Shown here in pieces: positions 1-64,000 of a DNA stretch of 64,000 bases. The stretch's first letter is position 1; the number at the start of each line of letters is the position of its first letter. The stretch lies in assembly GCA_017557425.1 (NCBI GenBank), contig JAFYYU010000018.1, positions 1 through 64,000 on the forward strand, in the 5' to 3' direction. The position numbers and the translations under genes were made by a program. The stretch comes from Muribaculaceae bacterium (lineage in GTDB: Bacteria > Bacteroidota > Bacteroidia > Bacteroidales > Muribaculaceae). The notes below the pieces were generated by a model. That model was not told the origin of the DNA. It did no database searches and was given only the letters and a program-made list of their open reading frames with translations.

Positions 1-62
1 TCAGGCAATAATGGCCACCATCATCACGTTAATATAGATGAAAAATGGCTCTCATCTGGCCC

Positions 63-1730
63 ATGAGACATGTCATCCATATCATCTTTGCTGCTGTGCT
101 TGTGGCGCTGGTCACGGGCTGTGGCGGTGCGCACCGCTATGACGTGCGGCTCATCGCCGCCGATAGCCTGATGTGGACAGCCCCCGACAGCGCGCTGGCC
201 ACACTCACCGCCATCGACAGCCTGACGGGCGACGGCAACCGCGTCTACCATGCCCTGCTGATGACGCAGGCCCGCTACAAGTGCTATGCCGACATCACCG
301 CCAGCGACGATAGCGCCATCACCCGAGCCATGCACTACTACCGCTACCATAGCGGCGACCGCGAGAAACTCGCCCGCACCTACCTCTACAAGGGCGCCGT
401 GATGGAAGAACTGGGCCACGTGGACAGTGCCATGTACTACTACAAGACCGCCGAAGCCAACGCCGATGAAAAAGACTACACCAACCTGGGCCAAATCAAC
501 ACACGAATCGCAAACCTCTACCGTCTTTATTATGCTGACAGGCAAATATGTTATGACAAATACAAGCAGGCGTTGAAATACTATCAGTTAATTAATAACA
601 AATCATTACAGTTTGATTGTTTACTCAACATGGGAGCTTGTAGTGCCACAACACACATCGGCAACGCAAAACAGCTATTACTTCAAGCTGGTAATCTTGC
701 TATAGAATTAAATGATAGTGCTGGATATTATACATGTCAAGAACTGCTATGTCGCCAGTTGTATTATTCCGATCATTTACTGACTAAGGCCAAGCAGATT
801 GCATTAGATTGCCTAAATCACTACCGACAATACATCAACCAAGATCTCCTGCTCGACTTGGCCGATATTTACGCACTTAGCAATATGCCAGACTCAGCAA
901 GGTATTATTTGAACTTAGTTAAAATCAATGCCAGTGTTCCATATATAGGCCAAATAAAAACAAGACAGTATTTAATTCTTTCAAGAATCTCAAAATTAGA
1001 AGGTGATAACGTAAAAAGCAGTCACTATGAGACTTTGGCCCATCAGGTTTCAGATTCCATTCTCAACAATAAAAAGAAATTCCAAATACAAGATACGGAG
1101 AACAGCTTCAACAGCAAACAGCATACTGGCTTCATGTCAAAAATCAGTCGTCTCCACTGGATAGTCATAGGACTTGCATTAGCCGTCATGGCCTTGATGG
1201 CACTTGCTTTTTATCATTACCGCCGGGTTCACCGATATGATAAAATTATAGAAAGTTTCAAGCAGCAGTCAGCAAGCCAATTGAGCGATTTGACGTTATT
1301 AAAACAGAATATTGAGAATCTCAAAATCCAGGACCAACAGCTCAAGAGTTTCATTTCCTCGCATTTAAGCCTCACCAGTGAGATGATTGAAGCCTGCTAC
1401 CACAGCCCACAGAGCAAACTGAGCGAACAGGTGAAAAGAATAGTCCGGTTCCAGCACGAAAACAAGCAGCAATGGACTCAACTGTACCATTACATTGATG
1501 CTGAGTACAACGGCATCATCTCCAAGACCCGCAATGCCTATCCCCAGTTAAATGATAAGGACCTACTGCTCATCGCTTTGACCACTACAGGCTTTTCCTA
1601 TGTCCAAATCGCCATCATTATGGGCTATACCAACGCAACCAGCATTGGCACCATCAAGCAACGCCTTGCCCAGAAAATGCACCTCGACGGAACATTGAAC
1701 GACTACATCAATAGCATGGTGGAGTCTTGA
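63..1730 (+). CDS. TPR lipoprotein with membrane helix and C-terminal HTH-like domain
   Basis: The ATG at 63 is preferred over the in-frame ATG at 45 because it starts directly with a lipoprotein signal: a basic start, a hydrophobic run and the lipobox LVTG-C (Cys20). Helical repeats of TPR type fill roughly residues 70-330. One membrane helix follows (WIVIGLALAVMALMALAF, about 365-385), then a charged coiled coil and a C-terminal segment with the look of a winged or LuxR-like helix-turn-helix (DKDLLLIALTTTGFSYVQIA). This architecture is common in Bacteroidetes as a TPR-plus-DNA-binding sensor protein; the ligand is unknown. If Cys20 is lipidated while the single helix spans the inner membrane, the TPR part is periplasmic and the C-terminus cytosolic. 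The first ~480 bases look clearly more GC-rich than the rest. No promoter is visible because the window starts just upstream. Confidence 0.75.
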   Translation: MRHVIHIIFAAVLVALVTGCGGAHRYDVRLIAADSLMWTAPDSALATLTAIDSLTGDGNRVYHALLMTQARYKCYADITASDDSAITRAMHYYRYHSGDREKLARTYLYKGAVMEELGHVDSAMYYYKTAEANADEKDYTNLGQINTRIANLYRLYYADRQICYDKYKQALKYYQLINNKSLQFDCLLNMGACSATTHIGNAKQLLLQAGNLAIELNDSAGYYTCQELLCRQLYYSDHLLTKAKQIALDCLNHYRQYINQDLLLDLADIYALSNMPDSARYYLNLVKINASVPYIGQIKTRQYLILSRISKLEGDNVKSSHYETLAHQVSDSILNNKKKFQIQDTENSFNSKQHTGFMSKISRLHWIVIGLALAVMALMALAFYHYRRVHRYDKIIESFKQQSASQLSDLTLLKQNIENLKIQDQQLKSFISSHLSLTSEMIEACYHSPQSKLSEQVKRIVRFQHENKQQWTQLYHYIDAEYNGIISKTRNAYPQLNDKDLLLIALTTTGFSYVQIAIIMGYTNATSIGTIKQRLAQKMHLDGTLNDYINSMVES

Positions 1731-1876
1731 CTTGGATTTGTATCATACCCCCTTTTTGCTGACAGAACACACATTTTACGAAGTGTATTATTTCTGAAAA
1801 CGTATCTTGCTGATTTTCAGTAAGATAAAATTGCTTTGTATTACGAAAAAATTTGGAGGAAAAGAGGTTAAAGCAG

Positions 1877-1884
1877 TAATTTTG
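1877..1884 (+). promoter_or_regulatory. Promoter of the CotH gene (-7 TAATTTTG)
   Basis: TAATTTTG matches the Bacteroidetes -7 box TAnnTTTG. A TTTG at 1852-1855 lies 21 bases upstream as the -33 box. The CotH ATG follows at 1919. Confidence 0.7.
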
Positions 1885-1918
1885 TAAAGCCTATTTTAAC
1901 ATTTTAATCTTATATTCA

Positions 1919-3343
1919 ATGAAAAAAACATTGTTATTTCTCATGTTTTGGGCAACTGTTGCTTTTGGCATCAGTGGTCAAAGTACCCTTCGACCTCGGG
2001 GTGATGCGAATTGTGACTGGGAAATCAACATTGCTGACATCAACGTTGTCATAGACATCATTTTAGGGAAAACCCATTATCAAGACTACTTTGACAAAGA
2101 TGTAAACGGGGATGGCGAGGTTAACATAGCTGACGTCAATGCCCTTATTGGGGCTGTCTTGGGAGACGAACTGCCGCCGATGCCAGCCTTTTCGGGGACA
2201 CTGCCGGTACTATACATCAACACCGAGGGCCACCGCGAGATAACGGGTAAGGACAATTCTGACTACATCCATGCCGACTGGTGGCTCGACAACAGAGGAA
2301 TTGAGGGCTGTCAATCCCTCGGATCCCCGCAACATCCGCTGGGAATGCAAATCAAAGGGCGGGGCAACTATACTTGGGAACACTCGGCCAAAAAGCCTTA
2401 TCGGATAAAACTCGACACTAAACAGCCGCTGATGGGGTTGAAGAAGAATAGGCACTTCTGCCTGCTGGCGCATGATTTTTGGTCCAATCCTGTCGGATTT
2501 GAGTTGAGTCGGCGGATAGGCCTTGCCTACACACCAGCCCAAGAACCGGTGGAAGTGGTGCTTAACGGTATTTACATTGGACTGTACTTCATTACTGAGA
2601 AAATAAGGGTCAGCACGTATCGGGTAAACATCACAGAACAAGAAAACGGTGAGACTGACGAGAATCTGATCACTGGAGGATGGCTCATTGAAATAGACGG
2701 GCATGCTGATGAAAACCAGTTCTTCATCCAAGAGTCTAACGGTAATGTGTTACCTGTCAAGTATCATAGCCCAGACAGCCTTTCGGACGCACAAATGGAC
2801 TATATCTACAACCTGATTTCACAAACAGATAAAGCAATTTATGAGGGCACCGATTGCGAATGGGAAAAGTACATCGATCTGGACACACTCGCGTGTTTCT
2901 ACATTGTAAATGAAGTTGTTGATGACATCGAATCCTTTAAAGGCAGCCTTTTCCTTCACAAACATCGCGGGGATAGCACCAAACTGCTGTTCGGACCTGT
3001 GTGGGACTTTGGATGCGCCTTTGGACATCCAGAGCAGGAGGAGCCGTGTTTCTTGTATGAGAACGTTGATGAGATTTTCAAGCCTCATTGGCTTGAAAAA
3101 ATGGTCCAGAGCGACAAGTTTCAGGAAGTGGTGAGGAATCACTGGAGAGATTTCTACCCGTCACAGATAGAAACCATCGAGAATTATATCGATTCTATTA
3201 TAAACAGGATATCATCGGCTAGCAAAGCCGACAGAATGCGATGGCCTGGCCAATATTGGGAAAGTTTGGATTTCCAAAACGAATACTTCAAAATGAGAAT
3301 GCGTGAAAAGGTCAATTTCCTTAACGATCAGTGGGGAACCTAA
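1919..3343 (+). CDS. Secreted CotH-family protein with N-terminal dockerin module
   Basis: The protein is 474 aa. A signal peptide (MKKTLLFLMFWATVAFG) is followed at about residues 25-82 by two dockerin type I-like repeats, with loops DANCDWEINIADIN and DVNGDGEVNIADVN. The rest matches the CotH kinase-like fold: KGRGNYTWEHSAKKPYRIKL, a NGIYIGLYFITEKI strand, a FYIVNEVVDDIESFKGS segment and GPVWDFGCAFG. CotH proteins are atypical protein kinases in Bacillus spores; in Bacteroidetes secreted members often accompany carbohydrate- or protein-degrading systems, so a catalytic role is only inferred. The module links it to the dockerin-tailed peptidases at 53.8-62.8 kb. The TAA stop is followed in the same frame by 24 more codons encoding another dockerin half-repeat (separate entry). 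The dockerin sits at the N-terminus here but at the C-terminus in the peptidases. Confidence 0.85.
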   Translation: MKKTLLFLMFWATVAFGISGQSTLRPRGDANCDWEINIADINVVIDIILGKTHYQDYFDKDVNGDGEVNIADVNALIGAVLGDELPPMPAFSGTLPVLYINTEGHREITGKDNSDYIHADWWLDNRGIEGCQSLGSPQHPLGMQIKGRGNYTWEHSAKKPYRIKLDTKQPLMGLKKNRHFCLLAHDFWSNPVGFELSRRIGLAYTPAQEPVEVVLNGIYIGLYFITEKIRVSTYRVNITEQENGETDENLITGGWLIEIDGHADENQFFIQESNGNVLPVKYHSPDSLSDAQMDYIYNLISQTDKAIYEGTDCEWEKYIDLDTLACFYIVNEVVDDIESFKGSLFLHKHRGDSTKLLFGPVWDFGCAFGHPEQEEPCFLYENVDEIFKPHWLEKMVQSDKFQEVVRNHWRDFYPSQIETIENYIDSIINRISSASKADRMRWPGQYWESLDFQNEYFKMRMREKVNFLNDQWGT

Positions 3344-3418
3344 CAGGCCGAAGGCGGCGACGGACAGGTGAACATCGCCGACGTGACCTTCCTAATTGAC
3401 CACATCCTGGGCATGTGA
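3344..3418 (+). pseudogene. In-frame dockerin half-repeat after the CotH stop
   Basis: Directly after the TAA of the CotH gene, the same frame stays open for 24 codons to a TGA and encodes GGDGQVNIADVTFLIDHILG, a near-perfect dockerin half-repeat. It is either a fossil of a lost C-terminal module, left by a nonsense mutation or recombination, or a readthrough extension. No start codon or promoter of its own is seen. Confidence 0.6.
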
Positions 3419-3475
3419 TTCACAGCATCATTTACTAATCGTACATAAAACGGGAAGAATAGTTTATTTGTAGGG

Positions 3476-3510
3476 TGCGGCGCCTGGATTGAATCCACAT
3501 CGGCGCCGCA
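3476..3510 (+). terminator. Hairpin terminator after the CotH gene
   Basis: Perfect 9-bp arms TGCGGCGCC (3476-3484) and GGCGCCGCA (3502-3510) enclose a smaller stem TGGATT/AATCCA. A short T-rich run (TCTGTTTT) follows. The rest of the 3419-3798 gap holds no gene, only AT-rich DNA and the next promoter. Confidence 0.6.
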
Positions 3511-3743
3511 TCTGTTTTCGCAACTACGAATTACACTTTTTTTACATCCGCGCACATGAAGTGTCGGCGGATTTTTGGGATTAAAAAAATGGGCATCCGC
3601 ACCCCTGATTTTAAAAATTACTTCAACATCTAAAACCATTGGCATATGTATCCTTAAACTCTATAATGCGAGCAAAGCGAACAGATGATTTCCCGCTTTT
3701 TCATTTTTTTGTGCAAAATAAACCTTTATGTTATCTAAAGTTG

Positions 3744-3751
3744 TACCTTTG
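3744..3751 (+). promoter_or_regulatory. Promoter of the zinc-ribbon gene (-7 TACCTTTG)
   Basis: TACCTTTG fits the -7 consensus TAnnTTTG and lies 48 bases before the ATG at 3799. No clear -33 box stands at the usual distance. It may drive the whole run to 9520, because the later gaps carry no comparable box. Confidence 0.6.
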
Positions 3752-3798
3752 TAGTTTGAAATTAAACGAAGTTTAACCAAAGCTAAAATAGACGAATT

Positions 3799-5262
3799 AT
3801 GAGATGTCAACATTGCGGACACGAGGTACCTGATGGTTCTGTCTTTTGCAACCATTGCGGCTACCGCATGAGTAATGAGATCACATGCAGTTATTGTCAC
3901 GAAACCATGCCAGCAACATCGGTCTTTTGCCCCCATTGCGGCAAGGCTGTCGATAATGCTGTGAACGTGGCTTCACGCCAAACAACCGCCGCGCAAGCCA
4001 GTCCCCGCCCAACGACCTACAATGAGCAACGTATAGCTGCCCAACGACGGGCCCAACAACGTCAAGCCAACGCTTGGCAACAGCCCGAGCCCGAAGAACC
4101 GGAAGACGATGACGACAATGAGAGCACCGGCGGCCGTTCACATTACAACCGCAACCTCATCATCGGTATCATCTTGGCGGCACTGGCCATTGGATTACTG
4201 TCCCTCTTGAAACATTGCAATAGTCGTGAAAACGACCGTCTGGAGGCCCGTGCCGACAGCGCAGCGCTTGCTGCCGACAGCAGCCAGGACCCCATGGCCG
4301 TGCTCACTGCCGAGTTGAGCCGGAACTCATTCACTGACGATAAGGCCTACACGGGCTGTGCGGTTCGCTTTGCCAGCACCGACCCCGACACACCGGAGCG
4401 CATCGTGGGCGTGACCTACAAGGATGACACCGACCGTCCGTTCATCAAGGTTTATCAGCTGACTCGTGACGGTGCTCAGTGGAAGACCGAATTGGGACAG
4501 ACCAAGTACTTTGACGGCCGCAGCATCATCATGGACAACTCGTCGCTCATCGCCGACGGCATGAACGTGCCCCGCGCAGTGACCGTCGATGGCAAGCAAT
4601 ACCTCTACTTCGCGTTCCTCAACCACCTGAAGGGTGCAGGCGAAGGCAACAACGGCCGTGTGACATTGGCACTGTATGATGTTGACGCCAAAAAAATGAC
4701 AACCTTGACCTATGACGGCCAAATCCGTTCCCGTACCGACGGCCGCCAGTATGTCTATAGCCGCGGCCCCCTGGAGAACACCAACGGCAGTGAGCGCACT
4801 TTCCTGCGCCAGGAAGCTGCCAGCATCGGTGCCATCAAAGTAGCCACCCAGGAGGAGATTGACGCCGAAGAAGAGGCCAAAGCCAAGGAAGAAGAAGAGA
4901 AAGCCCTCGCTGGCGAGGAGAACGCCGAAAAGAAGTGGGAACACGACAATGCCGAGAACATGGACAAGCTCAAAGAGGGTGAGGAAGTGAAGATGAAGCC
5001 CACCCAGTATGACAAGCCCATCATCAACATGAAGGAAATCAAGGACAAGCTCGAGAACGACCGTTATCTCGTCTTTCTGGACACTAAGGGCTCGGTAGTG
5101 GGATTCAACAAGAACAGCCGCAAGTACTTTACCATCTATAGCGGCAAGAACGGCGCTGCAACGGGCATCAGCTTCAACGGCGACAATAACGTGCTCATCA
5201 AGACGGGTGGCGGCAACATCACCTATGACCTGGTGAATGACCGTGCCAAGAATGCCAACTAA
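3799..5262 (+). CDS. Zinc-ribbon membrane protein
   Basis: Two zinc ribbons open this 487-aa protein, with Cys pairs at 3/6 and 17/20 and at 30/33 and 44/47. A Gln/Pro-rich then acidic linker follows, then one membrane helix (about residues 119-137, NLIIGIILAALAIGLL). The C-terminal ~340 residues probably lie outside the cytoplasm and hold strand-rich sequence interrupted by a Glu/Lys-rich helix (about 350-395). Similar double zinc-ribbon membrane proteins are common in Bacteroidetes and have no assigned reaction. A tiny membrane protein gene follows after 10 bases and then a GNAT-like gene, so the three are probably co-transcribed. Function unknown; the zinc ribbon may mediate protein or nucleic-acid contact. 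Confidence 0.8.
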   Translation: MRCQHCGHEVPDGSVFCNHCGYRMSNEITCSYCHETMPATSVFCPHCGKAVDNAVNVASRQTTAAQASPRPTTYNEQRIAAQRRAQQRQANAWQQPEPEEPEDDDDNESTGGRSHYNRNLIIGIILAALAIGLLSLLKHCNSRENDRLEARADSAALAADSSQDPMAVLTAELSRNSFTDDKAYTGCAVRFASTDPDTPERIVGVTYKDDTDRPFIKVYQLTRDGAQWKTELGQTKYFDGRSIIMDNSSLIADGMNVPRAVTVDGKQYLYFAFLNHLKGAGEGNNGRVTLALYDVDAKKMTTLTYDGQIRSRTDGRQYVYSRGPLENTNGSERTFLRQEAASIGAIKVATQEEIDAEEEAKAKEEEEKALAGEENAEKKWEHDNAENMDKLKEGEEVKMKPTQYDKPIINMKEIKDKLENDRYLVFLDTKGSVVGFNKNSRKYFTIYSGKNGAATGISFNGDNNVLIKTGGGNITYDLVNDRAKNAN

Positions 5263-5272
5263 CTGAACTATC

Positions 5273-5383
5273 ATGACTCCCGAACGACGCTATTACTTCT
5301 GGTTCTTCGTCAAGTTGAACCTCATCTTGATAGGGCTGCTTGCCCTGTTGTGGTGGCTAAACAACGTCGTGTATGCGGGATAA
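5273..5383 (+). CDS. Small membrane protein, 36 aa
   Basis: An ATG ten bases after the zinc-ribbon stop opens 36 codons: a polar basic start (MTPERRYYFWFFVK), one hydrophobic helix (LNLILIGLLALLWWL) and a short tail NNVVYAG. The size, codon use like its neighbours, tight spacing and clean helix make it a credible small membrane protein, perhaps a partner of the zinc-ribbon membrane protein. I do not recognise a family. The heptad repeat begins seven bases after its stop. Confidence 0.55.
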   Translation: MTPERRYYFWFFVKLNLILIGLLALLWWLNNVVYAG

Positions 5384-5389
5384 CCAAGA

Positions 5390-5423
5390 ACTAAAGACTT
5401 AAGACTAAGGACTAAAGACTAAC
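5390..5423 (+). repeat. Stop-bearing heptad repeat, 5 units
   Basis: Units ACTAAAG, ACTTAAG, ACTAAGG, ACTAAAG and ACTAAC run straight into the ATG at 5424. TAA occurs at 5392, 5400, 5406, 5413 and 5420, covering all three frames. The reverse strand reads CTTTAGT, so it also carries TAG. Confidence 0.8.
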
Positions 5424-6557
5424 ATGGCCGTAGAAATCAAAGAAATCCAACCCACCAAGCGCAACCTGCTCAAGTTTGTGCATTTCCCCATCGATGTCAT
5501 CTACCGCGACAGCAAGTACTATATACCGCCGCTGGTGACTGATGAGGTCAATACCCTGCGTCCCGACAAGAATCCCGCGTTTGACTTCTGCGAGGCCGCC
5601 TATTTCCTGGCCTACCGTGACGGGAAGATCGTTGGACGCATTGCCGGCATCATCAACCATGTGGTGAACGAGAGGCAAGGAAAGAAGGAGGCGCGCTTCG
5701 GCTACATTGACTTCATTGACGATGCCGAGGTAGTCGATGCGCTTATCGATGCCGTAACCAAGTGGGGAAAATCCAAAGGCATGGAACACTTGACAGGACC
5801 TATGGGCTTTACCGATATGGATCCTGAGGGCATGCTCATCGAGGGCTTTGACCGTGTGGGCACCACCGGAGCGGTATATGGCCATCCCTATTATCCCAAG
5901 CACATGGAGCGTGCGGGATTTGTCAAAGATGTGGACTGGCTGGAGTTCCTGATTACCATTCCCAAAGAGGTTCCCGAGAAGATGGCACGCATTGCCAAAC
6001 TCATGAGCGAGCGCCTCAATCTGACGACCATCAAATATACCGACCGCAAACAGTTGGTCAAGGACTATGGTGACGCCATCTTTAAGCTGATTAACGTGGC
6101 CTATGATGAGTTGTTCGGCTACTCGCCGCTCACCGACAAGCAGATCAAGCACTACATCAAGATGTACCTGCCTTTCCTGCCGCTTGACGACCTGTCGATG
6201 GTCATCGAGAAGGACACGCGTGAGCTCATCGCTGTGGGCATCACCATCCCCTCGATGTCAAAGGCACTCATCAAGAACCGTGGCCGCCTGTTCCCCTTTG
6301 GTTGGAAACCCCTGCTCGATGCCTTCAAGCACAATGACTTGGTGGACCTGATGCTCATCGCTGTCAAGCCCGAGTACCAGAACAAGGGCGTGAATTCGCT
6401 CATCTTCAACGACCTCATCGAGGTCTTCAACCGCCACGGCTACACACATGCCGAGAGCAACCACGAGCTGGAACTCAACACCAAGGTGCTGCAACAGTGG
6501 GAATATTTCGAGACCGAGCAGCACAAGCGCCGCAGGGCATATACCAAAGATATTTGA
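5424..6557 (+). CDS. GNAT-like N-acyltransferase family protein
   Basis: The 377-aa protein has two acyltransferase-like halves. The first contains FLAYRDGKIVGRIAGIIN (about residues 60-80) and TGPMGFTDMDPEGMLIEGF; the second contains VDLMLIAVKPEYQNKGVNSLIF (about 308-330), a strand-turn-helix that resembles the acetyl-CoA-binding motif of GNAT enzymes. Proteins of this type are widespread in Bacteroidetes and are usually annotated only as N-acetyltransferase; the acceptor is unknown. No signal peptide is seen, so it should act in the cytoplasm. The heptad repeat ends exactly at its ATG, which supports this start. It sits between the zinc-ribbon unit and pgi with no promoter box in either gap. 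Confidence 0.7.
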   Translation: MAVEIKEIQPTKRNLLKFVHFPIDVIYRDSKYYIPPLVTDEVNTLRPDKNPAFDFCEAAYFLAYRDGKIVGRIAGIINHVVNERQGKKEARFGYIDFIDDAEVVDALIDAVTKWGKSKGMEHLTGPMGFTDMDPEGMLIEGFDRVGTTGAVYGHPYYPKHMERAGFVKDVDWLEFLITIPKEVPEKMARIAKLMSERLNLTTIKYTDRKQLVKDYGDAIFKLINVAYDELFGYSPLTDKQIKHYIKMYLPFLPLDDLSMVIEKDTRELIAVGITIPSMSKALIKNRGRLFPFGWKPLLDAFKHNDLVDLMLIAVKPEYQNKGVNSLIFNDLIEVFNRHGYTHAESNHELELNTKVLQQWEYFETEQHKRRRAYTKDI

Positions 6558-6574
6558 GCCAGCTCAAATTTCTA

Positions 6575-6602
6575 GATTAGGGATTAGAGATTAGTGATTA
6601 GA
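6575..6602 (+). repeat. Stop-bearing heptad repeat, 4 units (GATTAGN)
   Basis: GATTAGG, GATTAGA, GATTAGT and GATTAGA stand in strict 7-base phase, 23 bases before the pgi ATG. TAG at 6578, 6585, 6592 and 6599 covers all three frames. Confidence 0.75.
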
Positions 6603-6625
6603 GAATACATTAAACATCATAGATT

Positions 6626-7948
6626 ATGAACGAGAAGATTCAAGTTATCAGCAAATATGCCCTTGAGGGGCTGGAAGTTCAAGGTCTGAACAATGAGGCC
6701 CTTGCTGCTAAGCAAGTGCTGAAAAGCGGTTCAGGCGCCGGCAACGATTTCCTGGGTTGGCTGCATCTGCCCAGCAGCATCGATGACCAGCAGTTGCAGG
6801 CCATCGAAAAGACAGCAGCTGTCTTGCGCCAGGAGTGTGAATATGTCATCACCATCGGCATCGGTGGCAGTTACCTGGGTGCCAAGGCCATCATCGAGGC
6901 CCTGAGCGACCATTTCGCTGCCTACAAGACCGGCAACGGTCCCAAGGTCGTGTTTGCCGGCAACAACATCGGCGAGGACTACCTCTATGACCTGATGGAC
7001 CTGGTGCGCGGACACAAGTTCGGCATCATCGTCATCTCCAAGTCAGGCACAACGACCGAGCCCGCCATTGCTTTCCGCCTGTTCAAGGAAATGCTCGAGA
7101 AGCAGGAGGGCAAGGAGTTTGCCCAGCGCAACATCGTGGCCGTGACCGACGCACGCCGCGGCGCCCTGCGCAACCTGGCTACCCAGGAGGGCTATGCCAC
7201 CTACGTTATCCCCGACGATGTGGGCGGCCGTTTCTCGGTGCTCACCCCCGTGGGCCTGCTGCCCATTGCCGTGGCCGGATTTGACATCCGCGCCCTCGTG
7301 GCTGGTGCAGTCGAGATGGAAAAAGACGGCGACGAGCAGGTCATCAACTATGCCATCGCCCGCAATGCCCTGTACCGCAACGGCAAGAAAATCGAGATTC
7401 TCGCCAACTTCACCCCGCGCCTGCACTTCCTGGCCGAATGGTGGAAACAGCTCTACGGCGAGAGCGAGGGCAAAGGCCACAAGGGTATCTTCCCCGCAAG
7501 CGTCGATTTCACGACCGACCTGCACAGCATGGGCCAGATGATCCAGGACGGTGAGCGCACCCTCTTTGAGACGGTGCTCAGCGTGGGCGACCAGCAGCAT
7601 GAGGTCATCATCCCCACCGACGAGGCCGACTTGGATGGTCTGAACTATATCGCCGGTAAGAATGTGGACTACGTCAACAAGATGGCCGAGCTGGGAACAC
7701 GTCTGGCACATGTCGACGGCGGTGTACCCAACCTGCTCATCACCATTCCCGCAGTCAACGAGCGTTATCTGGGTCAGCTGATCTACTTCTTCGAGAAAGC
7801 CTGTGGCGTGAGCGGCTATACGCTGGGCGTCAACCCGTTTGACCAGCCTGGCGTCGAGGCCTACAAGAAAAACATGTTCGCCCTGCTCGAGAAACCCGGC
7901 TACGAAGAGGCCACAAAAGCCATCAAAGAAAAACTCAACAACCCTTAA
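6626..7948 (+). CDS. pgi: Glucose-6-phosphate isomerase
   Basis: This enzyme interconverts glucose 6-phosphate and fructose 6-phosphate in glycolysis. The sequence has the sugar-phosphate-binding [10 protein letters not shown] (78-87) and SKSGTTTEP (138-146), then [14 protein letters not shown], the GESEGK region with the catalytic glutamate, and the C-terminal [12 protein letters not shown] with the catalytic lysine. At 440 aa it belongs to the short bacterial type, like that of Bacillus, rather than the ~550-aa E. coli type. It is cytoplasmic. It sits between a GNAT-like gene and a CoA transferase gene, each junction filled by a heptad repeat, so transcription probably runs through from upstream. 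Confidence 0.95.
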
Positions 7949-7965
7949 TGCCCGCTACGCGAGCA

Positions 7966-8014
7966 GTTTAAAGTTTAAAGTTTAGAGTTTAAAGACTAAC
8001 AACTAAAGACTAAA
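7966..8014 (+). repeat. Stop-bearing heptad repeat, 7 units
   Basis: Seven consecutive 7-mers (GTTTAAA twice, GTTTAGA, GTTTAAA, GACTAAC, AACTAAA, GACTAAA) end six bases before the ATG at 8021. TAA or TAG recurs every 7 bases from 7969 to 8011, hitting each forward frame at least twice. Confidence 0.85.
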
Positions 8015-8020
8015 TAAACA

Positions 8021-9520
8021 ATGATTTATCCGATTCTTTCGGCCGAGGAAGCCGCCGAATTTGTACAAAATGGCTTCACAGTGGGTGTTTCGGGTTTTAC
8101 ATCGCCCGGTTGTCCTCAAGCAGTGCCCGTCGCTATCGCCGAGCGCGCCAAGCGCGAGCATGAGGCTGGACGCGAGTTCAAAATCAACCTATTCAGTGGC
8201 GCATCAACCAGCGACCACATCGACGGTGAGTTGACGCGTGCCGACGCCCTGAACTTCCGCACCCCCTACCAGTCACACCCCGACATGCGCAAGGCCATCA
8301 ATGCCAATGCCATCCACTATAACGACCGCCACCTGAGCGAGCTGGCCCAGGAGTTCCGCTATGGCTTCTACGGCAAGATGGACATCGCCATCGTCGAGGC
8401 ACAGAGCATCACCGATGACGGCGAGCTCGTGCTGGGTACTTCGATGGGCAACACCGCCACCTGGCTCCAGATGGCCGACAAGGTGATTGTCGAGGTCAAC
8501 GACCAGATTCCCGAGAGCATCCACGGCATGCACGACGTTTACATGCCGCTCGACCCGCCTTACCGCCGTGAGATCCCCATCTACACGCCTCATGACCGTG
8601 TGGGCTCCCCCACCGCCCATGTTGACCCCAAGAAGGTGGTAGGTGTTGTCAAGACCTCGCTGCCCATCAGCAAGGAGGGTGCCTTTACCCCCGTTGACGA
8701 AGTAACCGCTGCCATTGGCCGCAACGTGTGCGCATTCCTGGTTAACGAGCTCAAGCAGGGCCGCATTCCCAAGGAGTTCGTGCCCCTGCAGAGTGGTGTG
8801 GGCAACATCGCCAACGCCGTGCTCGACGCCCTGGACAAAAGCGACGACATTCCTCCCTTCGAGATGTACACCGAGGTTATCCAGGACAGCGTGCTCGAAC
8901 TGCTCGAGAGCGGCAAGTGCAAATTTGCCAGCACCTGCTCGATGACCTTCTCGTCACAGGCTATGGACGAGTTCTTCAAGAAAGGCGAGGCGCTGCACAA
9001 CAAGGTGCTAATGCGTCCCAGCGAAATCAGCAACAACCCCGAGGTGGTTCGCCGTTTGGGCGTCATCACAATGAACACCGCCATCGAGGCCGACATCTAC
9101 GGTCACATCAACTCGACCCACGTGAGCGGCACCCGTCTGATGAACGGTGTGGGCGGCTCGGGCGACTTCACCCGCAATGCCTACATCAGCATCTTCCTGT
9201 GCCCGTCGATCAAGAAGGACGACTGCATCAGCACCATCGTGCCCATGGTTTCTTATCCCGACCACAACCCGCACTCGGTGGACATCATCATCACCGACCA
9301 GGGTATCGCCGACCTGCGCGGCAAGGATCCCTTGCAGAGCGCCCACGAAATCATCGAGCACGCTGCTCATCCCGTTTACCGTCCCTTGCTGCGTGAGTAC
9401 CTCAACCTCGCCAAGAAGGGCCACGTGATGATGAACCCCGACATCGCCCTGGCCATGCACAGCGCCCTGCTGCACGACGGCGACATGCGCAAGACCGACT
9501 TCGCCAAGTTCATGAAGTAA
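8021..9520 (+). CDS. Acetyl-CoA hydrolase/CoA transferase family (probable succinate or propionate CoA transferase)
   Basis: The 499-aa protein spans the full acetyl-CoA hydrolase/transferase family: an N-terminal half with VGVSGFTSPGCPQAVPVAIA and NLFSGAST, and a C-terminal half with the glycine-rich NGVGGSGDFTRNAY (about residues 374-388) near the CoA site. In Bacteroidales such enzymes usually move CoA between succinate, acetate and propionate, which fits the fumarate reductase operon at 22-25.6 kb and a succinate-propionate fermentation. The exact acceptor cannot be read from sequence. It is the last gene of the run from 3799 and is followed by a strong hairpin. Confidence 0.85.
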   Translation: MIYPILSAEEAAEFVQNGFTVGVSGFTSPGCPQAVPVAIAERAKREHEAGREFKINLFSGASTSDHIDGELTRADALNFRTPYQSHPDMRKAINANAIHYNDRHLSELAQEFRYGFYGKMDIAIVEAQSITDDGELVLGTSMGNTATWLQMADKVIVEVNDQIPESIHGMHDVYMPLDPPYRREIPIYTPHDRVGSPTAHVDPKKVVGVVKTSLPISKEGAFTPVDEVTAAIGRNVCAFLVNELKQGRIPKEFVPLQSGVGNIANAVLDALDKSDDIPPFEMYTEVIQDSVLELLESGKCKFASTCSMTFSSQAMDEFFKKGEALHNKVLMRPSEISNNPEVVRRLGVITMNTAIEADIYGHINSTHVSGTRLMNGVGGSGDFTRNAYISIFLCPSIKKDDCISTIVPMVSYPDHNPHSVDIIITDQGIADLRGKDPLQSAHEIIEHAAHPVYRPLLREYLNLAKKGHVMMNPDIALAMHSALLHDGDMRKTDFAKFMK

Positions 9521-9542
9521 ATCGCCTCTACGATTACATAAA

Positions 9543-9579
9543 CAAACTGCCAGCGTCCTTAATGGTTGCTGGCAGTTTG
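9543..9579. terminator. Bidirectional hairpin between convergent genes
   Basis: Perfect 12-bp arms CAAACTGCCAGC (9543-9554) and GCTGGCAGTTTG (9568-9579) lie between the CoA transferase stop and the stop of the minus-strand ATPase gene. Flanking T-tracts are weak on both strands. Confidence 0.65.
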
Positions 9580-9590
9580 ATTAACATTAG

Positions 9591-10910
9591 TCAAATGTCA
9601 TCGAGACTTAAGCCGCGAAAAGTGATATCGTAGTTGCCAAACTTTTTAGTGGCACTCAGAAATACATCGGCTTTGGCACGCAAGATGGAAAGGTCAATGT
9701 TACGTCGTTGGCGTTTTACCTCTATGAATTCGGCTTTTTTGTTCAACTCATCGGCAGCGATGATGTCTATCTCGTTTTCGCCACGGCGATCGTGCCACGT
9801 GCCGATTCGGGTATATTGCCCTGATTCTGCCAGCTGTAGCCTGCAGAAGTCTTCCAATATTTGGCCGCTATAAGTATCATAGTCGCGAGTGATGATTTCC
9901 TTGAGTTTGTCGTATGCGCCGATTTCAATCATGTAGTTGTATTTATACACAAAGCGGAACCAGAAACGTAGGAAATTGTCATGAATCTGATAATGGACAT
10001 TCTTGCGAGGCGAACTCTCAAACATGGGTTGAGCTTTGATGATCAGGCCATAATCATCTTCAAGACGGGTGAGGTAGCCACCAATTTCTTTCTTCAGAAT
10101 ATCCTCGATGTCAGCTCGGGTGGTGTGGCCCTGGGCAATGAGCGATAAAATGGAGAAATAGACGGTGTAGTCGCGACCGAACTCCTCAATGAGCATCGAG
10201 CGCCCCTCATCTATGAAGGGACTGTCTTCCTGAATGATGGTCTCGAGCATAGCAGGAGCCGTGTAGCATCTGCCATCAATAAGAAGCTCAACATACTTTG
10301 CAACACCACCGGTAAAAAGATACAGTGCCAATAAATCCTCATTATTGTGGCCAGGGGCATACTCATTCATGATACCTCGCAGCACTGAGGGGGCAAAGGG
10401 ATGAACAGAAATTTTCTGTGTCTGGCGGTTATAGAGAGGTTCCTTCTTGTCCCTGAAAATCTTATTCATAAGCGAATTGACCGATCCACAGACCAGCAGA
10501 TTAATTTTGGCGCCCTCCTTGTGCAAGTCCCAGATTTTCTGCATCTCACTGAAAACGGCTTTATTCACGCGATAGAACTCTTGGAACTCGTCAATCATTA
10601 GTGTAAAATGCCGCTCATGGGACAATTTCATCAGGTACTCAAATACCTCGGCAAACCGGGAGGGAGTACCTAACTGGGGAATTCCCAGCTTATCTTCAAT
10701 TTCAGCAGCATACTCAGCGCATAGCTCGCTCTCGACCTTGCGTGAGACAAAGAAATATAACATGGGCTCATCGTTATAGGCGGTCAGCACCAGTGACGTC
10801 TTGCCGATACGCCGCCGCCCCGTGACGACCGTGAACTGCGCCATCTGGCGAGACAATTCGCGGATATTGCGCAATTTTTCTATCTCCCTGTCTCTATCAA
10901 AAAATCTCAT
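9591..10910 (-). CDS. Archaeal-type AAA ATPase with C-terminal PD-(D/E)XK-like (DUF234) domain
   Basis: The 439-aa protein begins FFDRDREIEKL, typical of the archaeal-ATPase/DUF234 family. Walker A is GRRRIGKTS (31-39) and Walker B MIDEFQEF (about 105-112). A winged-helix region follows, and the C-terminus (ENEIDIIAADE...EFIEVK) resembles a PD-(D/E)XK nuclease core. The family is widespread as isolated, frequently transferred genes in Bacteroidetes; its biological role is not established. It is convergent with the CoA transferase gene. It has its own near-ideal promoter, and an 11-bp inverted repeat covers the predicted transcription start, which suggests self-regulation. A second orphan ATPase of related design lies at 45850. 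Confidence 0.8.
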   Translation of the reverse strand: MRFFDRDREIEKLRNIRELSRQMAQFTVVTGRRRIGKTSLVLTAYNDEPMLYFFVSRKVESELCAEYAAEIEDKLGIPQLGTPSRFAEVFEYLMKLSHERHFTLMIDEFQEFYRVNKAVFSEMQKIWDLHKEGAKINLLVCGSVNSLMNKIFRDKKEPLYNRQTQKISVHPFAPSVLRGIMNEYAPGHNNEDLLALYLFTGGVAKYVELLIDGRCYTAPAMLETIIQEDSPFIDEGRSMLIEEFGRDYTVYFSILSLIAQGHTTRADIEDILKKEIGGYLTRLEDDYGLIIKAQPMFESSPRKNVHYQIHDNFLRFWFRFVYKYNYMIEIGAYDKLKEIITRDYDTYSGQILEDFCRLQLAESGQYTRIGTWHDRRGENEIDIIAADELNKKAEFIEVKRQRRNIDLSILRAKADVFLSATKKFGNYDITFRGLSLDDI

Positions 10911-10939
10911 ATCTAATCATTTAATTAAAGAAACCGCTA

Positions 10940-10963
10940 GTTCCGAAACCGTGGTTTCGGAAC
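10940..10963 (-). promoter_or_regulatory. Operator-like palindrome at the ATPase transcription start
   Basis: Perfect 11-bp arms GTTCCGAAACC (10940-10950) and GGTTTCGGAAC (10953-10963) are separated by 2 bases. Another half-site GAAACC lies at 10930-10935. The palindrome begins right after the -7 box on the minus strand and so overlaps the expected start of transcription. Confidence 0.65.
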
Positions 10964-10965
10964 CG

Positions 10966-10973
10966 CAAAATTA
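10966..10973 (-). promoter_or_regulatory. Promoter of the 9591-10910 ATPase gene (-7 TAATTTTG)
   Basis: Reading on the minus strand, TTTG (10994-10997), 20 bases and TAATTTTG (10966-10973) match the Bacteroidetes consensus exactly. Confidence 0.75.
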
Positions 10974-11109
10974 AACAAGGTTTCTGATTTCAGCAAATAA
11001 ATGACCAAGAAAATGTCATTTTTGCCTAGCTTGCACTAACTCTGTGCGTTGAATCGAAATAACTACCAATAAAACCAAGAACAATAATAACTTGAAGGCG
11101 CACGGGACA

Positions 11110-11220
11110 ATGCTGCTGGCCATGAGGCTCGCCGTGTTCCAGTGGATGCACGCCGTCGCAGCCGCCCTCATCTTTACGGGCGTCTGGCTAGTCATCAATT
11201 CCAAAAGCGGTAAATCCTAA
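11110..11220 (+). pseudogene. C-terminal remnant of an EamA/DMT-type transporter
   Basis: A 36-codon open stretch encodes MRLAVFQWMHAVAAALIFTG then VWLVINSKSGKS, which looks like the last membrane helix of a drug/metabolite (EamA) transporter. The in-frame sequence upstream is AT-rich and not transporter-like back to a stop at 11050, so the rest of the gene is gone. Its TAA overlaps the TAG of the minus-strand symporter gene. Confidence 0.45.
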
Positions 11221-12584
11221 GCCTTCTTAAAATACTCTTTCATCTGTTGCTTGACGCGTGGGGCGAGCTTGATGATGGTGAACATGGTGCACAGCGCCAT
11301 CAGGGCGAAGCCCAGGTCCATGATGCTGACCATGACCTTGAGCGGTATCATCGCGGCCACAACAATCATCGCCAGATAGTAATAGTTGTACCACTTGACA
11401 TTGTGCGCGCCAAACAGGAAGTTGGTGCACTTCTGGCCATAGTAACTATAGGAGAACATCGTCGAGAAGGCGAAGAAGAAGACTATCGCCATCAGCAGCA
11501 GATGGCCGACACCGGGCAGCAGCTGTCCCCAGGCACCCAGGGCGACGTAGAGGCCCTTGGGGTCGGTCAGGCCCACATAGTTGCCGGCAATGATGATGGG
11601 AATCGAGGTCAGCGTGCATACCAGGCCCGAGTCGATGGCGGGACCCAGCATGGCGATGAGGCCCTCGCGAACGGGTTCGGTGTTCTTGCTGGCGCCGTGC
11701 ATCATCGATGCGGTACCCACACCGGCCTCGTTGACAAAGGCGGCGCGCCGTGCACCCGTCAGGGCGACATAGGCGAAGGCGCCGAAGCCCGCCCGCATGT
11801 CAAATGCGCCCTCAAAGATCTGGCCGAAGACGCCGGGAATCTCCTTGACGTGCATCACCATGATGACCAGCACCATGACGAGATAGAGAATTACCATTAC
11901 AGGCACGATGCGCGAGGCGAACAGGGCGATGCGCTTGATGCCGCCCAGGATCACGCCACCCACGATGGCAACCATGATCACACCCATGATGAAACGCAGC
12001 AACAGCGTGTTTTCAATGCCCATGGGCGTGGTGAACACCGTCGTGACAGACTCGACCAACTGATTGGCCTGCATGAAGCACAATGTGCCCACGAGGCCAA
12101 AGATGGAGAAGGCCACAGCCAGCGGTTTCCACTTCTCGCCCAAGCCCTTGGTGATGATGTACATGGGACCGCCCTGCACCTCGCCGGCGCTGTCCTTGCC
12201 CTTGTACATGATGGACAGCGTGCCCTCAAAGAACTTGGTGCTCATGCCCACCAGGGCGCTCACCCACATCCAGAAGACCGTGCCCGGTCCGCCTATCGAC
12301 AAAGCGATGGCGACACCCGCGATGTTACCCATGCCCACCGTGGCGGCGATGGCGCTGAGCAGTGCCTGCACCGAACTGATCTGGCCCGACTGCTTGCCCT
12401 GGTCGCTGGCCTGCTTCTCGCGCAAAGCCTTGATAGCACGGGGCAGCCGCCTGATAGACACCGCTCCCGAATACAGGAACAGGAACAAACCGCCGCCAAT
12501 CAGCAGAAAAAACTCAGGGTAGCCGCACACCGCATCGCTGGCAGCCACAATCCAGTCACCCAAAGCATTGAGCACGTTTTCCAT
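11217..12584 (-). CDS. Alanine/glycine:sodium symporter (AGCS family)
   Basis: The 455-aa polytopic membrane protein brings in alanine or glycine with Na+ (family knowledge). It shows about ten to eleven hydrophobic helices and the conserved NEAGVGTASMMHGAS segment (about residues 292-306), MGNIAGVAIALS and GGPGTVFWMWVSALVGMSTK. Length is normal for the family. Its own promoter lies at 12618-12625. A six-unit heptad repeat lies upstream of that promoter rather than inside the leader. It is convergent with the transporter remnant. Confidence 0.9.
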   Translation of the reverse strand: MENVLNALGDWIVAASDAVCGYPEFFLLIGGGLFLFLYSGAVSIRRLPRAIKALREKQASDQGKQSGQISSVQALLSAIAATVGMGNIAGVAIALSIGGPGTVFWMWVSALVGMSTKFFEGTLSIMYKGKDSAGEVQGGPMYIITKGLGEKWKPLAVAFSIFGLVGTLCFMQANQLVESVTTVFTTPMGIENTLLLRFIMGVIMVAIVGGVILGGIKRIALFASRIVPVMVILYLVMVLVIMVMHVKEIPGVFGQIFEGAFDMRAGFGAFAYVALTGARRAAFVNEAGVGTASMMHGASKNTEPVREGLIAMLGPAIDSGLVCTLTSIPIIIAGNYVGLTDPKGLYVALGAWGQLLPGVGHLLLMAIVFFFAFSTMFSYSYYGQKCTNFLFGAHNVKWYNYYYLAMIVVAAMIPLKVMVSIMDLGFALMALCTMFTIIKLAPRVKQQMKEYFKKA

Positions 12585-12617
12585 ATACTATCGATATCTG
12601 ATGTTAATGATTGCCGA

Positions 12618-12625
12618 CAAAGATA
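12618..12625 (-). promoter_or_regulatory. Promoter of the AGCS symporter gene (-7 TATCTTTG)
   Basis: The minus strand reads TATCTTTG, a perfect -7 box, 33 bases before the start codon. No TTTG stands at the -33 distance; that region is occupied by the heptad repeat. Confidence 0.6.
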
Positions 12626-12633
12626 ATATAAAG

Positions 12634-12675
12634 TTTTTAGTTGTTAGTCTTTAGTCTTTAGTTTTTAGTCTTTAG
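12634..12675 (-). repeat. Stop-bearing heptad repeat, 6 units
   Basis: On the plus strand: TTTTTAG, TTGTTAG, TCTTTAG, TCTTTAG, TTTTTAG, TCTTTAG in strict 7-base phase. Read toward the symporter gene this is the same ACTAAAG family as at 5390. Confidence 0.8.
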
Positions 12676-12712
12676 TGGGTCGCTCATCCTGCTAAAGCCT
12701 ATAAACCAAAAA

Positions 12713-12734
12713 CGAGGCTGCTCACGCAGTCTCG
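12713..12734 (-). terminator. Terminator of the tRNA-Asn pair
   Basis: Arms CGAGGCTGC and GCAGTCTCG form a 9-bp stem with one G-T pair and a 4-base loop. On the minus strand the stem is followed by a T-run (complement of AAAAA at 12707-12711). Confidence 0.65.
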
Positions 12735-12738
12735 CCTT

Positions 12739-12815
12739 TGGCGCTTCTTCTTGGACTTGAACCAAGGACCCCCTGATTAACAGTCAGATGCTCTAACCAA
12801 CTGAGCTAAAGAAGC
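12739..12815 (-). tRNA. tRNA-Asn (anticodon GTT), CCA encoded
   Basis: Acceptor arms GCTTCTT and AAGAAGC pair perfectly; the anticodon loop reads CTGTTAA, giving GTT; the T-loop GGTTCAAGTCC is normal. Discriminator G73 is followed by an encoded CCA (complement of 12739-12741). The body is identical to the next copy. Confidence 0.95.
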
Positions 12816-12847
12816 AATCCTCTCTTAAATATCTATCTATTATGATG

Positions 12848-12921
12848 CGCTTCTTCTTGGACTTGAACCAAGGACCCCCTGATTAACAGTCAGATGCTCT
12901 AACCAACTGAGCTAAAGAAGC
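12848..12921 (-). tRNA. tRNA-Asn (anticodon GTT), second identical copy, CCA not encoded
   Basis: The 73-base body is identical to the copy at 12739-12815, but after discriminator G the genome reads CAT, so CCA must be added enzymatically. A 32-base AT-rich spacer separates the copies. Both share the promoter at 12965. Confidence 0.95.
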
Positions 12922-12964
12922 GTTTTCAGCACCCTCTCGGCAGACCCTGCCGAAAAATGCGGTG

Positions 12965-12972
12965 CAAAGTTA
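12965..12972 (-). promoter_or_regulatory. Promoter of the tRNA-Asn pair (-7 TAACTTTG)
   Basis: On the minus strand TTG (12993-12995), 20 bases and TAACTTTG match the consensus, 44 bases ahead of the first tRNA. Confidence 0.75.
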
Positions 12973-13108
12973 CTGCCAATAATTGAACTGTGCAATAAAA
13001 AAATGAAAAATCTTGAAAATTTTCGATGTATAAAGGTTTTTTAGGTCAGCAAATCGGCTGATATTCGTGGAATAGTAGTATTTTCGCAGTCTAAATAATG
13101 ACTCAACG

Positions 13109-14818
13109 ATGAATAAGACGCTCAAATACTTGGCCTGGGCCTGCGTAGTGGCAGCCCTCGCCGCCCCCGTTGCCCTTGCCGACGGAGACAAAAAGGTGAA
13201 CGATGACGCTGCCGTAGCGCGCAGTCTGGACATCTTCAACACCCTGTACAAGGAGTTGAACACGTTCTATGTGGACACCATCGATGCCCAGAAGAGCATC
13301 GAGAACGCCATCAACGCGATGTTGGAAGACATCGACCCCTACACCGAATACATTCCCGCCAAGGAGACTGACGAGTTCATGACCATCAGCACGGGCGAGT
13401 ACGGCGGCATCGGCAGCTACCTGATGGAACGCACCGTTGACGGCAAAAAGGGCGTTTACATCAGCGGTCCCTATGAGAACAGCCCCGCTGCCCGCGCCGG
13501 CCTGCGTTCGGGCGACCGCATCATCATGATCGACGGCGACAGCACTGCCAACTGGACGAGCGACCAGGTGAGCAAGCGCCTCAAGGGCCAGGCCAACACC
13601 CACCTGACGGTGACGGTCGTTCGCCCCTATGACGAGGACAGCATCAAGACGTTCTCCTTCAACCGCGAGACCATCAGCATGAATCCTGTGCCCTACTACG
13701 GAGTGACGCGCGACAACATCGGCTACATCGACCTGACAACCTTCAACGAAAAGTCGGCCCAGCAGGTGCGCGACGCCCTCATCGAGTTGAAGAAGGACCC
13801 GAGAGTCAAGAACATCGTGCTGGACCTGCGCAGCAACGGCGGCGGCATCGTCGAGGGCGCTATCCAGATTGTAGGCTACTTTGTGCCTAAGGGTACCCAG
13901 GTTCTTGTGATGCGCGGCCGTGACAAGTCCAGCGAACGCACCTACAAGACCACCGTTGACCCCATCGACACCGAGATACCCCTGGCGGTTCTCATCGACG
14001 GCGGCTCGGCCAGTGCCAGCGAAATCACCGCCGGCGCCCTGCAGGACCTGGACCGTGCCGTGATCATCGGCTCGCGCTCATTCGGCAAGGGACTGGTTCA
14101 GTCCACCCGCAATCTCCCCTATGACGGCATGCTCAAGGTGACCATCGCCAAGTACTACATCCCCAGCGGACGTCTCATCCAAGAGGTGGACTACGGCAAC
14201 CGCAACGCCGACGGCACCTTCAAGAAAACCACTACCGACAGCACCGCCCGTATCTTCCACACCGCCCATGGCCGCGAGGTGCGCGAGGGCGGCGGCATCA
14301 TGCCCGACATCAAGGTCGAGCCGCGCGAACTCAAACGCGTGGTCTATAACATCATGCGCGACCACTGGGACTTTGACTTCGCCACCAAGTATGTCGCCGA
14401 GCACGGCAATGACATCGCCAATCCTGCCGACTTCAAGGTGACTGACGAAATCTTTAACGAGTTCAAGGCCTTCATCAATGCTGACAAGTTCGAGTACGAC
14501 AAAGTGTGTGAGCAGCAGCTGTCCACCTTGCGCAAGACCGCAACCGCCGAGGGCTATATGAACGACTCGACAACAGCGGCATTTGACCGCCTTGAGGCCC
14601 TGCTCAAGCACGACCTCGACCACGACTTGGACCTGCACCGCCGTGACATTTCCTACCTCCTCGGTCAAGAAATTATGGACCGCCTCTACTACCAGCGCGG
14701 CCAAGTCCAGAACAGCATCAAGGACGACGAATACCTCGATGCCGCCAAAACGATGTTCGACAAGTCCGGCGAATATGCCCGCATCCTCAACATCACCCCC
14801 AAGAAGAGAAAGAAATAG
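13109..14818 (+). CDS. S41-family C-terminal processing peptidase (CtpA type)
   Basis: This secreted serine protease trims or degrades proteins at the cell envelope. A signal peptide (TLKYLAWACVVAALAAPVALA) leads into a helical segment, a PDZ domain (GGIGSYLMERTV...GPYENSPAARAGLRSGDRI, about residues 95-180) and the S41 catalytic core. The core shows GGSASASE (298-305), carrying the nucleophilic serine, and GSRSFGKGL with Lys327 as general base. A C-terminal helical extension of ~150 aa ends in a basic KKRKK. Length (569 aa) is typical of Bacteroidetes CtpA-like peptidases. No clear TAnnTTTG box was found upstream. A heptad repeat of four units starts directly after its stop. Confidence 0.9.
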   Translation: MNKTLKYLAWACVVAALAAPVALADGDKKVNDDAAVARSLDIFNTLYKELNTFYVDTIDAQKSIENAINAMLEDIDPYTEYIPAKETDEFMTISTGEYGGIGSYLMERTVDGKKGVYISGPYENSPAARAGLRSGDRIIMIDGDSTANWTSDQVSKRLKGQANTHLTVTVVRPYDEDSIKTFSFNRETISMNPVPYYGVTRDNIGYIDLTTFNEKSAQQVRDALIELKKDPRVKNIVLDLRSNGGGIVEGAIQIVGYFVPKGTQVLVMRGRDKSSERTYKTTVDPIDTEIPLAVLIDGGSASASEITAGALQDLDRAVIIGSRSFGKGLVQSTRNLPYDGMLKVTIAKYYIPSGRLIQEVDYGNRNADGTFKKTTTDSTARIFHTAHGREVREGGGIMPDIKVEPRELKRVVYNIMRDHWDFDFATKYVAEHGNDIANPADFKVTDEIFNEFKAFINADKFEYDKVCEQQLSTLRKTATAEGYMNDSTTAAFDRLEALLKHDLDHDLDLHRRDISYLLGQEIMDRLYYQRGQVQNSIKDDEYLDAAKTMFDKSGEYARILNITPKKRKK

Positions 14819-14846
14819 GCTTTAGGTTTTAGGCTTTAGGTTTTAG
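14819..14846. repeat. Heptad repeat, 4 units (GCTTTAG/GTTTTAG)
   Basis: GCTTTAG, GTTTTAG, GCTTTAG and GTTTTAG follow the peptidase stop directly. Unlike most copies this one lies between convergent genes. The next bases hold two tandem GCATTCTTTTTTT units (14856-14882). Confidence 0.75.
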
Positions 14847-14929
14847 TGGGCATCCGCATTCTTTTTTTGCATTCTTTTTTTTCGGGGGGAATGTTAAAAT
14901 ACTGTTAATTATTGGGCGGATTGTGGCGG

Positions 14930-15778
14930 TTATTGACTTGTATTCAATGTATTATCGGTGCTTTTGGGGGCTTCATTGTTGACTTGCTCAGGGAAGTTGT
15001 AATCGTTGATGGTAAAGGCGAAGTCGCGAGGACATTGCCTAAAAGTCTTATAACATGACACGCGTGTAATGGCAGATTCTTTCTTTGAGCGTTCGCTGAC
15101 ACGATAAACGATGGATGCGAGGGGGTACAGGATTTCGCCTACATAGCCAGTTGTTTTCTTGACCTTTCCTATCAGGTTATGTCCGATGGCACAGACTGCC
15201 GCCTCGCTTGTAGAAACATAATTACGCAGGTAATCCACAAATCCGTTAGCCCCACCCAAAGTGACGAGCGGGAAGAGGTTGTCGAGATCGTTGATGATGA
15301 TGAGGTTAGGGTTGAAGTCATTGATTGTGGTATTGAGGACGCTCTTAACGCTTTTGTAATACATCTGTTCAGAGCCAAGCGCCGTGAGTGCCACAATCTT
15401 GAAATGCTTGCCGTCGGCATTGAAAAGTTGCTTCATGTCTCTTGCAAGCTGCGCCGTGTCATGCAAGGAATTGACGGCATCGATCCAAAGGACTTTTGCA
15501 TTGTCAATATGGCATTTCATGCCCTGAGCAAATGGATAGCTGCCGCCACATAGCAAAGTGGCCGCAATCATCTTGGCAAAAAGGGCCGTGCGCGCTGCCT
15601 CGGTACCCGTAATGATGGCGATTTCGTGGGCGTTGATTGTGGCCGTATGAGAATTGGTCACCATCGCAGAGGTCTGCGGCAACCTGTCGAGGTCGTCTGG
15701 CGAGAAAACGCAATCCATGTTATCTTCAACGGCTTTTTCCCTATCGAAAATATCGCTTGTATCAATAATTGAAATCAT
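14930..15778 (-). CDS. RecA-fold ATPase of mobile-element (RepA-like) type, P-loop degenerate
   Basis: The 282-aa protein resembles AAA/RepA-type ATPases of Bacteroides mobilizable elements: an ITGTEAARTA segment at the P-loop place (58-65), CHIDNAKVLWIDAVNSLHD, and a Walker B-like NLIIINDLDNLF (158-169) followed by a FVDYLRNYVSTSEAAVCAIGHN strand-helix. The usual GK of Walker A is replaced by AR, so ATP turnover is doubtful. No integrase, primase or mobilization gene stands beside it, so it may be the remnant of an integrated element. Base composition is lower in GC than the flanking peptidase and mfd genes. A near-consensus -7 box (TACCTTTA, complement of 15832-15839) and a palindrome lie upstream. 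Confidence 0.6.
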   Translation of the reverse strand: MISIIDTSDIFDREKAVEDNMDCVFSPDDLDRLPQTSAMVTNSHTATINAHEIAIITGTEAARTALFAKMIAATLLCGGSYPFAQGMKCHIDNAKVLWIDAVNSLHDTAQLARDMKQLFNADGKHFKIVALTALGSEQMYYKSVKSVLNTTINDFNPNLIIINDLDNLFPLVTLGGANGFVDYLRNYVSTSEAAVCAIGHNLIGKVKKTTGYVGEILYPLASIVYRVSERSKKESAITRVSCYKTFRQCPRDFAFTINDYNFPEQVNNEAPKSTDNTLNTSQ

Positions 15779-15843
15779 AGACTAAAACCATTTTTATAAG
15801 TTGATTAATGTGAGTTGTCTCTTTCGGGTGGTAAAGGTAATAG

Positions 15844-15865
15844 CATGGACGTGGGCTTGTCCATG
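15844..15865. promoter_or_regulatory. Palindrome upstream of the RepA-like ATPase gene
   Basis: Perfect 7-bp arms CATGGAC and GTCCATG with an 8-base spacer lie just upstream of a weak -7 box for the minus-strand gene, so an operator is plausible. The remaining 15866-16127 sequence is AT-rich and non-coding apart from the imperfect duplication listed next. Confidence 0.4.
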
Positions 15866-15907
15866 TCAAAAAGCACACACTTTATAAAAACTACGAATTA
15901 CACAGAT

Positions 15908-15993
15908 TTGGGCTGACGCGCACTATTATATTAAAACAACTGAATCATCTGAATAATCTGGGGGCAGACGCGCTCTCTTATTGAAAACAACTT
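15908..15993. repeat. Imperfect tandem duplication, period 51-52 bp
   Basis: Two units share a TGGG start, GACGCGC (15915 and 15967) and AAAACAACT (15933 and 15984), with sequence drift between. Nothing coding is seen here. Confidence 0.5.
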
Positions 15994-16150
15994 AGACAAT
16001 TGTGAATAGCAAGTAAATTCAAGAATGTTCGTCACACGATAGAAATGTAGACAATTGCCCGTTGTACGATATAGAGTAAATGCCTAATTTTGCAGAGAAT
16101 AATAAAATAAACTCTATGGATAGAGTGTTGACTAGCAAATAGATAACCTC

Positions 16151-16158
16151 TATCTTTG
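16151..16158 (+). promoter_or_regulatory. Promoter of the 75-aa gene (-7 TATCTTTG)
   Basis: TTG (16128-16130), 20 bases and TATCTTTG match the consensus. The ATG at 16170 is only 11 bases downstream, so the transcript would be almost leaderless. Confidence 0.7.
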
Positions 16159-16169
16159 CACAAAAAAGC

Positions 16170-16397
16170 ATGGACAATAACGCATTTAATATTTTTGTTT
16201 GGGGAAAGAAAAAAGTTGGAATGATTAAGCTCTGTGATGGACAGACTCCAAACTCAAAAGGTGAAATTATCTCCTTTGAGACACAACTAGCCATTGTGTC
16301 TCATTATCTTCAAAACAAAGGCACAATATATGAGACCACATACAGGGCAATCTCATTGAAAATCATTCAATATTGGTCAAAAAAACTGCCCAGATGA
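16170..16397 (+). CDS. Small protein of unknown function, 75 aa
   Basis: The protein begins MDNNAFNIFVWGKKKVGMIK and is mixed polar and hydrophobic, basic overall, with no signal peptide or membrane helix. Support for a real gene is its own consensus promoter and AT-rich codon use like the next gene. I recognise no family. It lies 52 bases before the nuclease-helicase gene, which has its own promoter, and may be a regulator, antitoxin or accessory factor of it; that is inference from position only. Confidence 0.45.
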   Translation: MDNNAFNIFVWGKKKVGMIKLCDGQTPNSKGEIISFETQLAIVSHYLQNKGTIYETTYRAISLKIIQYWSKKLPR

Positions 16398-16417
16398 TGT
16401 TCCTAAGCTCCTTTTTA

Positions 16418-16425
16418 TTATCTTT
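16418..16425 (+). promoter_or_regulatory. Promoter of the nuclease-helicase gene (-7 TATCTTTG)
   Basis: TATCTTTG lies 24 bases before the ATG at 16450. No clear TTTG stands 20 bases upstream. Confidence 0.6.
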
Positions 16426-16449
16426 GCAACCATTGAATAATCAGACGAC

Positions 16450-18549
16450 ATGATTAACCGTTTTTTCTATAAAGATTCAATTCCTGTTTTCGCTTCATCT
16501 GATATTGATACAATCTTTGGTAAAATTGCCAAAAATGATGAAGGTGACAGCGTGAGTGAACAAAAATTTGCGTGGTCTGAAGAAATTGAGGCCATGCAGA
16601 AGGTAATTGAACCTTGGAAAGACGAAAATGGCGAAGTGATTTTTGAATATTCAATACCTCGCCTTGGTAAAAGAATAGATGTTGTTCTCTTGCTGCGTGG
16701 TATCATTTTCGTTATTGAATTCAAAGCAGGACAAGACGAGTATCTACAATCCGATATGGAGCAGGTTATGGATTATGCGCTTGATTTGAAAAATTTTCAT
16801 TTAGCCAGTCATCACCGAACTATCGTTCCAATTCTTGTCGCTACTGAAGCGAAAGAGAGTAGTGAGAAATTATTCTTTTCGGTTTATGATGACAGCATCT
16901 ATAACCCGCTTCTTACCAATTCTGAACATTTAAGGGATTTAATTCAACGTATTATTGACAAAGAGAAGGCAAAACCATCATCTATTGATGATTTTAAGGA
17001 TTGGGCAATCAGTAGATATTCGCCGACACCAACAATTATTGAAGCCGCGAGCGCTTTGTATCTAAACCATTCGGTTGAGGATATAACACGTCACGAAGCA
17101 GGAGGAGAAGCATTAGCTAATACGACAGCTTTTGTTCTTGACATCATAAATAAAAGTAAGGAGAATAAAGAGAAAAGTATTTGTTTTGTAACTGGTGTTC
17201 CAGGTGCTGGCAAAACGCTCGTAGGCCTCAATGTTGCCATCCAGCAGTCCATTCTTGCTGAGAATTCACCTGAAGACGAACGAAACCTTGCCGTTTATCT
17301 CTCTGGGAATGGGCCTCTAGTAAAAGTATTGACCGAGGCTTTAGCAAGAGATAAACAAGAACGAGACCGTGCGAAAGGCAATAAATCAAACATTACTGAT
17401 GCAAGACGTGCAGTTTCGCAGTTCATACAAATAATTCATCGTTATAGAGCTAATATGTTGGGTAAAATCAAATTGCCGATTGAGAACGGGAAATTGGAGA
17501 TTGACCCCAACAAATCTATAGCACATAAAACCGCAGGGCATGGCGAAGTTGAGCATGTTGCTATCTTTGACGAGGCACAACGTTCATGGGATTTAGAACA
17601 TCTAGCAGGATGGTTGACAAAAGGCGGCAGTCGAGGTGGCATGAAAAAAGTGCCGAATTTTCCAATGTCCGAAGCAGAATTTTTAATATGGTCACTTGAT
17701 CTACGTAAGGATTGGGCCGTTATTGTATGCCTTGTCGGTGGTGGTCAAGAAATCAATACTGGTGAAGCAGGAATTGGAGAATGGATTAGAGCCGTCAACG
17801 AGACTTTCCCTGATTGGAAAGTATATATTTCAAAACATCTTACTGATAGAGAATACGCTGAAGGCAATGTTGCATCACTTATAGGAAATAATAAGAATGC
17901 AAAACAAGTGGATGAACTACACCTTGCAGTCACTATGCGCTCATTCCGAGCAGAAAGTTTATCAAAATTTGTGCATAGTGTTTTGGATAGAGATATAACC
18001 CAAGCCAGGCTTTTATATCAAAGTATTAAAGAAAATTATCCATTAGTTTTAACAAGGGATATAAAAAAAGCTAAGCAGTGGCTTAAAGAAAAAGCACGCG
18101 GCTCAGAAAGATATGGTTTAGTCGTGTCGTCTCAAGCCTATCGATTGAAACCGCTAGCTATTGATGTGCGATTACAACCTGATGTTGTGAATTGGTTTCT
18201 TGCAGACAAAAAAGATGTGCGTTCATCTCTTTTCCTAGAAGATGCAGCAACAGAATTTGACATTCAAGGTTTAGAACTTGATTGGACTTGCCTAGTTTGG
18301 GATGGCGATTTTAGATACACTCAAAACGGATGGGACCATAATGCCTTTAAGGGCTGTAAATGGCAAAAGATAAGAAAAGCCGAATCTCAGTCATATCAAC
18401 TTAATGCATATCGAGTACTGATGACACGTGCACGACAAGGTATGATTATTTGTGTTCCAGAGGGTAATCCAAAAGATCATACTCGCCTCCCTGAATTCTA
18501 CGATGAAACCTACAAATATCTGAAAACTATAGGTTTAGAAGAAATATAG
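16450..18549 (+). CDS. DUF2075 helicase with N-terminal nuclease-like domain, candidate defence protein
   Basis: The N-terminal ~150 residues carry a PD-(D/E)XK-like signature: RIDVVLLL with Asp77, then IIFVIEFKAG with Glu90 and Lys92. The helicase part starts near residue 240, with Walker A GVPGAGKT (249-256), Walker B VAIFDEAQ (370-377), a SHRAES-like MRSFRAE segment and a C-terminal YRVLMTRARQGM motif that is typical of superfamily 1 and of the DUF2075/Schlafen-type group. A nuclease fused to a helicase is a common plan for anti-phage proteins, but this gene is not matched here to a named system. The gene is strikingly AT-rich next to mfd, so it was probably acquired horizontally. It is preceded by a 75-aa unknown protein. 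Confidence 0.75.
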   Translation: MINRFFYKDSIPVFASSDIDTIFGKIAKNDEGDSVSEQKFAWSEEIEAMQKVIEPWKDENGEVIFEYSIPRLGKRIDVVLLLRGIIFVIEFKAGQDEYLQSDMEQVMDYALDLKNFHLASHHRTIVPILVATEAKESSEKLFFSVYDDSIYNPLLTNSEHLRDLIQRIIDKEKAKPSSIDDFKDWAISRYSPTPTIIEAASALYLNHSVEDITRHEAGGEALANTTAFVLDIINKSKENKEKSICFVTGVPGAGKTLVGLNVAIQQSILAENSPEDERNLAVYLSGNGPLVKVLTEALARDKQERDRAKGNKSNITDARRAVSQFIQIIHRYRANMLGKIKLPIENGKLEIDPNKSIAHKTAGHGEVEHVAIFDEAQRSWDLEHLAGWLTKGGSRGGMKKVPNFPMSEAEFLIWSLDLRKDWAVIVCLVGGGQEINTGEAGIGEWIRAVNETFPDWKVYISKHLTDREYAEGNVASLIGNNKNAKQVDELHLAVTMRSFRAESLSKFVHSVLDRDITQARLLYQSIKENYPLVLTRDIKKAKQWLKEKARGSERYGLVVSSQAYRLKPLAIDVRLQPDVVNWFLADKKDVRSSLFLEDAATEFDIQGLELDWTCLVWDGDFRYTQNGWDHNAFKGCKWQKIRKAESQSYQLNAYRVLMTRARQGMIICVPEGNPKDHTRLPEFYDETYKYLKTIGLEEI

Positions 18550-18677
18550 TTTTTCAAGTTGTTGTCTTGGTTGTTTGAAATAATACGAGCTATAGCTCGC
18601 AATACGGGACACAGAAGAATAGAAACAATAGATTTTAATAGATGCTATAGATAGTTGTTTGTAGAGAATGATTGGTC

Positions 18678-21600
18678 ATGGAGATTAGGGAGTTGTGTGA
18701 GGTGTTTAACCGCCGGGGGCGGTTGACGGCGGTCAGGAAACTGATCGACGGCGACGGCAATGCGGTGATTGACGGGCTGGCGGGGTCGAGTGCGGCGTTG
18801 CTGTTTTCGCAGTTGCCGCAGCGTTCTTGTCCTTATCTGATCGTGGTCAATGACCTTGACGATGCGGGCTACCTTTACAACGACCTGTGCCAATTGGCAG
18901 GGGACAAGCAGGTGCTGATTTTCCCGTCGGGCTACAAACGCGACATCAAATACGGCCAAATCGATGCTCCCAACGAAATTTTGCGCACTGAGGTGCTGAA
19001 CCGCTGGTATGACGACGCCGAGGTGCGTTGGGTGGTGACCTACCCCGAGGCGCTTGCCGAGCGTGTGCGGCGCCGCGAGGACGTGGAGGCGAGCACCGTG
19101 CAGTTGAAGGCCGGCGGCACCGCCGACCTGACCGAGGTGACGGCACGCCTGCGCGAGTTGGGCTTTGTGGCGACCGATTACGTCTATGAGCCCGGCCAAT
19201 ACAGCGTGCGCGGCTCGATCCTTGACGTGTTCAGCTACAGCAACGAGTTGCCCTACCGCATCGACTTTTGGGGCGACGACATCGACTCGATACGCACCTT
19301 TAACGTGGAGACGCAGCTGAGCGAGGAGCGCCTGGAGCAGGTGAGCATCCTGAACAACAGCCCAAGTGGCGGCGGGCGTGAGGACAACGTGTCGCTGCTG
19401 GACTACATCGGCGACGACACCGTCGTGCTGTGCCGCAGCGAGCACTGGCTGACGACGCGCATCGGCGAGATTGCCAAGGAAGGTATGTCGGCCAGCGCCC
19501 TCATTGCCGACGAGGGCGACACCCAAGCGACCAACAAGGTCGTGGATGCCGACCTGTTCGTCAAGCGGCTGCATGAGCTGAGGCGCATCGCCTTTGTCAA
19601 CGGCGAGGCAGCGCCCGAGCGCGGCGTGAAGCGCTTGTCGCTGCACTGCAAGCCGCAGGGCATCTACCACAAGAATTTTGACCTCATCGGGCAGTCGTTC
19701 ACCGACTTCCTCGCCAAGGGCTACAAGCTGGTCATCCTGAGCGACAGCGCCAAGCAGATTGAGCGATTGCACAACATCTTTGAGGACCGCGGCGACGCCA
19801 TCGCCTTTGAGCCCGTGCTGCGGACGCTGCACGAGGGCTTTGTGGACGATGACCTGAAGCTGTGCGTCTTCACCGACCACCAGATCTTTGACCGTTTCCA
19901 CAAATACAGCCTCAAGAGTGACCGTGCCCGCTCGGGCAAACTGGCCCTGTCGATTAAGGAGCTGAACCAACTCGAGAAAGGCGACTATATCGTGCACGAA
20001 GACCTGGGTGTGGGCAAATTCGGCGGTCTGATACGCACCTCGATGAACGGCACGCCACAGGAGATGATCAAGCTGACCTACCTGAACGGCGACGAGGCAT
20101 ATGTCTCCATCCATTCGCTGCACAAACTCTCGAAATACCGCAGCAAGGAAGGCGAGGCACCCCGACTCAACCGCCTGGGCAGCAACGCGTGGGCACGCAT
20201 CAAGTCGCGCACCAAGAGCCGCCTGAAGGACATCGCGCGCGAACTCATCCGTCTGTATGCCGCGCGCCGCGAGCAGCAGGGCTTTGCCTACACGCCCGAC
20301 GGCTACCTGCAGCAGGAGCTGGAGGCCTCGTTCATCTATGAGGACACGCCCGACCAGTTGACCGCCACACAGGCCGTCAAGGCCGACATGGAGAGCGGCA
20401 AGCCGATGGATAGGCTCATCTGCGGCGACGTGGGCTTCGGCAAGACCGAGATCGCCATCCGCGCCGCCTTCAAAGCCGCCACCGACGGCAAACAGACGGC
20501 CGTGCTCGTGCCGACGACAGTGCTGGCGTTCCAGCACTACCGCACCTTTAAAGAGCGTTTGCAGGACTTCCCCGTGCGTGTGGACTACCTGAGCCGCGCC
20601 CGCAAGCCCAAAGAGGTAAAGCAGCTGCTTGCCGACCTCAAGGAGGGGAAAATCGATATCCTCATCGGCACCCACAAACTCATCGGCAAGACGGTGCAGT
20701 TCCATGACTTGGGATTGCTGGTGGTAGATGAGGAGCAGAAATTCGGCGTTGCCGTCAAGGACAAACTCAAACAGATAAAACTCAACGTGGACACGCTCAC
20801 GATGAGCGCCACGCCCATCCCGCGCACGCTGCAGTTCTCGCTGATGGGCGCCCGCGACCTGAGCACGCTGACCACGCCGCCCGCCAACCGCTACCCCATC
20901 ATGACGACGGTGGGCACGCTGAATGACGACATCGTGGCCGAGGCCATCAATTTTGAGCTATCACGCAACGGCCAGGTCTTCTTTGTCAACCACCGCATCG
21001 AGCAATTGGAGCAGCTGGAGAACATGATCCACCGCGTGGTGCCCGATGCACGCGTAGCCGTGGGCCACGGCCAAATGCCGCCCGAACGGCTGGAGCAGAC
21101 GATCATCGACTTCGGCAACCAGGACTATGACGTGCTGCTCTCGACCACCATCATCGAAAACGGCATCAACATGCCCAACGTCAATACCATCATCATCAAT
21201 AATGCTGACCGCTACGGCCTGAGCGACCTGCACCAGTTGCGCGGACGCGTGGGCAGGAGCAGCCGCAAGGCCTTCTGTTACCTGCTCGTTCCGCCGGGCA
21301 AACCGTTGGCCACCGATGCGCGACGCCGTCTGCAGGCCATCGAGAGCTTCAGTGACCTGGGTGCGGGCATCCAGATTGCCATGCAGGACCTGGACATCCG
21401 CGGCGCGGGCAACCTGCTGGGCGCCGAACAGAGCGGATTTATCGCCGACTTGGGCTATGAGACCTACCAGCGCGTGCTCAAGGAGGCGGTGACAGAGCTA
21501 CGTAACGAGGAGTTCTCGTCAATGTTCGCCGCCAAAGGCGGCGACTACGGAGACAATGAGGACGGGGGCGGCGAATTTGTCACCGACTGTGTTGTCGATA

Positions 21601-22043
21601 CCGACTTGGAGCTGATGTTCCCCGCCAGCTATGTGCCGCAGGAGAACGAGCGCATCACCCTGTATCGCGAACTCGACAACATGGAGACTGATGACCAGGT
21701 CGAGGCCTTTGAGGAGAGGATGGTGGACCGTTTCGGCAAGATTCCCGAGATGGCGAGCGAACTCATCCGCATTGTGCCGCTCAGGCGCACCGCACGCCGC
21801 CTGGGCATTGAGAAACTGGTCATCCGCCAGACACGAATGCACCTGTTCATGGTGGGCGAGGAGAATGTGGCCTATTACCAGTCACCCGCCTTCGGGCGCC
21901 TGCTGAACTACGTGCAGCAGAATCCCAAGCGCTGCGCCCTGAGCCAGAAGAACGGGCGACGAAGCATTATCATCTCAAATATTCCGAGCGTGAGCACGGC
22001 ATTGACGACCTTGCGCACCATCACCCATCTGGAGAGTATTTAG
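18678..22043 (+). CDS. mfd: Transcription-repair coupling factor
   Basis: Mfd removes RNA polymerase stalled at DNA lesions and recruits UvrA. The 1,121-aa protein shows the UvrB-like N-terminal part (SYSNELPYRIDFWGDDIDSI), the polymerase-interaction segment (LEKGDYIVHEDLGVGKFGGL, about residues 430-450) and the RecG-like translocase with Walker A CGDVGFGKTEIA and DEEQ box VVDEEQKFGV. SATPIPRTLQ and the helicase segment ENGINMPNVNTIIINNAD follow. I chose the ATG at 18678; the frame also opens two codons earlier at a TTG (18672). The gene is GC-rich, in sharp contrast to the AT-rich genes just upstream. A strong bidirectional terminator follows. Confidence 0.97.
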   Translation: MEIRELCEVFNRRGRLTAVRKLIDGDGNAVIDGLAGSSAALLFSQLPQRSCPYLIVVNDLDDAGYLYNDLCQLAGDKQVLIFPSGYKRDIKYGQIDAPNEILRTEVLNRWYDDAEVRWVVTYPEALAERVRRREDVEASTVQLKAGGTADLTEVTARLRELGFVATDYVYEPGQYSVRGSILDVFSYSNELPYRIDFWGDDIDSIRTFNVETQLSEERLEQVSILNNSPSGGGREDNVSLLDYIGDDTVVLCRSEHWLTTRIGEIAKEGMSASALIADEGDTQATNKVVDADLFVKRLHELRRIAFVNGEAAPERGVKRLSLHCKPQGIYHKNFDLIGQSFTDFLAKGYKLVILSDSAKQIERLHNIFEDRGDAIAFEPVLRTLHEGFVDDDLKLCVFTDHQIFDRFHKYSLKSDRARSGKLALSIKELNQLEKGDYIVHEDLGVGKFGGLIRTSMNGTPQEMIKLTYLNGDEAYVSIHSLHKLSKYRSKEGEAPRLNRLGSNAWARIKSRTKSRLKDIARELIRLYAARREQQGFAYTPDGYLQQELEASFIYEDTPDQLTATQAVKADMESGKPMDRLICGDVGFGKTEIAIRAAFKAATDGKQTAVLVPTTVLAFQHYRTFKERLQDFPVRVDYLSRARKPKEVKQLLADLKEGKIDILIGTHKLIGKTVQFHDLGLLVVDEEQKFGVAVKDKLKQIKLNVDTLTMSATPIPRTLQFSLMGARDLSTLTTPPANRYPIMTTVGTLNDDIVAEAINFELSRNGQVFFVNHRIEQLEQLENMIHRVVPDARVAVGHGQMPPERLEQTIIDFGNQDYDVLLSTTIIENGINMPNVNTIIINNADRYGLSDLHQLRGRVGRSSRKAFCYLLVPPGKPLATDARRRLQAIESFSDLGAGIQIAMQDLDIRGAGNLLGAEQSGFIADLGYETYQRVLKEAVTELRNEEFSSMFAAKGGDYGDNEDGGGEFVTDCVVDTDLELMFPASYVPQENERITLYRELDNMETDDQVEAFEERMVDRFGKIPEMASELIRIVPLRRTARRLGIEKLVIRQTRMHLFMVGEENVAYYQSPAFGRLLNYVQQNPKRCALSQKNGRRSIIISNIPSVSTALTTLRTITHLESI

Positions 22044-22065
22044 TCTTATAGTCTTTAGAGAATAA

Positions 22066-22102
22066 AAAATGTGCTGCGGGGGTCAACCCTGCAGCACATT
22101 TT
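22066..22102. terminator. Bidirectional terminator between mfd and frdB
   Basis: Perfect 12-bp arms AAAATGTGCTGC and GCAGCACATTTT with a 13-base loop give a T-run after the stem in both directions. It serves the convergent ends of mfd and the fumarate reductase operon. Confidence 0.9.
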
Positions 22103-22122
22103 GTGGGATGTAATGGAAACCG

Positions 22123-22878
22123 TTAGTCGCTGCACTTGGCGCAGACGAACTCGCGGTTCAAGCGAGCGATGTTGCTCAGCTTGATGTTCTTGGGGCACTC
22201 GGCGGCACAGGCACCGGTGTTGGTGCAGTTACCGAAGCCCAGCTCGTCCATCTTGGCCAGCATGGCCTTCACGCGGCGCTTGGCCTCGGCACGGCCCTGA
22301 GGCAGCAATGCGAACTGGCTGACCTTAGCGCTGAGGAACAGCATGGCCGAACCGTTCTTGCAGGCTGCTACACAAGCACCGCAGCCGATGCAGGTAGCGC
22401 TGTCCATGGCCTCGTCGGCGGCCTCCTTGCTGATGGGGATGGCGTTGGCATCCTGGGCACCGCCCGTCTGGAAGCTCACATAACCGCCAGCCTGCTGAAT
22501 CTGGTCAAAGGCGTTGCGGTTCACCATCAAGTCCTTAATTACGGGGAAAGCAGCACTGCGCCAGGGCTCCACAGTGATGGTGTCGCCATCTTTGAAGCGG
22601 CGCATGTAGAGCTGGCAGGTGGTAGCACCCGTGGCGGGGCCGTGGGGGTGACCATTGACATAGAGCGAGCACATGCCGCAGATACCCTCGCGGCAGTCGT
22701 GGTCGAAGGTCACGGGCTCCTCACCCTTCTCGATGAGTTGCTCGTTGAGGATATCCATCATCTCGAGGAACGAGGTGTCGGTGGGGATATCGTGCATCTC
22801 GTAGGTCTCAAAGCGGCCTTCGGCATGAGCGTTGGCCTGACGCCAAACCTTAAGTTTGAAACTTATACTTGTATCCAT
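22123..22878 (-). CDS. frdB: Fumarate reductase/succinate dehydrogenase iron-sulfur subunit
   Basis: This electron-transfer subunit links the membrane cytochrome to the flavoprotein. At 251 aa it shows the 2Fe-2S ligands in [11 protein letters not shown] plus TTCQL, the 4Fe-4S motif [11 protein letters not shown], and the last cluster around [12 protein letters not shown]. It is the third gene of the C-A-B operon, 28 bases after frdA, and ends before a strong terminator. In Bacteroidales the B-type complex mainly reduces fumarate with menaquinol, giving succinate. Whether it is called sdhB or frdB is convention. Confidence 0.95.
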
Positions 22879-22906
22879 TGTATTCGATGAATTTTAATGT
22901 GGTTGA

Positions 22907-24907
22907 TTATGACTTATAGTTACGCGTCTGGACCTTGATGGCCTCGTAGTGGAGCGGCTCCTTGATGAGCGTGGGAGCGGTCTCATCGTCACCGTTGTAC
23001 TTCCAGCAAGCGACATAGAAGAAGTTCTCGTCGTCGCGCTTGGCCTCGCCTTCCTCGGTCTGATGCTCCTCGCGGAAGTGGCCACCGCAGCTCTCGTGAC
23101 GGTTCAAAGCGTCATAGGCGATCAGTTCGCCCATGGTGATGAAGTCACGCAGGCGGAATGCCTTGTCCAACTCGACGTTCATGCCCTCTTGGGTGCCGGG
23201 GATGAACAGGTTGGTCTCAAATTCCTTGCGCAGTTCTTTGAGTTTCTGCAATGCGGTCTCGAGGCTCTCCTTGGTGCGTGCCATGCCCACATAGTCCCAC
23301 ATCACGTTACCCAACTCCTTGTGGATGCTGTCCACCGAGCGCTTGCCGTGGATGCTCATCAGGTTGTCGAGATTAGCCTGAACCTTCTTCTCGGCAGCCT
23401 CAAACTCAGGCGTGTCGGTCGAGAAGTGAGGCACGGTAATCTGGTCGCTCAGGTAGTTCTGGATGGTGTAAGGCAACACGAAGTAACCGTCGGCCAGACC
23501 CTGCATCAGCGCCGAAGCACCGAGGCGGTTTGCGCCGTGGTCGCTGAAGTTGCACTCACCGATGGCGAACAGACCCTTGATGCTGGTCTGCAACTCATAG
23601 TCAACCCAGATGCCGCCCATGGTGTAGTGGATGGCGGGATAGATCATCATGGGATTGTAGTACTTCACGCCGTTGATCTCGTTGGCAAGCTCGCCGGGAT
23701 TCACGTCGGTGATTTCCTCATACATGTCGAAGAGGTTGCCGTAGCGCTGACGAATCACGTCGATGCCCAGGCGATTGATGGCCTCGCTGAAGTCAAGGAA
23801 CACGGCCTTACCGGTGTTGTTCACGCCGAAGCCCTTGTCGCAGCGCTCCTTGGCGGCGCGGCTGGCCACGTCGCGGGGCACGAGGTTACCGAAGGCGGGA
23901 TAGCGGCGCTCCAGGTAGTAGTCGCGGTTCTCCTCGGGGATATCGCTGCCCTTGATTTGTCCGGCCTGCAGCTTCTTGGCGTCCTCGATGTCTTTGGGTA
24001 CCCAGATGCGGCCGTCGTTACGCAGTGACTCACTCATCAGCGTCAGCTTGGACTGCTTGTCACCGTGCACGGGGATGCAAGTGGGGTGAATCTGCACGTA
24101 GGCGGGATTAGCGAAGTAAGCACCGTGGCGATAGCAAGCCATAGCAGCCGAGCAGTTGCAGCCCATAGCGTTGGTGCTCAGGAAGTAGGTGTTGCCGTAA
24201 CCACCGGTGGCGATAACCACAGCATGAGCGGCAAAGCGCTCGAGCTTACCGGTCACGAGGTTCTTGGCGATGATACCGCGTGCACGTCCGTCGATGATGA
24301 CCACGTCGTGCATCTCATAGCGGTTGTAGCTCTTTACCTTGCCGGCATGGATCATGCGGTTGAGGCTTGAATAAGCACCCAGCAGCAGCTGCTGACCGGT
24401 CTGACCCTTGGCGTAGAAGGTACGGCTCACCTGAGCGCCACCAAACGAGCGGTTGGCCAGCAGGCCGCCGTACTCGCGTGCGAAGGGAACGCCCTGTGCC
24501 ACGCACTGGTCGATGATGTTGTTCGATACCTCGGCCAGGCGGTAAACGTTGGCCTCGCGGGCACGGTAGTCACCACCCTTGACGGTGTCGTAGAACAGGC
24601 GGTAAACCGAGTCACCGTCGTTCTGGTAGTTCTTGGCTGCGTTGATACCACCCTGAGCGGCGATCGAGTGAGCGCGGCGGGGTGAATCCTGGATGCAGAA
24701 GTTCAATACGTTGAATCCCATCTCGCCCAGCGTGGCGGCTGCCGACGCACCAGCCAGACCGGTACCCACGACGATGATGTCGAGGCGGCGCTTGTTGGCG
24801 GGGTTGACGAGTTTCTGATGGGCTTTATAGTTGGTCCATTTCTCAGCGATGGGTCCCTCGGGAATCTTGGAATCGATGGGCTGAGCGTTGATCTTAGTTT
24901 CTTCCAT
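22907..24907 (-). CDS. frdA: Fumarate reductase/succinate dehydrogenase flavoprotein subunit
   Basis: The catalytic subunit carries covalent FAD and interconverts fumarate and succinate. The FAD-binding start is [21 protein letters not shown] (about residues 44-64). [15 protein letters not shown] holds the likely flavin-linking histidine, and HPTCIPVHG and the substrate-side [14 protein letters not shown] are present. Length (666 aa) fits the B-type family of Bacteroidetes and epsilon-proteobacteria. The gene lies 36 bases after frdC and 28 before frdB. With the CoA transferase at 8021 it forms part of a succinate and propionate fermentation route. Confidence 0.96.
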
Positions 24908-24943
24908 TTGTGTTACAAATTTTAAAGGGTTAATACTCAGCGA

Positions 24944-25600
24944 TTAGAGGGCAAAGAACCAGGTAAAGTAGCAAGCCTCTACAGCAAACAGGATAAACAC
25001 GATGCTAGCCCACCACTTGGAGATGCACTGCCAGCGGGGAATCCACTTGTCATTGGCAGTACCCAGGGTCTGGAAAGCGCTCCAGAAACCGTGGCTGATG
25101 TGGAACCACAGGGCGGCAAAGCCGATCAGGTAAACGGGCAGTACCCACAAGTGGCTGAAGGTAGCCTGCAGATACCACTTGCCGTTCATCACATGGTCAC
25201 CCATGAGTTCGGGCAACTGCATCTTGGCCCAGAACTGCACGAGGTGGAGAACCATAAAGCACAGCACGATGAGACCCAGCACAAGCATGTTCTGGGAAGC
25301 CCATTCAACCTCCTTGGGCTTAGTAGTCACGGCATAACGGTTGTTGCCGCGTGCCTTGCGGTTCTGCAACGTGAGCCAGAAGGCGTAGATGATGTGAATC
25401 GCAAATCCAGCGGCCAACACGAGGGTACCGGCCACAGCATACCAATTGGCACCGAGGAACTCACAGATGGCGTCATAAGCGTCAAACGAAATGACGGCCA
25501 CCGCGTTCATCAGCGCATGAAAGGTTACGAATAGGACAAGGAAGAGGCCGGTAACCGACATCACCACCTTGCGTCCTACAGATGAATTAGTTAACCACAT
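24944..25600 (-). CDS. frdC: Fumarate reductase/succinate dehydrogenase cytochrome b subunit
   Basis: The 218-aa membrane anchor shows five hydrophobic helices and the histidines expected to bind two hemes (FHALMNAV, AGFAIHIIYAFW, FMVLHLVQFW, FHISHGFW). It passes electrons from menaquinol to FrdB. It opens the C-A-B operon behind a TATCTTTG promoter; the B-type complex needs only this single membrane subunit. Confidence 0.93.
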   Translation of the reverse strand: MWLTNSSVGRKVVMSVTGLFLVLFVTFHALMNAVAVISFDAYDAICEFLGANWYAVAGTLVLAAGFAIHIIYAFWLTLQNRKARGNNRYAVTTKPKEVEWASQNMLVLGLIVLCFMVLHLVQFWAKMQLPELMGDHVMNGKWYLQATFSHLWVLPVYLIGFAALWFHISHGFWSAFQTLGTANDKWIPRWQCISKWWASIVFILFAVEACYFTWFFAL

Positions 25601-25661
25601 AAAATTGTTGATTTTTTAGTTATTAATTGATTGTGAATATGTTATTTTCTACATTATCCTG

Positions 25662-25669
25662 CAAAGATA
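25662..25669 (-). promoter_or_regulatory. Promoter of frdCAB (-7 TATCTTTG)
   Basis: The minus strand reads TATCTTTG, 61 bases before the frdC start, in an otherwise AT-rich gap downstream of queA. Confidence 0.75.
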
Positions 25670-25690
25670 GTAAAAATATTTCAATTATCA

Positions 25691-26746
25691 TCAGTCGTTG
25701 AGGATGAGCATGGCATCGCCATAGGCGCCGAAGCGGTATTTTTCCTCGATAGCCACCTGGTAGGCATTCATCGTCTGCTCGTAGCCACCAAAGGCCGCCT
25801 GTGCCATCAGCATGATGGAATAAGGCATGTGGAAGTTGGTGACGAGGGCGTCACAGGTCGTGCACTCATAGGGCGGGAACAGGAACTTGTTGCTCCATCC
25901 CTCGAAGGGCTTGATGTGACCGTTCATGCCCACACAGGTCTCAAAGGCGCGCAAAACCGACGTGCCGATGGCGCACACCTTGTTGCCGCCGTCACGCAGG
26001 GTGTTGACCTTCTCGGCCAGCTCGACGCTGACGTCCATCTCCTCGCTGTCCATGCGGTGCTTGGACAGATCCTCGACGTCGATATCGCGATAGCTGCCCA
26101 GACTGATGTGCATCGTGATGAAGTCGCAGCCGATGTCGCGGATCTCCATGCGACGCATCAACTCGCGCGAGAAGTGCAGTCCTGCCGCCGGCACAACCAC
26201 GGCGCCCTCCTTAGACGCGAAAATGGTCTGGTAGCGCTCGGCATCTTCGGGTTCGGCATCACGCTGGATGTAATAGGGCAACGGAGTGTGGCCCAAGTTG
26301 TACAGGTCCTTCTTGAACTGGTCATGGTCGCCGTCATAGAGGAAACGCAAGGTGCGTCCGCGCGAGGTGGTGTTGTCGATGACCTCGGCCACCATCGAGT
26401 CGTCAAGACCGAAGTAAAGCTTGTTACCGATGCGGATTTTGCGTGCAGGTTCCACGAGCACGTCCCACAGCTTGTTGTTGGGGTTGAGTTCACGCAACAA
26501 AAAAACCTCGATGCGAGCACCCGTCTTCTCCTTGTTGCCAAACAACTTGGCGGGAAACACTTGGGTATCATTGAACACGAACAGGTCGTTCGGGCCGAAG
26601 TACTCAAGGATTTCCTTGAAAATCTTGTGCTCAATCTGGTTGCTGCGTTTGTGCAGTACCATCAGGCGCGACTCGTCGCGCACGGGGACAGGATGCGAGG
26701 CAATGAGTTCCTCGGGCATCTTGGTGTTGAATTCTGACAGTTTCAT
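25691..26746 (-). CDS. queA: S-adenosylmethionine:tRNA ribosyltransferase-isomerase
   Basis: QueA builds epoxyqueuosine on tRNA from preQ1 and the ribosyl part of SAM. The 351-aa protein matches the family throughout: ELIASHPVPVRDESRLMVL, NDTQVFPAKLFGNKEKTGA, GAVVVPAAGLHFS and the C-terminal NFHMPYSIMLMAQAAFGGYE. It is the last gene of the DUF3098-uppP-truB-queA operon. The 36-base gap to truB is completely filled by a five-unit heptad repeat. Confidence 0.95.
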   Translation of the reverse strand: MKLSEFNTKMPEELIASHPVPVRDESRLMVLHKRSNQIEHKIFKEILEYFGPNDLFVFNDTQVFPAKLFGNKEKTGARIEVFLLRELNPNNKLWDVLVEPARKIRIGNKLYFGLDDSMVAEVIDNTTSRGRTLRFLYDGDHDQFKKDLYNLGHTPLPYYIQRDAEPEDAERYQTIFASKEGAVVVPAAGLHFSRELMRRMEIRDIGCDFITMHISLGSYRDIDVEDLSKHRMDSEEMDVSVELAEKVNTLRDGGNKVCAIGTSVLRAFETCVGMNGHIKPFEGWSNKFLFPPYECTTCDALVTNFHMPYSIMLMAQAAFGGYEQTMNAYQVAIEEKYRFGAYGDAMLILND

Positions 26747-26747
26747 A

Positions 26748-26782
26748 TTTTTAGTTTTTAGTCCTTAGTTTCTAGTCCTTAG
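26748..26782 (-). repeat. Stop-bearing heptad repeat, 5 units, truB-queA junction
   Basis: On the plus strand TTTTTAG, TTTTTAG, TCCTTAG, TTTCTAG and TCCTTAG fill the space between the truB stop (26783) and the queA start (26746). The sense strand therefore carries CTAA or CTAG every seven bases. Confidence 0.85.
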
Positions 26783-27634
26783 TTATTTGATTTGGGACGT
26801 GCGCTTGGGGGGCGCGGCACATTTCTTTTCTTGCTTGCGGGCCTGGTGCTCGGCCTTCATGCGGGCGGCACGCTCGCGGTTCTCGATGCGTTCACGCTCC
26901 AGGCGCTCGGCAGCAGCCTGCTCGGGCGAGACATAGGTCTCGTTGTCAAGTTTCTCGACCAATCCTTCCAAGGTGAGGCACTTGTCGATGGTGATGTCGC
27001 CCACTCGGGTGCGGCGCAGGGCAGTCAAGTGGGCCCCGCTGTCCAGTGCCATGCCGATGTCGCGTGCGAGGGCGCGAATATAGGTACCCTTGCTGCACAC
27101 CACGCGAATTTGCAGCGTCGGCTCCTCAGGCAAGCCGCATTGCAGCACCTCGATCTCGTCGATGACGAGCGTCTTGGGGCGTATTTCCACATCCTGTCCC
27201 CTGCGGGCCAGCTTGTAGGCGGGCTTGCCGTCGATCTTGCAGGCCGAGAACGAGGGCGGCACCTGCTCGATGCTTCCCGTGAACTGCTCTTGCAGCACGC
27301 GGTCGATGAGGGCGCGGTCGATGTGTCGCCACTCGTAGGTGGCGTCCACCTCGGTCTCCAGGTCATAGCTGGGCGTGGTAGCTCCCAACCTGAGGTCGGC
27401 GATATATTCCTTAACGCCCGCCTGCAACTCGTCGATGCGCTTGGTGGCATGCCCTGTACACAGCAACAGCACACCAGTAGCCAGCGGATCGAGCGTGCCG
27501 GCATGGCCCACCTTGACCTGCCGGGTCTTCAAGTGGGTACGCAGGACGGCACGCACTTTCTTGACCGCGGCAAAGGAGGTCATCCTCAGCGGCTTGTCGA
27601 TGCAGAATATTTCGCCTTCTATCGGGTTGAGCAT
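26783..27634 (-). CDS. truB: tRNA pseudouridine-55 synthase
   Basis: TruB converts U55 of the tRNA T-loop to pseudouridine. The catalytic region is KVGHAGTLDPLATGVLLLC, with the conserved GTLDP aspartate (about residue 48), and KGTYIRALARDIG is the later family motif. The usual ~240-aa core is followed by a basic, charged tail of about 45 aa ending RTSQIK. It lies between uppP and queA; both junctions hold stop-rich short repeats. Confidence 0.95.
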   Translation of the reverse strand: MLNPIEGEIFCIDKPLRMTSFAAVKKVRAVLRTHLKTRQVKVGHAGTLDPLATGVLLLCTGHATKRIDELQAGVKEYIADLRLGATTPSYDLETEVDATYEWRHIDRALIDRVLQEQFTGSIEQVPPSFSACKIDGKPAYKLARRGQDVEIRPKTLVIDEIEVLQCGLPEEPTLQIRVVCSKGTYIRALARDIGMALDSGAHLTALRRTRVGDITIDKCLTLEGLVEKLDNETYVSPEQAAAERLERERIENRERAARMKAEHQARKQEKKCAAPPKRTSQIK

Positions 27635-27637
27635 TAT

Positions 27638-27701
27638 TCTTTAGTTTCTAGTCCCTAGTTTCTAGTTAATCTAGTTGAGCTAGATGTACTAGATAATCTA
27701 G
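27638..27701 (-). repeat. Heptad repeat turning into a 9-bp repeat, uppP-truB junction
   Basis: Plus strand: four 7-mers (TCTTTAG, TTTCTAG, TCCCTAG, TTTCTAG; 27638-27665), then four 9-mers ending CTAG (TTAATCTAG, TTGAGCTAG, ATGTACTAG, ATAATCTAG; 27666-27701). Every unit ends in TAG, which also gives CTA or TAA stops on the other strand. Confidence 0.85.
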
Positions 27702-27704
27702 ATT

Positions 27705-28520
27705 TTAGATTGCGGGGGCGGGCATGAGTTGGGACAGGGCGATGGCAAACAGGCCGGCGATGATGCAATACACGCCGAACCACACCAGTTTGCCCTTCTT
27801 GACGATGTTGATCATCCACTTGCAGGCCAGGCATCCGGCTAGGAAGGCAGCCAGGAAGCCCACTACCAGCGGCAAGGTTTCGATTCCGCCAAAGGCTTCT
27901 TCTCCCTTGACAACCTTGAGCACGTCGAGCAAGGCCTCGCCCAGGATAGGCGGGATGACCATCAGGAACGAGAACTGCGCAAGCGACTCCTTCTTATTGC
28001 CCAGCAGCAGACCCGTAGCAATGGTGCTGCCCGAACGTGACAGTCCCGGCATGACGGCACATGCCTGTGCGATGCCGATAACGAAAGCGTCTTTCCAGGA
28101 AATCTTCTCCTTTTGGCGCGGCTTGGCATAATAGGAGAAGATAAGCAGTGCGGCAGTCACCAGCAGCATGATGCCCACGATAAGCAGCCCGCTGCCAAAG
28201 ACTTCCTCGACCTTGTCCTTGAAGCAGAAGCCCACGATGGCAATAGGAATCATCGACACCAGGATGTTGAGGAAATACTTGGTCTCTTCGTTCATCTTGA
28301 ACTTGAACAAGCCCTTCAATATCCAGTCTATCTCGCTCCACAGGATGACAAAGGTGCTGAGAATAGTGGCCACGTGAACCAGAACGGTAAACGTCAGGTT
28401 GTCGGCGCCATCAAGGCCAAACAGGTAACTGCCAATGGCCAGATGGCCGCTGCTGCTCACGGGGAGATATTCGGTCAGACCCTGGACAATGCCCAGAATC
28501 AATGCTTCGAGCCAACTCAT
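27705..28520 (-). CDS. uppP: Undecaprenyl-diphosphate phosphatase
   Basis: UppP recycles the lipid carrier of cell-wall synthesis and can confer bacitracin tolerance. The 271-aa polytopic protein shows the active-site motifs [13 protein letters not shown] (about residues 15-27) and [14 protein letters not shown] (about 157-170). Length and helices are normal for the BacA/UppP family. The start lies two bases after the DUF3098 stop, so the two are translationally close. Confidence 0.95.
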
Positions 28521-28522
28521 GA

Positions 28523-28816
28523 TTATGCTTCCTCGTTGTTATCGTCCTTGCGGTCTTTCTTGCGATAGATGATGGCAAACGCCATGAGCACAAAGCCCAA
28601 AAAAGCGATAATGGGCCCCGTGGTGACACGGCTGCCCTCAAAGATGTTCTTGTTGAACGTGTCGCCCACGTTGGCATCACCCGTCATCAGCCAAAAGCCA
28701 ATAATGATGAGCAACAGGCAGATTGCCATGAGAATGAAATTGATTTTTGTCAGCGGATAGGTCACTTTAGCCTTCTCCTTGTTCTCGACTTGTGTTTTCT
28801 TTTCTTGTTTAGCCAT
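28523..28816 (-). CDS. DUF3098 family membrane protein
   Basis: The 97-aa protein has a Lys/Glu-rich start, two membrane helices ([20 protein letters not shown] and [18 protein letters not shown]) and a charged tail. DUF3098 proteins are small Bacteroidetes proteins usually found between ftsX and uppP, so a link with cell division or wall synthesis is inferred. ftsX is not upstream here; instead the gene starts its own operon behind the promoter at 28884. Confidence 0.85.
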
Positions 28817-28883
28817 TATAATTTCGTTCTTAGTTTATGGGGTTGCGGGTGTAGCGACGAGCGCATAACACCGCAATTTGATG

Positions 28884-28891
28884 CAAATATA
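28884..28891 (-). promoter_or_regulatory. Promoter of the DUF3098-uppP-truB-queA operon (-7 TATATTTG)
   Basis: On the minus strand TTG, 20 bases and TATATTTG fit the consensus, about 68 bases before the DUF3098 start. The 28817-28989 gap otherwise holds nothing recognisable. Confidence 0.7.
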
Positions 28892-28989
28892 CAACTTTAA
28901 AGGGCCTTTGTCAATAGTTTTATCCCATTTTTTGATTTCTAGGGCGATTGACAGGCCATCCTGGATGGAAAACTGAACGAATAAGAGGA

Positions 28990-30102
28990 TTACTCCTCGA
29001 AGGTGGTGGCGACAAGTTTGAGGTTGTCGATGATGTCGATGTGTTGGGGGCATTGGGCCTCGCACTGGCCGCACTCGAGGCACTCGCTGGCCTTGCCGTG
29101 GCTCTTGGCGACCAGGTCGTAGTAGAGTTTGCTGTTGCCCCGCTGCTCGGGGAACTGCTGCAACGTGTTATAGAGGCTGAAGTACTCGGGGATGGCAATC
29201 TGCTGCGGACACCCCTCGCTGCAGTAATGACAAGCGGTGCAATGGATGGCAATGGCGTCGCGGATGACTTCGGTAGCCTGGGCGATGATGGCCTGCTCCT
29301 CGTCGTTGAGAGGCTGGAAGTCCTGCATATAGGTCGTGTTGTCATCCATCTGCTCCATATTGCTCATGCCGCTGAGGACCATTATCACATTGGGCAGCGA
29401 TGCGCAGTAGCGGATGGCCCACGAGGCGGGACTGGCATCGGGGTCGTAATCCTTGAACAAACGCTCGACCGCCTCGGGCACACGGGCGAGCGAGCCGCCC
29501 TTGACAGGCTCCATGACGATGACGGGCTTGCCGTGCTTCTCGCACAGTTCATAGCATGCCTTGGATTCGATGGCGGGGCTGTCCCAATCCAGGTAGTTGA
29601 TCTGCAACTGGACGTACTCCACCTCGGGATGTTTTTCCAAAATCTCGGCCAACAGCGCCGAGTCGTCGTGGAACGAGAAGCCGATGTGGCGGATCTTTCC
29701 CTCGTCACGCTTGCGGGCAATGAATCCCCAGCCGTCCATGCGGTCCATGACCTCGACGCGCTCGCGGTTGAGGGCATGCAGCCAGTAGTAGTCAAAATAG
29801 TCCACACCGCACTTTTCCAACTGCTCGTTGAAGACGCGTTCCAGGTCACCCTCCTCCTTGATGGCCCACACGGGCATCTTGCTGGTGACGGTAAAAGCCT
29901 CGCGGGGATAGCGCTTGACGACGGCTTCGCGTAGCGCCTCCTCGCTCTTGCCGCCGTGGTAGGGATAGGCAGTGTCAAAATAGGTGAAGCCACGCTCGAT
30001 GAACCTGTCGGCCATCGCTTTAAACTGTTCGATATCGATGCTCGTCTGGTCATCGGGGTTGACGAGCGGCAAACGCATGAGTCCAAATCCAAGCTTTTTC
30101 AT
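28990..30102 (-). CDS. Aldo/keto reductase with C-terminal 4Fe-4S domain
   Basis: The 370-aa cytoplasmic protein starts with an aldo/keto reductase barrel (FGLMRLPLVN, YFDTAYPYHGGKSEEALREAV, DYFDYYWLHALNRE, HIGFSFHDD). It ends with two cysteine clusters, CTACHYCSEGCP and CLECGQCEAQCP, of ferredoxin type. This fused type is common in anaerobes, and its physiological substrate is generally unknown. It is the last gene of the rnr-mtaB-GT2 operon. A related, Tat-exported paralogue is encoded at 50670-52121. The heptad repeat overlaps the junction with the glycosyltransferase gene. Confidence 0.85.
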   Translation of the reverse strand: MKKLGFGLMRLPLVNPDDQTSIDIEQFKAMADRFIERGFTYFDTAYPYHGGKSEEALREAVVKRYPREAFTVTSKMPVWAIKEEGDLERVFNEQLEKCGVDYFDYYWLHALNRERVEVMDRMDGWGFIARKRDEGKIRHIGFSFHDDSALLAEILEKHPEVEYVQLQINYLDWDSPAIESKACYELCEKHGKPVIVMEPVKGGSLARVPEAVERLFKDYDPDASPASWAIRYCASLPNVIMVLSGMSNMEQMDDNTTYMQDFQPLNDEEQAIIAQATEVIRDAIAIHCTACHYCSEGCPQQIAIPEYFSLYNTLQQFPEQRGNSKLYYDLVAKSHGKASECLECGQCEAQCPQHIDIIDNLKLVATTFEE

Positions 30103-30105
30103 AGG

Positions 30106-30126
30106 ATTATAGTTGTTAGTTCTTAA
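30106..30126 (-). repeat. Heptad repeat, 3 units, overlapping the GT2 stop codon
   Basis: Plus strand ATTATAG, TTGTTAG and TTCTTAA stand in 7-base phase and include the TAA stop (complement of 30116-30118) of the glycosyltransferase gene. Weaker than the other copies. Confidence 0.55.
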
Positions 30127-31138
30127 TTTTCAGGTCGGGGAAGTATTTCACGCCGCGCATGTAGTGGGCTGTGACGATGTTGACGCGCTCCTCGGGCAGC
30201 TGCTTGAGCAGGTTGACATCAGGCTGCGAGGTGTAGCGGGACCGCATCTTGCGGAAGTCGCGGTGGGCACGCACGATGGCACGCGCGTCACCGAAGTGGA
30301 ACTTTGCGATTGCCATGCCAAAGGCCAGGGTATCCATCAGGCGACGGACAAGCAGCAGGCGCTTGCCCTCGCCGTGAGGCAGGTTCTTGTGGAGGAGCAA
30401 CAGGTTGTTGCGGAAGTTGAGGTAGGTCTTGCGGGGATTGCCCTGAGGCAGGCTGCCGCCACCCAGGTGATAGACATGGCTCGTGGGCACCATCATCAGG
30501 TCGCTGCCCGAAAGGCGGATGCGCCAACACAGGTCAATCTCCTCCATGTGGGCAAAAAAGTCCTTGTCCAATCCTCCCACGTCCTGATAGAGCTGGCTGC
30601 GCACCATCAGGCATGCGCCCGTTGCCCAAAAGACGCTCTTGGGACCGTCGTCATACTGGCCATGGTCATCCTCGACATACTCAAAAATGCGTCCACGGCA
30701 ATAAGGGTAGCCGTGGCGGTCGATGTAACCGCCAGCGGCTCCGGCATACTCGAACATCTGCTTGCCATCCTCTCGGTCATGCAGCAACTTGGGCATCACG
30801 GCACCCACCTGGGGGTGGCGCTCCATGTAGTCCAGCAGCGGGTTGAGCCAGCCAACGGGAGTGCGAATGTCGCTGTTGAGCAACACCGTGTAAGGATACA
30901 TCGTCTGGGCAATGGCTAGGTTATAGCCCTCAGCAAAGCCGTAGTTTTTGTCAAACTTGAGCACCTTGACCTCGGGGAATTCCTGTTCAAGAACCTGCAG
31001 GCTGTCGTCGGTGCTGCCGTTGTCGGCGACAATGACGTCGGCGATTGCGACATCGGTGCCCTCGATGACGGTAGGCAGGTAATGGCGCAGCAAATTGGCT
31101 CCGTTCCAGTTCAATATGATGACAGCGACTTGCTTCAT
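30116..31138 (-). CDS. Family 2 glycosyltransferase
   Basis: The 340-aa protein is a GT-A fold glycosyltransferase that would move a sugar from a nucleotide donor. Motifs seen: VAVIILNWNGANLL, DVIVADNGSTDDS, the metal-binding-like VLLNSDIR, and ATGACLMVRSQLYQDVGGLDKDFFAHMEEIDLCWR with the ED-type acidic pair. It resembles rhamnosyl-type GT2 enzymes of surface polysaccharides, but donor and acceptor are unknown. It starts three bases after the mtaB stop and is followed by the aldo/keto reductase gene. Confidence 0.9.
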   Translation of the reverse strand: MKQVAVIILNWNGANLLRHYLPTVIEGTDVAIADVIVADNGSTDDSLQVLEQEFPEVKVLKFDKNYGFAEGYNLAIAQTMYPYTVLLNSDIRTPVGWLNPLLDYMERHPQVGAVMPKLLHDREDGKQMFEYAGAAGGYIDRHGYPYCRGRIFEYVEDDHGQYDDGPKSVFWATGACLMVRSQLYQDVGGLDKDFFAHMEEIDLCWRIRLSGSDLMMVPTSHVYHLGGGSLPQGNPRKTYLNFRNNLLLLHKNLPHGEGKRLLLVRRLMDTLAFGMAIAKFHFGDARAIVRAHRDFRKMRSRYTSQPDVNLLKQLPEERVNIVTAHYMRGVKYFPDLKIKN

Positions 31139-31141
31139 TTT

Positions 31142-32452
31142 CTATTCTGTCATGACCTGTGCATCAACGCTCAAGTCATCGTTAAGGGTCAGTAATTTCA
31201 CGTTCACTATGCGGTTAGCCAGCGACATGTCGGGCTCCACATTGACGCGGATGTAGTTGTCGGTGAAACCGTGCATCATTCCCTTGCCGCGGCCATGCTC
31301 CAACAAGACGGGCCGCACGGTGCCCAGGTAGCGGCGGGTGAAGTCGGCCTGTTTCTCATCGCTCAGCGCAATCATGCGGGCGGCGCGTGCCTGCTTGTCC
31401 TGTTGGGAGACGATGTAGGGAATGCGCAAGGCCATTGTGCCGGGGCGCTCGCTGTAGGGGAATACATGCAGGTGCTGGACGTCCAAGCCGGCGATGAAGT
31501 TGTAGCTGTCCTCGAACAGGTCGGGCGTTTCGCCACGGGTGCCCACCATCACGTCCACACCGATGAAGCAGTCGGGCATGAGCTGGCGACAACGAGCCAC
31601 TTTATCGGCAAACAGTTGACGGTCGTAGTGGCGACGCATCAGCTTCAAGACGGGGTCACTGCCGCTCTGCAGCGGAATGTGGAAATGCGGCATGAAGGCC
31701 CGTGACTGTGCACACCAGTCGATCATGTCGTCGGTCAACAGGTCGGGTTCTATCGACGAGATGCGGTAACGCTCAATTCCCTCGATTTCATCGAGCGATT
31801 TGAGCAAGTCAAGGAAGTTTTCGCCTGTGTTTTTGCCGAAGTCACCGATGTTTACGCCTGTGATGACGATTTCCTTGCCGCCCTCTTTAGCCACCTCGCG
31901 CGCCTGCTGGGTGAGTTGGGCAATGGTGCCGCTGCGGCTACGGCCACGTGCGGCGGGGATGGTGCAATAACTGCACCAGTAGTCACAACCGTCCTGCACC
32001 TTGAGCCAGTAGCGGGTGCGGTCACCGTGGTCGCACGAGGGCGAAAATGAGCGGATATCCAATGACGGCGTCACTGCCAACTGCTGCTTCTTGTCCTCGA
32101 ACCATTGCAGGACATATTTGGTAATATCAGCCTTGTGCTCGCTGCCCAAAACGATGTCCACACCGGGGATTTCGGCGATTTCCTTGCCCTTGAGCTGGGC
32201 ATAGCAGCCCGTGACCACCATCAGGGCGTCGGGATACTGGCGGATGAGGTGACGGATCTGCTGGCGGCACTTGCTGTCGGCCAATGCCGTCACGCTACAT
32301 GTGTTCACCACACAGACGTCAGGCGCTTCGCCCTTGCCCACAGGCGTAATGCCATGCTCGGCCAACAATGACTGCATGGTGGCCGTCTCCGAGAAGTTGA
32401 GTTTGCACCCCAACGTCACGAGTTTTACCTTATGTCCTGCTGCGGGACTCAT
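31142..32452 (-). CDS. mtaB: tRNA N6-threonylcarbamoyladenosine methylthiotransferase
   Basis: MtaB adds a methylthio group to t6A37 of tRNA. The 436-aa protein shows the N-terminal UPF0004 domain with three cluster cysteines (TLGCKLNFSE, NTCSVTALADSKC, GCYAQ), then the radical-SAM motif CDYWCSYC (about residues 150-157) and a C-terminal TRAM-like region (PVLLEHGRG...NYIRVNVE). The start codon touches the rnr stop, which indicates a tight operon. Confidence 0.92.
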   Translation of the reverse strand: MSPAAGHKVKLVTLGCKLNFSETATMQSLLAEHGITPVGKGEAPDVCVVNTCSVTALADSKCRQQIRHLIRQYPDALMVVTGCYAQLKGKEIAEIPGVDIVLGSEHKADITKYVLQWFEDKKQQLAVTPSLDIRSFSPSCDHGDRTRYWLKVQDGCDYWCSYCTIPAARGRSRSGTIAQLTQQAREVAKEGGKEIVITGVNIGDFGKNTGENFLDLLKSLDEIEGIERYRISSIEPDLLTDDMIDWCAQSRAFMPHFHIPLQSGSDPVLKLMRRHYDRQLFADKVARCRQLMPDCFIGVDVMVGTRGETPDLFEDSYNFIAGLDVQHLHVFPYSERPGTMALRIPYIVSQQDKQARAARMIALSDEKQADFTRRYLGTVRPVLLEHGRGKGMMHGFTDNYIRVNVEPDMSLANRIVNVKLLTLNDDLSVDAQVMTE

Positions 32453-34855
32453 TTATTTCTTACGGCCACGGGGTTTGCCCGAACGGCCTGATTTGCGGCC
32501 AGGTTTACCGACTTTGTTATCACGGGTTTCACGTGCTTGACGACGGGTGCTGTTGCCCCGCTGTCCCCGTTGTTGGCGTCGAGAGGCGCTGCCGCCCTCA
32601 TACTGCATGCGCTGGCGCTCGTCACGCGACAATTTACCGCTTGTGCTACGGCTGTTCATCTCGGTGATGGGTTCACGGTCGATGCGATGGGTATTGGCCG
32701 GATTCTCCTTGTCCACGAGGACGAAATCGAGCTGTTTCTTGATGAGGTCGGCCCGCGCCACCTGGATGGTAATGGGGTCACCCAGGCGATATACCTTGCC
32801 GCATCGGCGGCCGCGGATGCAGTAGTTTTTCTCGTCAAACTCGTAGAAATCGTCATCCAGGCCACGAATGCCCACCAAGCCCTCGCAATGCGTCTCGTCG
32901 AGCTCGACATACAAGCCCCACTCGGTCACGCCCGAGATGTGTCCCGTAAAGACACCGCCAAGGCGCTGACCCATAAACTCGACCTCCTTGTACTTGATGG
33001 AGGCGCGCTCGGCATTGGCGGCAAGCTGCTCCTGGGCGCTCATGTGCTTGCACTGGTCCTCGAGTTTGACAGGATCCACGCTCTTGCCGCCAGCGGCATA
33101 CTGGTCGAGCAGGCGGTGTACCGTCAAGTCGGGGTAACGGCGGATGGGCGAGGTGAAATGCGTGTAGTAGTCAAACGCGAGGCCGTAGTGGCCGATGTTG
33201 GTCGCACTGTAGATCGCCTTGGCCATCGAACGGATGGCAAGGATGGAGAGCATTTCCTCCTCGGGTTTGCCCTTGGCCTGCTCGAGCATCTTGTTGATGG
33301 ACTTGTTGATGTCGCGGCCGGAGCCCTTGGTGCGCACTTTGTAGCCGAAATGGGCCGCGATGTCGGCGAAGTTCTGCAGTTTGTCGAGGTCGGGCTGGTC
33401 GTGCACACGATAGACAAACGACTTGGCCGTCTTATTCTTGGGCACCTTGCCGATGTGCTCAGCCACCTTGCAGTTGGCCAGCAGCATGAATTCCTCGATG
33501 AGCTTGTTGGCGTCCTGTGCCACGTGCACGTGGACAGCGGTGGGTTTGCCGTTTTCGTCGATATCGAACTTGATTTCCTCGCGGTTGAACGACACCGAGC
33601 CGCCCTCTTCAAAACGGCGCTTCCTCAGCTGCTTGGCCATCTCGTTAAGCACAGCGAGCTCGTCGGCGAGGTCGCCCTCGCCCGTTTCCAGAATGTGCTG
33701 GGCTTCCTCATAGGAGAATCGCCTGTCGCTGCGGGTCACCGTGTGGCAGATTTTGTATTTTTTCACCTTAGCCTCGGCATCCATTTCCAGGATGACCGAG
33801 TGGGTGAGTTTATCCTCGTCGGGGCGCAGTGAGCAGATGAAGTTGCACAGTTTCTCGGGCAACATGGGCACGGTGCGGTCCACCAGATAAACCGATGTGG
33901 CGCGCTCATAGGCCTCCTTGTCGATGATGGAACCCGGGGTGACATAGTGGCTCACATCGGCGATGTGCACACCGATTTCCCAATTGCCGTTCTTGAGTTT
34001 CTCAATCGAGAGGGCATCGTCATAGTCCTTGGCATCGGCAGGGTCGATGGTAAACGTGGTCACACCGCGCATATCCCTGCGCTTGGCTATCTCCTCGGGG
34101 GTGATGCCAGGATCCAGGGTTTCGGCAGCCTCGGTGACGTTCTCGGGGTACTTGTAAGGCAAGCCGAACTCGGCCAGGATGGCGTGAATCTCGGCATTGT
34201 TCTCGCCTGCCACACCCAGCACATCAACCACCTCGCCGATGGGCGTGTTGGCATCCTCGGGCCAATCGACAATCTTGACGACCACCTTGTCTCCGGTTCT
34301 TCCTCCAGCCAACTTGTCGAGCGGGATGAAGATGTCGGTAGCCAGGAACTTGCTGTCGGTGGACAGTTGGGCGAAGTATTTCATCACCTGCAGGGTACCC
34401 ACAAACACCTGCTCCTTGCGCTCGAGAATCTTTACTACTTCGGCCTCGGGCTCCATGCCGTGGCGTGCCGCGCTGATGTGCACCAGCACGCGGTCCCCGT
34501 TCAGGGCGTGCATCGAGTTGCGCTCGGCAACCATGATGGGCATGCCGTCGTCACTGGCCGTATCCACGCTGTTCTTGCCGTTGCTGCGACGGATGAAGAT
34601 GCCCTCGGCCACCGAGGAGCGGTTCACAGCCTTATAGCTGCCGGGACCGACTTGAACCACAAAGCCGTCCACAGCAAGCTGTTCCAGAATCTCCACAATG
34701 AGGGTGCGTCGCTTGGGGGTATTGGCGCCCACGGCAGCCGACACCTGCTTGTAGTTGAAGTGCCCCTCACCCTGTTCATTGAAGAAGTTGATTACCCTGT
34801 CGTGGTATTCACGACGCTCCTGTTTCAACGATTGCAATCCACTCTTTTTTGCCAT
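32453..34855 (-). CDS. rnr: Ribonuclease R
   Basis: RNase R is a 3'-5' exoribonuclease that degrades structured RNA. In the 800-aa protein an N-terminal winged helix (FNYKQVSAAVGANTPKRR) is followed by cold-shock domains and the RNB catalytic domain with the acidic motif TFTIDPADAKDYDDALSIE (about residues 274-292). The S1 domain follows (FTGHISGVTEWGLYVELDE), and the protein ends in a very basic tail rich in RGQRG and GRKSGRSGKPRG, which should bind RNA. It is the first gene of the rnr-mtaB-GT2-aldo/keto reductase operon. Confidence 0.95.
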   Translation of the reverse strand: MAKKSGLQSLKQERREYHDRVINFFNEQGEGHFNYKQVSAAVGANTPKRRTLIVEILEQLAVDGFVVQVGPGSYKAVNRSSVAEGIFIRRSNGKNSVDTASDDGMPIMVAERNSMHALNGDRVLVHISAARHGMEPEAEVVKILERKEQVFVGTLQVMKYFAQLSTDSKFLATDIFIPLDKLAGGRTGDKVVVKIVDWPEDANTPIGEVVDVLGVAGENNAEIHAILAEFGLPYKYPENVTEAAETLDPGITPEEIAKRRDMRGVTTFTIDPADAKDYDDALSIEKLKNGNWEIGVHIADVSHYVTPGSIIDKEAYERATSVYLVDRTVPMLPEKLCNFICSLRPDEDKLTHSVILEMDAEAKVKKYKICHTVTRSDRRFSYEEAQHILETGEGDLADELAVLNEMAKQLRKRRFEEGGSVSFNREEIKFDIDENGKPTAVHVHVAQDANKLIEEFMLLANCKVAEHIGKVPKNKTAKSFVYRVHDQPDLDKLQNFADIAAHFGYKVRTKGSGRDINKSINKMLEQAKGKPEEEMLSILAIRSMAKAIYSATNIGHYGLAFDYYTHFTSPIRRYPDLTVHRLLDQYAAGGKSVDPVKLEDQCKHMSAQEQLAANAERASIKYKEVEFMGQRLGGVFTGHISGVTEWGLYVELDETHCEGLVGIRGLDDDFYEFDEKNYCIRGRRCGKVYRLGDPITIQVARADLIKKQLDFVLVDKENPANTHRIDREPITEMNSRSTSGKLSRDERQRMQYEGGSASRRQQRGQRGNSTRRQARETRDNKVGKPGRKSGRSGKPRGRKK

Positions 34856-34893
34856 ATCTTGTTCAATTATTTACGAAAATGATGTTTAACCTA

Positions 34894-34901
34894 CAAAGAT
34901 A
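34894..34901 (-). promoter_or_regulatory. Promoter of the rnr operon (-7 TATCTTTG)
   Basis: The minus strand reads TATCTTTG, 38 bases before the rnr start. Confidence 0.7.
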
Positions 34902-35064
34902 AACATAATTGCCGACAATGTCACCACGGCAGCGACACTTTTCGCATTTTTTAGGAAAAGTGCCATTTCCTGGCGACTGCAGGTTTTGGCGGCAGGAGCA
35001 ACAAAAAATAAACGGGTTCTTGAATTTCTCAGGTTGAATTCTGGTTTTGTGACCTAAAAAACAC

Positions 35065-35072
35065 TATCTTTG
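35065..35072 (+). promoter_or_regulatory. Promoter of the GH25 gene pair (-7 TATCTTTG)
   Basis: TATCTTTG lies 32 bases before the ATG at 35105. It also argues against the in-frame TTG start at 35087. Confidence 0.7.
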
Positions 35073-35104
35073 CAGCCACTTTACTCTTGAATACTTCGAT
35101 AGCA

Positions 35105-36634
35105 ATGAAATCTATGAAAGCGACACTATATATAATACTGATGACAATAACACTGAGCCTGATGCCACTATCGGGTTCAGCTACACCACAGCATACCGAC
35201 ATCACCAAGCCCACCCGAGAACGTGTAAACAAGAATAACTCCAAGACCACCGACAAGAAAGACGACAAGAAGGACGACAAGAAGGACGACAAGAAAACTG
35301 ACGTCAAACCTGCCGTAACCAAAAAGGAGGAGCCTAAGCCCGCAACCGCGCCCAAGAAGGACGAACAGCCCGCTAAGCCCGTGGGCGACACGGCCAAGGT
35401 TGCTGTGCCCGAAAAACCCAAGCCCCCGACGACGTTGAACCCCGACAATGTGCAGTTCGACGGCATCGACATCTCCAAGTACCAGGGCAACATCAACTGG
35501 GAGGAACTGAAGAAACAAAGCAAAATCAAGTTCGTCTATATCAAGGCCACCGAGGGCACTGATTATGTCGATCCCCGCTATCACGAGAACATTCGCAACG
35601 CGCGCAAGCACGGTTTCAAGGTGGGCAGTTACCACTTCCTTTCCACTCGCTCGGCGGTGACGACCCAGTTCTACAACTTCATCCGCACGGCCAAGCGTGA
35701 GGATCAAGACCTGCTGCCCGTCATTGACGTAGAGAACCTGAAACCCTGGAGTGCCCAGCAGCTCCGCGACAGCATCAAGGTGTTTGCCGACCTGATTGAG
35801 GATTACTACGGCTGCAAGCCGCTGATCTACACATCCGAGAAGTTTTTCACAACCAACCTGGGGCGCGCGTTTGCCAATTATCCCCTGTTCATTGCCAAGT
35901 ACAGCGCCTCACAGCCCAACATCGGCTACAAGTGGATATTGTGGCAGTTTGCTGACAACGGCCTGTTCAAGCCGGTCAAGGGAAATGGCGGCAGGGTGGA
36001 CATGAGCCGTTTCAACACCGGCTGCAGCATCAACGACATCATCTATGTTCCCAGCAAGCACAAACCCAAGAACATCAGTGTCAAAGATGCGGTTGACCAC
36101 AAGGAGAAACCCGACAAGGTAAACATGACCGAGCAGAAGGCCAAAGAGGCCCCAAAGCCTTCTAAAAGACAGCAGGAAGAGGCTCAGAAACAGGCCGAAA
36201 AAGAAAAGAAGGCCAAGGAGCGCAACAAGAAGTTAGCCGAGGAAGAGGCCAAACGCAAAGCCGAGGCTGACAAGAAAGCGCAACAAAAGGCTGAGCAGCA
36301 GAAACGCGACAAGGCACGCCAACAGGCCCGTGAGGCTGAAGCAAAAAAAGAAGCGGATGCCAAAGCCAAGCGTAAAGCCGAGGCACAAAAAGAGGCTGAA
36401 GCCAAGGCCAAGAAAGAAGCTGATGCCAAGGCTAAACGCAAAGCAGAAGCCCAAAAGGCCCGCCAGCAGAAAGCCCAGCGCGATGCCACCACCAAGACCA
36501 ACAAAACCAACAAGACCGCCAGCTTGATGAACTCATCCTCGTCCAAGCTCTCGCAGTCACAGCGCAACGACAGTATACGCAACGCTCAATACAAAGGCCG
36601 CAAAACCAACAAGAGCTCGGCCGACAATGACTAA
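35105..36634 (+). CDS. Secreted GH25 muramidase with long charged C-terminal tail
   Basis: GH25 enzymes cleave the glycan chain of peptidoglycan. From the ATG at 35105 the protein (509 aa) has a signal peptide (ATLYIILMTITLSLMPLSG), a Lys/Asp-rich low-complexity linker (KKDDKKDDKK repeats, then Pro-rich), the GH25 barrel and a tail. The barrel shows DGIDISKYQGNINWE, FVYIKATEGTDYVDP and LLPVIDVENLK with the acidic catalytic residues. The ~170-residue tail is a highly charged Lys/Ala/Glu coiled coil (AEAKKEADAKAKRKAEAQ type). The frame without the signal would start at a TTG at 35087, which is less likely. The next gene is a second GH25 enzyme overlapping by 8 bases. Confidence 0.88.
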   Translation: MKSMKATLYIILMTITLSLMPLSGSATPQHTDITKPTRERVNKNNSKTTDKKDDKKDDKKDDKKTDVKPAVTKKEEPKPATAPKKDEQPAKPVGDTAKVAVPEKPKPPTTLNPDNVQFDGIDISKYQGNINWEELKKQSKIKFVYIKATEGTDYVDPRYHENIRNARKHGFKVGSYHFLSTRSAVTTQFYNFIRTAKREDQDLLPVIDVENLKPWSAQQLRDSIKVFADLIEDYYGCKPLIYTSEKFFTTNLGRAFANYPLFIAKYSASQPNIGYKWILWQFADNGLFKPVKGNGGRVDMSRFNTGCSINDIIYVPSKHKPKNISVKDAVDHKEKPDKVNMTEQKAKEAPKPSKRQQEEAQKQAEKEKKAKERNKKLAEEEAKRKAEADKKAQQKAEQQKRDKARQQAREAEAKKEADAKAKRKAEAQKEAEAKAKKEADAKAKRKAEAQKARQQKAQRDATTKTNKTNKTASLMNSSSSKLSQSQRNDSIRNAQYKGRKTNKSSADND

Positions 36635-37376
36635 ACAGTCACATAGCAACCCCTTGAGGCCTTTGCCGGCACTATTGTGCCTGGCACTGGTCATGCTGGT
36701 TGCATGCACGGGGCCCAACATGCGTCATCACGGTGAGTCACAGCGTGAAGTGCCGCCCCGCAACGAGGGGGCTAAGTATGACGGCATTGACATTTCAAGT
36801 TACCAGGGCTATATCGACTGGGGCAAGGTAAGCAGCGACAAGGACATCCGCTTTGTCTATATCAAGGCCACCGAGGGTGCGACCTACCGTTCACCGCACT
36901 ATGCCCACAATATCACCCAGGCCCGCCGCTATGGTCTGCTCGTGGGCAGTTACCACTACCTGACATCCTCCTCGTCAATTGTCGATCAATTCAACAATTT
37001 TTCCACCTATGCTTTGGTGGACGTTCAAGACCTCATGCCCATGCTTGACGTGGAAGTGCGCGGCAGCTGGTCACGCAGCCAGCTCATCGACAGCGTGAAC
37101 AAGTTCTGCGACCTGGTTGAGGATCACTATGGCGTACAGCCGATGATTTACAGCACAATGGGCTTTTACAACAAGAACCTGACACCCTACTTCAACAAGC
37201 ACAAGCTGTACATTGGCCGCTACTCCAACAGTGAGCCCGAAATCAACTGGGAGGGCGAATACACCATCTGGCAATATAGCGAAAACGGCATCATCCCCGG
37301 CATTGATGCCTATGTGGACTTGTGCCGCTTCCGTAAGGACGGCTGGTTAGAAGAAATCCTTCTTCCAAAGGACTAA
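36627..37376 (+). CDS. GH25 muramidase lipoprotein
   Basis: The 249-aa protein has a lipoprotein signal ending LVMLVAC (Cys27) and then a compact GH25 domain: KYDGIDISSYQGYIDWGKV, FVYIKATEGATY, LLVGSYHYLTS, LMPMLDVEVRG and WQYSENG. It lacks the charged linker and tail of its neighbour. Its ATG overlaps the upstream stop by eight bases, so the pair is translationally coupled. The two may act together on the cell wall, one membrane-tethered and one released or wall-bound (inference). Confidence 0.9.
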   Translation: MTKQSHSNPLRPLPALLCLALVMLVACTGPNMRHHGESQREVPPRNEGAKYDGIDISSYQGYIDWGKVSSDKDIRFVYIKATEGATYRSPHYAHNITQARRYGLLVGSYHYLTSSSSIVDQFNNFSTYALVDVQDLMPMLDVEVRGSWSRSQLIDSVNKFCDLVEDHYGVQPMIYSTMGFYNKNLTPYFNKHKLYIGRYSNSEPEINWEGEYTIWQYSENGIIPGIDAYVDLCRFRKDGWLEEILLPKD

Positions 37377-37381
37377 AAGAA

Positions 37382-37942
37382 TCATTCAACAGGCTCGACA
37401 GGAACCGGCTCGATGAGGTCACGATACAACTTCAACGAGTCACTGGGCATTTTGTCGCTGCCCAAGATCGTGGGCATGAGATCGAGCGTCAACTCATAAG
37501 GCTTGTTGTTCATCATGTGGCGAGCGCCAAATGTGTCCATATCGGGATTGATGGCATAAAGCAGATTGAGCACGATGCTCAAGATAAACGCATACTTGAA
37601 CATGAAGATCAGCGAGCCGCCCAAGCGGTCGATAAAACCCAGGTTGGCCGCTTTGAGCGCTCCCTTGAACAAGCGCAACAGTAACCTGATAACCACCATG
37701 ACGAGCAAGAATGCAAAAGCCAGCGAAACTGTCTTGACCGTGATGGATGACAACGGCCATTCGGCGGCACTGGGAACGATGGCAAGGAAGATGCTCTGAA
37801 CCAGGTCGCCGCACTTGTAACACAGGATAATGGCCACAATCCATGACACAACCGAGGACAACTGGCCGATGAAACCCTTGCGGTAGCCCAGTACAATGCC
37901 CCCTATCACAATCAATATCAATAAAGCGTCAACTAATGTCAT
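37382..37942 (-). CDS. cvpA: CvpA family membrane protein
   Basis: The 186-aa protein shows four hydrophobic helices, starting VDALLILIVIGGIVLGYRKGFIGQ, the conserved CvpA opening with the RKGF motif. CvpA-like proteins are linked to colicin V production and membrane integrity in other bacteria; their exact role is unsettled. It is convergent with the GH25 pair (6 bases apart) and divergent from aroA. Confidence 0.85.
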   Translation of the reverse strand: MTLVDALLILIVIGGIVLGYRKGFIGQLSSVVSWIVAIILCYKCGDLVQSIFLAIVPSAAEWPLSSITVKTVSLAFAFLLVMVVIRLLLRLFKGALKAANLGFIDRLGGSLIFMFKYAFILSIVLNLLYAINPDMDTFGARHMMNNKPYELTLDLMPTILGSDKMPSDSLKLYRDLIEPVPVEPVE

Positions 37943-37971
37943 ATATTCTGTAATAATGGTGACTTAGAGCG

Positions 37972-37979
37972 CAAAGATA
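37972..37979 (-). promoter_or_regulatory. Promoter of cvpA (-7 TATCTTTG)
   Basis: The minus strand reads TATCTTTG, 29 bases before the cvpA start. It stands back to back with the aroA promoter. Confidence 0.7.
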
Positions 37980-38001
37980 CTAAAAAATCCGATGAATTTA
38001 G

Positions 38002-38009
38002 TATCTTTG
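38002..38009 (+). promoter_or_regulatory. Promoter of aroA (-7 TATCTTTG)
   Basis: TATCTTTG lies 29 bases before the aroA ATG, mirroring the cvpA promoter 22 bases away. Confidence 0.7.
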
Positions 38010-38038
38010 TAGCACGATTATCACCACCCACGAGCCAG

Positions 38039-39274
38039 ATGGACCTGCAACTCACAGCACCACAAAGGGCTAAAGCGACGATCATGTTGCCTTTGTCCAA
38101 AAGCATCAGCAACCGCGCACTGGTCATTGCCGCATTGTGTGACGGCAAGCCGCAGGTGCGGCATCCCGCGTTGTGCGATGACACCGATGTGCTCATCGAA
38201 GCCCTGTCGCGCAACGGCGGTAATATCCATGTGGGGGCTGCAGGCACAGCCATGCGGTTCCTGACCGCCTACTTTGCTACCCGTGAGGGCGTCACTGTCA
38301 CGCTCGACGGTGTGGAGCGCCTGCGCCAGAGGCCTATGGGCCCGTTGGTCGATGCGCTGCGTGAACTGGGGGCCCATATCGAATATTTAGGCCAGGAAGG
38401 CTATCCCCCGCTACAAATCACGGGAACAGCCATGCACGGCAAGGATATCGTCATGGACGGCGGAGTGAGCTCGCAATTCACCTCGGCGGTGATGATGATC
38501 CTGCCCGTCATCGAGGGCGGAAGCATTGAACTGACAGGCGACATCGTGTCGATGCCCTACATCCAGATGACCGCAGCGGTGATGCAAGACATGGGCGCTG
38601 ATGTGGACATCACGAGCAGACACATTTCCATCGGCAAGGGCTACACGGGCAATGATTACCTGGTCGAAGGCGACTGGAGCGCCGCTGCGCCGTGGTATGC
38701 CATCGCCGCGCTGCTCCCTCAGTCACAACTCACGCTTGAAGGCCTGTCGGCCGACAGCATCCAAGGGGATTCCCGCCTGGTGGAACTAGGCAAAAAACTA
38801 GGCATCATGTCACGGTTTGATGCCCACGGAGTGACGCTGGATACAAGCGGTTTCATCGGCTGTTGCTGCTCTTCCTTTGCCGACATGGCCGCCACACCCG
38901 ACCTCGTGCCGTCGTGGGCCGTGCTGATGTGCCTGCTGGAAAGGTCGTTCCGCATGACGGGCGTGCGCACACTGCGCTTCAAGGAGAGTGACCGGCTGAA
39001 GGTCCTGCGCGAGGAACTGCTCAAACTGGGTTATGTCCTGAAAATCGAGAACGAGGATGCCATTTCATGGTATGGCGAGAAAGTCCCCGTCACCCAGGAG
39101 CCGCCGGTCATCAATCCACACGGCGACCACCGCATAGCGATGGCTTTTGCTCCTGCTGCCGTGCGTTTTCCCGGGCTGGTCATCGCTGATGCCGAGGTAA
39201 CGAGCAAGTCCTATCCCGCCTTTTGGCGTCATCTTGAGAAAACCGGATTTACTATTCATCAATTGGCACAATAA
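38039..39274 (+). CDS. aroA: 3-phosphoshikimate 1-carboxyvinyltransferase (EPSP synthase)
   Basis: AroA joins shikimate 3-phosphate and phosphoenolpyruvate in the chorismate pathway. At 411 aa it is slightly shorter than the usual 427-450. Motifs: LPLSKSISNRALVIAAL, GTAMRFLTAYFA, RPMGPLVDALRELGA, SSQFTSAVMMILP, FKESDRLKVLREELLKLG and GDHRIAMAFAPAA. The LSKSISNR loop and GTAMR differ from the classic PxSKS...GNAGTAMRP pattern, as is common in Bacteroidetes. It is the first gene before two metallophosphoesterases, with a gap of only 21 bases to the next. Confidence 0.93.
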   Translation: MDLQLTAPQRAKATIMLPLSKSISNRALVIAALCDGKPQVRHPALCDDTDVLIEALSRNGGNIHVGAAGTAMRFLTAYFATREGVTVTLDGVERLRQRPMGPLVDALRELGAHIEYLGQEGYPPLQITGTAMHGKDIVMDGGVSSQFTSAVMMILPVIEGGSIELTGDIVSMPYIQMTAAVMQDMGADVDITSRHISIGKGYTGNDYLVEGDWSAAAPWYAIAALLPQSQLTLEGLSADSIQGDSRLVELGKKLGIMSRFDAHGVTLDTSGFIGCCCSSFADMAATPDLVPSWAVLMCLLERSFRMTGVRTLRFKESDRLKVLREELLKLGYVLKIENEDAISWYGEKVPVTQEPPVINPHGDHRIAMAFAPAAVRFPGLVIADAEVTSKSYPAFWRHLEKTGFTIHQLAQ

Positions 39275-39295
39275 ATGCAATAACGAGGCAAGAAA

Positions 39296-40765
39296 ATGAA
39301 AACAAGACTCATTATTATATTAATGGCATTAACGACACTGTTTGCACTGGATTCATCGGCACGTAACGTGCGCAACCGCATTGTCATCATCAGCGACGTG
39401 CATCTGCTGAGTCCCGAACTCATCACCCCCGGCAGCGCCATTGACCGTGCCGATGCCGGCGAGACCAAAATGATGGCGATGAGCGACGACATCATGACCG
39501 CCATCACCGACAGCATTATCGAGATGGAGCCGACAGTGGTATTGCTCACCGGAGACCTCACCAACAACGGTGAGCGGCTGAGTCATGAACGCATGGCACA
39601 GCACCTGGCGCGCATGAAACAGCAAGGCATCCAGCCGCTGGTCATCCCGGGCAACCACGACTGCAACAACCCCTATGCGCGCAGCTTTGACGGCGACCGC
39701 ACCGTGCCTGCCGCCACCGTCACACGAGAAGAGTTCGCCCAGATATACAAGGACTTTGGCTATGGCAAGACATCTGTGCGTGACACTGCCTCCCTGAGTT
39801 ATTGCTGCGAGCCCTTCAAGGGCGTCGTCATCATCGGTATCGACAGCAATATGGACGAACAGAACACACTCACTTGCCGCGGTGACAACGCCGACACCTA
39901 CCACAACGGCGGGCGCATCAAGCCCGAAACGCTGCAGTGGGTCATTGACCGTGCGATTGAGGCCCGCAAACAGGGCAAACAGGTCATCGCGATGATGCAC
40001 CACCACTTGGTGACGCATTTCGACCAAGAGGAGCGGCTGTTGGCGAACTATATCATCAAGCGCCACGACGAGACGGCCCGACAACTGCTTGAATCAGGCA
40101 TCCACACCATCTTCACCGGGCACCTTCACGTGACCGACGCCGCCACTGCATATAACAGCGAGGGCACCGACAGCATCGTCGAGATAGCCACAGGCTCGGC
40201 CATCTGCTATCCCTTTGCCCTGCGCACGGCGTCAATCGATGACAAGAAGAAGACGCTGCAGGTCAACACACAGTGGCTCACGTCCACAGCCTCCTGCCCC
40301 ACCCTGCGCGAGCAAGGACGCCAGCGCATCATCGCCGCTGCACCAGGCTTGGCCAGCATGATTTCAGGCAAAGCGTGGGACAAACTTGGCGGACGCGTGG
40401 GCCAGATCAAGGCCATGCTTGAGATGAACGGCAATAAGGTCAATCTGCCCGAGTCTCCCCAGCAAGCCACACAACTCGCCTTACGCCACTTGAGCGAGGT
40501 GCTGTCGCGAACGCTGCTGGCCGTGGTGGAGGGCAACGAGCAGGAAAAAGACGTCGAGACCCTTATCGAACAGGGCAAACAGGGCTTACGTGCCATGATT
40601 GAAGAGGTTGCACCGGACCAGGCCGAAAACCTGTGGGAGTTCTTCCTGGAGAATGTATATCCCAGACTGGAGCCCCTGGTGCTCAGCATACTTGAGGACC
40701 GCAACGGTGTGGGCACCCCCACCGAAAGCCATACCGACGACCTGCATCTTACCGTCAACCTGTAA
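39296..40765 (+). CDS. Secreted calcineurin-like metallophosphoesterase
   Basis: The 489-aa protein has a signal peptide (MKTRLIIILMALTTLFALDSSA) and all metal-binding motifs of the calcineurin-like phosphoesterase fold: IISDVHLL, TGDLTNNGERLSHE, PGNHDCNNP, MMHHHLVTHF and FTGHLHVTD. A C-terminal helical region of ~170 aa is shared with the next gene, including a near-identical end (SILEDRNGVGTP against SILEDRNDIGTK). It would act outside the cytoplasm on phosphate esters, perhaps cyclic or lipid phosphates; the substrate is unknown. Together with the paralogue it probably continues the aroA transcript. Confidence 0.85.
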   Translation: MKTRLIIILMALTTLFALDSSARNVRNRIVIISDVHLLSPELITPGSAIDRADAGETKMMAMSDDIMTAITDSIIEMEPTVVLLTGDLTNNGERLSHERMAQHLARMKQQGIQPLVIPGNHDCNNPYARSFDGDRTVPAATVTREEFAQIYKDFGYGKTSVRDTASLSYCCEPFKGVVIIGIDSNMDEQNTLTCRGDNADTYHNGGRIKPETLQWVIDRAIEARKQGKQVIAMMHHHLVTHFDQEERLLANYIIKRHDETARQLLESGIHTIFTGHLHVTDAATAYNSEGTDSIVEIATGSAICYPFALRTASIDDKKKTLQVNTQWLTSTASCPTLREQGRQRIIAAAPGLASMISGKAWDKLGGRVGQIKAMLEMNGNKVNLPESPQQATQLALRHLSEVLSRTLLAVVEGNEQEKDVETLIEQGKQGLRAMIEEVAPDQAENLWEFFLENVYPRLEPLVLSILEDRNGVGTPTESHTDDLHLTVNL

Positions 40766-40817
40766 CTAATCGTTAAAACGTCCACAATCAACATCAAACT
40801 ATTCAAACGCTGGACAG

Positions 40818-42233
40818 ATGAATACTCAATCAAAGGCAACTATTAAGATGGCCGTCATCAGCGACCTGCACGTGATGGCGCCGCAGTTACTCGTCAGTGA
40901 GGGCAAAGCATTTGAGGATTACCTGATCAAGGACCGGAAAATGCTGCGTGAAAGTGCCGAGATTCTGGATACCCTCGTGACCGACATCCTGGACATGAAG
41001 CCCCACCTGGTTCTGGTAACGGGAGACCTGACCAAAGACGGTGAACGTATAAGTCACCAGTTGGTTGCGGCACAGCTGCACCGGCTTGTGGATGCAGGCA
41101 TCCAAGTGCTTGTCGTCCCCGGCAATCACGACATCAACAACCCTGATGCCAAGTTTTATGATGGAGAGACCGCTACACCCGCCGACACGATCACTCGCAA
41201 CGAGTTTGCCGAGATCTACAAGAATATGGGCTATGACGAACTGTCACGACGTGACCCCGACACGCTGAGCTACTGCCGCGACGTGACCGACAGTCTCACC
41301 ATCCTGGCCATTGATGCCTGCATGGACCGCCTCAACACCTTTGTGTCGCGTGGAGATGCCCGCGACCACTGCAAGACCAGCGGCAATCTGGAAACGTCAA
41401 GCCAGCAATGGCTGGTAGAGCAAGCCGCCGCCGCGACCGCAGCGAGCAAACGTGTCATCGCCATGATGCACCACCACCTGGTGCCGCACTTCCACATGGA
41501 GGACACCCTGGCTGCGCCTTATATGGTGGATAGCGCAGGACAGCTGTGCGAAAGGCTCGTTGCGGCTGGCGTACACGTGGTTTTTACCGGCCACCTGCAC
41601 ATCAGCGACGTCAGCCAGACCAATATGAACCAAGGCCAAATGGTCGAGATTGCCACCGCTGCCGCTGTGGGCTACCCCTGCCAGTGGCGAGTGGCGACCT
41701 GCAACACATCCACCGGCAAGATGCAGTTGCGCACCGTCACCCTGCATAGCCTGCCGTCAGACCCCGACTTCAATGAGCGCTCCCGCGACGTGTTTGTCAA
41801 TTGCATCCCCACAATGACCCGTGGCGTACTCACACGCTACTGGCCCGAGGTCAGTCAAGCCATTGACAACTACAGGCATGAACACTCCTTTATGATGCGT
41901 TTCGTCAATCTGCCTGACACCCCCGAGGGCATCGCCCAGCTGCTGCTCAAATACCTGCAGGAACCCGTGACGCAGACCTATATCGCCTTTGCTGAAGGCA
42001 ATGAGGGGGGCAGCGACAATCTGGCGCTGGTGGAGCAGCTCATCGACGGCGTGAATCATGTGGTCAACGAGACGACACGCGGCATCCTGCGTCCTCTGGC
42101 CAAGGCCGCGCTACGGCTGCGTGTTTACAGCATTGCCCGCAAGGTGTTGCGTAGCATTCTTGAGGACCGCAACGACATCGGCACCAAGCACGAGGCCGTC
42201 ATCAATGACCATACGGCAATCATCAGCATTTAA
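40818..42233 (+). CDS. Calcineurin-like metallophosphoesterase, cytoplasmic paralogue
   Basis: The 471-aa protein is a full-length paralogue of the preceding gene but starts MNTQSKATIKMAVISDLHV, without a signal peptide. It keeps ISDLHVM, TGDLTKDGERISHQ, PGNHDINNP, MMHHHLVPHF and FTGHLHISD. The duplication therefore seems to have split one enzyme family between envelope and cytoplasm, unless its N-terminus has been shortened. The 42234-42496 gap downstream holds no gene that I can see. Confidence 0.83.
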   Translation: MNTQSKATIKMAVISDLHVMAPQLLVSEGKAFEDYLIKDRKMLRESAEILDTLVTDILDMKPHLVLVTGDLTKDGERISHQLVAAQLHRLVDAGIQVLVVPGNHDINNPDAKFYDGETATPADTITRNEFAEIYKNMGYDELSRRDPDTLSYCRDVTDSLTILAIDACMDRLNTFVSRGDARDHCKTSGNLETSSQQWLVEQAAAATAASKRVIAMMHHHLVPHFHMEDTLAAPYMVDSAGQLCERLVAAGVHVVFTGHLHISDVSQTNMNQGQMVEIATAAAVGYPCQWRVATCNTSTGKMQLRTVTLHSLPSDPDFNERSRDVFVNCIPTMTRGVLTRYWPEVSQAIDNYRHEHSFMMRFVNLPDTPEGIAQLLLKYLQEPVTQTYIAFAEGNEGGSDNLALVEQLIDGVNHVVNETTRGILRPLAKAALRLRVYSIARKVLRSILEDRNDIGTKHEAVINDHTAIISI

Positions 42234-42520
42234 CGTCAACTTGCTACCCTGAGACGCTCGTCAAAGCCGCATTCCTATTAGATTCCCACATGTCTGTAAC
42301 ACCGGGTCAACAGACCTTGTATAAACAGGTTTATCGGCAAGAGAGGTTAACGGTTTGTCAGCATATTTTAAAACCACTCATTATTTCAAAAAAGGAATAA
42401 TTTGAGACAATTTGGATAACTTTTCTAAAAAAAGCCTATTATTTCTACTGAAATAAATAGTTTTGATATCATTTTGCCCAAATTATTGCCAATTTGTTTG
42501 GTGTGATAGGTTTTCCTCTA

Positions 42521-42528
42521 TAAATTTG
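42521..42528 (+). promoter_or_regulatory. Promoter of the small LuxR-type gene (-7 TAAATTTG)
   Basis: TTTG (42497-42500), 20 bases and TAAATTTG fit the consensus exactly. The ATG is at 42569. Confidence 0.75.
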
Positions 42529-42568
42529 CAAGTACGTTATAATTAGCGTCTTATCAAAACCAAGTATT

Positions 42569-42787
42569 ATGAATACCCCCAAAACCGAACTCACTTCCCG
42601 GGAGAAGGAAGTACTGGAGCTGCTGTCATCAGGGTATAACAGCAAAGAAATAGGTGAGAAGATATTCATCTCCTCTAACACTGTGGAGTATCACCGCAAG
42701 CAATTGTTGCGCAAAACAGGTTCGCGCAATGTTGCTGAATTAATCGGTAAAGCATACCGCACCGGTCTGTTGAAGATCAACGACTGA
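42569..42787 (+). CDS. Stand-alone LuxR/GerE-type helix-turn-helix protein, 72 aa
   Basis: The whole protein is one GerE DNA-binding domain: ELTSREKEVLELLSSGYNSK, EIGEKIFISSNTVEYHRKQL and LRKTGSRNVAELIGKAYRTG. No receiver or sensor domain is present, although these domains normally sit at the end of response regulators. Its own promoter and terminator make it a monocistronic gene, so it is not merely a broken response regulator. It may act as a free DNA-binding regulator or compete with full-length relatives; targets are unknown. Confidence 0.85.
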   Translation: MNTPKTELTSREKEVLELLSSGYNSKEIGEKIFISSNTVEYHRKQLLRKTGSRNVAELIGKAYRTGLLKIND

Positions 42788-42814
42788 GATTATCAAGTAT
42801 TCAACGATTAAAGG

Positions 42815-42851
42815 CTATGCCGTTTAGGGGGCATGGTCTTATTTTTTGACA
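42815..42851 (+). terminator. Terminator of the LuxR-type gene
   Basis: A 7-bp stem (CTATGCC with GGCATGG, one G-T pair) is followed by TCTTATTTTTTG. Confidence 0.75.
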
Positions 42852-42870
42852 GTATCCAATGCAACAAACG

Positions 42871-42899
42871 CGCCCGCTGCACATGAACGGCAGCGGGCG
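42871..42899. terminator. Strong hairpin between luxR-type gene and mscL
   Basis: Perfect 10-bp arms CGCCCGCTGC and GCAGCGGGCG with a 9-base loop stand between convergent genes. A GTTTTG run follows on the plus strand; GTTTGTTG follows on the minus strand. Confidence 0.75.
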
Positions 42900-42964
42900 T
42901 GTTTTGCCTCGATCGAGCAAGTGGGTTCCACCTGGTGGAATAACCCCTTGCCTTGTCGTGAAGA

Positions 42965-43375
42965 TTACTTCTTGTCCTTGAGCAGGTCGCGGATGTCGGT
43001 AAGCAACTCTTCCTGAGTGGGTCCAGCAGGAGCCTCGGGCTCTTCCTTCTTGGGCATGAGCTTGTTCATGGCCTTAATCATCAAGAAGATACACAGGGCG
43101 ATGATCAGGAAGTCGATGATGTTCTGGATGAACATGCCATACTTGAGGGTGGCGCCAGCGATAGGCTCTCCGCCATCCACTGCGGGCAACATCATCTCAT
43201 ACTTCAGACCTGACAGGTCAATACCGCCAGTCAACATACCGATGAACGGCATGAGCACATCGTCCACGAGGGAGCTAACAATCTTGCCAAAGGCACCGCC
43301 CATGATTACACCGACAGCCATGTCCATCACGTTGCCTCTCATGGCAAACTCTTTAAATTCTTTTACAAAACCCAT
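42965..43375 (-). CDS. mscL: Large-conductance mechanosensitive channel
   Basis: MscL opens under membrane tension to release solutes during osmotic downshift. The 136-aa protein starts [32 protein letters not shown], the conserved amphipathic helix and first membrane helix. A periplasmic loop follows, then the second helix ([21 protein letters not shown]) and a charged tail [17 protein letters not shown]...DLLKDKK. Length is normal. The long AT-rich gap upstream (43376-43598) also holds the gapA promoter. Confidence 0.95.
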
Positions 43376-43488
43376 AATTCATCAAGTTTTTAAAAATTAA
43401 TATAATTACTGAATTATTAAACATTCTTAATTCGGCTTTAAAAGGAGCATTTTAATATTCAAAGTCAACAATGAATCAATATTTTTGC

Positions 43489-43496
43489 TAACTTTG
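43489..43496 (+). promoter_or_regulatory. Promoter of gapA (-7 TAACTTTG)
   Basis: TAACTTTG lies 103 bases before the gapA ATG, giving a leader of about 95 bases that is AT-rich and contains a GCCGC...GCGGC-type short stem (43499-43512). Confidence 0.65.
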
Positions 43497-43595
43497 CAGC
43501 CGCATAGCGGCTGTTTGTTACAAACGCCAATGCAAAGGTAATAAAAAATTAAAATAAACGTTATATATCCACATTATTTATTAAAAAATTATTAA

Positions 43596-44636
<1,041 letters not shown>

Positions 44637-44668
44637 TGCCACTGTTCATCCACTGATTAAAGAAAAAG

Positions 44669-44704
44669 TCCCTGCGGTGCATTGACGCATCGCGGGGATT
44701 TTTT
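44669..44704 (+). terminator. Terminator of gapA
   Basis: Stem TCCCTGCGGTGC with GCATCGCGGGGA (two mismatches), loop ATTGAC, followed by TTTTTT. Confidence 0.85.
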
Positions 44705-44748
44705 CATAAAAAAGAATAAAAAATTTGGAATGTTGGTACCCGATGGCG

Positions 44749-44756
44749 TAACTTTG
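44749..44756 (+). promoter_or_regulatory. Promoter of the rubredoxin-rubrerythrin genes (-7 TAACTTTG)
   Basis: TTTG (44724-44727), 21 bases and TAACTTTG fit the consensus; the first ATG is at 44804. Confidence 0.75.
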
Positions 44757-44803
44757 TAACCAACAAAACGTTTTTTATTAACCATCTAAAACAATTCACG
44801 ACA

Positions 44804-44917
44804 ATGAAGAAATGGAAATGCGTTGTGTGTGGCTACATCCACGAGGGTGACACACCTCCCGAAGAGTGCCCGCTGTGCGGCGTTGGACCCGAGGACTTTG
44901 AGGAAGTGACCGAGTAA
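44804..44917 (+). CDS. Mini-rubredoxin, 37 aa
   Basis: [20 protein letters not shown] continues with [17 protein letters not shown]. Four cysteines at 6, 9, 22 and 25 form the two CxxC metal knuckles. At 37 aa it is shorter than classical rubredoxin (~52 aa) and nearly matches the N-terminal domain of the rubrerythrin encoded 88 bases downstream. It should be a one-iron electron carrier, perhaps feeding that rubrerythrin. A consensus promoter stands in front. Confidence 0.85.
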
Positions 44918-45005
44918 CCGTCACCCCACAGTTTTGACCTCGATACATTGACTATCAAAACATCTGTTTAACTTACTAACCGAGAATAACAACTGACTAA
45001 CAATT

Positions 45006-45557
45006 ATGGCTAAAAAATGGATCTGCACCGTGTGCGGTTACGTGCACGAGGGTGATACCCCCCCTGAGAAATGTCCGCAGTGTAAACAACCCGCCGAGAA
45101 GTTCAAGGAACTCAAGGAGGACGATGAAGTAACCTATGCCGCCGAGCACGTTATCGGCGTTGCCAAGGGCGTTGACCCCGAAATTCTTGCTGGCCTGAAG
45201 GCACACTTCGAGGGCGAATGCTCTGAGGTGGGCATGTATCTGGCTATGTCACGCCAGGCCGACCGTGAAGGCTATCCCGAGGTAGCCGAAGCCTTCAAGC
45301 GCTACGCCTTTGAGGAGGCCGAGCATGCCGCCAAGTTCGCTGAGCTGCTGGGCGAGGTAGTTTGGGACACCAAGACCAACCTCGAGAAGCGCATGGCCGC
45401 CGAGGCCGGTGCCTGTGAGCACAAGACCCGCATCGCCAAGCTCGCCAAGGCCCAGAACCTCGACGCCATCCACGACACCGTTCATGAGATGGCACGCGAC
45501 GAGGCCCGCCACGGCCAGGGCTTCACCGGCCTGTACAACCGCTTCTTCAAGAAATAA
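45006..45557 (+). CDS. rbr: Rubrerythrin with N-terminal rubredoxin domain
   Basis: Rubrerythrin reduces hydrogen peroxide in anaerobes. In this 183-aa protein the rubredoxin-like domain ([10 protein letters not shown] and CPQCKQP, residues 5-30) comes first. The ferritin-like diiron four-helix domain follows, with the ExxH-type ligands in [33 protein letters not shown] and [15 protein letters not shown]. Classical rubrerythrin carries the domains in the opposite order, so this is the reverse form. It shares the upstream promoter with the mini-rubredoxin. An unusual nested hairpin follows the stop. Confidence 0.92.
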
Positions 45558-45561
45558 GCGG

Positions 45562-45645
45562 GTACTTCCAGCGGGAATCGAACCCACAAAGAAATCGCCC
45601 GGGCATAGCGCCTAGGCGATTTCTTCATTGTACTCCCGCTGGGAA
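45562..45645. repeat. Nested hairpin built from tRNA 3'-end-like sequence, left att-like repeat
   Basis: Outer arms CCAGCGGGA (45568-45576) and TCCCGCTGG (45634-45642) enclose perfect 11-bp arms AAGAAATCGCC (45589-45599) and GGCGATTTCTT (45615-45625). Bases 45562-45586 resemble the last 25 bases of tRNA-Arg at 47237 (same T-arm, changed acceptor). Bases 45627-45645 repeat 47233-47251 exactly (19 bp). It may also terminate rubrerythrin transcription. Confidence 0.65.
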
Positions 45646-45745
45646 ATGATAGAATTTCCTGTTATTTCTGTTGATTTCAGAATAATGACTGAAATTCAAT
45701 GGATGAAAATATGAGTAGCATATTATTCCACTCTCGCATCTTTCT

Positions 45746-45825
45746 ACTGAAAACTTTTTGGTTTTTTTAAAAAACTTTTCAGTACGAATGAAAAGTTTTC
45801 CTATCTTTGCAAAAACTTTTCAGTA
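45746..45825 (+). promoter_or_regulatory. Promoter and triple operator-like repeat of the 45850 ATPase gene
   Basis: The -7 box TATCTTTG lies at 45802-45809. An ACTGAAAA half-site (45746-45753) is inverted against TTTTCAGT (45776-45783). GAAAAGTTTTC (45790-45800) is a near-palindrome. A third TTTTCAGT copy follows the -7 box at about 45816-45823, over the expected transcription start. Confidence 0.6.
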
Positions 45826-45849
45826 TAATTCGTTAGTAAAGAACAGAAA

Positions 45850-47037
45850 ATGATTATCCGAGAGCATTATATAGAAAAGATACGCCCTTTCTACGACAGT
45901 GATCTTATCAAGATTATCACTGGGGTACGCAGGTGCGGCAAATCAGTTATCAAAGACCAGATAGAACAAGAGCTTCGTGAACAAGGGAAACGTACACTTT
46001 CACTTGATTTTGAGAGACTTTCGGTGAGCTCTCAAATACGAACCGCCGAAGAACTGGAGGCGTTTGTGTTGTCTCATTTATCGTCCGAGAAGACCTACGT
46101 ATTTCTTGATGAGATCCAGTTGGTAGAAAATTGGAACCTGGCATGCCGTTCGTTGCGTCTCGAAAACCTGTCACTGTTTATTACCGGCAGCAATTCCAAG
46201 CTGCTATCCAAAGAACTCACAAAGGCATTCTCTGGAAGATATGTGTCTTTTAACATACGTCCATTCGTCTATAAGGAAATTTGTGAGTACGCCGCCGAGA
46301 CAGGGAACACGCGCTCAGTGACCGACTATCTGATTTATGGAGGTTTCCCAAAAACCATTGAGTTTCCTGATAAATCATCCATTCTTACTTATTTATATGA
46401 GCTGGACGAGCAGATTGTGCGCAATGATATCATCAATCGTTACCATGTCAGAAAAGTGGCACTCTTTGAGAGACTCATCAATTATGTCCTGTGTGCCAAC
46501 AGCAGGATATTCAGTGCCCATTCGGTGATGAAATATCTTAAAGGGCAAGGAATGCAAGCATCTGTCAACACAATCATGAAATACTTGAGCTATCTGGAGG
46601 AGGCTTATATCATCCGCTCTATTCCTCAGTACATGACAAAGGCAAAAAGGGAACTCATGTTTTTTTCCAAAGTGTATGACGAGGATGTCGCGTTTAACAC
46701 AATACGACAACCTGAAAACCGATATGACCTGACACACAATCTTGAGAATGTAGTGTATAACGAATTGGTTTTTATGGGTTATAACCTGTCAGTGTTCAGA
46801 AAAGACTCGCAGGAAATAGATTTCTATGCCACAAAGAACGGCAAGAGCTATCTTGTGCAGGTAGCCTACTCCATTGCCGATGATGAGACTTACAATAGGG
46901 AGTTTGCGTTATTCAACAAACTGGATCAATCCATGCGGAAAATCATTATTACCAATGATGACATTGATTACTCCACAAGCACCGTGCAACATATTATGCT
47001 TAAAGATTTCTTGAATATGAACGATTTGGAGGGTTAG
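45850..47037 (+). CDS. AAA ATPase of the DUF4143 family, orphan
   Basis: The 395-aa protein has Walker A GVRRCGKS (25-32), Walker B TYVFLDEIQ (82-90), a sensor-like LFITGSNSKLLSKEL, and the family's FSGRYVSFNIRPFVYKEIC segment. The DUF4143-type C-terminal part ends with QEIDFYATKNGKSYLVQVAY, which resembles a PD-(D/E)XK core (Glu-Ile-Asp, then Val-Gln-Val in place of ExK). These genes are scattered and mobile in Bacteroidetes and have no settled function. The gene is AT-rich, has its own promoter with three operator-like half-sites, and lies alone between two 19-bp direct repeats, one of which is the end of tRNA-Arg. Confidence 0.8.
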   Translation: MIIREHYIEKIRPFYDSDLIKIITGVRRCGKSVIKDQIEQELREQGKRTLSLDFERLSVSSQIRTAEELEAFVLSHLSSEKTYVFLDEIQLVENWNLACRSLRLENLSLFITGSNSKLLSKELTKAFSGRYVSFNIRPFVYKEICEYAAETGNTRSVTDYLIYGGFPKTIEFPDKSSILTYLYELDEQIVRNDIINRYHVRKVALFERLINYVLCANSRIFSAHSVMKYLKGQGMQASVNTIMKYLSYLEEAYIIRSIPQYMTKAKRELMFFSKVYDEDVAFNTIRQPENRYDLTHNLENVVYNELVFMGYNLSVFRKDSQEIDFYATKNGKSYLVQVAYSIADDETYNREFALFNKLDQSMRKIIITNDDIDYSTSTVQHIMLKDFLNMNDLEG

Positions 47038-47232
47038 ACAAAATGCAGAGCAATACGTCATCGTTTCACAAAACACGCTAGCAATGATCATCTCCCTTTA
47101 TGAGTGGGATTAAGCACTTTTTAAGGCTGGAAAACTGGTTGAAAGTGACCTGAAAGTACATTATCATTATTACCAGTAGAAAATTCAAAGACACTGCAAA
47201 TCAATGACTTGCAGTGTCTTTATTGTTGTTGG

Positions 47233-47251
47233 ATTGTACTCCCGCTGGGAA
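47233..47251. repeat. Right copy of the 19-bp att-like direct repeat
   Basis: ATTGTACTCCCGCTGGGAA is identical to 45627-45645, in the same orientation, 1,606 bases apart. Together they bracket the DUF4143 ATPase gene and nothing else. Confidence 0.7.
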
Positions 47252-47308
47252 TCGAACCCAAATCTAAGGTTTAGGAAACCTCCATTCTATCCATTGAACT
47301 ACAGGAGC
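47237..47308 (-). tRNA. tRNA-Arg (anticodon CCT)
   Basis: Acceptor GCTCCTG pairs with CGGGAGT (two G-T pairs), the anticodon loop TTCCTAA gives CCT, and the T-arm is TGGG-TTCGATT-CCCA. CCA is not encoded. The last 15 bases plus 4 flanking bases (47233-47251) recur exactly at 45627-45645, as expected of an integration site at a tRNA 3' end. Confidence 0.93.
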
Positions 47309-47316
47309 ATCAAAAC

Positions 47317-47349
47317 CGGTTGGCGAAGAATTGGCACTATCGCCAACCG
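47317..47349 (-). terminator. Terminator of secDF
   Basis: Perfect 10-bp arms CGGTTGGCGA and TCGCCAACCG with a 13-base loop. On the minus strand a GTTTTG run follows, then tRNA-Arg begins after a few bases. Confidence 0.75.
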
Positions 47350-47370
47350 ATTATTATAAACTTTCAGGAA

Positions 47371-50355
47371 TTACTTCCTGGCGGTAGCAAGCTTAGCCTC
47401 CTTCTTGTCGCTGCGACGGGCAATCCAGTAAGCCACGGGCGAAGCGATGAACAGTGAGGAGCAGGTACCGATGATAACACCGAGGATCATCGCGAAGATG
47501 AAGCTACGGATCGACTCACCACCGAAGAACAGCATGATGAACAGCACGAGCAGGGTCGTGATAGAGGTCATCATGGTTCGTGACAGGGTGCTGCACAGGG
47601 CCTTGTTGAAGGTCGTGTAGAGATCCTGCTTGGGATAGAGCTTGCGGTACTCACGCACACGGTCGAATACAACCACGGTATCGTTCACCTGATAACCGAT
47701 AACGGTCAGGATAGCGGCGATGAACGTCTGGTCGATCTCCATGGAGAAGGGCAGCATGCCGTGCAGGTTGTAGAAGCCGATTACCACAAACGAGGTGAAC
47801 GCTACGGCAGCCAGAGCGCCGATAGAGAACGCGATGTTGCGGAAGCGGAACAGGATGTACAGTGCCATAGCAAGCAGCGAGAACAGCACAGCCCAGATGG
47901 CCTGGCGGGTCATGTCGCTAGCGATGCTCGGGCCGACGGTCTCACTCGATACAACGCCGACGTCCTCGTTAGACATGCTGAAGTCCTCCTTGGTCATCGA
48001 ACCGAGGTCACTCTTCAAGCCTTCATAGAGCTTGCCCATGATCTCGTCGTCAACGCCCTCGTTGGTGTCGTTGATCTTGTAGTTAGTCGAAACGCGCACC
48101 TTGGTATCGTTGTCGATGGTAATCACCGAAGTAGTAGCACCGGGGAACTGGTTCTCGAGCTGAGCCTCCAGCGCCTGGGTCTTCACGGGATGGTCAAATT
48201 GAACAACGAAGTTGCGGCCACCCGAGAAGTCGATACCACGCTGCAAGCCACGCAGGCCGAACAGAGCGCCCATGATCACGATGAGAGCCAGAGCGATGTA
48301 AGCGGTCTTCTTGGCAGCGCCCATGAAGTCGAAGTTGACGTTCTCCATCAGGTGACGGGTCAGGCTGGTGTTGAAGGTCATCTTGTCGAAGGTGCCCTTG
48401 TTCACGAAGTGCTCCATCACGAGGCGGGTTGCAAACACTGCAGTAAAGAACGAGCAGCAAATACCGATTACCAGGGTAACGGCAAAACCGCGGATAGGAC
48501 CAGAACCGAGCAGAATCAGGATGATACCGGTGATGATGGTGGTCAAGTTGGAGTCGAAGATGGCCGAGAACGCATTCTTGTAACCATCGCTGACGGCAGC
48601 CTTGAGACCCTTACCAGCACGCAATTCCTCCTTACAACGCTCGAATATCAGCACGTTGGCGTCCACCGCCATACCCAGCGTCAGTACGATACCGGCGATA
48701 CCGGGCAGGGTGAGCACGCTCTGGAACGATGCCAGAATACCAATGGTGAAGAACAGGTTGAGCAAAAGACCCAAATTGGCAATCATACCAGCCTGCCAGC
48801 CATAGGTGGCAATCATAAAGAGTGCCAACAGAATGAGAGCGATAGCAAACGAGATGACACCCTTGCGGATGGATTCCTTACCCAGCGACGGGCCGATCAC
48901 ACTTTCACTGGCCACATTGACACGTGCCACCATCTTACCTGACTCGAGCACGTTAGCAAGGTCACCAGCCTCCTCCACGGTGAAGCGACCGCTGATCTGC
49001 GAGCGACCACCGTCGATCTGGCTGTTCACATTGGGGAATGAGTAAACCTGATCGTCGAGGACGATGGCGATGGCCTTACCGATGTTCTGACCGGTGATGC
49101 GGCTCCACTGACGTGCGCCCTCATCGTTCATGGTCATCGATACGACCTGGCCCTGCAGGTTGTCAAACTCGCTGGTAGCACGGGTAACGACGTCACCGTT
49201 CAGGACGGGCTGGCCGTTAACAGTGCGCAAGGCGATCAACTGGAATACCTCGTGGCCACCCTGCATCTTCTCGGGCTTAACAGTCCAAGCGAGCTTCAGG
49301 TCGGCGGGGAGGATCGTCTTGGCGATGGGCGAGTTGATGATAGCGTTGACAGCAGCGGTGTCACCAACGGCAACATAGCCCAAAACGGGGGTTCCGGGCT
49401 GTGCGCTGATCAGAGGCTCAAAGCCCATGAGCTGAGCCAGAGTCAGGTCAGCCTCCTTAGCGGCGGGAGCCTTCTCGGCAGCCTTAGCGGCGCTGTCGGC
49501 GGCAGCCTTGACCTCGGCGGTAGCGGTGGTGTCGGCAGCCTCAGCCTCAGCAACAGTCTTGTTGGCCTTAGCCTGGTCGCTCAACTGACGCAGTGAGCTA
49601 GCAACATCGGCGAGAGTATAGGTCTCGTAGAATTCCAGGTTAGCGGCACCCTGCAATAGCTTACGCACGCGCTCGGGTTCTTTTACACCTGGGAGCTCAA
49701 GCAGGATGCGGCCAGTGCTCTGCAGCTTCTGGATATTGGGTTGAACCACACCGAAGCGGTCGATACGGTTGCGCAACACCTTGTAGGAGTTGTCCACCAT
49801 AGCGTTGACCTCGTCGTTGAGGATGCTCTGGACCTCACCGTCGGTAGCGTTGGGCTTCTCCTTCACGCGCTCGATGTTGCGGAAGATCTGCGCCAAGCTG
49901 CCCTCGGGAGCCAGCTTCTTGTACTCCTTGCAGAAGGAGCCCACGAAGTCGTCCTGCGCGGTCTGGTTGTTGGCAACGTTGTCGATGGCCTGGTTAAACT
50001 TCTTGTCGGGATTGTTGTTCGCAAGGGCGCGCAAGATGTCGGGCACCGAAATCTGCAGTGTCACGTTCATACCACCCTTCAAGTCAAGGCCGAGGCCCAA
50101 CTCTTTTTCACGAACCTGCTGGAAGGTGTAATAACCAAGATACACCTTCTTGTTAGCGAGGGAGTCCAGACACTCATTGAGCGCTGTCTTGTACTTATCG
50201 TTGCTGGTGTCGGCACTCGTGATGCCAGCAGCAGCGAGAGCCTTCTTCTCGGCCACGTTCTGGTAGTGATTGCTCACAAACGTGAACGAGAGATAGAAGG
50301 CGCAAATCAATAACAGTGCAATGGTAAGGACTCGAATAAAACCTTTAGTTTGCAT
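47371..50355 (-). CDS. secDF: Protein translocase subunits SecD and SecF, fused
   Basis: SecDF uses the proton gradient to complete protein export through SecYEG. The 994-aa protein joins SecD (first helix near residue 8, large periplasmic domain with GLDLKGGMNVTLQ, helices with GMAVDANVLIFERCKEE) to SecF (GIDFSGGRNFVVQF, helices with GYQVNDTVVVFDRVREYRKL). The fusion order and length are typical of Bacteroidetes. The SecD periplasmic part carries an Ala-rich, low-complexity insertion (about residues 265-300, AAADSAAKAAEKAPAAKEA). It has its own promoter and terminator. Confidence 0.96.
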   Translation of the reverse strand: MQTKGFIRVLTIALLLICAFYLSFTFVSNHYQNVAEKKALAAAGITSADTSNDKYKTALNECLDSLANKKVYLGYYTFQQVREKELGLGLDLKGGMNVTLQISVPDILRALANNNPDKKFNQAIDNVANNQTAQDDFVGSFCKEYKKLAPEGSLAQIFRNIERVKEKPNATDGEVQSILNDEVNAMVDNSYKVLRNRIDRFGVVQPNIQKLQSTGRILLELPGVKEPERVRKLLQGAANLEFYETYTLADVASSLRQLSDQAKANKTVAEAEAADTTATAEVKAAADSAAKAAEKAPAAKEADLTLAQLMGFEPLISAQPGTPVLGYVAVGDTAAVNAIINSPIAKTILPADLKLAWTVKPEKMQGGHEVFQLIALRTVNGQPVLNGDVVTRATSEFDNLQGQVVSMTMNDEGARQWSRITGQNIGKAIAIVLDDQVYSFPNVNSQIDGGRSQISGRFTVEEAGDLANVLESGKMVARVNVASESVIGPSLGKESIRKGVISFAIALILLALFMIATYGWQAGMIANLGLLLNLFFTIGILASFQSVLTLPGIAGIVLTLGMAVDANVLIFERCKEELRAGKGLKAAVSDGYKNAFSAIFDSNLTTIITGIILILLGSGPIRGFAVTLVIGICCSFFTAVFATRLVMEHFVNKGTFDKMTFNTSLTRHLMENVNFDFMGAAKKTAYIALALIVIMGALFGLRGLQRGIDFSGGRNFVVQFDHPVKTQALEAQLENQFPGATTSVITIDNDTKVRVSTNYKINDTNEGVDDEIMGKLYEGLKSDLGSMTKEDFSMSNEDVGVVSSETVGPSIASDMTRQAIWAVLFSLLAMALYILFRFRNIAFSIGALAAVAFTSFVVIGFYNLHGMLPFSMEIDQTFIAAILTVIGYQVNDTVVVFDRVREYRKLYPKQDLYTTFNKALCSTLSRTMMTSITTLLVLFIMLFFGGESIRSFIFAMILGVIIGTCSSLFIASPVAYWIARRSDKKEAKLATARK

Positions 50356-50418
50356 TTGATTTGTTAATTATTTAATTAAATTTTGTTAAATTTCGCTTCA
50401 AACGTCTTTTTCAGCCTG

Positions 50419-50426
50419 CAAATATA
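50419..50426 (-). promoter_or_regulatory. Promoter of secDF (-7 TATATTTG)
   Basis: The minus strand reads TATATTTG, 63 bases before the secDF start. Confidence 0.6.
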
Positions 50427-50490
50427 CATCATTTTCTTAACGTGGGCATAAAAAAACCAAGTTTTTGCTTTTCACCTCACAATATTTAAA

Positions 50491-50548
50491 GGAAAAATGG
50501 CGCTTTCGCACCATTTTTCCAGTCATTTAGCGCGTTATTTGCGCTATT
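50491..50548. terminator. Two adjacent hairpins between the AKR gene end and the secDF promoter
   Basis: Perfect 10-bp arms GGAAAAATGG (50491-50500) and CCATTTTTCC (50511-50520) continue inward with GC/GC pairs. A second smaller stem AGCGC/GCGCT lies at about 50529-50547. They probably end transcripts coming from 50670. The rest of 50356-50669 holds no gene. Confidence 0.5.
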
Positions 50549-50669
50549 ATGGGTATCCAAAGCCATTTCTTGACATGACACTTTTACGAGCGGAATAGTT
50601 GTTGTACAAGCTGTCGCTTGCATTACGGGACGCGCGGGATGCGGGGGTGCAGTGGTAATATACTTCAGG

Positions 50670-52121
50670 TTAGGCTTCGAGGCCGCGGTCGATGTTGCGT
50701 TTTAGGGCCTCGACGTAGTTGTTGATGCGTTCCATTTCGCGTGGGATCTGGATGCGCTGGGGGCAATGTCTCACGCAATGGCCACAGCCGATGCAGTGGT
50801 CGGCCTGGCGCAGTTTGGGCACGCTGCGGTCATAGCCGATGAGGAAGGCACGGCGCGCGCGGGCATAGTCGGGGTCGTTGCGGTCGCGGGAGAGGTTGCC
50901 CTCGGCGATGCACTTGTTGTAGTGGGTGAGAACACCGGGGATGTCGATACCGTAGGGGCAGGGCATGCAGTACTTGCAGTCGTTGCAAGGGATGGTGTTG
51001 TAGCTCACCAGCTCCTCGGCGATGCCATAGAGGAACTCTTTTTCGTCATCGTTGAGTTCCTCGAGCGGACAATAGGTGCACAGGTTCTCCTTGAGATGCT
51101 CCATGTAGGTCATGCCACTGAGGACGGTGAGCACGCGGGGGAACGAACCGACAAAGCGGAAGGCCCACGAGGCGAGGGTGCGCTCGGGGTCACGTACCAG
51201 GATTTTGCGTGCCAGGGGCTGGGGCAGCGAGGCCAGTCGTCCGCCCAGCAGCGGCTCCATGATGACGGCAGGAATGGCGCGCTTGTCGAGTTCGGCATAC
51301 AGGTACTCGGCGTTGGTGTTATCCTCCTCGAAGGCCTTGGCGTGTTTCCAGTCCACGTAGTTCATCTCGATCTGGACAAAGTCCCATTTGTATTTGTCGT
51401 GGTTGGCCAGCAAGTGGTCAAACACGGCGATGTCGCCGTGATAGGAAAAGCCCAGATTGCGGATAATGCCTTTCTCGCGCTGCTCCAGCAGGTAGTCGAG
51501 GATGCCGTTGTTGATGTAACGGGCCTCAAAGACCTCCATCGCCGTCATTTCATCGTTGCTGCCGCCAACGGAGTGCAACAACAGATAGTCGATGTAATCG
51601 ACCTGGAGCTCCTTAAGAGAGTTCTGGAACATCTCGATGCTGGCCTCACGTGACCAGGTTTCGGGGGCGAAGTTGGAGAGCTTGGTGGCGATGAAATACT
51701 CGTCGCGTTTGTGGCGGCTCAGCGCGATGCCCGTGGCATGCTCGCTCTGGCCCTTGCAATAGGCAGGCGAGGTGTCGAAATAGTTGACGCCGTGCTCGAT
51801 GGCGTAGTCGATCTGCTGATTGATCATCTCCTGGTCGATTTCAGCGTCATTGTCGCGGCCGAAGGGCTGACCGTTGGTGGCAGGCAGGCGCATCATGCCG
51901 TAGCCAAGGATGGAAACTTTCTCTTTGGTCTTGGGATTCTCGCGGTAGATCATCTTGCCTACCGGGGGCTCTTGTGCGGCAGGCTTGGCTCCATCACCAC
52001 TGGCGCAGCTCACGATGACCGGCGCTGCAGCCGTTGCCGTCCCCAATCCGAGGGCTTTAAGGAAAGTGCGGCGACTCAACGTTTTACCGCCATTGTTGTC
52101 GTTATGATGTTTCTCGTTCAT
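50670..52121 (-). CDS. Tat-exported aldo/keto reductase with 4Fe-4S domain
   Basis: The 483-aa protein begins with a twin-arginine signal (SRRTFLKALGLGTATAAAP, followed by VIVSCASGDG, possibly a lipobox). The aldo/keto reductase barrel shows GYGMMRLPAT, NYFDTSPAYCKGQSEHATG, DYIDYLLLHSVGGS and NLGFSYHGD. Two ferredoxin-type clusters follow at the C-terminus (CNDCKYCMPCPYG and CIGCGHCVRHCP). It would fold in the cytoplasm with its cofactors and then be exported. Substrate unknown. The polyferredoxin membrane protein just upstream in the same operon is the likely electron partner. A shorter cytoplasmic paralogue is encoded at 28990-30102. Confidence 0.85.
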   Translation of the reverse strand: MNEKHHNDNNGGKTLSRRTFLKALGLGTATAAAPVIVSCASGDGAKPAAQEPPVGKMIYRENPKTKEKVSILGYGMMRLPATNGQPFGRDNDAEIDQEMINQQIDYAIEHGVNYFDTSPAYCKGQSEHATGIALSRHKRDEYFIATKLSNFAPETWSREASIEMFQNSLKELQVDYIDYLLLHSVGGSNDEMTAMEVFEARYINNGILDYLLEQREKGIIRNLGFSYHGDIAVFDHLLANHDKYKWDFVQIEMNYVDWKHAKAFEEDNTNAEYLYAELDKRAIPAVIMEPLLGGRLASLPQPLARKILVRDPERTLASWAFRFVGSFPRVLTVLSGMTYMEHLKENLCTYCPLEELNDDEKEFLYGIAEELVSYNTIPCNDCKYCMPCPYGIDIPGVLTHYNKCIAEGNLSRDRNDPDYARARRAFLIGYDRSVPKLRQADHCIGCGHCVRHCPQRIQIPREMERINNYVEALKRNIDRGLEA

Positions 52122-52130
52122 AATTGTTGG

Positions 52131-52151
52131 GATTTAGACTTTAGACCTTAG
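52131..52151 (-). repeat. Stop-bearing heptad repeat, 3 units
   Basis: Plus strand GATTTAG, ACTTTAG and ACCTTAG fill most of the short gap between the polyferredoxin gene (stop at 52157) and the Tat aldo/keto reductase start (52121). Confidence 0.7.
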
Positions 52152-52156
52152 TTGGG

Positions 52157-53644
52157 TTAAATCTCGCTGTGGGCTTCGTGTCCCTCGACATAGATGGCGC
52201 TGAAAGGCCTGGACGGGCACACATACTCGCAGGTGCCGCATCCGATACACATGGCCGTGTTCACGGCAGGAACCATGGGCGAGGCTTCATCGTCGGGGTT
52301 ACTGGGCACCATCATGATGGCGCCAGTGGGACAATGACGGGCACAGTTGCCGCATGAAACGCCGTTGCTGAGGATAAGGCAGTTTTCCTTGACCCAAACG
52401 GCATGACCGATGATGGTCGAGGATTTCCGGGCTACAGTGATGGGCTTGATAGCGCCCGTGGGGCAGACGGTGGAGCACTCGACGCACTCGGGGCGGCAGG
52501 CTCCGCGCTCAAAACTCAACTCGGGCTGCATGAGGCGCAAGGGGTCGGAAGAGGGGCGCAACACGCCGTTGGGGCACTTGGCCACACACAACTGGCAGGC
52601 GGTGCAGTGCTGGGCAAAATGCTTGGCAGTCGCCGAGCCCGGAGGCGTGACAGGTGTGGAGCGCTTGGCTGGCACTTTATCTTGGATGACAGCAAGACCG
52701 CCGTCCACCTTTTTAGATGCCTGTGCCAAAGCGATGTCGGCACCCACGATGGCCGTTCCCACGAGGAAGGCGCGGCGGGCGTTGTCGGTCTTCTCGCCAC
52801 CCTCGTCCTTAACGGGTTGGGCCACGGCCTTGGGGTGGCCGTAGTGCAACGCGTCGAATTTGCATTTCTCCAGACAGTTGCCGCAGGTCACACAGCGGCT
52901 GTAGTCCACCTTGTGCGTCGTGAAGTCGATACACGATGCCTTGCAGTTCTTGGTACACAGGCTGCACGACTTGCACTTGTCGACATCAAAATACACCTTG
53001 AACCATGAGAACCTGGCCAACTGGGCCAGAATGGTACCCACGGGGCAAATGGTGTTGCAATAGGTGCGTCCACCACGCCATGCCAGCACAACGATGATAA
53101 TGAACGTCGCCAGTGCGATGAGGAAGGTGGGCAGACTCTTGATCCACACGTCAACGCCGTAGATGGCGTAACTGTCCATACGCTCGGCAATCGAGGCCAG
53201 CAGGTTGTTGCCCCACTGATAAATGGGCAGCAGCAAGTTGGTCACCATGCGGCCGTAGCTGCTATAGGGTGCCAACAGGGCCACCAGCGAATGCACGCCT
53301 GCGACAAAGGCCACGATGAACAGTGCCAGCACGCCATAACGCAGCCAGCGTTTCTCGGGGCTGGCGGTAAAACGGTTCTTCTTGCGCTTGCCGTGAATCC
53401 ACGAGACGATATCCTGGAAGATACCCAGAGGGCAGATGACGGAGCAGTAGATGCGGCCAAAAACGAGGGTGAGCAGCACCAGCGCCACGATAACGACGAC
53501 ATTGAGCGCCAGCAACGCGGGCAGGAACTGGATGCGCGCCGTCCATCCCAAGTAGTGGTGCAGCACGCCGCTAACATCAAGAAACAGCAGCGTGACCAAG
53601 ACCATCATGATGGCGGCCAGCGTAATGCGGATTTTCCTTAACAT
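52157..53644 (-). CDS. Membrane polyferredoxin (NapH/4Fe-4S type)
   Basis: The 495-aa protein begins with four to five membrane helices in a NapH-like arrangement, with the paired motif CSVICPLGIFQD and CNTICPVGTILAQ. Several 4Fe-4S motifs follow: CKSCSLCTKNCKASC, CVTCGNCLEKC, then CTACQLCVAKCP, CVECSTVCP, CGNCARHCP and CIGCGTCEYVCP. A short Tat-like segment (ARRAFLVGTAIVGADIALA) sits in the middle. It should carry electrons across or along the membrane, probably to the Tat-exported reductase encoded 35 bases downstream. It has its own promoter. Confidence 0.87.
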   Translation of the reverse strand: MLRKIRITLAAIMMVLVTLLFLDVSGVLHHYLGWTARIQFLPALLALNVVVIVALVLLTLVFGRIYCSVICPLGIFQDIVSWIHGKRKKNRFTASPEKRWLRYGVLALFIVAFVAGVHSLVALLAPYSSYGRMVTNLLLPIYQWGNNLLASIAERMDSYAIYGVDVWIKSLPTFLIALATFIIIVVLAWRGGRTYCNTICPVGTILAQLARFSWFKVYFDVDKCKSCSLCTKNCKASCIDFTTHKVDYSRCVTCGNCLEKCKFDALHYGHPKAVAQPVKDEGGEKTDNARRAFLVGTAIVGADIALAQASKKVDGGLAVIQDKVPAKRSTPVTPPGSATAKHFAQHCTACQLCVAKCPNGVLRPSSDPLRLMQPELSFERGACRPECVECSTVCPTGAIKPITVARKSSTIIGHAVWVKENCLILSNGVSCGNCARHCPTGAIMMVPSNPDDEASPMVPAVNTAMCIGCGTCEYVCPSRPFSAIYVEGHEAHSEI

Positions 53645-53682
53645 ATTGATATAGAATATGAATGATTATTAGTTGATTGGGG

Positions 53683-53690
53683 CAAAGATA
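53683..53690 (-). promoter_or_regulatory. Promoter of the polyferredoxin-AKR operon (-7 TATCTTTG)
   Basis: The minus strand reads TATCTTTG, 38 bases before the start at 53644. Confidence 0.7.
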
Positions 53691-53779
53691 ATGAAAAATA
53701 ATTAAAAAGCGCGTCAAAAGTTATCTTTTTCTCTCATCTTGCGCCCCGCAGGCAGCTGCACTCTCATCGCAAGGGCCAT

Positions 53780-53815
53780 AAAAAGTGCCGGAAGCATCTT
53801 GCCCCGGCACTTTTT
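53780..53815. terminator. Terminator of the peptidase cluster
   Basis: Perfect 12-bp arms AAAAAGTGCCGG and CCGGCACTTTTT with a 12-base loop supply a T-run on either strand, just after the end of the C10 peptidase gene. Confidence 0.9.
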
Positions 53816-53863
53816 GGAGTTGCCATATTTTAACACTCTAGCGAGAGTGTCATTCAGGATCAA

Positions 53864-55582
53864 TTACATTTGCAACAGCATGTCAATCAGAGAGGTCACG
53901 TCAGCAATGTTCACCTCACCATCCCTATCGACATCGGAAGCATCCAGGTTGATGCCCGTGGCATCACCAGAGAGCAGATAGTCGATGAGTGCAGTAACGT
54001 CGGCAATATTCACATCACCGTCATTGTCCACGTCACCCACAATGAACTGGGGATCGGGAGGAGTTACCCAATCGCCAACGGTGAAGGGCACGGGATCGTT
54101 GAGGAACCACATCCACTCATAGCTGCTGGCAAAGTAGGGCGACCATACCACGATGTAGTAAGTCTGACCCTCATAGAGGTTAGGATAAGCACCGCTCAGG
54201 TCAATAGTCGCAATTCCGTTATCCTCCATCTCGACGTTGGTAGTGGAAGAGTACACTGTGCTATAGGTATTACCACTCTTAGATACGATACCATAACGCA
54301 AAGTGCCGCTCCACTTGCCGCTCAATGCCTGCACGTCGATTGTGGCGCGTACGTCGTTGGCGGGCATAGTCTCTTGAACCAGATTGACAGCCTTCACGAC
54401 GGGACCGCCAATGTCGGTGGTGTCAGGGCAGATACCGATGATGGCAGCCTGATTGGCGTTAAAGCCCGAAGCATAGGGGTCATAGTCATAATCGCTCCTG
54501 GGCGACAACAGTTCCCAGTCAAAATAGGTGTTGTAGGCCTCAGGCTGGAAACCCCAGTTGACGTGTACCTTGCCGTTGCTGTCATAGCCATCAAGCACAA
54601 ATGCATGACCGATATTGCAGGCATTACCGCTGTTGTCAATGGTCCTATAACCCATATAATAGATGGGGCGGCCATTGTCAATCTCGTTGTACATCAATTC
54701 ATACCAGGACTGTGCATTATAGTAATTGCTCTTCTGCACATACTGGATGCCAGGGTTAAAGTTAAAGTAGGCAATGATGCCTTTAAACACATTCCTGAGG
54801 AGTGCGTCGCTGCTCTCACCCGAATAGATGGTATTGAAGGCAACACCGACTTCATAAACCAACTCAGAAACAGCTTGGGCATTGCTGGCATTCTCGCCGT
54901 AGCCATTCCTCATGTTGCTGTAGTTGTAAGTGTAGTCATTGAACTTTGCCGAAACAGTTACCTCATTGCCATCCAACATAAAGCTGTAGCTGTTCTCGCC
55001 AGAACCGCGGGAGGGATACCTCAGACCCTTCATGATGGTCGAGAAAGCAATGGGAACGCAACCGGCATAGCAGCGGCCATTGCTGGTCAGAGCATGGCTG
55101 GATCTGGGAACGTTGTTGTTGTAAGGGGGGAACTGATGCCAGTGAACCTCACCGCAGATGGGATACACACCATAGGGCTGCAGGTCGTAGGTGATGCGGG
55201 GAGCTTCCTGAGGGTTGTTACGCAACCACTCCAGATAATTCTGATAATTCTCGAGAATGAGCTTCATGGTCTCGGGAACCGTGTTCATGTCAAACGAGCC
55301 CTTGTCGCTGTAAGCCAGAATGGGAGTTGACACATCATCACCGGCAACTATCACAAAACCCTGAGCGCCATCACGGTTAAACACGTAGTAGTCATTCATG
55401 CCCTTCATGTTCCTGCCAACATAGTTCAAATGCATGTTGGAGGCACCCGAAGCATTGAAAGAACGGGAACCGGCAGTAAACTGCTTGGCTGTTGCCATGG
55501 CCTGGTCAACAGTCACAACCTTTGCGTCAATGCCCTGAGCGCACAACGCGAGCACCGATAAAAACAGTAAAAACTTCTTCAT
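53864..55582 (-). CDS. Secreted C10 (streptopain) family cysteine peptidase with C-terminal dockerin
   Basis: The 572-aa protein has a signal peptide (MKKFLLFLSVLALCAQGIDA) and a streptopain-type propeptide (about residues 21-140). The catalytic domain follows, with Cys175 in CYAGCVPIAFSTIMKG and His326 in NIGHAFVLDGYD, then VHVNWGF. After a beta-rich linker the last ~57 residues hold two dockerin-like repeats: DVDNDGDVNIADVTALIDYL and DVDRDGEVNIADVTSLIDML. C10 enzymes of Bacteroides degrade host and dietary proteins. It follows three M6 peptidases on the same strand. Two promoter-like boxes lie in the 410-base gap upstream, so it can be transcribed on its own. Confidence 0.9.
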   Translation of the reverse strand: MKKFLLFLSVLALCAQGIDAKVVTVDQAMATAKQFTAGSRSFNASGASNMHLNYVGRNMKGMNDYYVFNRDGAQGFVIVAGDDVSTPILAYSDKGSFDMNTVPETMKLILENYQNYLEWLRNNPQEAPRITYDLQPYGVYPICGEVHWHQFPPYNNNVPRSSHALTSNGRCYAGCVPIAFSTIMKGLRYPSRGSGENSYSFMLDGNEVTVSAKFNDYTYNYSNMRNGYGENASNAQAVSELVYEVGVAFNTIYSGESSDALLRNVFKGIIAYFNFNPGIQYVQKSNYYNAQSWYELMYNEIDNGRPIYYMGYRTIDNSGNACNIGHAFVLDGYDSNGKVHVNWGFQPEAYNTYFDWELLSPRSDYDYDPYASGFNANQAAIIGICPDTTDIGGPVVKAVNLVQETMPANDVRATIDVQALSGKWSGTLRYGIVSKSGNTYSTVYSSTTNVEMEDNGIATIDLSGAYPNLYEGQTYYIVVWSPYFASSYEWMWFLNDPVPFTVGDWVTPPDPQFIVGDVDNDGDVNIADVTALIDYLLSGDATGINLDASDVDRDGEVNIADVTSLIDMLLQM

Positions 55583-55750
55583 TGTAATAGTAACAAAAAT
55601 AATATCAAAAAATTAGTATCCAGTATATCCTTTCATCGTGTTTCACATGACTGCTGTGAAAAAAGAAAAAATGAGGTCAATCTTGTTGTACTCGAAGCTC
55701 AAGCCAACAATAATGGATTACACCTCACAATCTTTTTCTTTTCACGGCTA

Positions 55751-55758
55751 CAAAAGTA
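55751..55758 (-). promoter_or_regulatory. Possible proximal promoter of the C10 peptidase gene (-7 TACTTTTG)
   Basis: The minus strand reads TACTTTTG, 168 bases before the start. No good -33 box is present, so this is the weaker of two candidates. Confidence 0.35.
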
Positions 55759-55902
55759 GGCTATTCTACTGATACAACAAAATTTTAAGGGGTCAAATAA
55801 CCTAAACAACCTATTTTTTTCGTTTATAATGAAATAGACACCGCGTTTCACAACGCGATGTCCATTTAGGATGAATAGTATTAATATTTCCAACTTTGGT
55901 CG

Positions 55903-55910
55903 CAAAGTTA
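55903..55910 (-). promoter_or_regulatory. Promoter of the C10 peptidase gene (-7 TAACTTTG)
   Basis: On the minus strand TTTG (55931-55934), 20 bases and TAACTTTG fit the consensus. It predicts a ~315-base leader holding two stems: GACA/CGCG arms at 55837-55862 and TTTCAC/GTGAAA at 55641-55661. Confidence 0.65.
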
Positions 55911-55992
55911 CTACCGTTATCAATCTTAGCCAAAAATTTTTAGCTAAAATTTGTTATTGTTAATAACTATTTTCGGTAGGGGATCCGTCTGC

Positions 55993-58251
55993 TCAATTAT
56001 GACCTATATTGAGCAGTATGTCAATGAGGTTGGTTACGTCGGCTATATTGATATTGTCATCGCCATTGATATCAGCAGCATATAGATTGATCCCGCCCGC
56101 GTCACCACTGAGCAGGTAATCGATGAGGCTGGTTACATCGGCGATATTCACGGCACCGTCATCATTTACATCGCCCGGTATGTACTCGGGCTCTTCGGGC
56201 TCCCAGGTTGCCTCATAGCACACCTCGACATCGTCAATATAACAATACTCTGAAGAGCTGCCCATGGTCTGCTGGAGGCGCAGCATGATGGGCTTATCGG
56301 TGGGCAGTGAGGTGACCGTTGCCACTGCTGTCGAACCGGCAGCGACATAGAAAGAGTAAGGATACTCATCTAGGCCTTTCCATCTGCTACCATTGTTGAT
56401 GGAGTATTTGGGTGTGATTTCCACGCCTGCCGACGTGGGATTGTAAATCGTGAAGCGAACAATTTTGGGAATCTTGTTGAGGTTTGCGTCGGTGTTGAAG
56501 TAGCTGCCGTTCCTCATGGCAACGACATGTCCGTTAACCACTTGTGCGGTATCCACCACAGAACAGTTATAGAAGTCCCAATTGGCATAGACACCGGCCA
56601 CGCCCCGTTCGTTAAGGGTAGCGCCCACGGGCATCTTCTCGAAATCCTCGATGGAGCTCTTGGAGTTATCTTTCACCACGTCAAAGGTGATGATGCTGTC
56701 GGCCTCGGCGATGTTGATGAAGGCAAATTGGCTCAACTTGCCGTCCCACGTGCGCATATTGGGTTGAGTAGAGTTGGTGATGGAGGTGACACCAGAGACG
56801 CCAGGGAAGGGGTCATTGTAGCTGTCGCTCATGCCGTTGAAATTGGCCCTGAGCAACTCATAGTAATTGTGGTTGGGATTCGCATTGACCAGATTATTTT
56901 CCCAGACATCGACATTGGTCGAGTCCACACGCCAAATGAGCATACCCGGGCCAGCCAGATTCTTGTCCCACTTGATGCGCTGGCGGTTCTCGATGATGAA
57001 ATACTCACTCTCGTTTGCGGTATTCAGGCGGTAACCTGCGTTGCTCTTTTCAAGCCCTGGCACGGTGATTGTGCCCTCTCCCTCGATGAGGGCGGGTTGT
57101 GCAAAGCCCAAGGCATAGCGCTCAAACAGACTGTAACCCACGGGGTTGCGTCCATTGTTGTTCTTGAAGCCGCTGGCCATGATGGACCAAGTCATGGGAT
57201 ACTGTCGGCTAATACCGCCGCTGCCTTCACTGTCGGTATCATAAAAATCGGGCAGTCCCAAGCAATGACTGAACTCGTGGCATATCGTGCCAATACCGGC
57301 GACGTTATTGTAAACGATGTAATACTCATTTTCTTCACCTATCATATTTGTCGAGCAGGCATAGAGGCTGAAATTCACACCATCGAGTACGGGAGACTCG
57401 GTGAAATCTTTCATGTGAGGCCACAGGTAGTCCCTGTTGTTGGCGCTATAGTCCGAGCCATGTCCGGCAACCAAAAAGAACACCATATCGACGGTGCCAT
57501 CCTCGTCAGTGTCATACCGGCTAAAGTCCACCTCTGGATCAAGTGCCTCAAGAGCAGCATAAAAAATGGAGTCGCAATTGAACTGGTGGGCGTCGGTGCA
57601 TGCAAAAGGCACATCCACAGGTCCCAGGATGTCAAAGTGCGGGTCAAACTGCTGGAAAGAGTTGTCATAGTAGTAATCTCGCACGCTGCCCATGCAGTCA
57701 ATCCTGGTTCCTGCTGGAAGCGTGAAACCATCGTAGTCATGGCCATTAATCATGGCTTCATAGAAGTCAAGTGGCGTATAATTTGAAGGCACGTAGTCGT
57801 CAAATTTCCGGTCGGTGTAGTTGATCAGAATGATCAAGCCACGGAACTTGCTGTAGTCCATGTGGCCGCCGTGGCCTATGCCGCGCAACAGGTCGTTGCG
57901 GTGATTGAGCATCTTGGTTCCACGCTCTACCATCGAACGGCTTCTCAGGCCCTTAGGCACGCTGGCAAGATACATCTGGTCGGCAGCGGTGCGGTAATCG
58001 CGCGCAATGCATTCACTTGCAACCAGACGGTCACCGTCAAGACGGGCATAGGTGTAATAACCTGCCTCGTTCTTGACCACGGTGTAGCCATCGCTGGTAG
58101 TCAGGTAATTCAAGAACTCATCACCATGTAGAATCAGGGTGATTGTGGTTCCATCGGGTTGGGTCACTCTCGCTGGAGTGGGGTCAGCAGGGGTCGCATG
58201 TGCCAATACACACATAACCCCCATCGCAAAAAGCAACAGAGTCTTTTTCAT
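55993..58251 (-). CDS. Secreted M6-family metallopeptidase with C-terminal dockerin (copy 3)
   Basis: The 752-aa protein has a signal peptide (MKKTLLLFAMGVMCVLAHA) and a conserved N-terminal domain (VTQPDGTTITLILHGDEF). A calcium-loop-like DTDEDGTVDMVFFLVAGHG follows, then the zinc site HEFSHCLGLPD (His325, Glu326, His329, Asp335). A jelly-roll-like C-terminal region precedes two dockerin-like repeats, DVNDDGAVNIADVTSLIDYL and DINGDDNINIADVTNLIDIL. M6 (immune inhibitor A-like) peptidases degrade extracellular proteins. It is the third of three tandem paralogues; the gap to the previous one is 82 bases. Confidence 0.9.
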   Translation of the reverse strand: MKKTLLLFAMGVMCVLAHATPADPTPARVTQPDGTTITLILHGDEFLNYLTTSDGYTVVKNEAGYYTYARLDGDRLVASECIARDYRTAADQMYLASVPKGLRSRSMVERGTKMLNHRNDLLRGIGHGGHMDYSKFRGLIILINYTDRKFDDYVPSNYTPLDFYEAMINGHDYDGFTLPAGTRIDCMGSVRDYYYDNSFQQFDPHFDILGPVDVPFACTDAHQFNCDSIFYAALEALDPEVDFSRYDTDEDGTVDMVFFLVAGHGSDYSANNRDYLWPHMKDFTESPVLDGVNFSLYACSTNMIGEENEYYIVYNNVAGIGTICHEFSHCLGLPDFYDTDSEGSGGISRQYPMTWSIMASGFKNNNGRNPVGYSLFERYALGFAQPALIEGEGTITVPGLEKSNAGYRLNTANESEYFIIENRQRIKWDKNLAGPGMLIWRVDSTNVDVWENNLVNANPNHNYYELLRANFNGMSDSYNDPFPGVSGVTSITNSTQPNMRTWDGKLSQFAFINIAEADSIITFDVVKDNSKSSIEDFEKMPVGATLNERGVAGVYANWDFYNCSVVDTAQVVNGHVVAMRNGSYFNTDANLNKIPKIVRFTIYNPTSAGVEITPKYSINNGSRWKGLDEYPYSFYVAAGSTAVATVTSLPTDKPIMLRLQQTMGSSSEYCYIDDVEVCYEATWEPEEPEYIPGDVNDDGAVNIADVTSLIDYLLSGDAGGINLYAADINGDDNINIADVTNLIDILLNIGHN

Positions 58252-58333
58252 AGCCTTAAGTATTAGTCAGTTAATAACTATAAAGTAAAAAACTAGTTAA
58301 ACAAGTTTATTATTCTTATATTTTATGATAGTT

Positions 58334-60544
58334 TTAATCTAATATCAGTGCAATGATTGCGTTCACATCGGCAATGTTCACCTCACCGTCACCGTTAATA
58401 TCACCCGCCGGATTATTCTCACCATTCAGGATGTAGCCAACCACTGCATTCACGTCGGCGATATTAACTTCTCCGTCCTCGTTCACATCACCCTTAAGAG
58501 GCCATTCCTCCTCATAAAACAGCTGAATGTTGTCCAAATAGCAATAGACGCGGGTACTGCCTGCCGTCTGGTTAATACGGAGCATGATGGGATCGGTGGT
58601 GGGCAACATCAAGAGGACGGAATGGGACGACTTGGCTTCGACCGTGAGGATATTGTCACCCTGATCGGTCCACGTCTCGCCTCCATCCAACGAATAAGTA
58701 AACTTGAAGTTTGCCCTGGTTGTAGTGGGGTTATAGACCACGTAACGCACGGCATAGGGCTTTTGCGTCAGGGGCTTGGAGGTAGTCACCATGCTGGGAG
58801 TCTTCATGGCGACGGCACGCATGCCGTCACACTTGCCCTCGCCCGGCTCAACGACACTACACCTGGTGAAATCCCAGTTGCAGTAAGCACCACGCACATT
58901 CTTGGCATCCACATCATCGGTCACGGGAATATTCTCAAAATCCTCGATAACGTTCTGAATAGAGGAGCTGCTCTTCAATCGGAAGAAGATGTTGTTGCCC
59001 TCTTCGGCGATATCCATGATCGAGAAATCATTGAACGATTTGTCCCAAGTGAGCAGACTGGGGGTGGTGAAGTTGGTAATCGAGGTAACACCTGCAGAAC
59101 CGGGGAACGGGTCATATTCCGAATCCCGCCCCATGTAATTGGCCCTCAAGAGCTCGTAATACATATGGTTGGGGTTGCAGTTGACCGTATTTTGCCACCA
59201 CACGTTCACATTGCTGGAATCGACACGGGCCACCATCATGCCATGGCCAGGAAGGAACTTATCCCACTTGCCGGCCTGGCGGTTCTCAATGAGGAAGAAT
59301 TCGTTCTCATTAGGCGTGTTCAATCGGTAGCCGAGGTTGCTCTCGTCGAGCGGCTGCATGATGTAATTGTCTTCTTCCTCTAACAGCACAGGTGTAGTAA
59401 AGCCCAGGGCATAGCGTTCATACAGGCTATAGCCCACAGGATTGCGGCCATAGTTATCGCCGCTGCCGCCGGCCATGATTGACCAATTACCGGGGTTGCG
59501 GCTCTCACCACCGCTGCCGTCATAGTCAGTATCATACAGGTCAGGCAGGCCCAATACATGTCCGAACTCGTGGCAGAAGGTGCCGATGCCGTTCACGCTG
59601 TAGTAATTGGGATATCCTTCCCAACCGGCAATTTCGGTCGAGCAGGCATACAGGCCAAAGTTCACGCCATCGAGAGCAGGAGACCAATACAGGTAGTACA
59701 TGTGAGGCCACAGGTAGTTATCATCATTACCGCCGTAGTTGGCCGAGAAACCCGCTACCAGGAAGAACACCATGTCCACATATCCATCGCCATCGGTATC
59801 GTAATCGCTATAGTCGATGTCGTCATCAAGAGCGGCCAGAGCGGCATTGAAGATTTCGTCGGCGCGATTGGTGCTCTGGGGATAGCGGCACGAATACGGC
59901 ACATCAACGGGACCCACCACGTCAAAGTGCGGGTCAAAAATGTGATTGGAGTTATCGTAAAAGTAGTCGCGGACACTACCAGTCATGCGAACTGGACGGT
60001 TGTTGAGCGTGTAACCCGTGTAATCGTGGGTGTTGACCATGTCATCATAGAAGGCGTCGGGCTCGGGCATCGAGAATTTCTTGTCGGTGTAGTTGACCAG
60101 GATGATCAGGCCGCGGAAGTTTTCATAATCCATCAATCCGTCGGCACCCACACGGCGCATGGCACTGTTTCGGCTCCCCAGCATCTGGTTGCCGCTCCTT
60201 AACAGTTGTTTGTCTTTTAGCCCTTTGGGGGTCACGGCCAGGGCTGCCAAATCGGCTGCAGAGCGGTGCGACGGGTCGCGGGCGATGCGGTCGCCTGCCA
60301 CCAATCGGTCGCCGTCAAGCCTGGCATAGGTATAGAAACCTGCGGCATTTTTCAGGACCGTATAACCGTCAACCGTGGTTGTGAAGTGGAAGAACTCGTC
60401 ACCATGCAGGGTAATGGTGAGCCTGGTACCGTCAGGCTGCGTAACTTGAATTGGCATGTTGTCAGCGGGGACAGCTTGCACAGCAAGGCAAAACAGTCCC
60501 AAAAAGAACGACAAGATGAAATTTCTCATAACTTTACTATACAT
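58334..60544 (-). CDS. Secreted M6-family metallopeptidase with C-terminal dockerin (copy 2)
   Basis: The 736-aa protein has the same layout as its neighbours: a signal peptide (the better start is Met6, MRNFILSFFLGLFCLAVQA), the VTQPDGTRLTITLHGDEF domain, DTDGDGYVDMVFFLVAG, and the zinc site HEFGHVLGLPD (His325, Glu326, His329). The beta-rich region is followed by dockerin-like repeats DVNEDGEVNIADVNAVVGYI and DINGDGEVNIADVNAIIALI at the very end. It starts only ten bases after copy 1 ends, so the two are one transcript. Confidence 0.9.
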   Translation of the reverse strand: MYSKVMRNFILSFFLGLFCLAVQAVPADNMPIQVTQPDGTRLTITLHGDEFFHFTTTVDGYTVLKNAAGFYTYARLDGDRLVAGDRIARDPSHRSAADLAALAVTPKGLKDKQLLRSGNQMLGSRNSAMRRVGADGLMDYENFRGLIILVNYTDKKFSMPEPDAFYDDMVNTHDYTGYTLNNRPVRMTGSVRDYFYDNSNHIFDPHFDVVGPVDVPYSCRYPQSTNRADEIFNAALAALDDDIDYSDYDTDGDGYVDMVFFLVAGFSANYGGNDDNYLWPHMYYLYWSPALDGVNFGLYACSTEIAGWEGYPNYYSVNGIGTFCHEFGHVLGLPDLYDTDYDGSGGESRNPGNWSIMAGGSGDNYGRNPVGYSLYERYALGFTTPVLLEEEDNYIMQPLDESNLGYRLNTPNENEFFLIENRQAGKWDKFLPGHGMMVARVDSSNVNVWWQNTVNCNPNHMYYELLRANYMGRDSEYDPFPGSAGVTSITNFTTPSLLTWDKSFNDFSIMDIAEEGNNIFFRLKSSSSIQNVIEDFENIPVTDDVDAKNVRGAYCNWDFTRCSVVEPGEGKCDGMRAVAMKTPSMVTTSKPLTQKPYAVRYVVYNPTTTRANFKFTYSLDGGETWTDQGDNILTVEAKSSHSVLLMLPTTDPIMLRINQTAGSTRVYCYLDNIQLFYEEEWPLKGDVNEDGEVNIADVNAVVGYILNGENNPAGDINGDGEVNIADVNAIIALILD

Positions 60545-60554
60545 TCAAAAGTGT

Positions 60555-62822
60555 TCAACTGTTCAAAATAATGTCGATGATGGCATTGACATCGGCAATG
60601 TTCACCTCACTGTCACCATTCACATCGGCACGAGGGAATAATTCGAGGTAATCAAGATCTCTCAAAATAATGTCGATAATGACATTGACATCGGCAATGT
60701 TCACCTCATCGTCCCCGTTCACGTCGCCCGTATTAGTAGGCGCAGGGCCGCCAGCCTCACCCGTATAATAGAAAACCAGGTTATCCACATAATTGGCCAC
60801 ATTCTTGTTACCGGCCCGCTGATAGATTCGGAAACGGGCGGGTTGCGTGTTATTGAGGTCCAACAACCAATACAATCTGCTCTGGCTTTTTCCAGGGGCA
60901 TCGGCAGCGTCGGCTCCTTTAGAACTGGGAGCAATCACCCAGACGGGATTGCCTTCGGCATCGTTCTCCACCGAGTATTCCAATGAATACTTGGCATCAG
61001 TCGAAGACATGTTGAACACGGTCATTTCGGCCATGTAGATATTGTAATAGACCGGTGTGGTGCTGTAGAACAGGCTCGGTGTCTTTGTCATCACGCTGTT
61101 TAGACCAATGGCCTTATCCTCGCCTGGTGCGCGTACACCCGTCTTGTTGAATGACCAAGATGCAAAGCGTCCTTCAACGTTCTGGTCGGTCGTACCCGTT
61201 GAGACAGGCATGGTTTCGAAGTCCTCGACCAGGGCCGTAATCTCGTTTTCTCTCATCACATTGAAGGTGATGACATTATTATTCTCCTTGATGGCCAAAA
61301 TATTAAACTCATTCTCATAGCCGCCCCATGTGAGAAGGCTGGGAGCAGTATTATTGGTAAGCATGATATTGCCGGTTAAACCAGGGAAGGGGTCACTCGC
61401 CAGATCCCCATACGAGTTATTGCCGGCACGCAACAACTCGAAATAGTTATGCTCAGGGTTGCAGTTCACCTTGTTTCTGTTCCAGATACTCACGTTGGTG
61501 CTGTCCACGCGGGTCACCAGCATGCCATGACCTGGCAGATTGGAGTCCCAACCCGTCTTTTGGCGGTTCTCAATGGTAAAGAACTCGTTCTCGACAGGTG
61601 TGCGCAGGATGTAGCCCTCACGTGACGTGTTCACGGGGTTGAGCGTGTAGGTTCCCGACTGGGTGATGGTGATGGGGGTGGCCCATCCCAGGGCATAACG
61701 TTCATAGAAAGTGTAGCCCACCGGACTGCGGCCATAGTTATAGTCAGATCCGCCAGCCATCACGTCCCATCCGCCCGGGTCATGGCTTTGACCGCCGCCT
61801 TCCTCATAGTCGGTATCGTAAAAATCAGGAAGGCCCAACACATGGGAGAACTCATGGGCGACAGTACCGATGCCTTCAACAGTCACCGTGCTTGGGGTGC
61901 TCTCAAAGCCAAAGAGCTCGGTCGAACAGGCATAGCCGTCGAGTTTCTTGTTGTCAAAATAACGGTTGAGGGAACTCAGATTGGATGCATGGGGCCAAAG
62001 GTAGCCCTCATTATTACCCGAGAAGCTGGAAGCATAACCGGCCACCAAGAAATAGACCATGTCAATCTTCCCGTCATTATTGTTGTCATAATTAGTGAAA
62101 TCGACCTCCTCGTTAGCAGCTTTCAACGCATTTACGAATAAGGTGGTTGACAGACTCTGGCACTGGTTGGAGCGTGCCTGGGTGTTATTGGAGCCGTAGG
62201 TGGCACGATAAGGGCCATATACATCAAACGGGGGGCGAAACGCACCATTGGACTGATCGCTGAAATAATCGCGGACACTGCCGGGACAGCTCACATCACG
62301 ATCGGTGACGGGGTCATGGAAGCCCGTTAATCCCTCGCTGCTGAACATCTGGGTGTAAAAGGCCTTGGGGTCGTCGGCAGCGAAATGCTGATTGTAGAAG
62401 TCAACCAGTATCACCAGACCGCGGAAGTTGTCCAGGTCAAAGCTGGACAGGTCAATCTGGCGCCTGGCGCGGAGCAGGTGCCCCTGTGCGACGGCCGTCT
62501 CATCGACGAGACGCTTGGGCATAGCTGCCAAGAATTCCACCTCGGCCGCCCCGCGGTCACGGACATCGTGAGCAAGCATGCTGGTCGGCTCGAGCGTCAT
62601 GCCGTCGCGCTTGGCATACACGTAAGCGCCGGCATCATTCAACATGATTGTATAACCGTCGGTGGTGGTATTGAAGTGATAGAACTCGTCACCCACAAGG
62701 CAGACCGACAACATTGAGCCGTCAGGTTGAGGCATCAACACCGAGCCGCGATGGGCGGGATTGGCAGCGGCGTTGAAGCACATCAACACTGCCAGCAACA
62801 GTAGGGAAGATAATTTTCTCAT
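60555..62822 (-). CDS. Secreted M6-family metallopeptidase with C-terminal dockerin (copy 1)
   Basis: The 755-aa protein opens the peptidase cluster. It has a signal peptide (MRKLSSLLLLAVLMCFNAAA), MPQPDGSMLSVCLVGDEF, the calcium-loop-like DNNNDGKIDMVYFLVAG and the zinc site HEFSHVLGLPD (His323, Glu324, His327). It ends with dockerin-like repeats DVNGDDEVNIADVNVIIDII and DVNGDSEVNIADVNAIIDII. It is more diverged from copies 2 and 3 in its N-terminal third than they are from each other. Promoter candidate at 62931. Confidence 0.9.
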   Translation of the reverse strand: MRKLSSLLLLAVLMCFNAAANPAHRGSVLMPQPDGSMLSVCLVGDEFYHFNTTTDGYTIMLNDAGAYVYAKRDGMTLEPTSMLAHDVRDRGAAEVEFLAAMPKRLVDETAVAQGHLLRARRQIDLSSFDLDNFRGLVILVDFYNQHFAADDPKAFYTQMFSSEGLTGFHDPVTDRDVSCPGSVRDYFSDQSNGAFRPPFDVYGPYRATYGSNNTQARSNQCQSLSTTLFVNALKAANEEVDFTNYDNNNDGKIDMVYFLVAGYASSFSGNNEGYLWPHASNLSSLNRYFDNKKLDGYACSTELFGFESTPSTVTVEGIGTVAHEFSHVLGLPDFYDTDYEEGGGQSHDPGGWDVMAGGSDYNYGRSPVGYTFYERYALGWATPITITQSGTYTLNPVNTSREGYILRTPVENEFFTIENRQKTGWDSNLPGHGMLVTRVDSTNVSIWNRNKVNCNPEHNYFELLRAGNNSYGDLASDPFPGLTGNIMLTNNTAPSLLTWGGYENEFNILAIKENNNVITFNVMRENEITALVEDFETMPVSTGTTDQNVEGRFASWSFNKTGVRAPGEDKAIGLNSVMTKTPSLFYSTTPVYYNIYMAEMTVFNMSSTDAKYSLEYSVENDAEGNPVWVIAPSSKGADAADAPGKSQSRLYWLLDLNNTQPARFRIYQRAGNKNVANYVDNLVFYYTGEAGGPAPTNTGDVNGDDEVNIADVNVIIDIILRDLDYLELFPRADVNGDSEVNIADVNAIIDIILNS

Positions 62823-62930
62823 CTATATTAAGTTTATTTCAGTTTTTGGCTGGTTTTCACAACAAGTATTACAGCATGAGCCTGTTTGCACTTAGTTGGT
62901 TGACTTTCCTTTTCAAGGAATTGCAGCCTG

Positions 62931-62938
62931 CAAATTTA
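62931..62938 (-). promoter_or_regulatory. Promoter of the M6 peptidase operon (-7 TAAATTTG)
   Basis: The minus strand reads TAAATTTG, 108 bases before copy 1. The nearest TTTG is 16 bases away, shorter than ideal. Confidence 0.5.
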
Positions 62939-62978
62939 AGTCATTTTTTTATAGCAAAGGCTTAATTAATGGTTAAAA

Positions 62979-63039
62979 ATTTGCGTAAGCCTAATGCCAT
63001 GATGCTTACATCGATGGCTGAGGCGCCACCAAATTTATT
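62979..63039. repeat. Diverged fourth copy of the parA-upstream hairpin unit
   Basis: Aligns without gaps over 61 bases (about two thirds identical) to the units at 63253. Pairing is kept by compensatory changes: GCCAT/ATGGC replaces AACCAT/ATGGTT, GATG/CATC replaces AAAT/ATTT, and ATTT/AAAT replaces the outer AACATC/GATGTT. Confidence 0.65.
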
Positions 63040-63252
63040 CAAATATTGCCATTATCAGCCATTTTGCATCATCCTAGCAGCCTGATTCTGATCATTGAAG
63101 CATTATGTGGAACTTGTGTTAGGGTGCCCTAAAGGGTCAAAATGGAATGTTCCACGATTTATTAACAATTATGTTAAGTTTTAAACAATTCACCGATTTT
63201 AACGGAGTTTTTAGCTATTCTTAGAGTAAAAAATTGTTCCTTTGTAGTCGTG

Positions 63253-63446
63253 AAACATCGCAAAAGCCGAAAACCATGAAATTTATTTCGATGGTTGAGG
63301 CGCAACAGATGTTATTAAAACATCGCAAAAGCCGAAAACCATGAAATTTATTTCGATGGTTGAGGCGCATCAGATGTTATTAAAACATCGCAGAAGCCGA
63401 AAACCATGAAATTTATTTCGATGGTTGAGGTTTTGCCGATGTTATT
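63253..63446. repeat. Tandem array of three 65-bp hairpin units upstream of parA
   Basis: Units start at 63253, 63318 and 63383 and are nearly identical. Each folds as a nested imperfect palindrome: AACATC/GATGTT outside, then GC/GC, GCC/GGC, AACCAT/ATGGTT and AAAT/ATTT, with small symmetric internal loops. The third unit differs in the loop before the outer 3' arm. The region 63040-63252 between this array and the diverged unit holds no gene. Confidence 0.9.
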
Positions 63447-63470
63447 TATGACTGATAAGAACACCTATTC

Positions 63471-64000
63471 ATGGGAAAGATAATAGCAATAGCCAACCAA
63501 AAGGGCGGTGTGGGCAAAACCACTACCGCCATCAACCTGTCGGCGGCATTGGCCGCCAGCGGACAGCGTGTCCTGCTCATCGATGCCGACCCTCAGGCTA
63601 ACGCCACATCGGGCTTGGGCATTGAGACTAAAGACATGTCCTCTACCATCTATGAATGCCTGGTAGACGACTACCCCATACGCAGCGCGATCATCGATAC
63701 CAACGTTGAGGGCCTCAGGCTGCTGGGGTCGCGCATAGACCTCGTGGGGGCCGAGCTTGAACTTGTGGAGAAGTCGGGACGTGAGCGCGTGCTGGGCAAA
63801 GCACTGCAAGAGGTAAAGGACGACTATGACTACATCATCATCGACTGCAGTCCGTCGCTGGGACTGATTACAGTCAACGCCCTGACCGCTGCCCACAGTG
63901 TCATCATCCCGGTACAGGCCGAGTACTTTGCTCTGGAGGGCATCAGTAAGCTGCTCAACACCATCCGCATCATCAAGGCCAAGCTCAACGCAGGCCTGCG
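63471..64000 (+). CDS. parA: ParA/Soj chromosome-partition ATPase, 3' end outside the window
   Basis: The first 176 codons match ParA/Soj: [20 protein letters not shown] with the deviant Walker A KGGVGKTT (residues 10-17), [15 protein letters not shown] (Walker A'), [18 protein letters not shown] (Walker B) and [13 protein letters not shown]. ParA ATP-dependently moves origin regions or plasmids with ParB. There is no N-terminal helix-turn-helix, so it is of the chromosomal (Soj) or short plasmid (type Ib) form. parB is expected next, beyond the window. The hairpin array lies 24 bases upstream; a near-consensus box TTCCTTTG at about 63236 would place the array in the parA leader RNA. Confidence 0.95.

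Follow-up and report, generated by a model that had tools for sequence, protein, structure and literature searches.

The three tandem hairpin units that stand directly before parA in a Muribaculaceae bacterium belong, judged by sequence and fold, to a family of non-coding DNA hairpins scattered over Bacteroidales. The window referred to below is the whole stretch of 64,000 nucleotides that was analysed (contig JAFYYU010000018.1, positions 1 to 64,000). Our preferred reading, which we hold to be probable, is that each unit is one copy of a non-coding hairpin that is dispersed and mobile and would be mobilised in trans as a REP-like single strand. The family is apparently undescribed: the PMC literature searches returned no description of it, and the core-string matches listed there concern, by title, other subjects. 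Dispersed mobile palindromes are a known kind of element, and the traits of this one are unusual.

In the window, the array consists of three abutting units on the + strand, located by repeat search and folding at 63253-63317, 63318-63382 and 63383-63447, the last with a diverged right side. A separate and diverged fourth unit, nearer to the family consensus, lies on the same strand at 62976-63040. All four were grouped as one repeat family, with identities of 98% for the first two units, 88% for the third and 69% for the fourth, and TRF reported the three abutting units as a 65-bp tandem array. Every unit folded on the + strand into a nested imperfect hairpin of -20.7 to -24.6 kcal/mol with z-scores of -4.2 to -5.9, and none of 200 shuffles was equally stable. 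The three tandem 65-nt nested palindromes that a sequence-only reading of this DNA had described are thus borne out. That reading had also noticed a fourth copy that keeps the same stems through paired changes, and these changes were found in the middle stem (ACC/GGT to GCC/GGC), the terminal stem (AAAT/ATTT to GATG/CATC) and the outer stem (AACATC/GATGTT to AAATTT/AAATTT), with a single middle-stem pair broken (A-T to T-T); the start of this unit had to be moved from 62979 to 62976.

A covariance model built from the four units matched 28 places in the source genome at E<=10. With a second model, made from 22 matches, at least 43 matches were obtained at E<=1 on 15 of the 24 contigs, a lower bound, as 150 of 951 candidates were scored. 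The members of two pairs of loci (L011/L012 and L034/L035) have identical flanks within each pair and may each represent one copy, and we put the total for the source genome at about 40 copies. Of 25 genomes searched at E<=0.001, 15 of the 16 belonging to the genus carried 9 to 86 copies each, the exception being G004, where the covariance search found none; outside the genus, one of nine genomes had four weak copies. An exact pattern on two conserved stretches, with a fixed second stem and unconstrained other stems, had at least 118 matches in a named genome collection. Among the 80 matches listed, 78 came from what we take, from titles and assumed taxonomy, to be Bacteroidales, and the model matched at E<=0.001 in 77 of these 78 and in neither of the two others. 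The same pattern had only two matches in a viral collection, and a viral origin was set aside. Rfam contained no family that reached its gathering score for the 20 loci scanned, and its three matches in window positions 62500-64000 were all far below this score. At L009 and L043 (1501-1565), a copy apparently lies inside an open reading frame, at the same place in two species. A young, near-identical subfamily was seen at L278, L279, L281-L287 and L297 in G009, which has 11 such copies, and at L315, L316 and L319 in G007, whose members differ from those of G009 by a compensated outer-stem pair. Most of these copies are preceded by a second hairpin, CCGTGC..GCACGG, and some lie at contig ends; the G009 copies share longer flanks and may therefore have been carried along within a larger repeat.

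The consensus element is about 65-90 nt long and begins on the left with AAA and the outer stem, followed by GTGCAAG, which is mostly unpaired, and a GCC/GGC stem. The core is formed by a bulged middle stem and a terminal stem of variable length, and the right side by GAGGCGCCGCC, which is partly unpaired, the outer stem and ATCC. We distinguished subtypes A/B, whose core is short and whose arms resemble AAAATTTG, from C/D, with AAAATTAG or AAAG(A/G)TAG as left arm; in C/D the terminal stems are often longer and another small hairpin follows on the right. Among 108 distinct named copies, two-sided changes occurred at all 18 modelled pairs, 96.4% of the cells were paired, and the covariation score was 0.639 compared to 0.184 after shuffling and at most 0.105 with slid partners, values from an alignment that was fitted to the model and leans towards its structure. 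When 253 distinct copies were thinned to 124 representatives with identities below 85%, the outer left arm occurred in 47 versions, a few of them gapped. In these representatives, G.T pairs outnumbered A.C pairs by 44 to 18 (p 6.5e-4), with counts in the three alignments taken singly of 26 versus 19, 48 versus 11 and 19 versus 11, only the second being significant. This excess suggests that the + strand is the folding strand, rather than that both strands alike must fold. It also makes plausible the earlier claim that the fold itself is selected, for which covariation alone is no proof, since template switching between the arms of an inverted repeat gives paired changes as well. As a general warning, an intergenic palindrome may covary strongly and yet be neither a functional RNA nor a partition site.

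For an insertion test, the 290 bp to the left of 12 of the roughly 40 source copies were searched in five relatives. Orthologues were found for 11 of the 12, giving 49 readable sites and one more that was cut by a contig end. By an automatic rule, 41 of the 49 had no copy at the projected place and eight had one; nine may be the fairer number, because at relA in G009 (L114) a copy is, by eye, interrupted by another. Clean empty and filled junctions were found at npdA, frr, lon, phoH and mreB (these names, like relA, ushA, hydG-like and glycosyltransferase elsewhere in this text, are what we presume from our own reading of the translations), and in the empty relatives host sequence runs unbroken past the junction. 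Since orthologous promoters are empty in relatives, we regard the copies as insertions, the polymorphism being one between species in all comparisons. The occupied orthologous sites hold, by eye, other subtypes than the source copy, so that the same promoters seem to have been struck more than once. Copies also follow one another directly: of 186 unique copies, 14 same-strand pairs abut without spacer. An array of three units is also present on a contig of Prevotellamassilia timonensis (L205). The sole regular end repeat of A/B copies is AAA, and the flank after TATNN begins with AA in 50 and with AAA in 35 of 60 non-tandem copies. No significant duplication of the two bases before the target, as in a classical target duplication, was seen (8 of the 60 versus 4.7 expected, p 0.08). 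By eye, end repeats of 4-7 nt occur in six source copies and repeats of 11-24 nt in a few; some of the longer ones are probably partial tandem units. At the relA promoter of G009 (L114, about 1790-1950), another hairpin subfamily, AAATTCCGATTAAGCGA..GGAATTTATC, was seen by eye nested in a C-type copy.

About half of the copies sit, by sequence, one way round against promoter -7 boxes. The Bacteroides -7 consensus is given as TAnnTTTG (PMC7366714). Its reverse, CAAAnnTA, stands at the left end in 39 of the 71 copies counted from the genus and in 39 of the 97 from the named collection, and at the mirrored right position in none of either set; copies with a tandem left neighbour (5 of 76 genus and 12 of 109 named) were left out of these totals, as was one whose flank was short. 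The box overlaps the left arm in 28 of the genus copies and lies outside it in 11. In the named set all 39 overlap, and these boxes could in principle belong to the element. A box is also present in empty orthologues, which speaks for a host box: it lies within 45 nt in 24 of the 41 empty sites, 10-12 nt from the projected junction in 14, and exactly at the arm position in the empty orthologues of mreB. Based on crude open reading frames, the direction of transcription leads away from the element for 36 of 48 left genes and 26 of 48 right genes, the 48 being those of 70 rows with both neighbours and no overlapping open reading frame. We also considered that the element, on splitting a promoter, might give it back a -33 box, and abandoned this because the spacing is, by eye, inconsistent.

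The parA gene starts at 63471 on the + strand, 23 nt after the end of the array, and runs on beyond the window (63471-63998 within it); its product is an AAA_31/ParA ATPase (Pfam, E 2.4e-70). From alignment with related species, the likely -7 box of the parA promoter is TTCCTTTG at 63237-63244 (+ strand), one base off TAnnTTTG and 8 nt before unit 1. The array would lie between this presumed promoter and the start codon, and would then be transcribed as three hairpins. Overlapping its left edge is CGTGAAACAT (63249-63258, + strand), whose AAACAT forms the outer left arm of unit 1 and which the leaders of relatives identify as host sequence, as 8 of 15 relatives have it with no element there, one of them with AAACAA. 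The element-free host leader reads CGTGAAACA[T/A]TT in these 8 of 15, and by eye CGTGAAACATTT, or nearly so, in G003, G004, G005, G007, G008, G012, G013 and G014. All 16 genus genomes have a parA orthologue, and full units precede it in the source genome only. At this position, G002 has a degenerate copy that scores 17.1 bits, and in G009 a remnant of 26 nt is left. Intact units in the parA leader were found in three species, three in the source genome and two each in L153 and L200, which are MAGs with ParA proteins 92.6% and 90.9% identical; both MAGs were found through the element itself and do not raise the rate of occupied parA sites. Conservation of full units upstream of parA, which the sequence-only reading had suggested as a check, was not found beyond the source genome and these two MAGs. 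The element starts exactly at host AAACA in the source genome, L153, L200 and G002. Its right arm is fully complementary to AAACA in the source units and the first L153 unit, and mismatched in L200 and G002; the commonest right arm of A/B copies, CAAATTT, is unlike that of the parA-leader copies. The array is best read from these leaders as an old insertion at CGTG|AAACAT that appears intact in three species, decayed in two and missing from most others. No partition role would be needed for it, and at most it would provide parA mRNA with three strong 5' hairpins.

At other genes too (mreB, relA, ushA, hydG-like and glycosyltransferase genes), C/D copies have their left arm where empty relatives also have a -7 box. 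The two variable bases of the box match those of the empty relatives at mreB and at relA in G009, and differ from them at hydG-like in G009 and relA in G007. The outer left arm can thus be host sequence with the right arm complementary to it, which could come about either by pairing-guided insertion or by template switching. In the preferred mechanism, the single-stranded + strand would fold into the hairpin, and an enzyme acting in trans would recognise it through GTGCAAG on the left and GAGGCGCCGCC on the right. The hairpin would be joined 3' of an A-rich host target, which would then serve as the outer left arm, with the right arm complementary to it. The end of an existing copy would also offer a suitable target, and head-to-tail arrays would follow from this. 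In the case of parA, insertion of an ancestral copy into the leader at CGTG|AAACAT, close to where transcription presumably starts, would have been followed by its multiplication to three units. A further step that we put forward tentatively is that the hairpin homes to promoters, its right arm being a changeable guide that pairs, on one strand, with an exposed -7 box or another A-rich target. The host target would become the other half of the stem, so that the stem would vary by site and still pair, and across Bacteroidales the element would come to lie immediately upstream of sigma-ABfr -7 boxes. This idea draws on the pre-existing host box at the place of the arm in empty orthologues and on the element-free AAACAT at parA. 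If the outer arms do match targets, the family would be a small model of how base pairing can select a target when no separate guide RNA is involved.

Other explanations were weighed against a mobile hairpin. The family could be old and now immobile, with slippage and template switching at quasipalindromes behind its spread and with switching, instead of selection, making the paired changes. Template switching is described as equalising the arms of inverted repeats and inverting their spacers (PMC8604942), the end repeats vary in length, arrays keep a perfect unit period, the near-identical G009 copies share longer flanks, and the parA-leader segment of G006 resembles, by eye, an inverted remnant. 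Homogenisation should, however, erase the unpaired stretches, which are conserved in some 250 distinct copies across the order, and neither the excess of G.T over A.C nor the specific placement and orientation against -7 boxes favours this account, so we consider it unlikely. We give still less credit to a regulatory DNA or RNA module that is kept for the adjacent promoter, for instance as an operator or a leader read by a factor. Its position is fixed against -7 boxes, and the same promoters carry other subtypes (by eye) in relatives at 8 of 49 sites, which exceeds our own rough estimate of the expectation, about 3% from 86 copies among some 2,500 genes. Against this stand the 41 of 49 orthologous sites of the same genes that have no copy, adjacent genes that, in our reading of their translations, share no pathway, and one copy apparently inside an open reading frame.

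Among the possible roles listed by the sequence-only reading was that of a repeated, centromere-like site for ParB, as in type Ib partition. Tandem dyad repeats do stand directly before parA in three species, but at the remaining parA loci that were examined the array is missing or degraded, full units occur at one of 16 parA loci of the genus, and dozens of copies, about 40, lie elsewhere in the source genome. In addition, a perfect parS match, TGTTTCACGTGGAACA, is located on another contig of this genome (C3), with a second match, one mismatch off, 1.07 kb away. Such paired matches, 1.06-1.11 kb apart, were present in four of seven genomes searched (the source genome, G002, G007 and G012), while G009, also among the seven, had no parS match. 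When one mismatch was permitted, the reversed parS control matched at least as often in every genome, so the argument lies in the repeated spacing and not in the count. As the array at parA is not conserved and parS matches lie elsewhere, the array is probably not a conserved partition site, and we regard the centromere proposal as highly improbable. The same reading had held that units occurring at random, with no link to parA and no preserved pairing, would speak against its proposals; the link to parA did fall away, while the pairing was kept. Of its options, dispersal and empty orthologous sites favour the mobile palindromic element.

No mobilising enzyme for the hairpin was identified among the Y1 transposases examined. 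Y1 transposases occur in 15 of the 16 genus genomes with no clear relation to copy number: G004 has Y1 and no elements, and G013 has 18 elements and no Y1 that we could find. For 20 of 48 Y1 matches the flanks were searched, to 1.5 kb or less either way, and no element was found, the sole hit being at chance level (16.9 bits). A Y1 enzyme as flanking mobiliser was discarded on these grounds, and Y1 may act in trans. The 17 Y1 genes that were read have, by eye, inverted repeats of other sequence around them, and their proteins carry the signature Y---Q--HH and not YIH[QN]NP. At L069, L070, L078 and other Y1 loci, transposases with Y---Q--HH were seen by eye with their own, different palindromes. 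IS608-like elements show a replication-strand bias; copies of the hairpin are mixed in orientation within single contigs, such as C13, so that no strict bias of this type applies.

Several known systems share some of these traits. Integron attC sites have a variable sequence with a conserved, strand-specific fold, unpaired bases and a variable terminal stem, and carry an R-box (RYYYAAC/GTTRRRY) in the outer stem. The hairpin family is alike in its variable sequence, conserved fold, unpaired bases and variable terminal stem; in contrast, its outer stem contains no fixed R-box, with 47 left arms in 124 representatives and arms such as AAATTT, AAATTA, AAGATA, AAGGTA, AACATC and many others. REP/BIME sequences, mobilised by RAYT (TnpA-REP) transposases, likewise are dispersed, intergenic imperfect palindromes that form arrays, and presumably fold on one strand as substrate. 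Many dispersed palindromes were found here also, intergenic by crude open reading frames, with part of the 70 rows overlapping one. REP pairing is described as being kept by complementary changes (PMC2817692), as in the hairpin family. The hairpins differ from REPs in their length (about 65-90 nt versus the 20-40 nt given in PMC3733652), in the lack, by eye, of a constant GTAG/CGTC foot, in the free sequence of their outer stem, and in that no Y1 gene was flanked by copies at the 20 of 48 matches tested. In Bacteroidetes, Y1 genes of subclass 2.6 are described as flanked by 'atypical secondary structures' that are also copied elsewhere in the genome (PMC6006769). Compared by description only, these are alike in host group and in being atypical hairpins with further copies, and unlike in that no Y1 gene was seen flanked by the hairpins at the loci tested here and in that the 17 Y1 proteins read carry Y---Q--HH, the signature named for subclass 1.2 (PMC6006769). 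Small, non-coding dispersed repeats of the same order are BrickBuilt of P. gingivalis, a MITE or dispersed repeat (PMC5771137), and PINSR of P. intermedia, described as 188 bp and without terminal inverted repeats (PMC4755523). Unlike such MITEs and repeats, the hairpin family covaries and has no conserved terminal repeats, since its arms pair and differ in sequence between copies, and apparently no target duplication of fixed length; its insertion polymorphism, with empty sites, was seen between species. Some 250 distinct copies were collected of what would be an apparently undescribed set of small mobile hairpins in Bacteroidales, one with clear empty sites and a relation to promoters.

Some features near parA were noted in passing. 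Two split parS-like half-sites, TGTTCCACG (63148-63156) and CGTGAAACA (63249-63257), flank the parA promoter about 90 bp apart, and one or both recur before parA in several relatives. By eye, TTATTAACA occurs at window positions 63159-63167, and TTATTAACA, TTATCAACA or TTATGCACA before parA in several relatives; we take these to be DnaA-box-like words, perhaps connected with DnaA control or an origin. At window positions 55993-62822, three similar secreted-looking proteins are encoded in a row, and the two that were tested contain M6 peptidase and dockerin domains.
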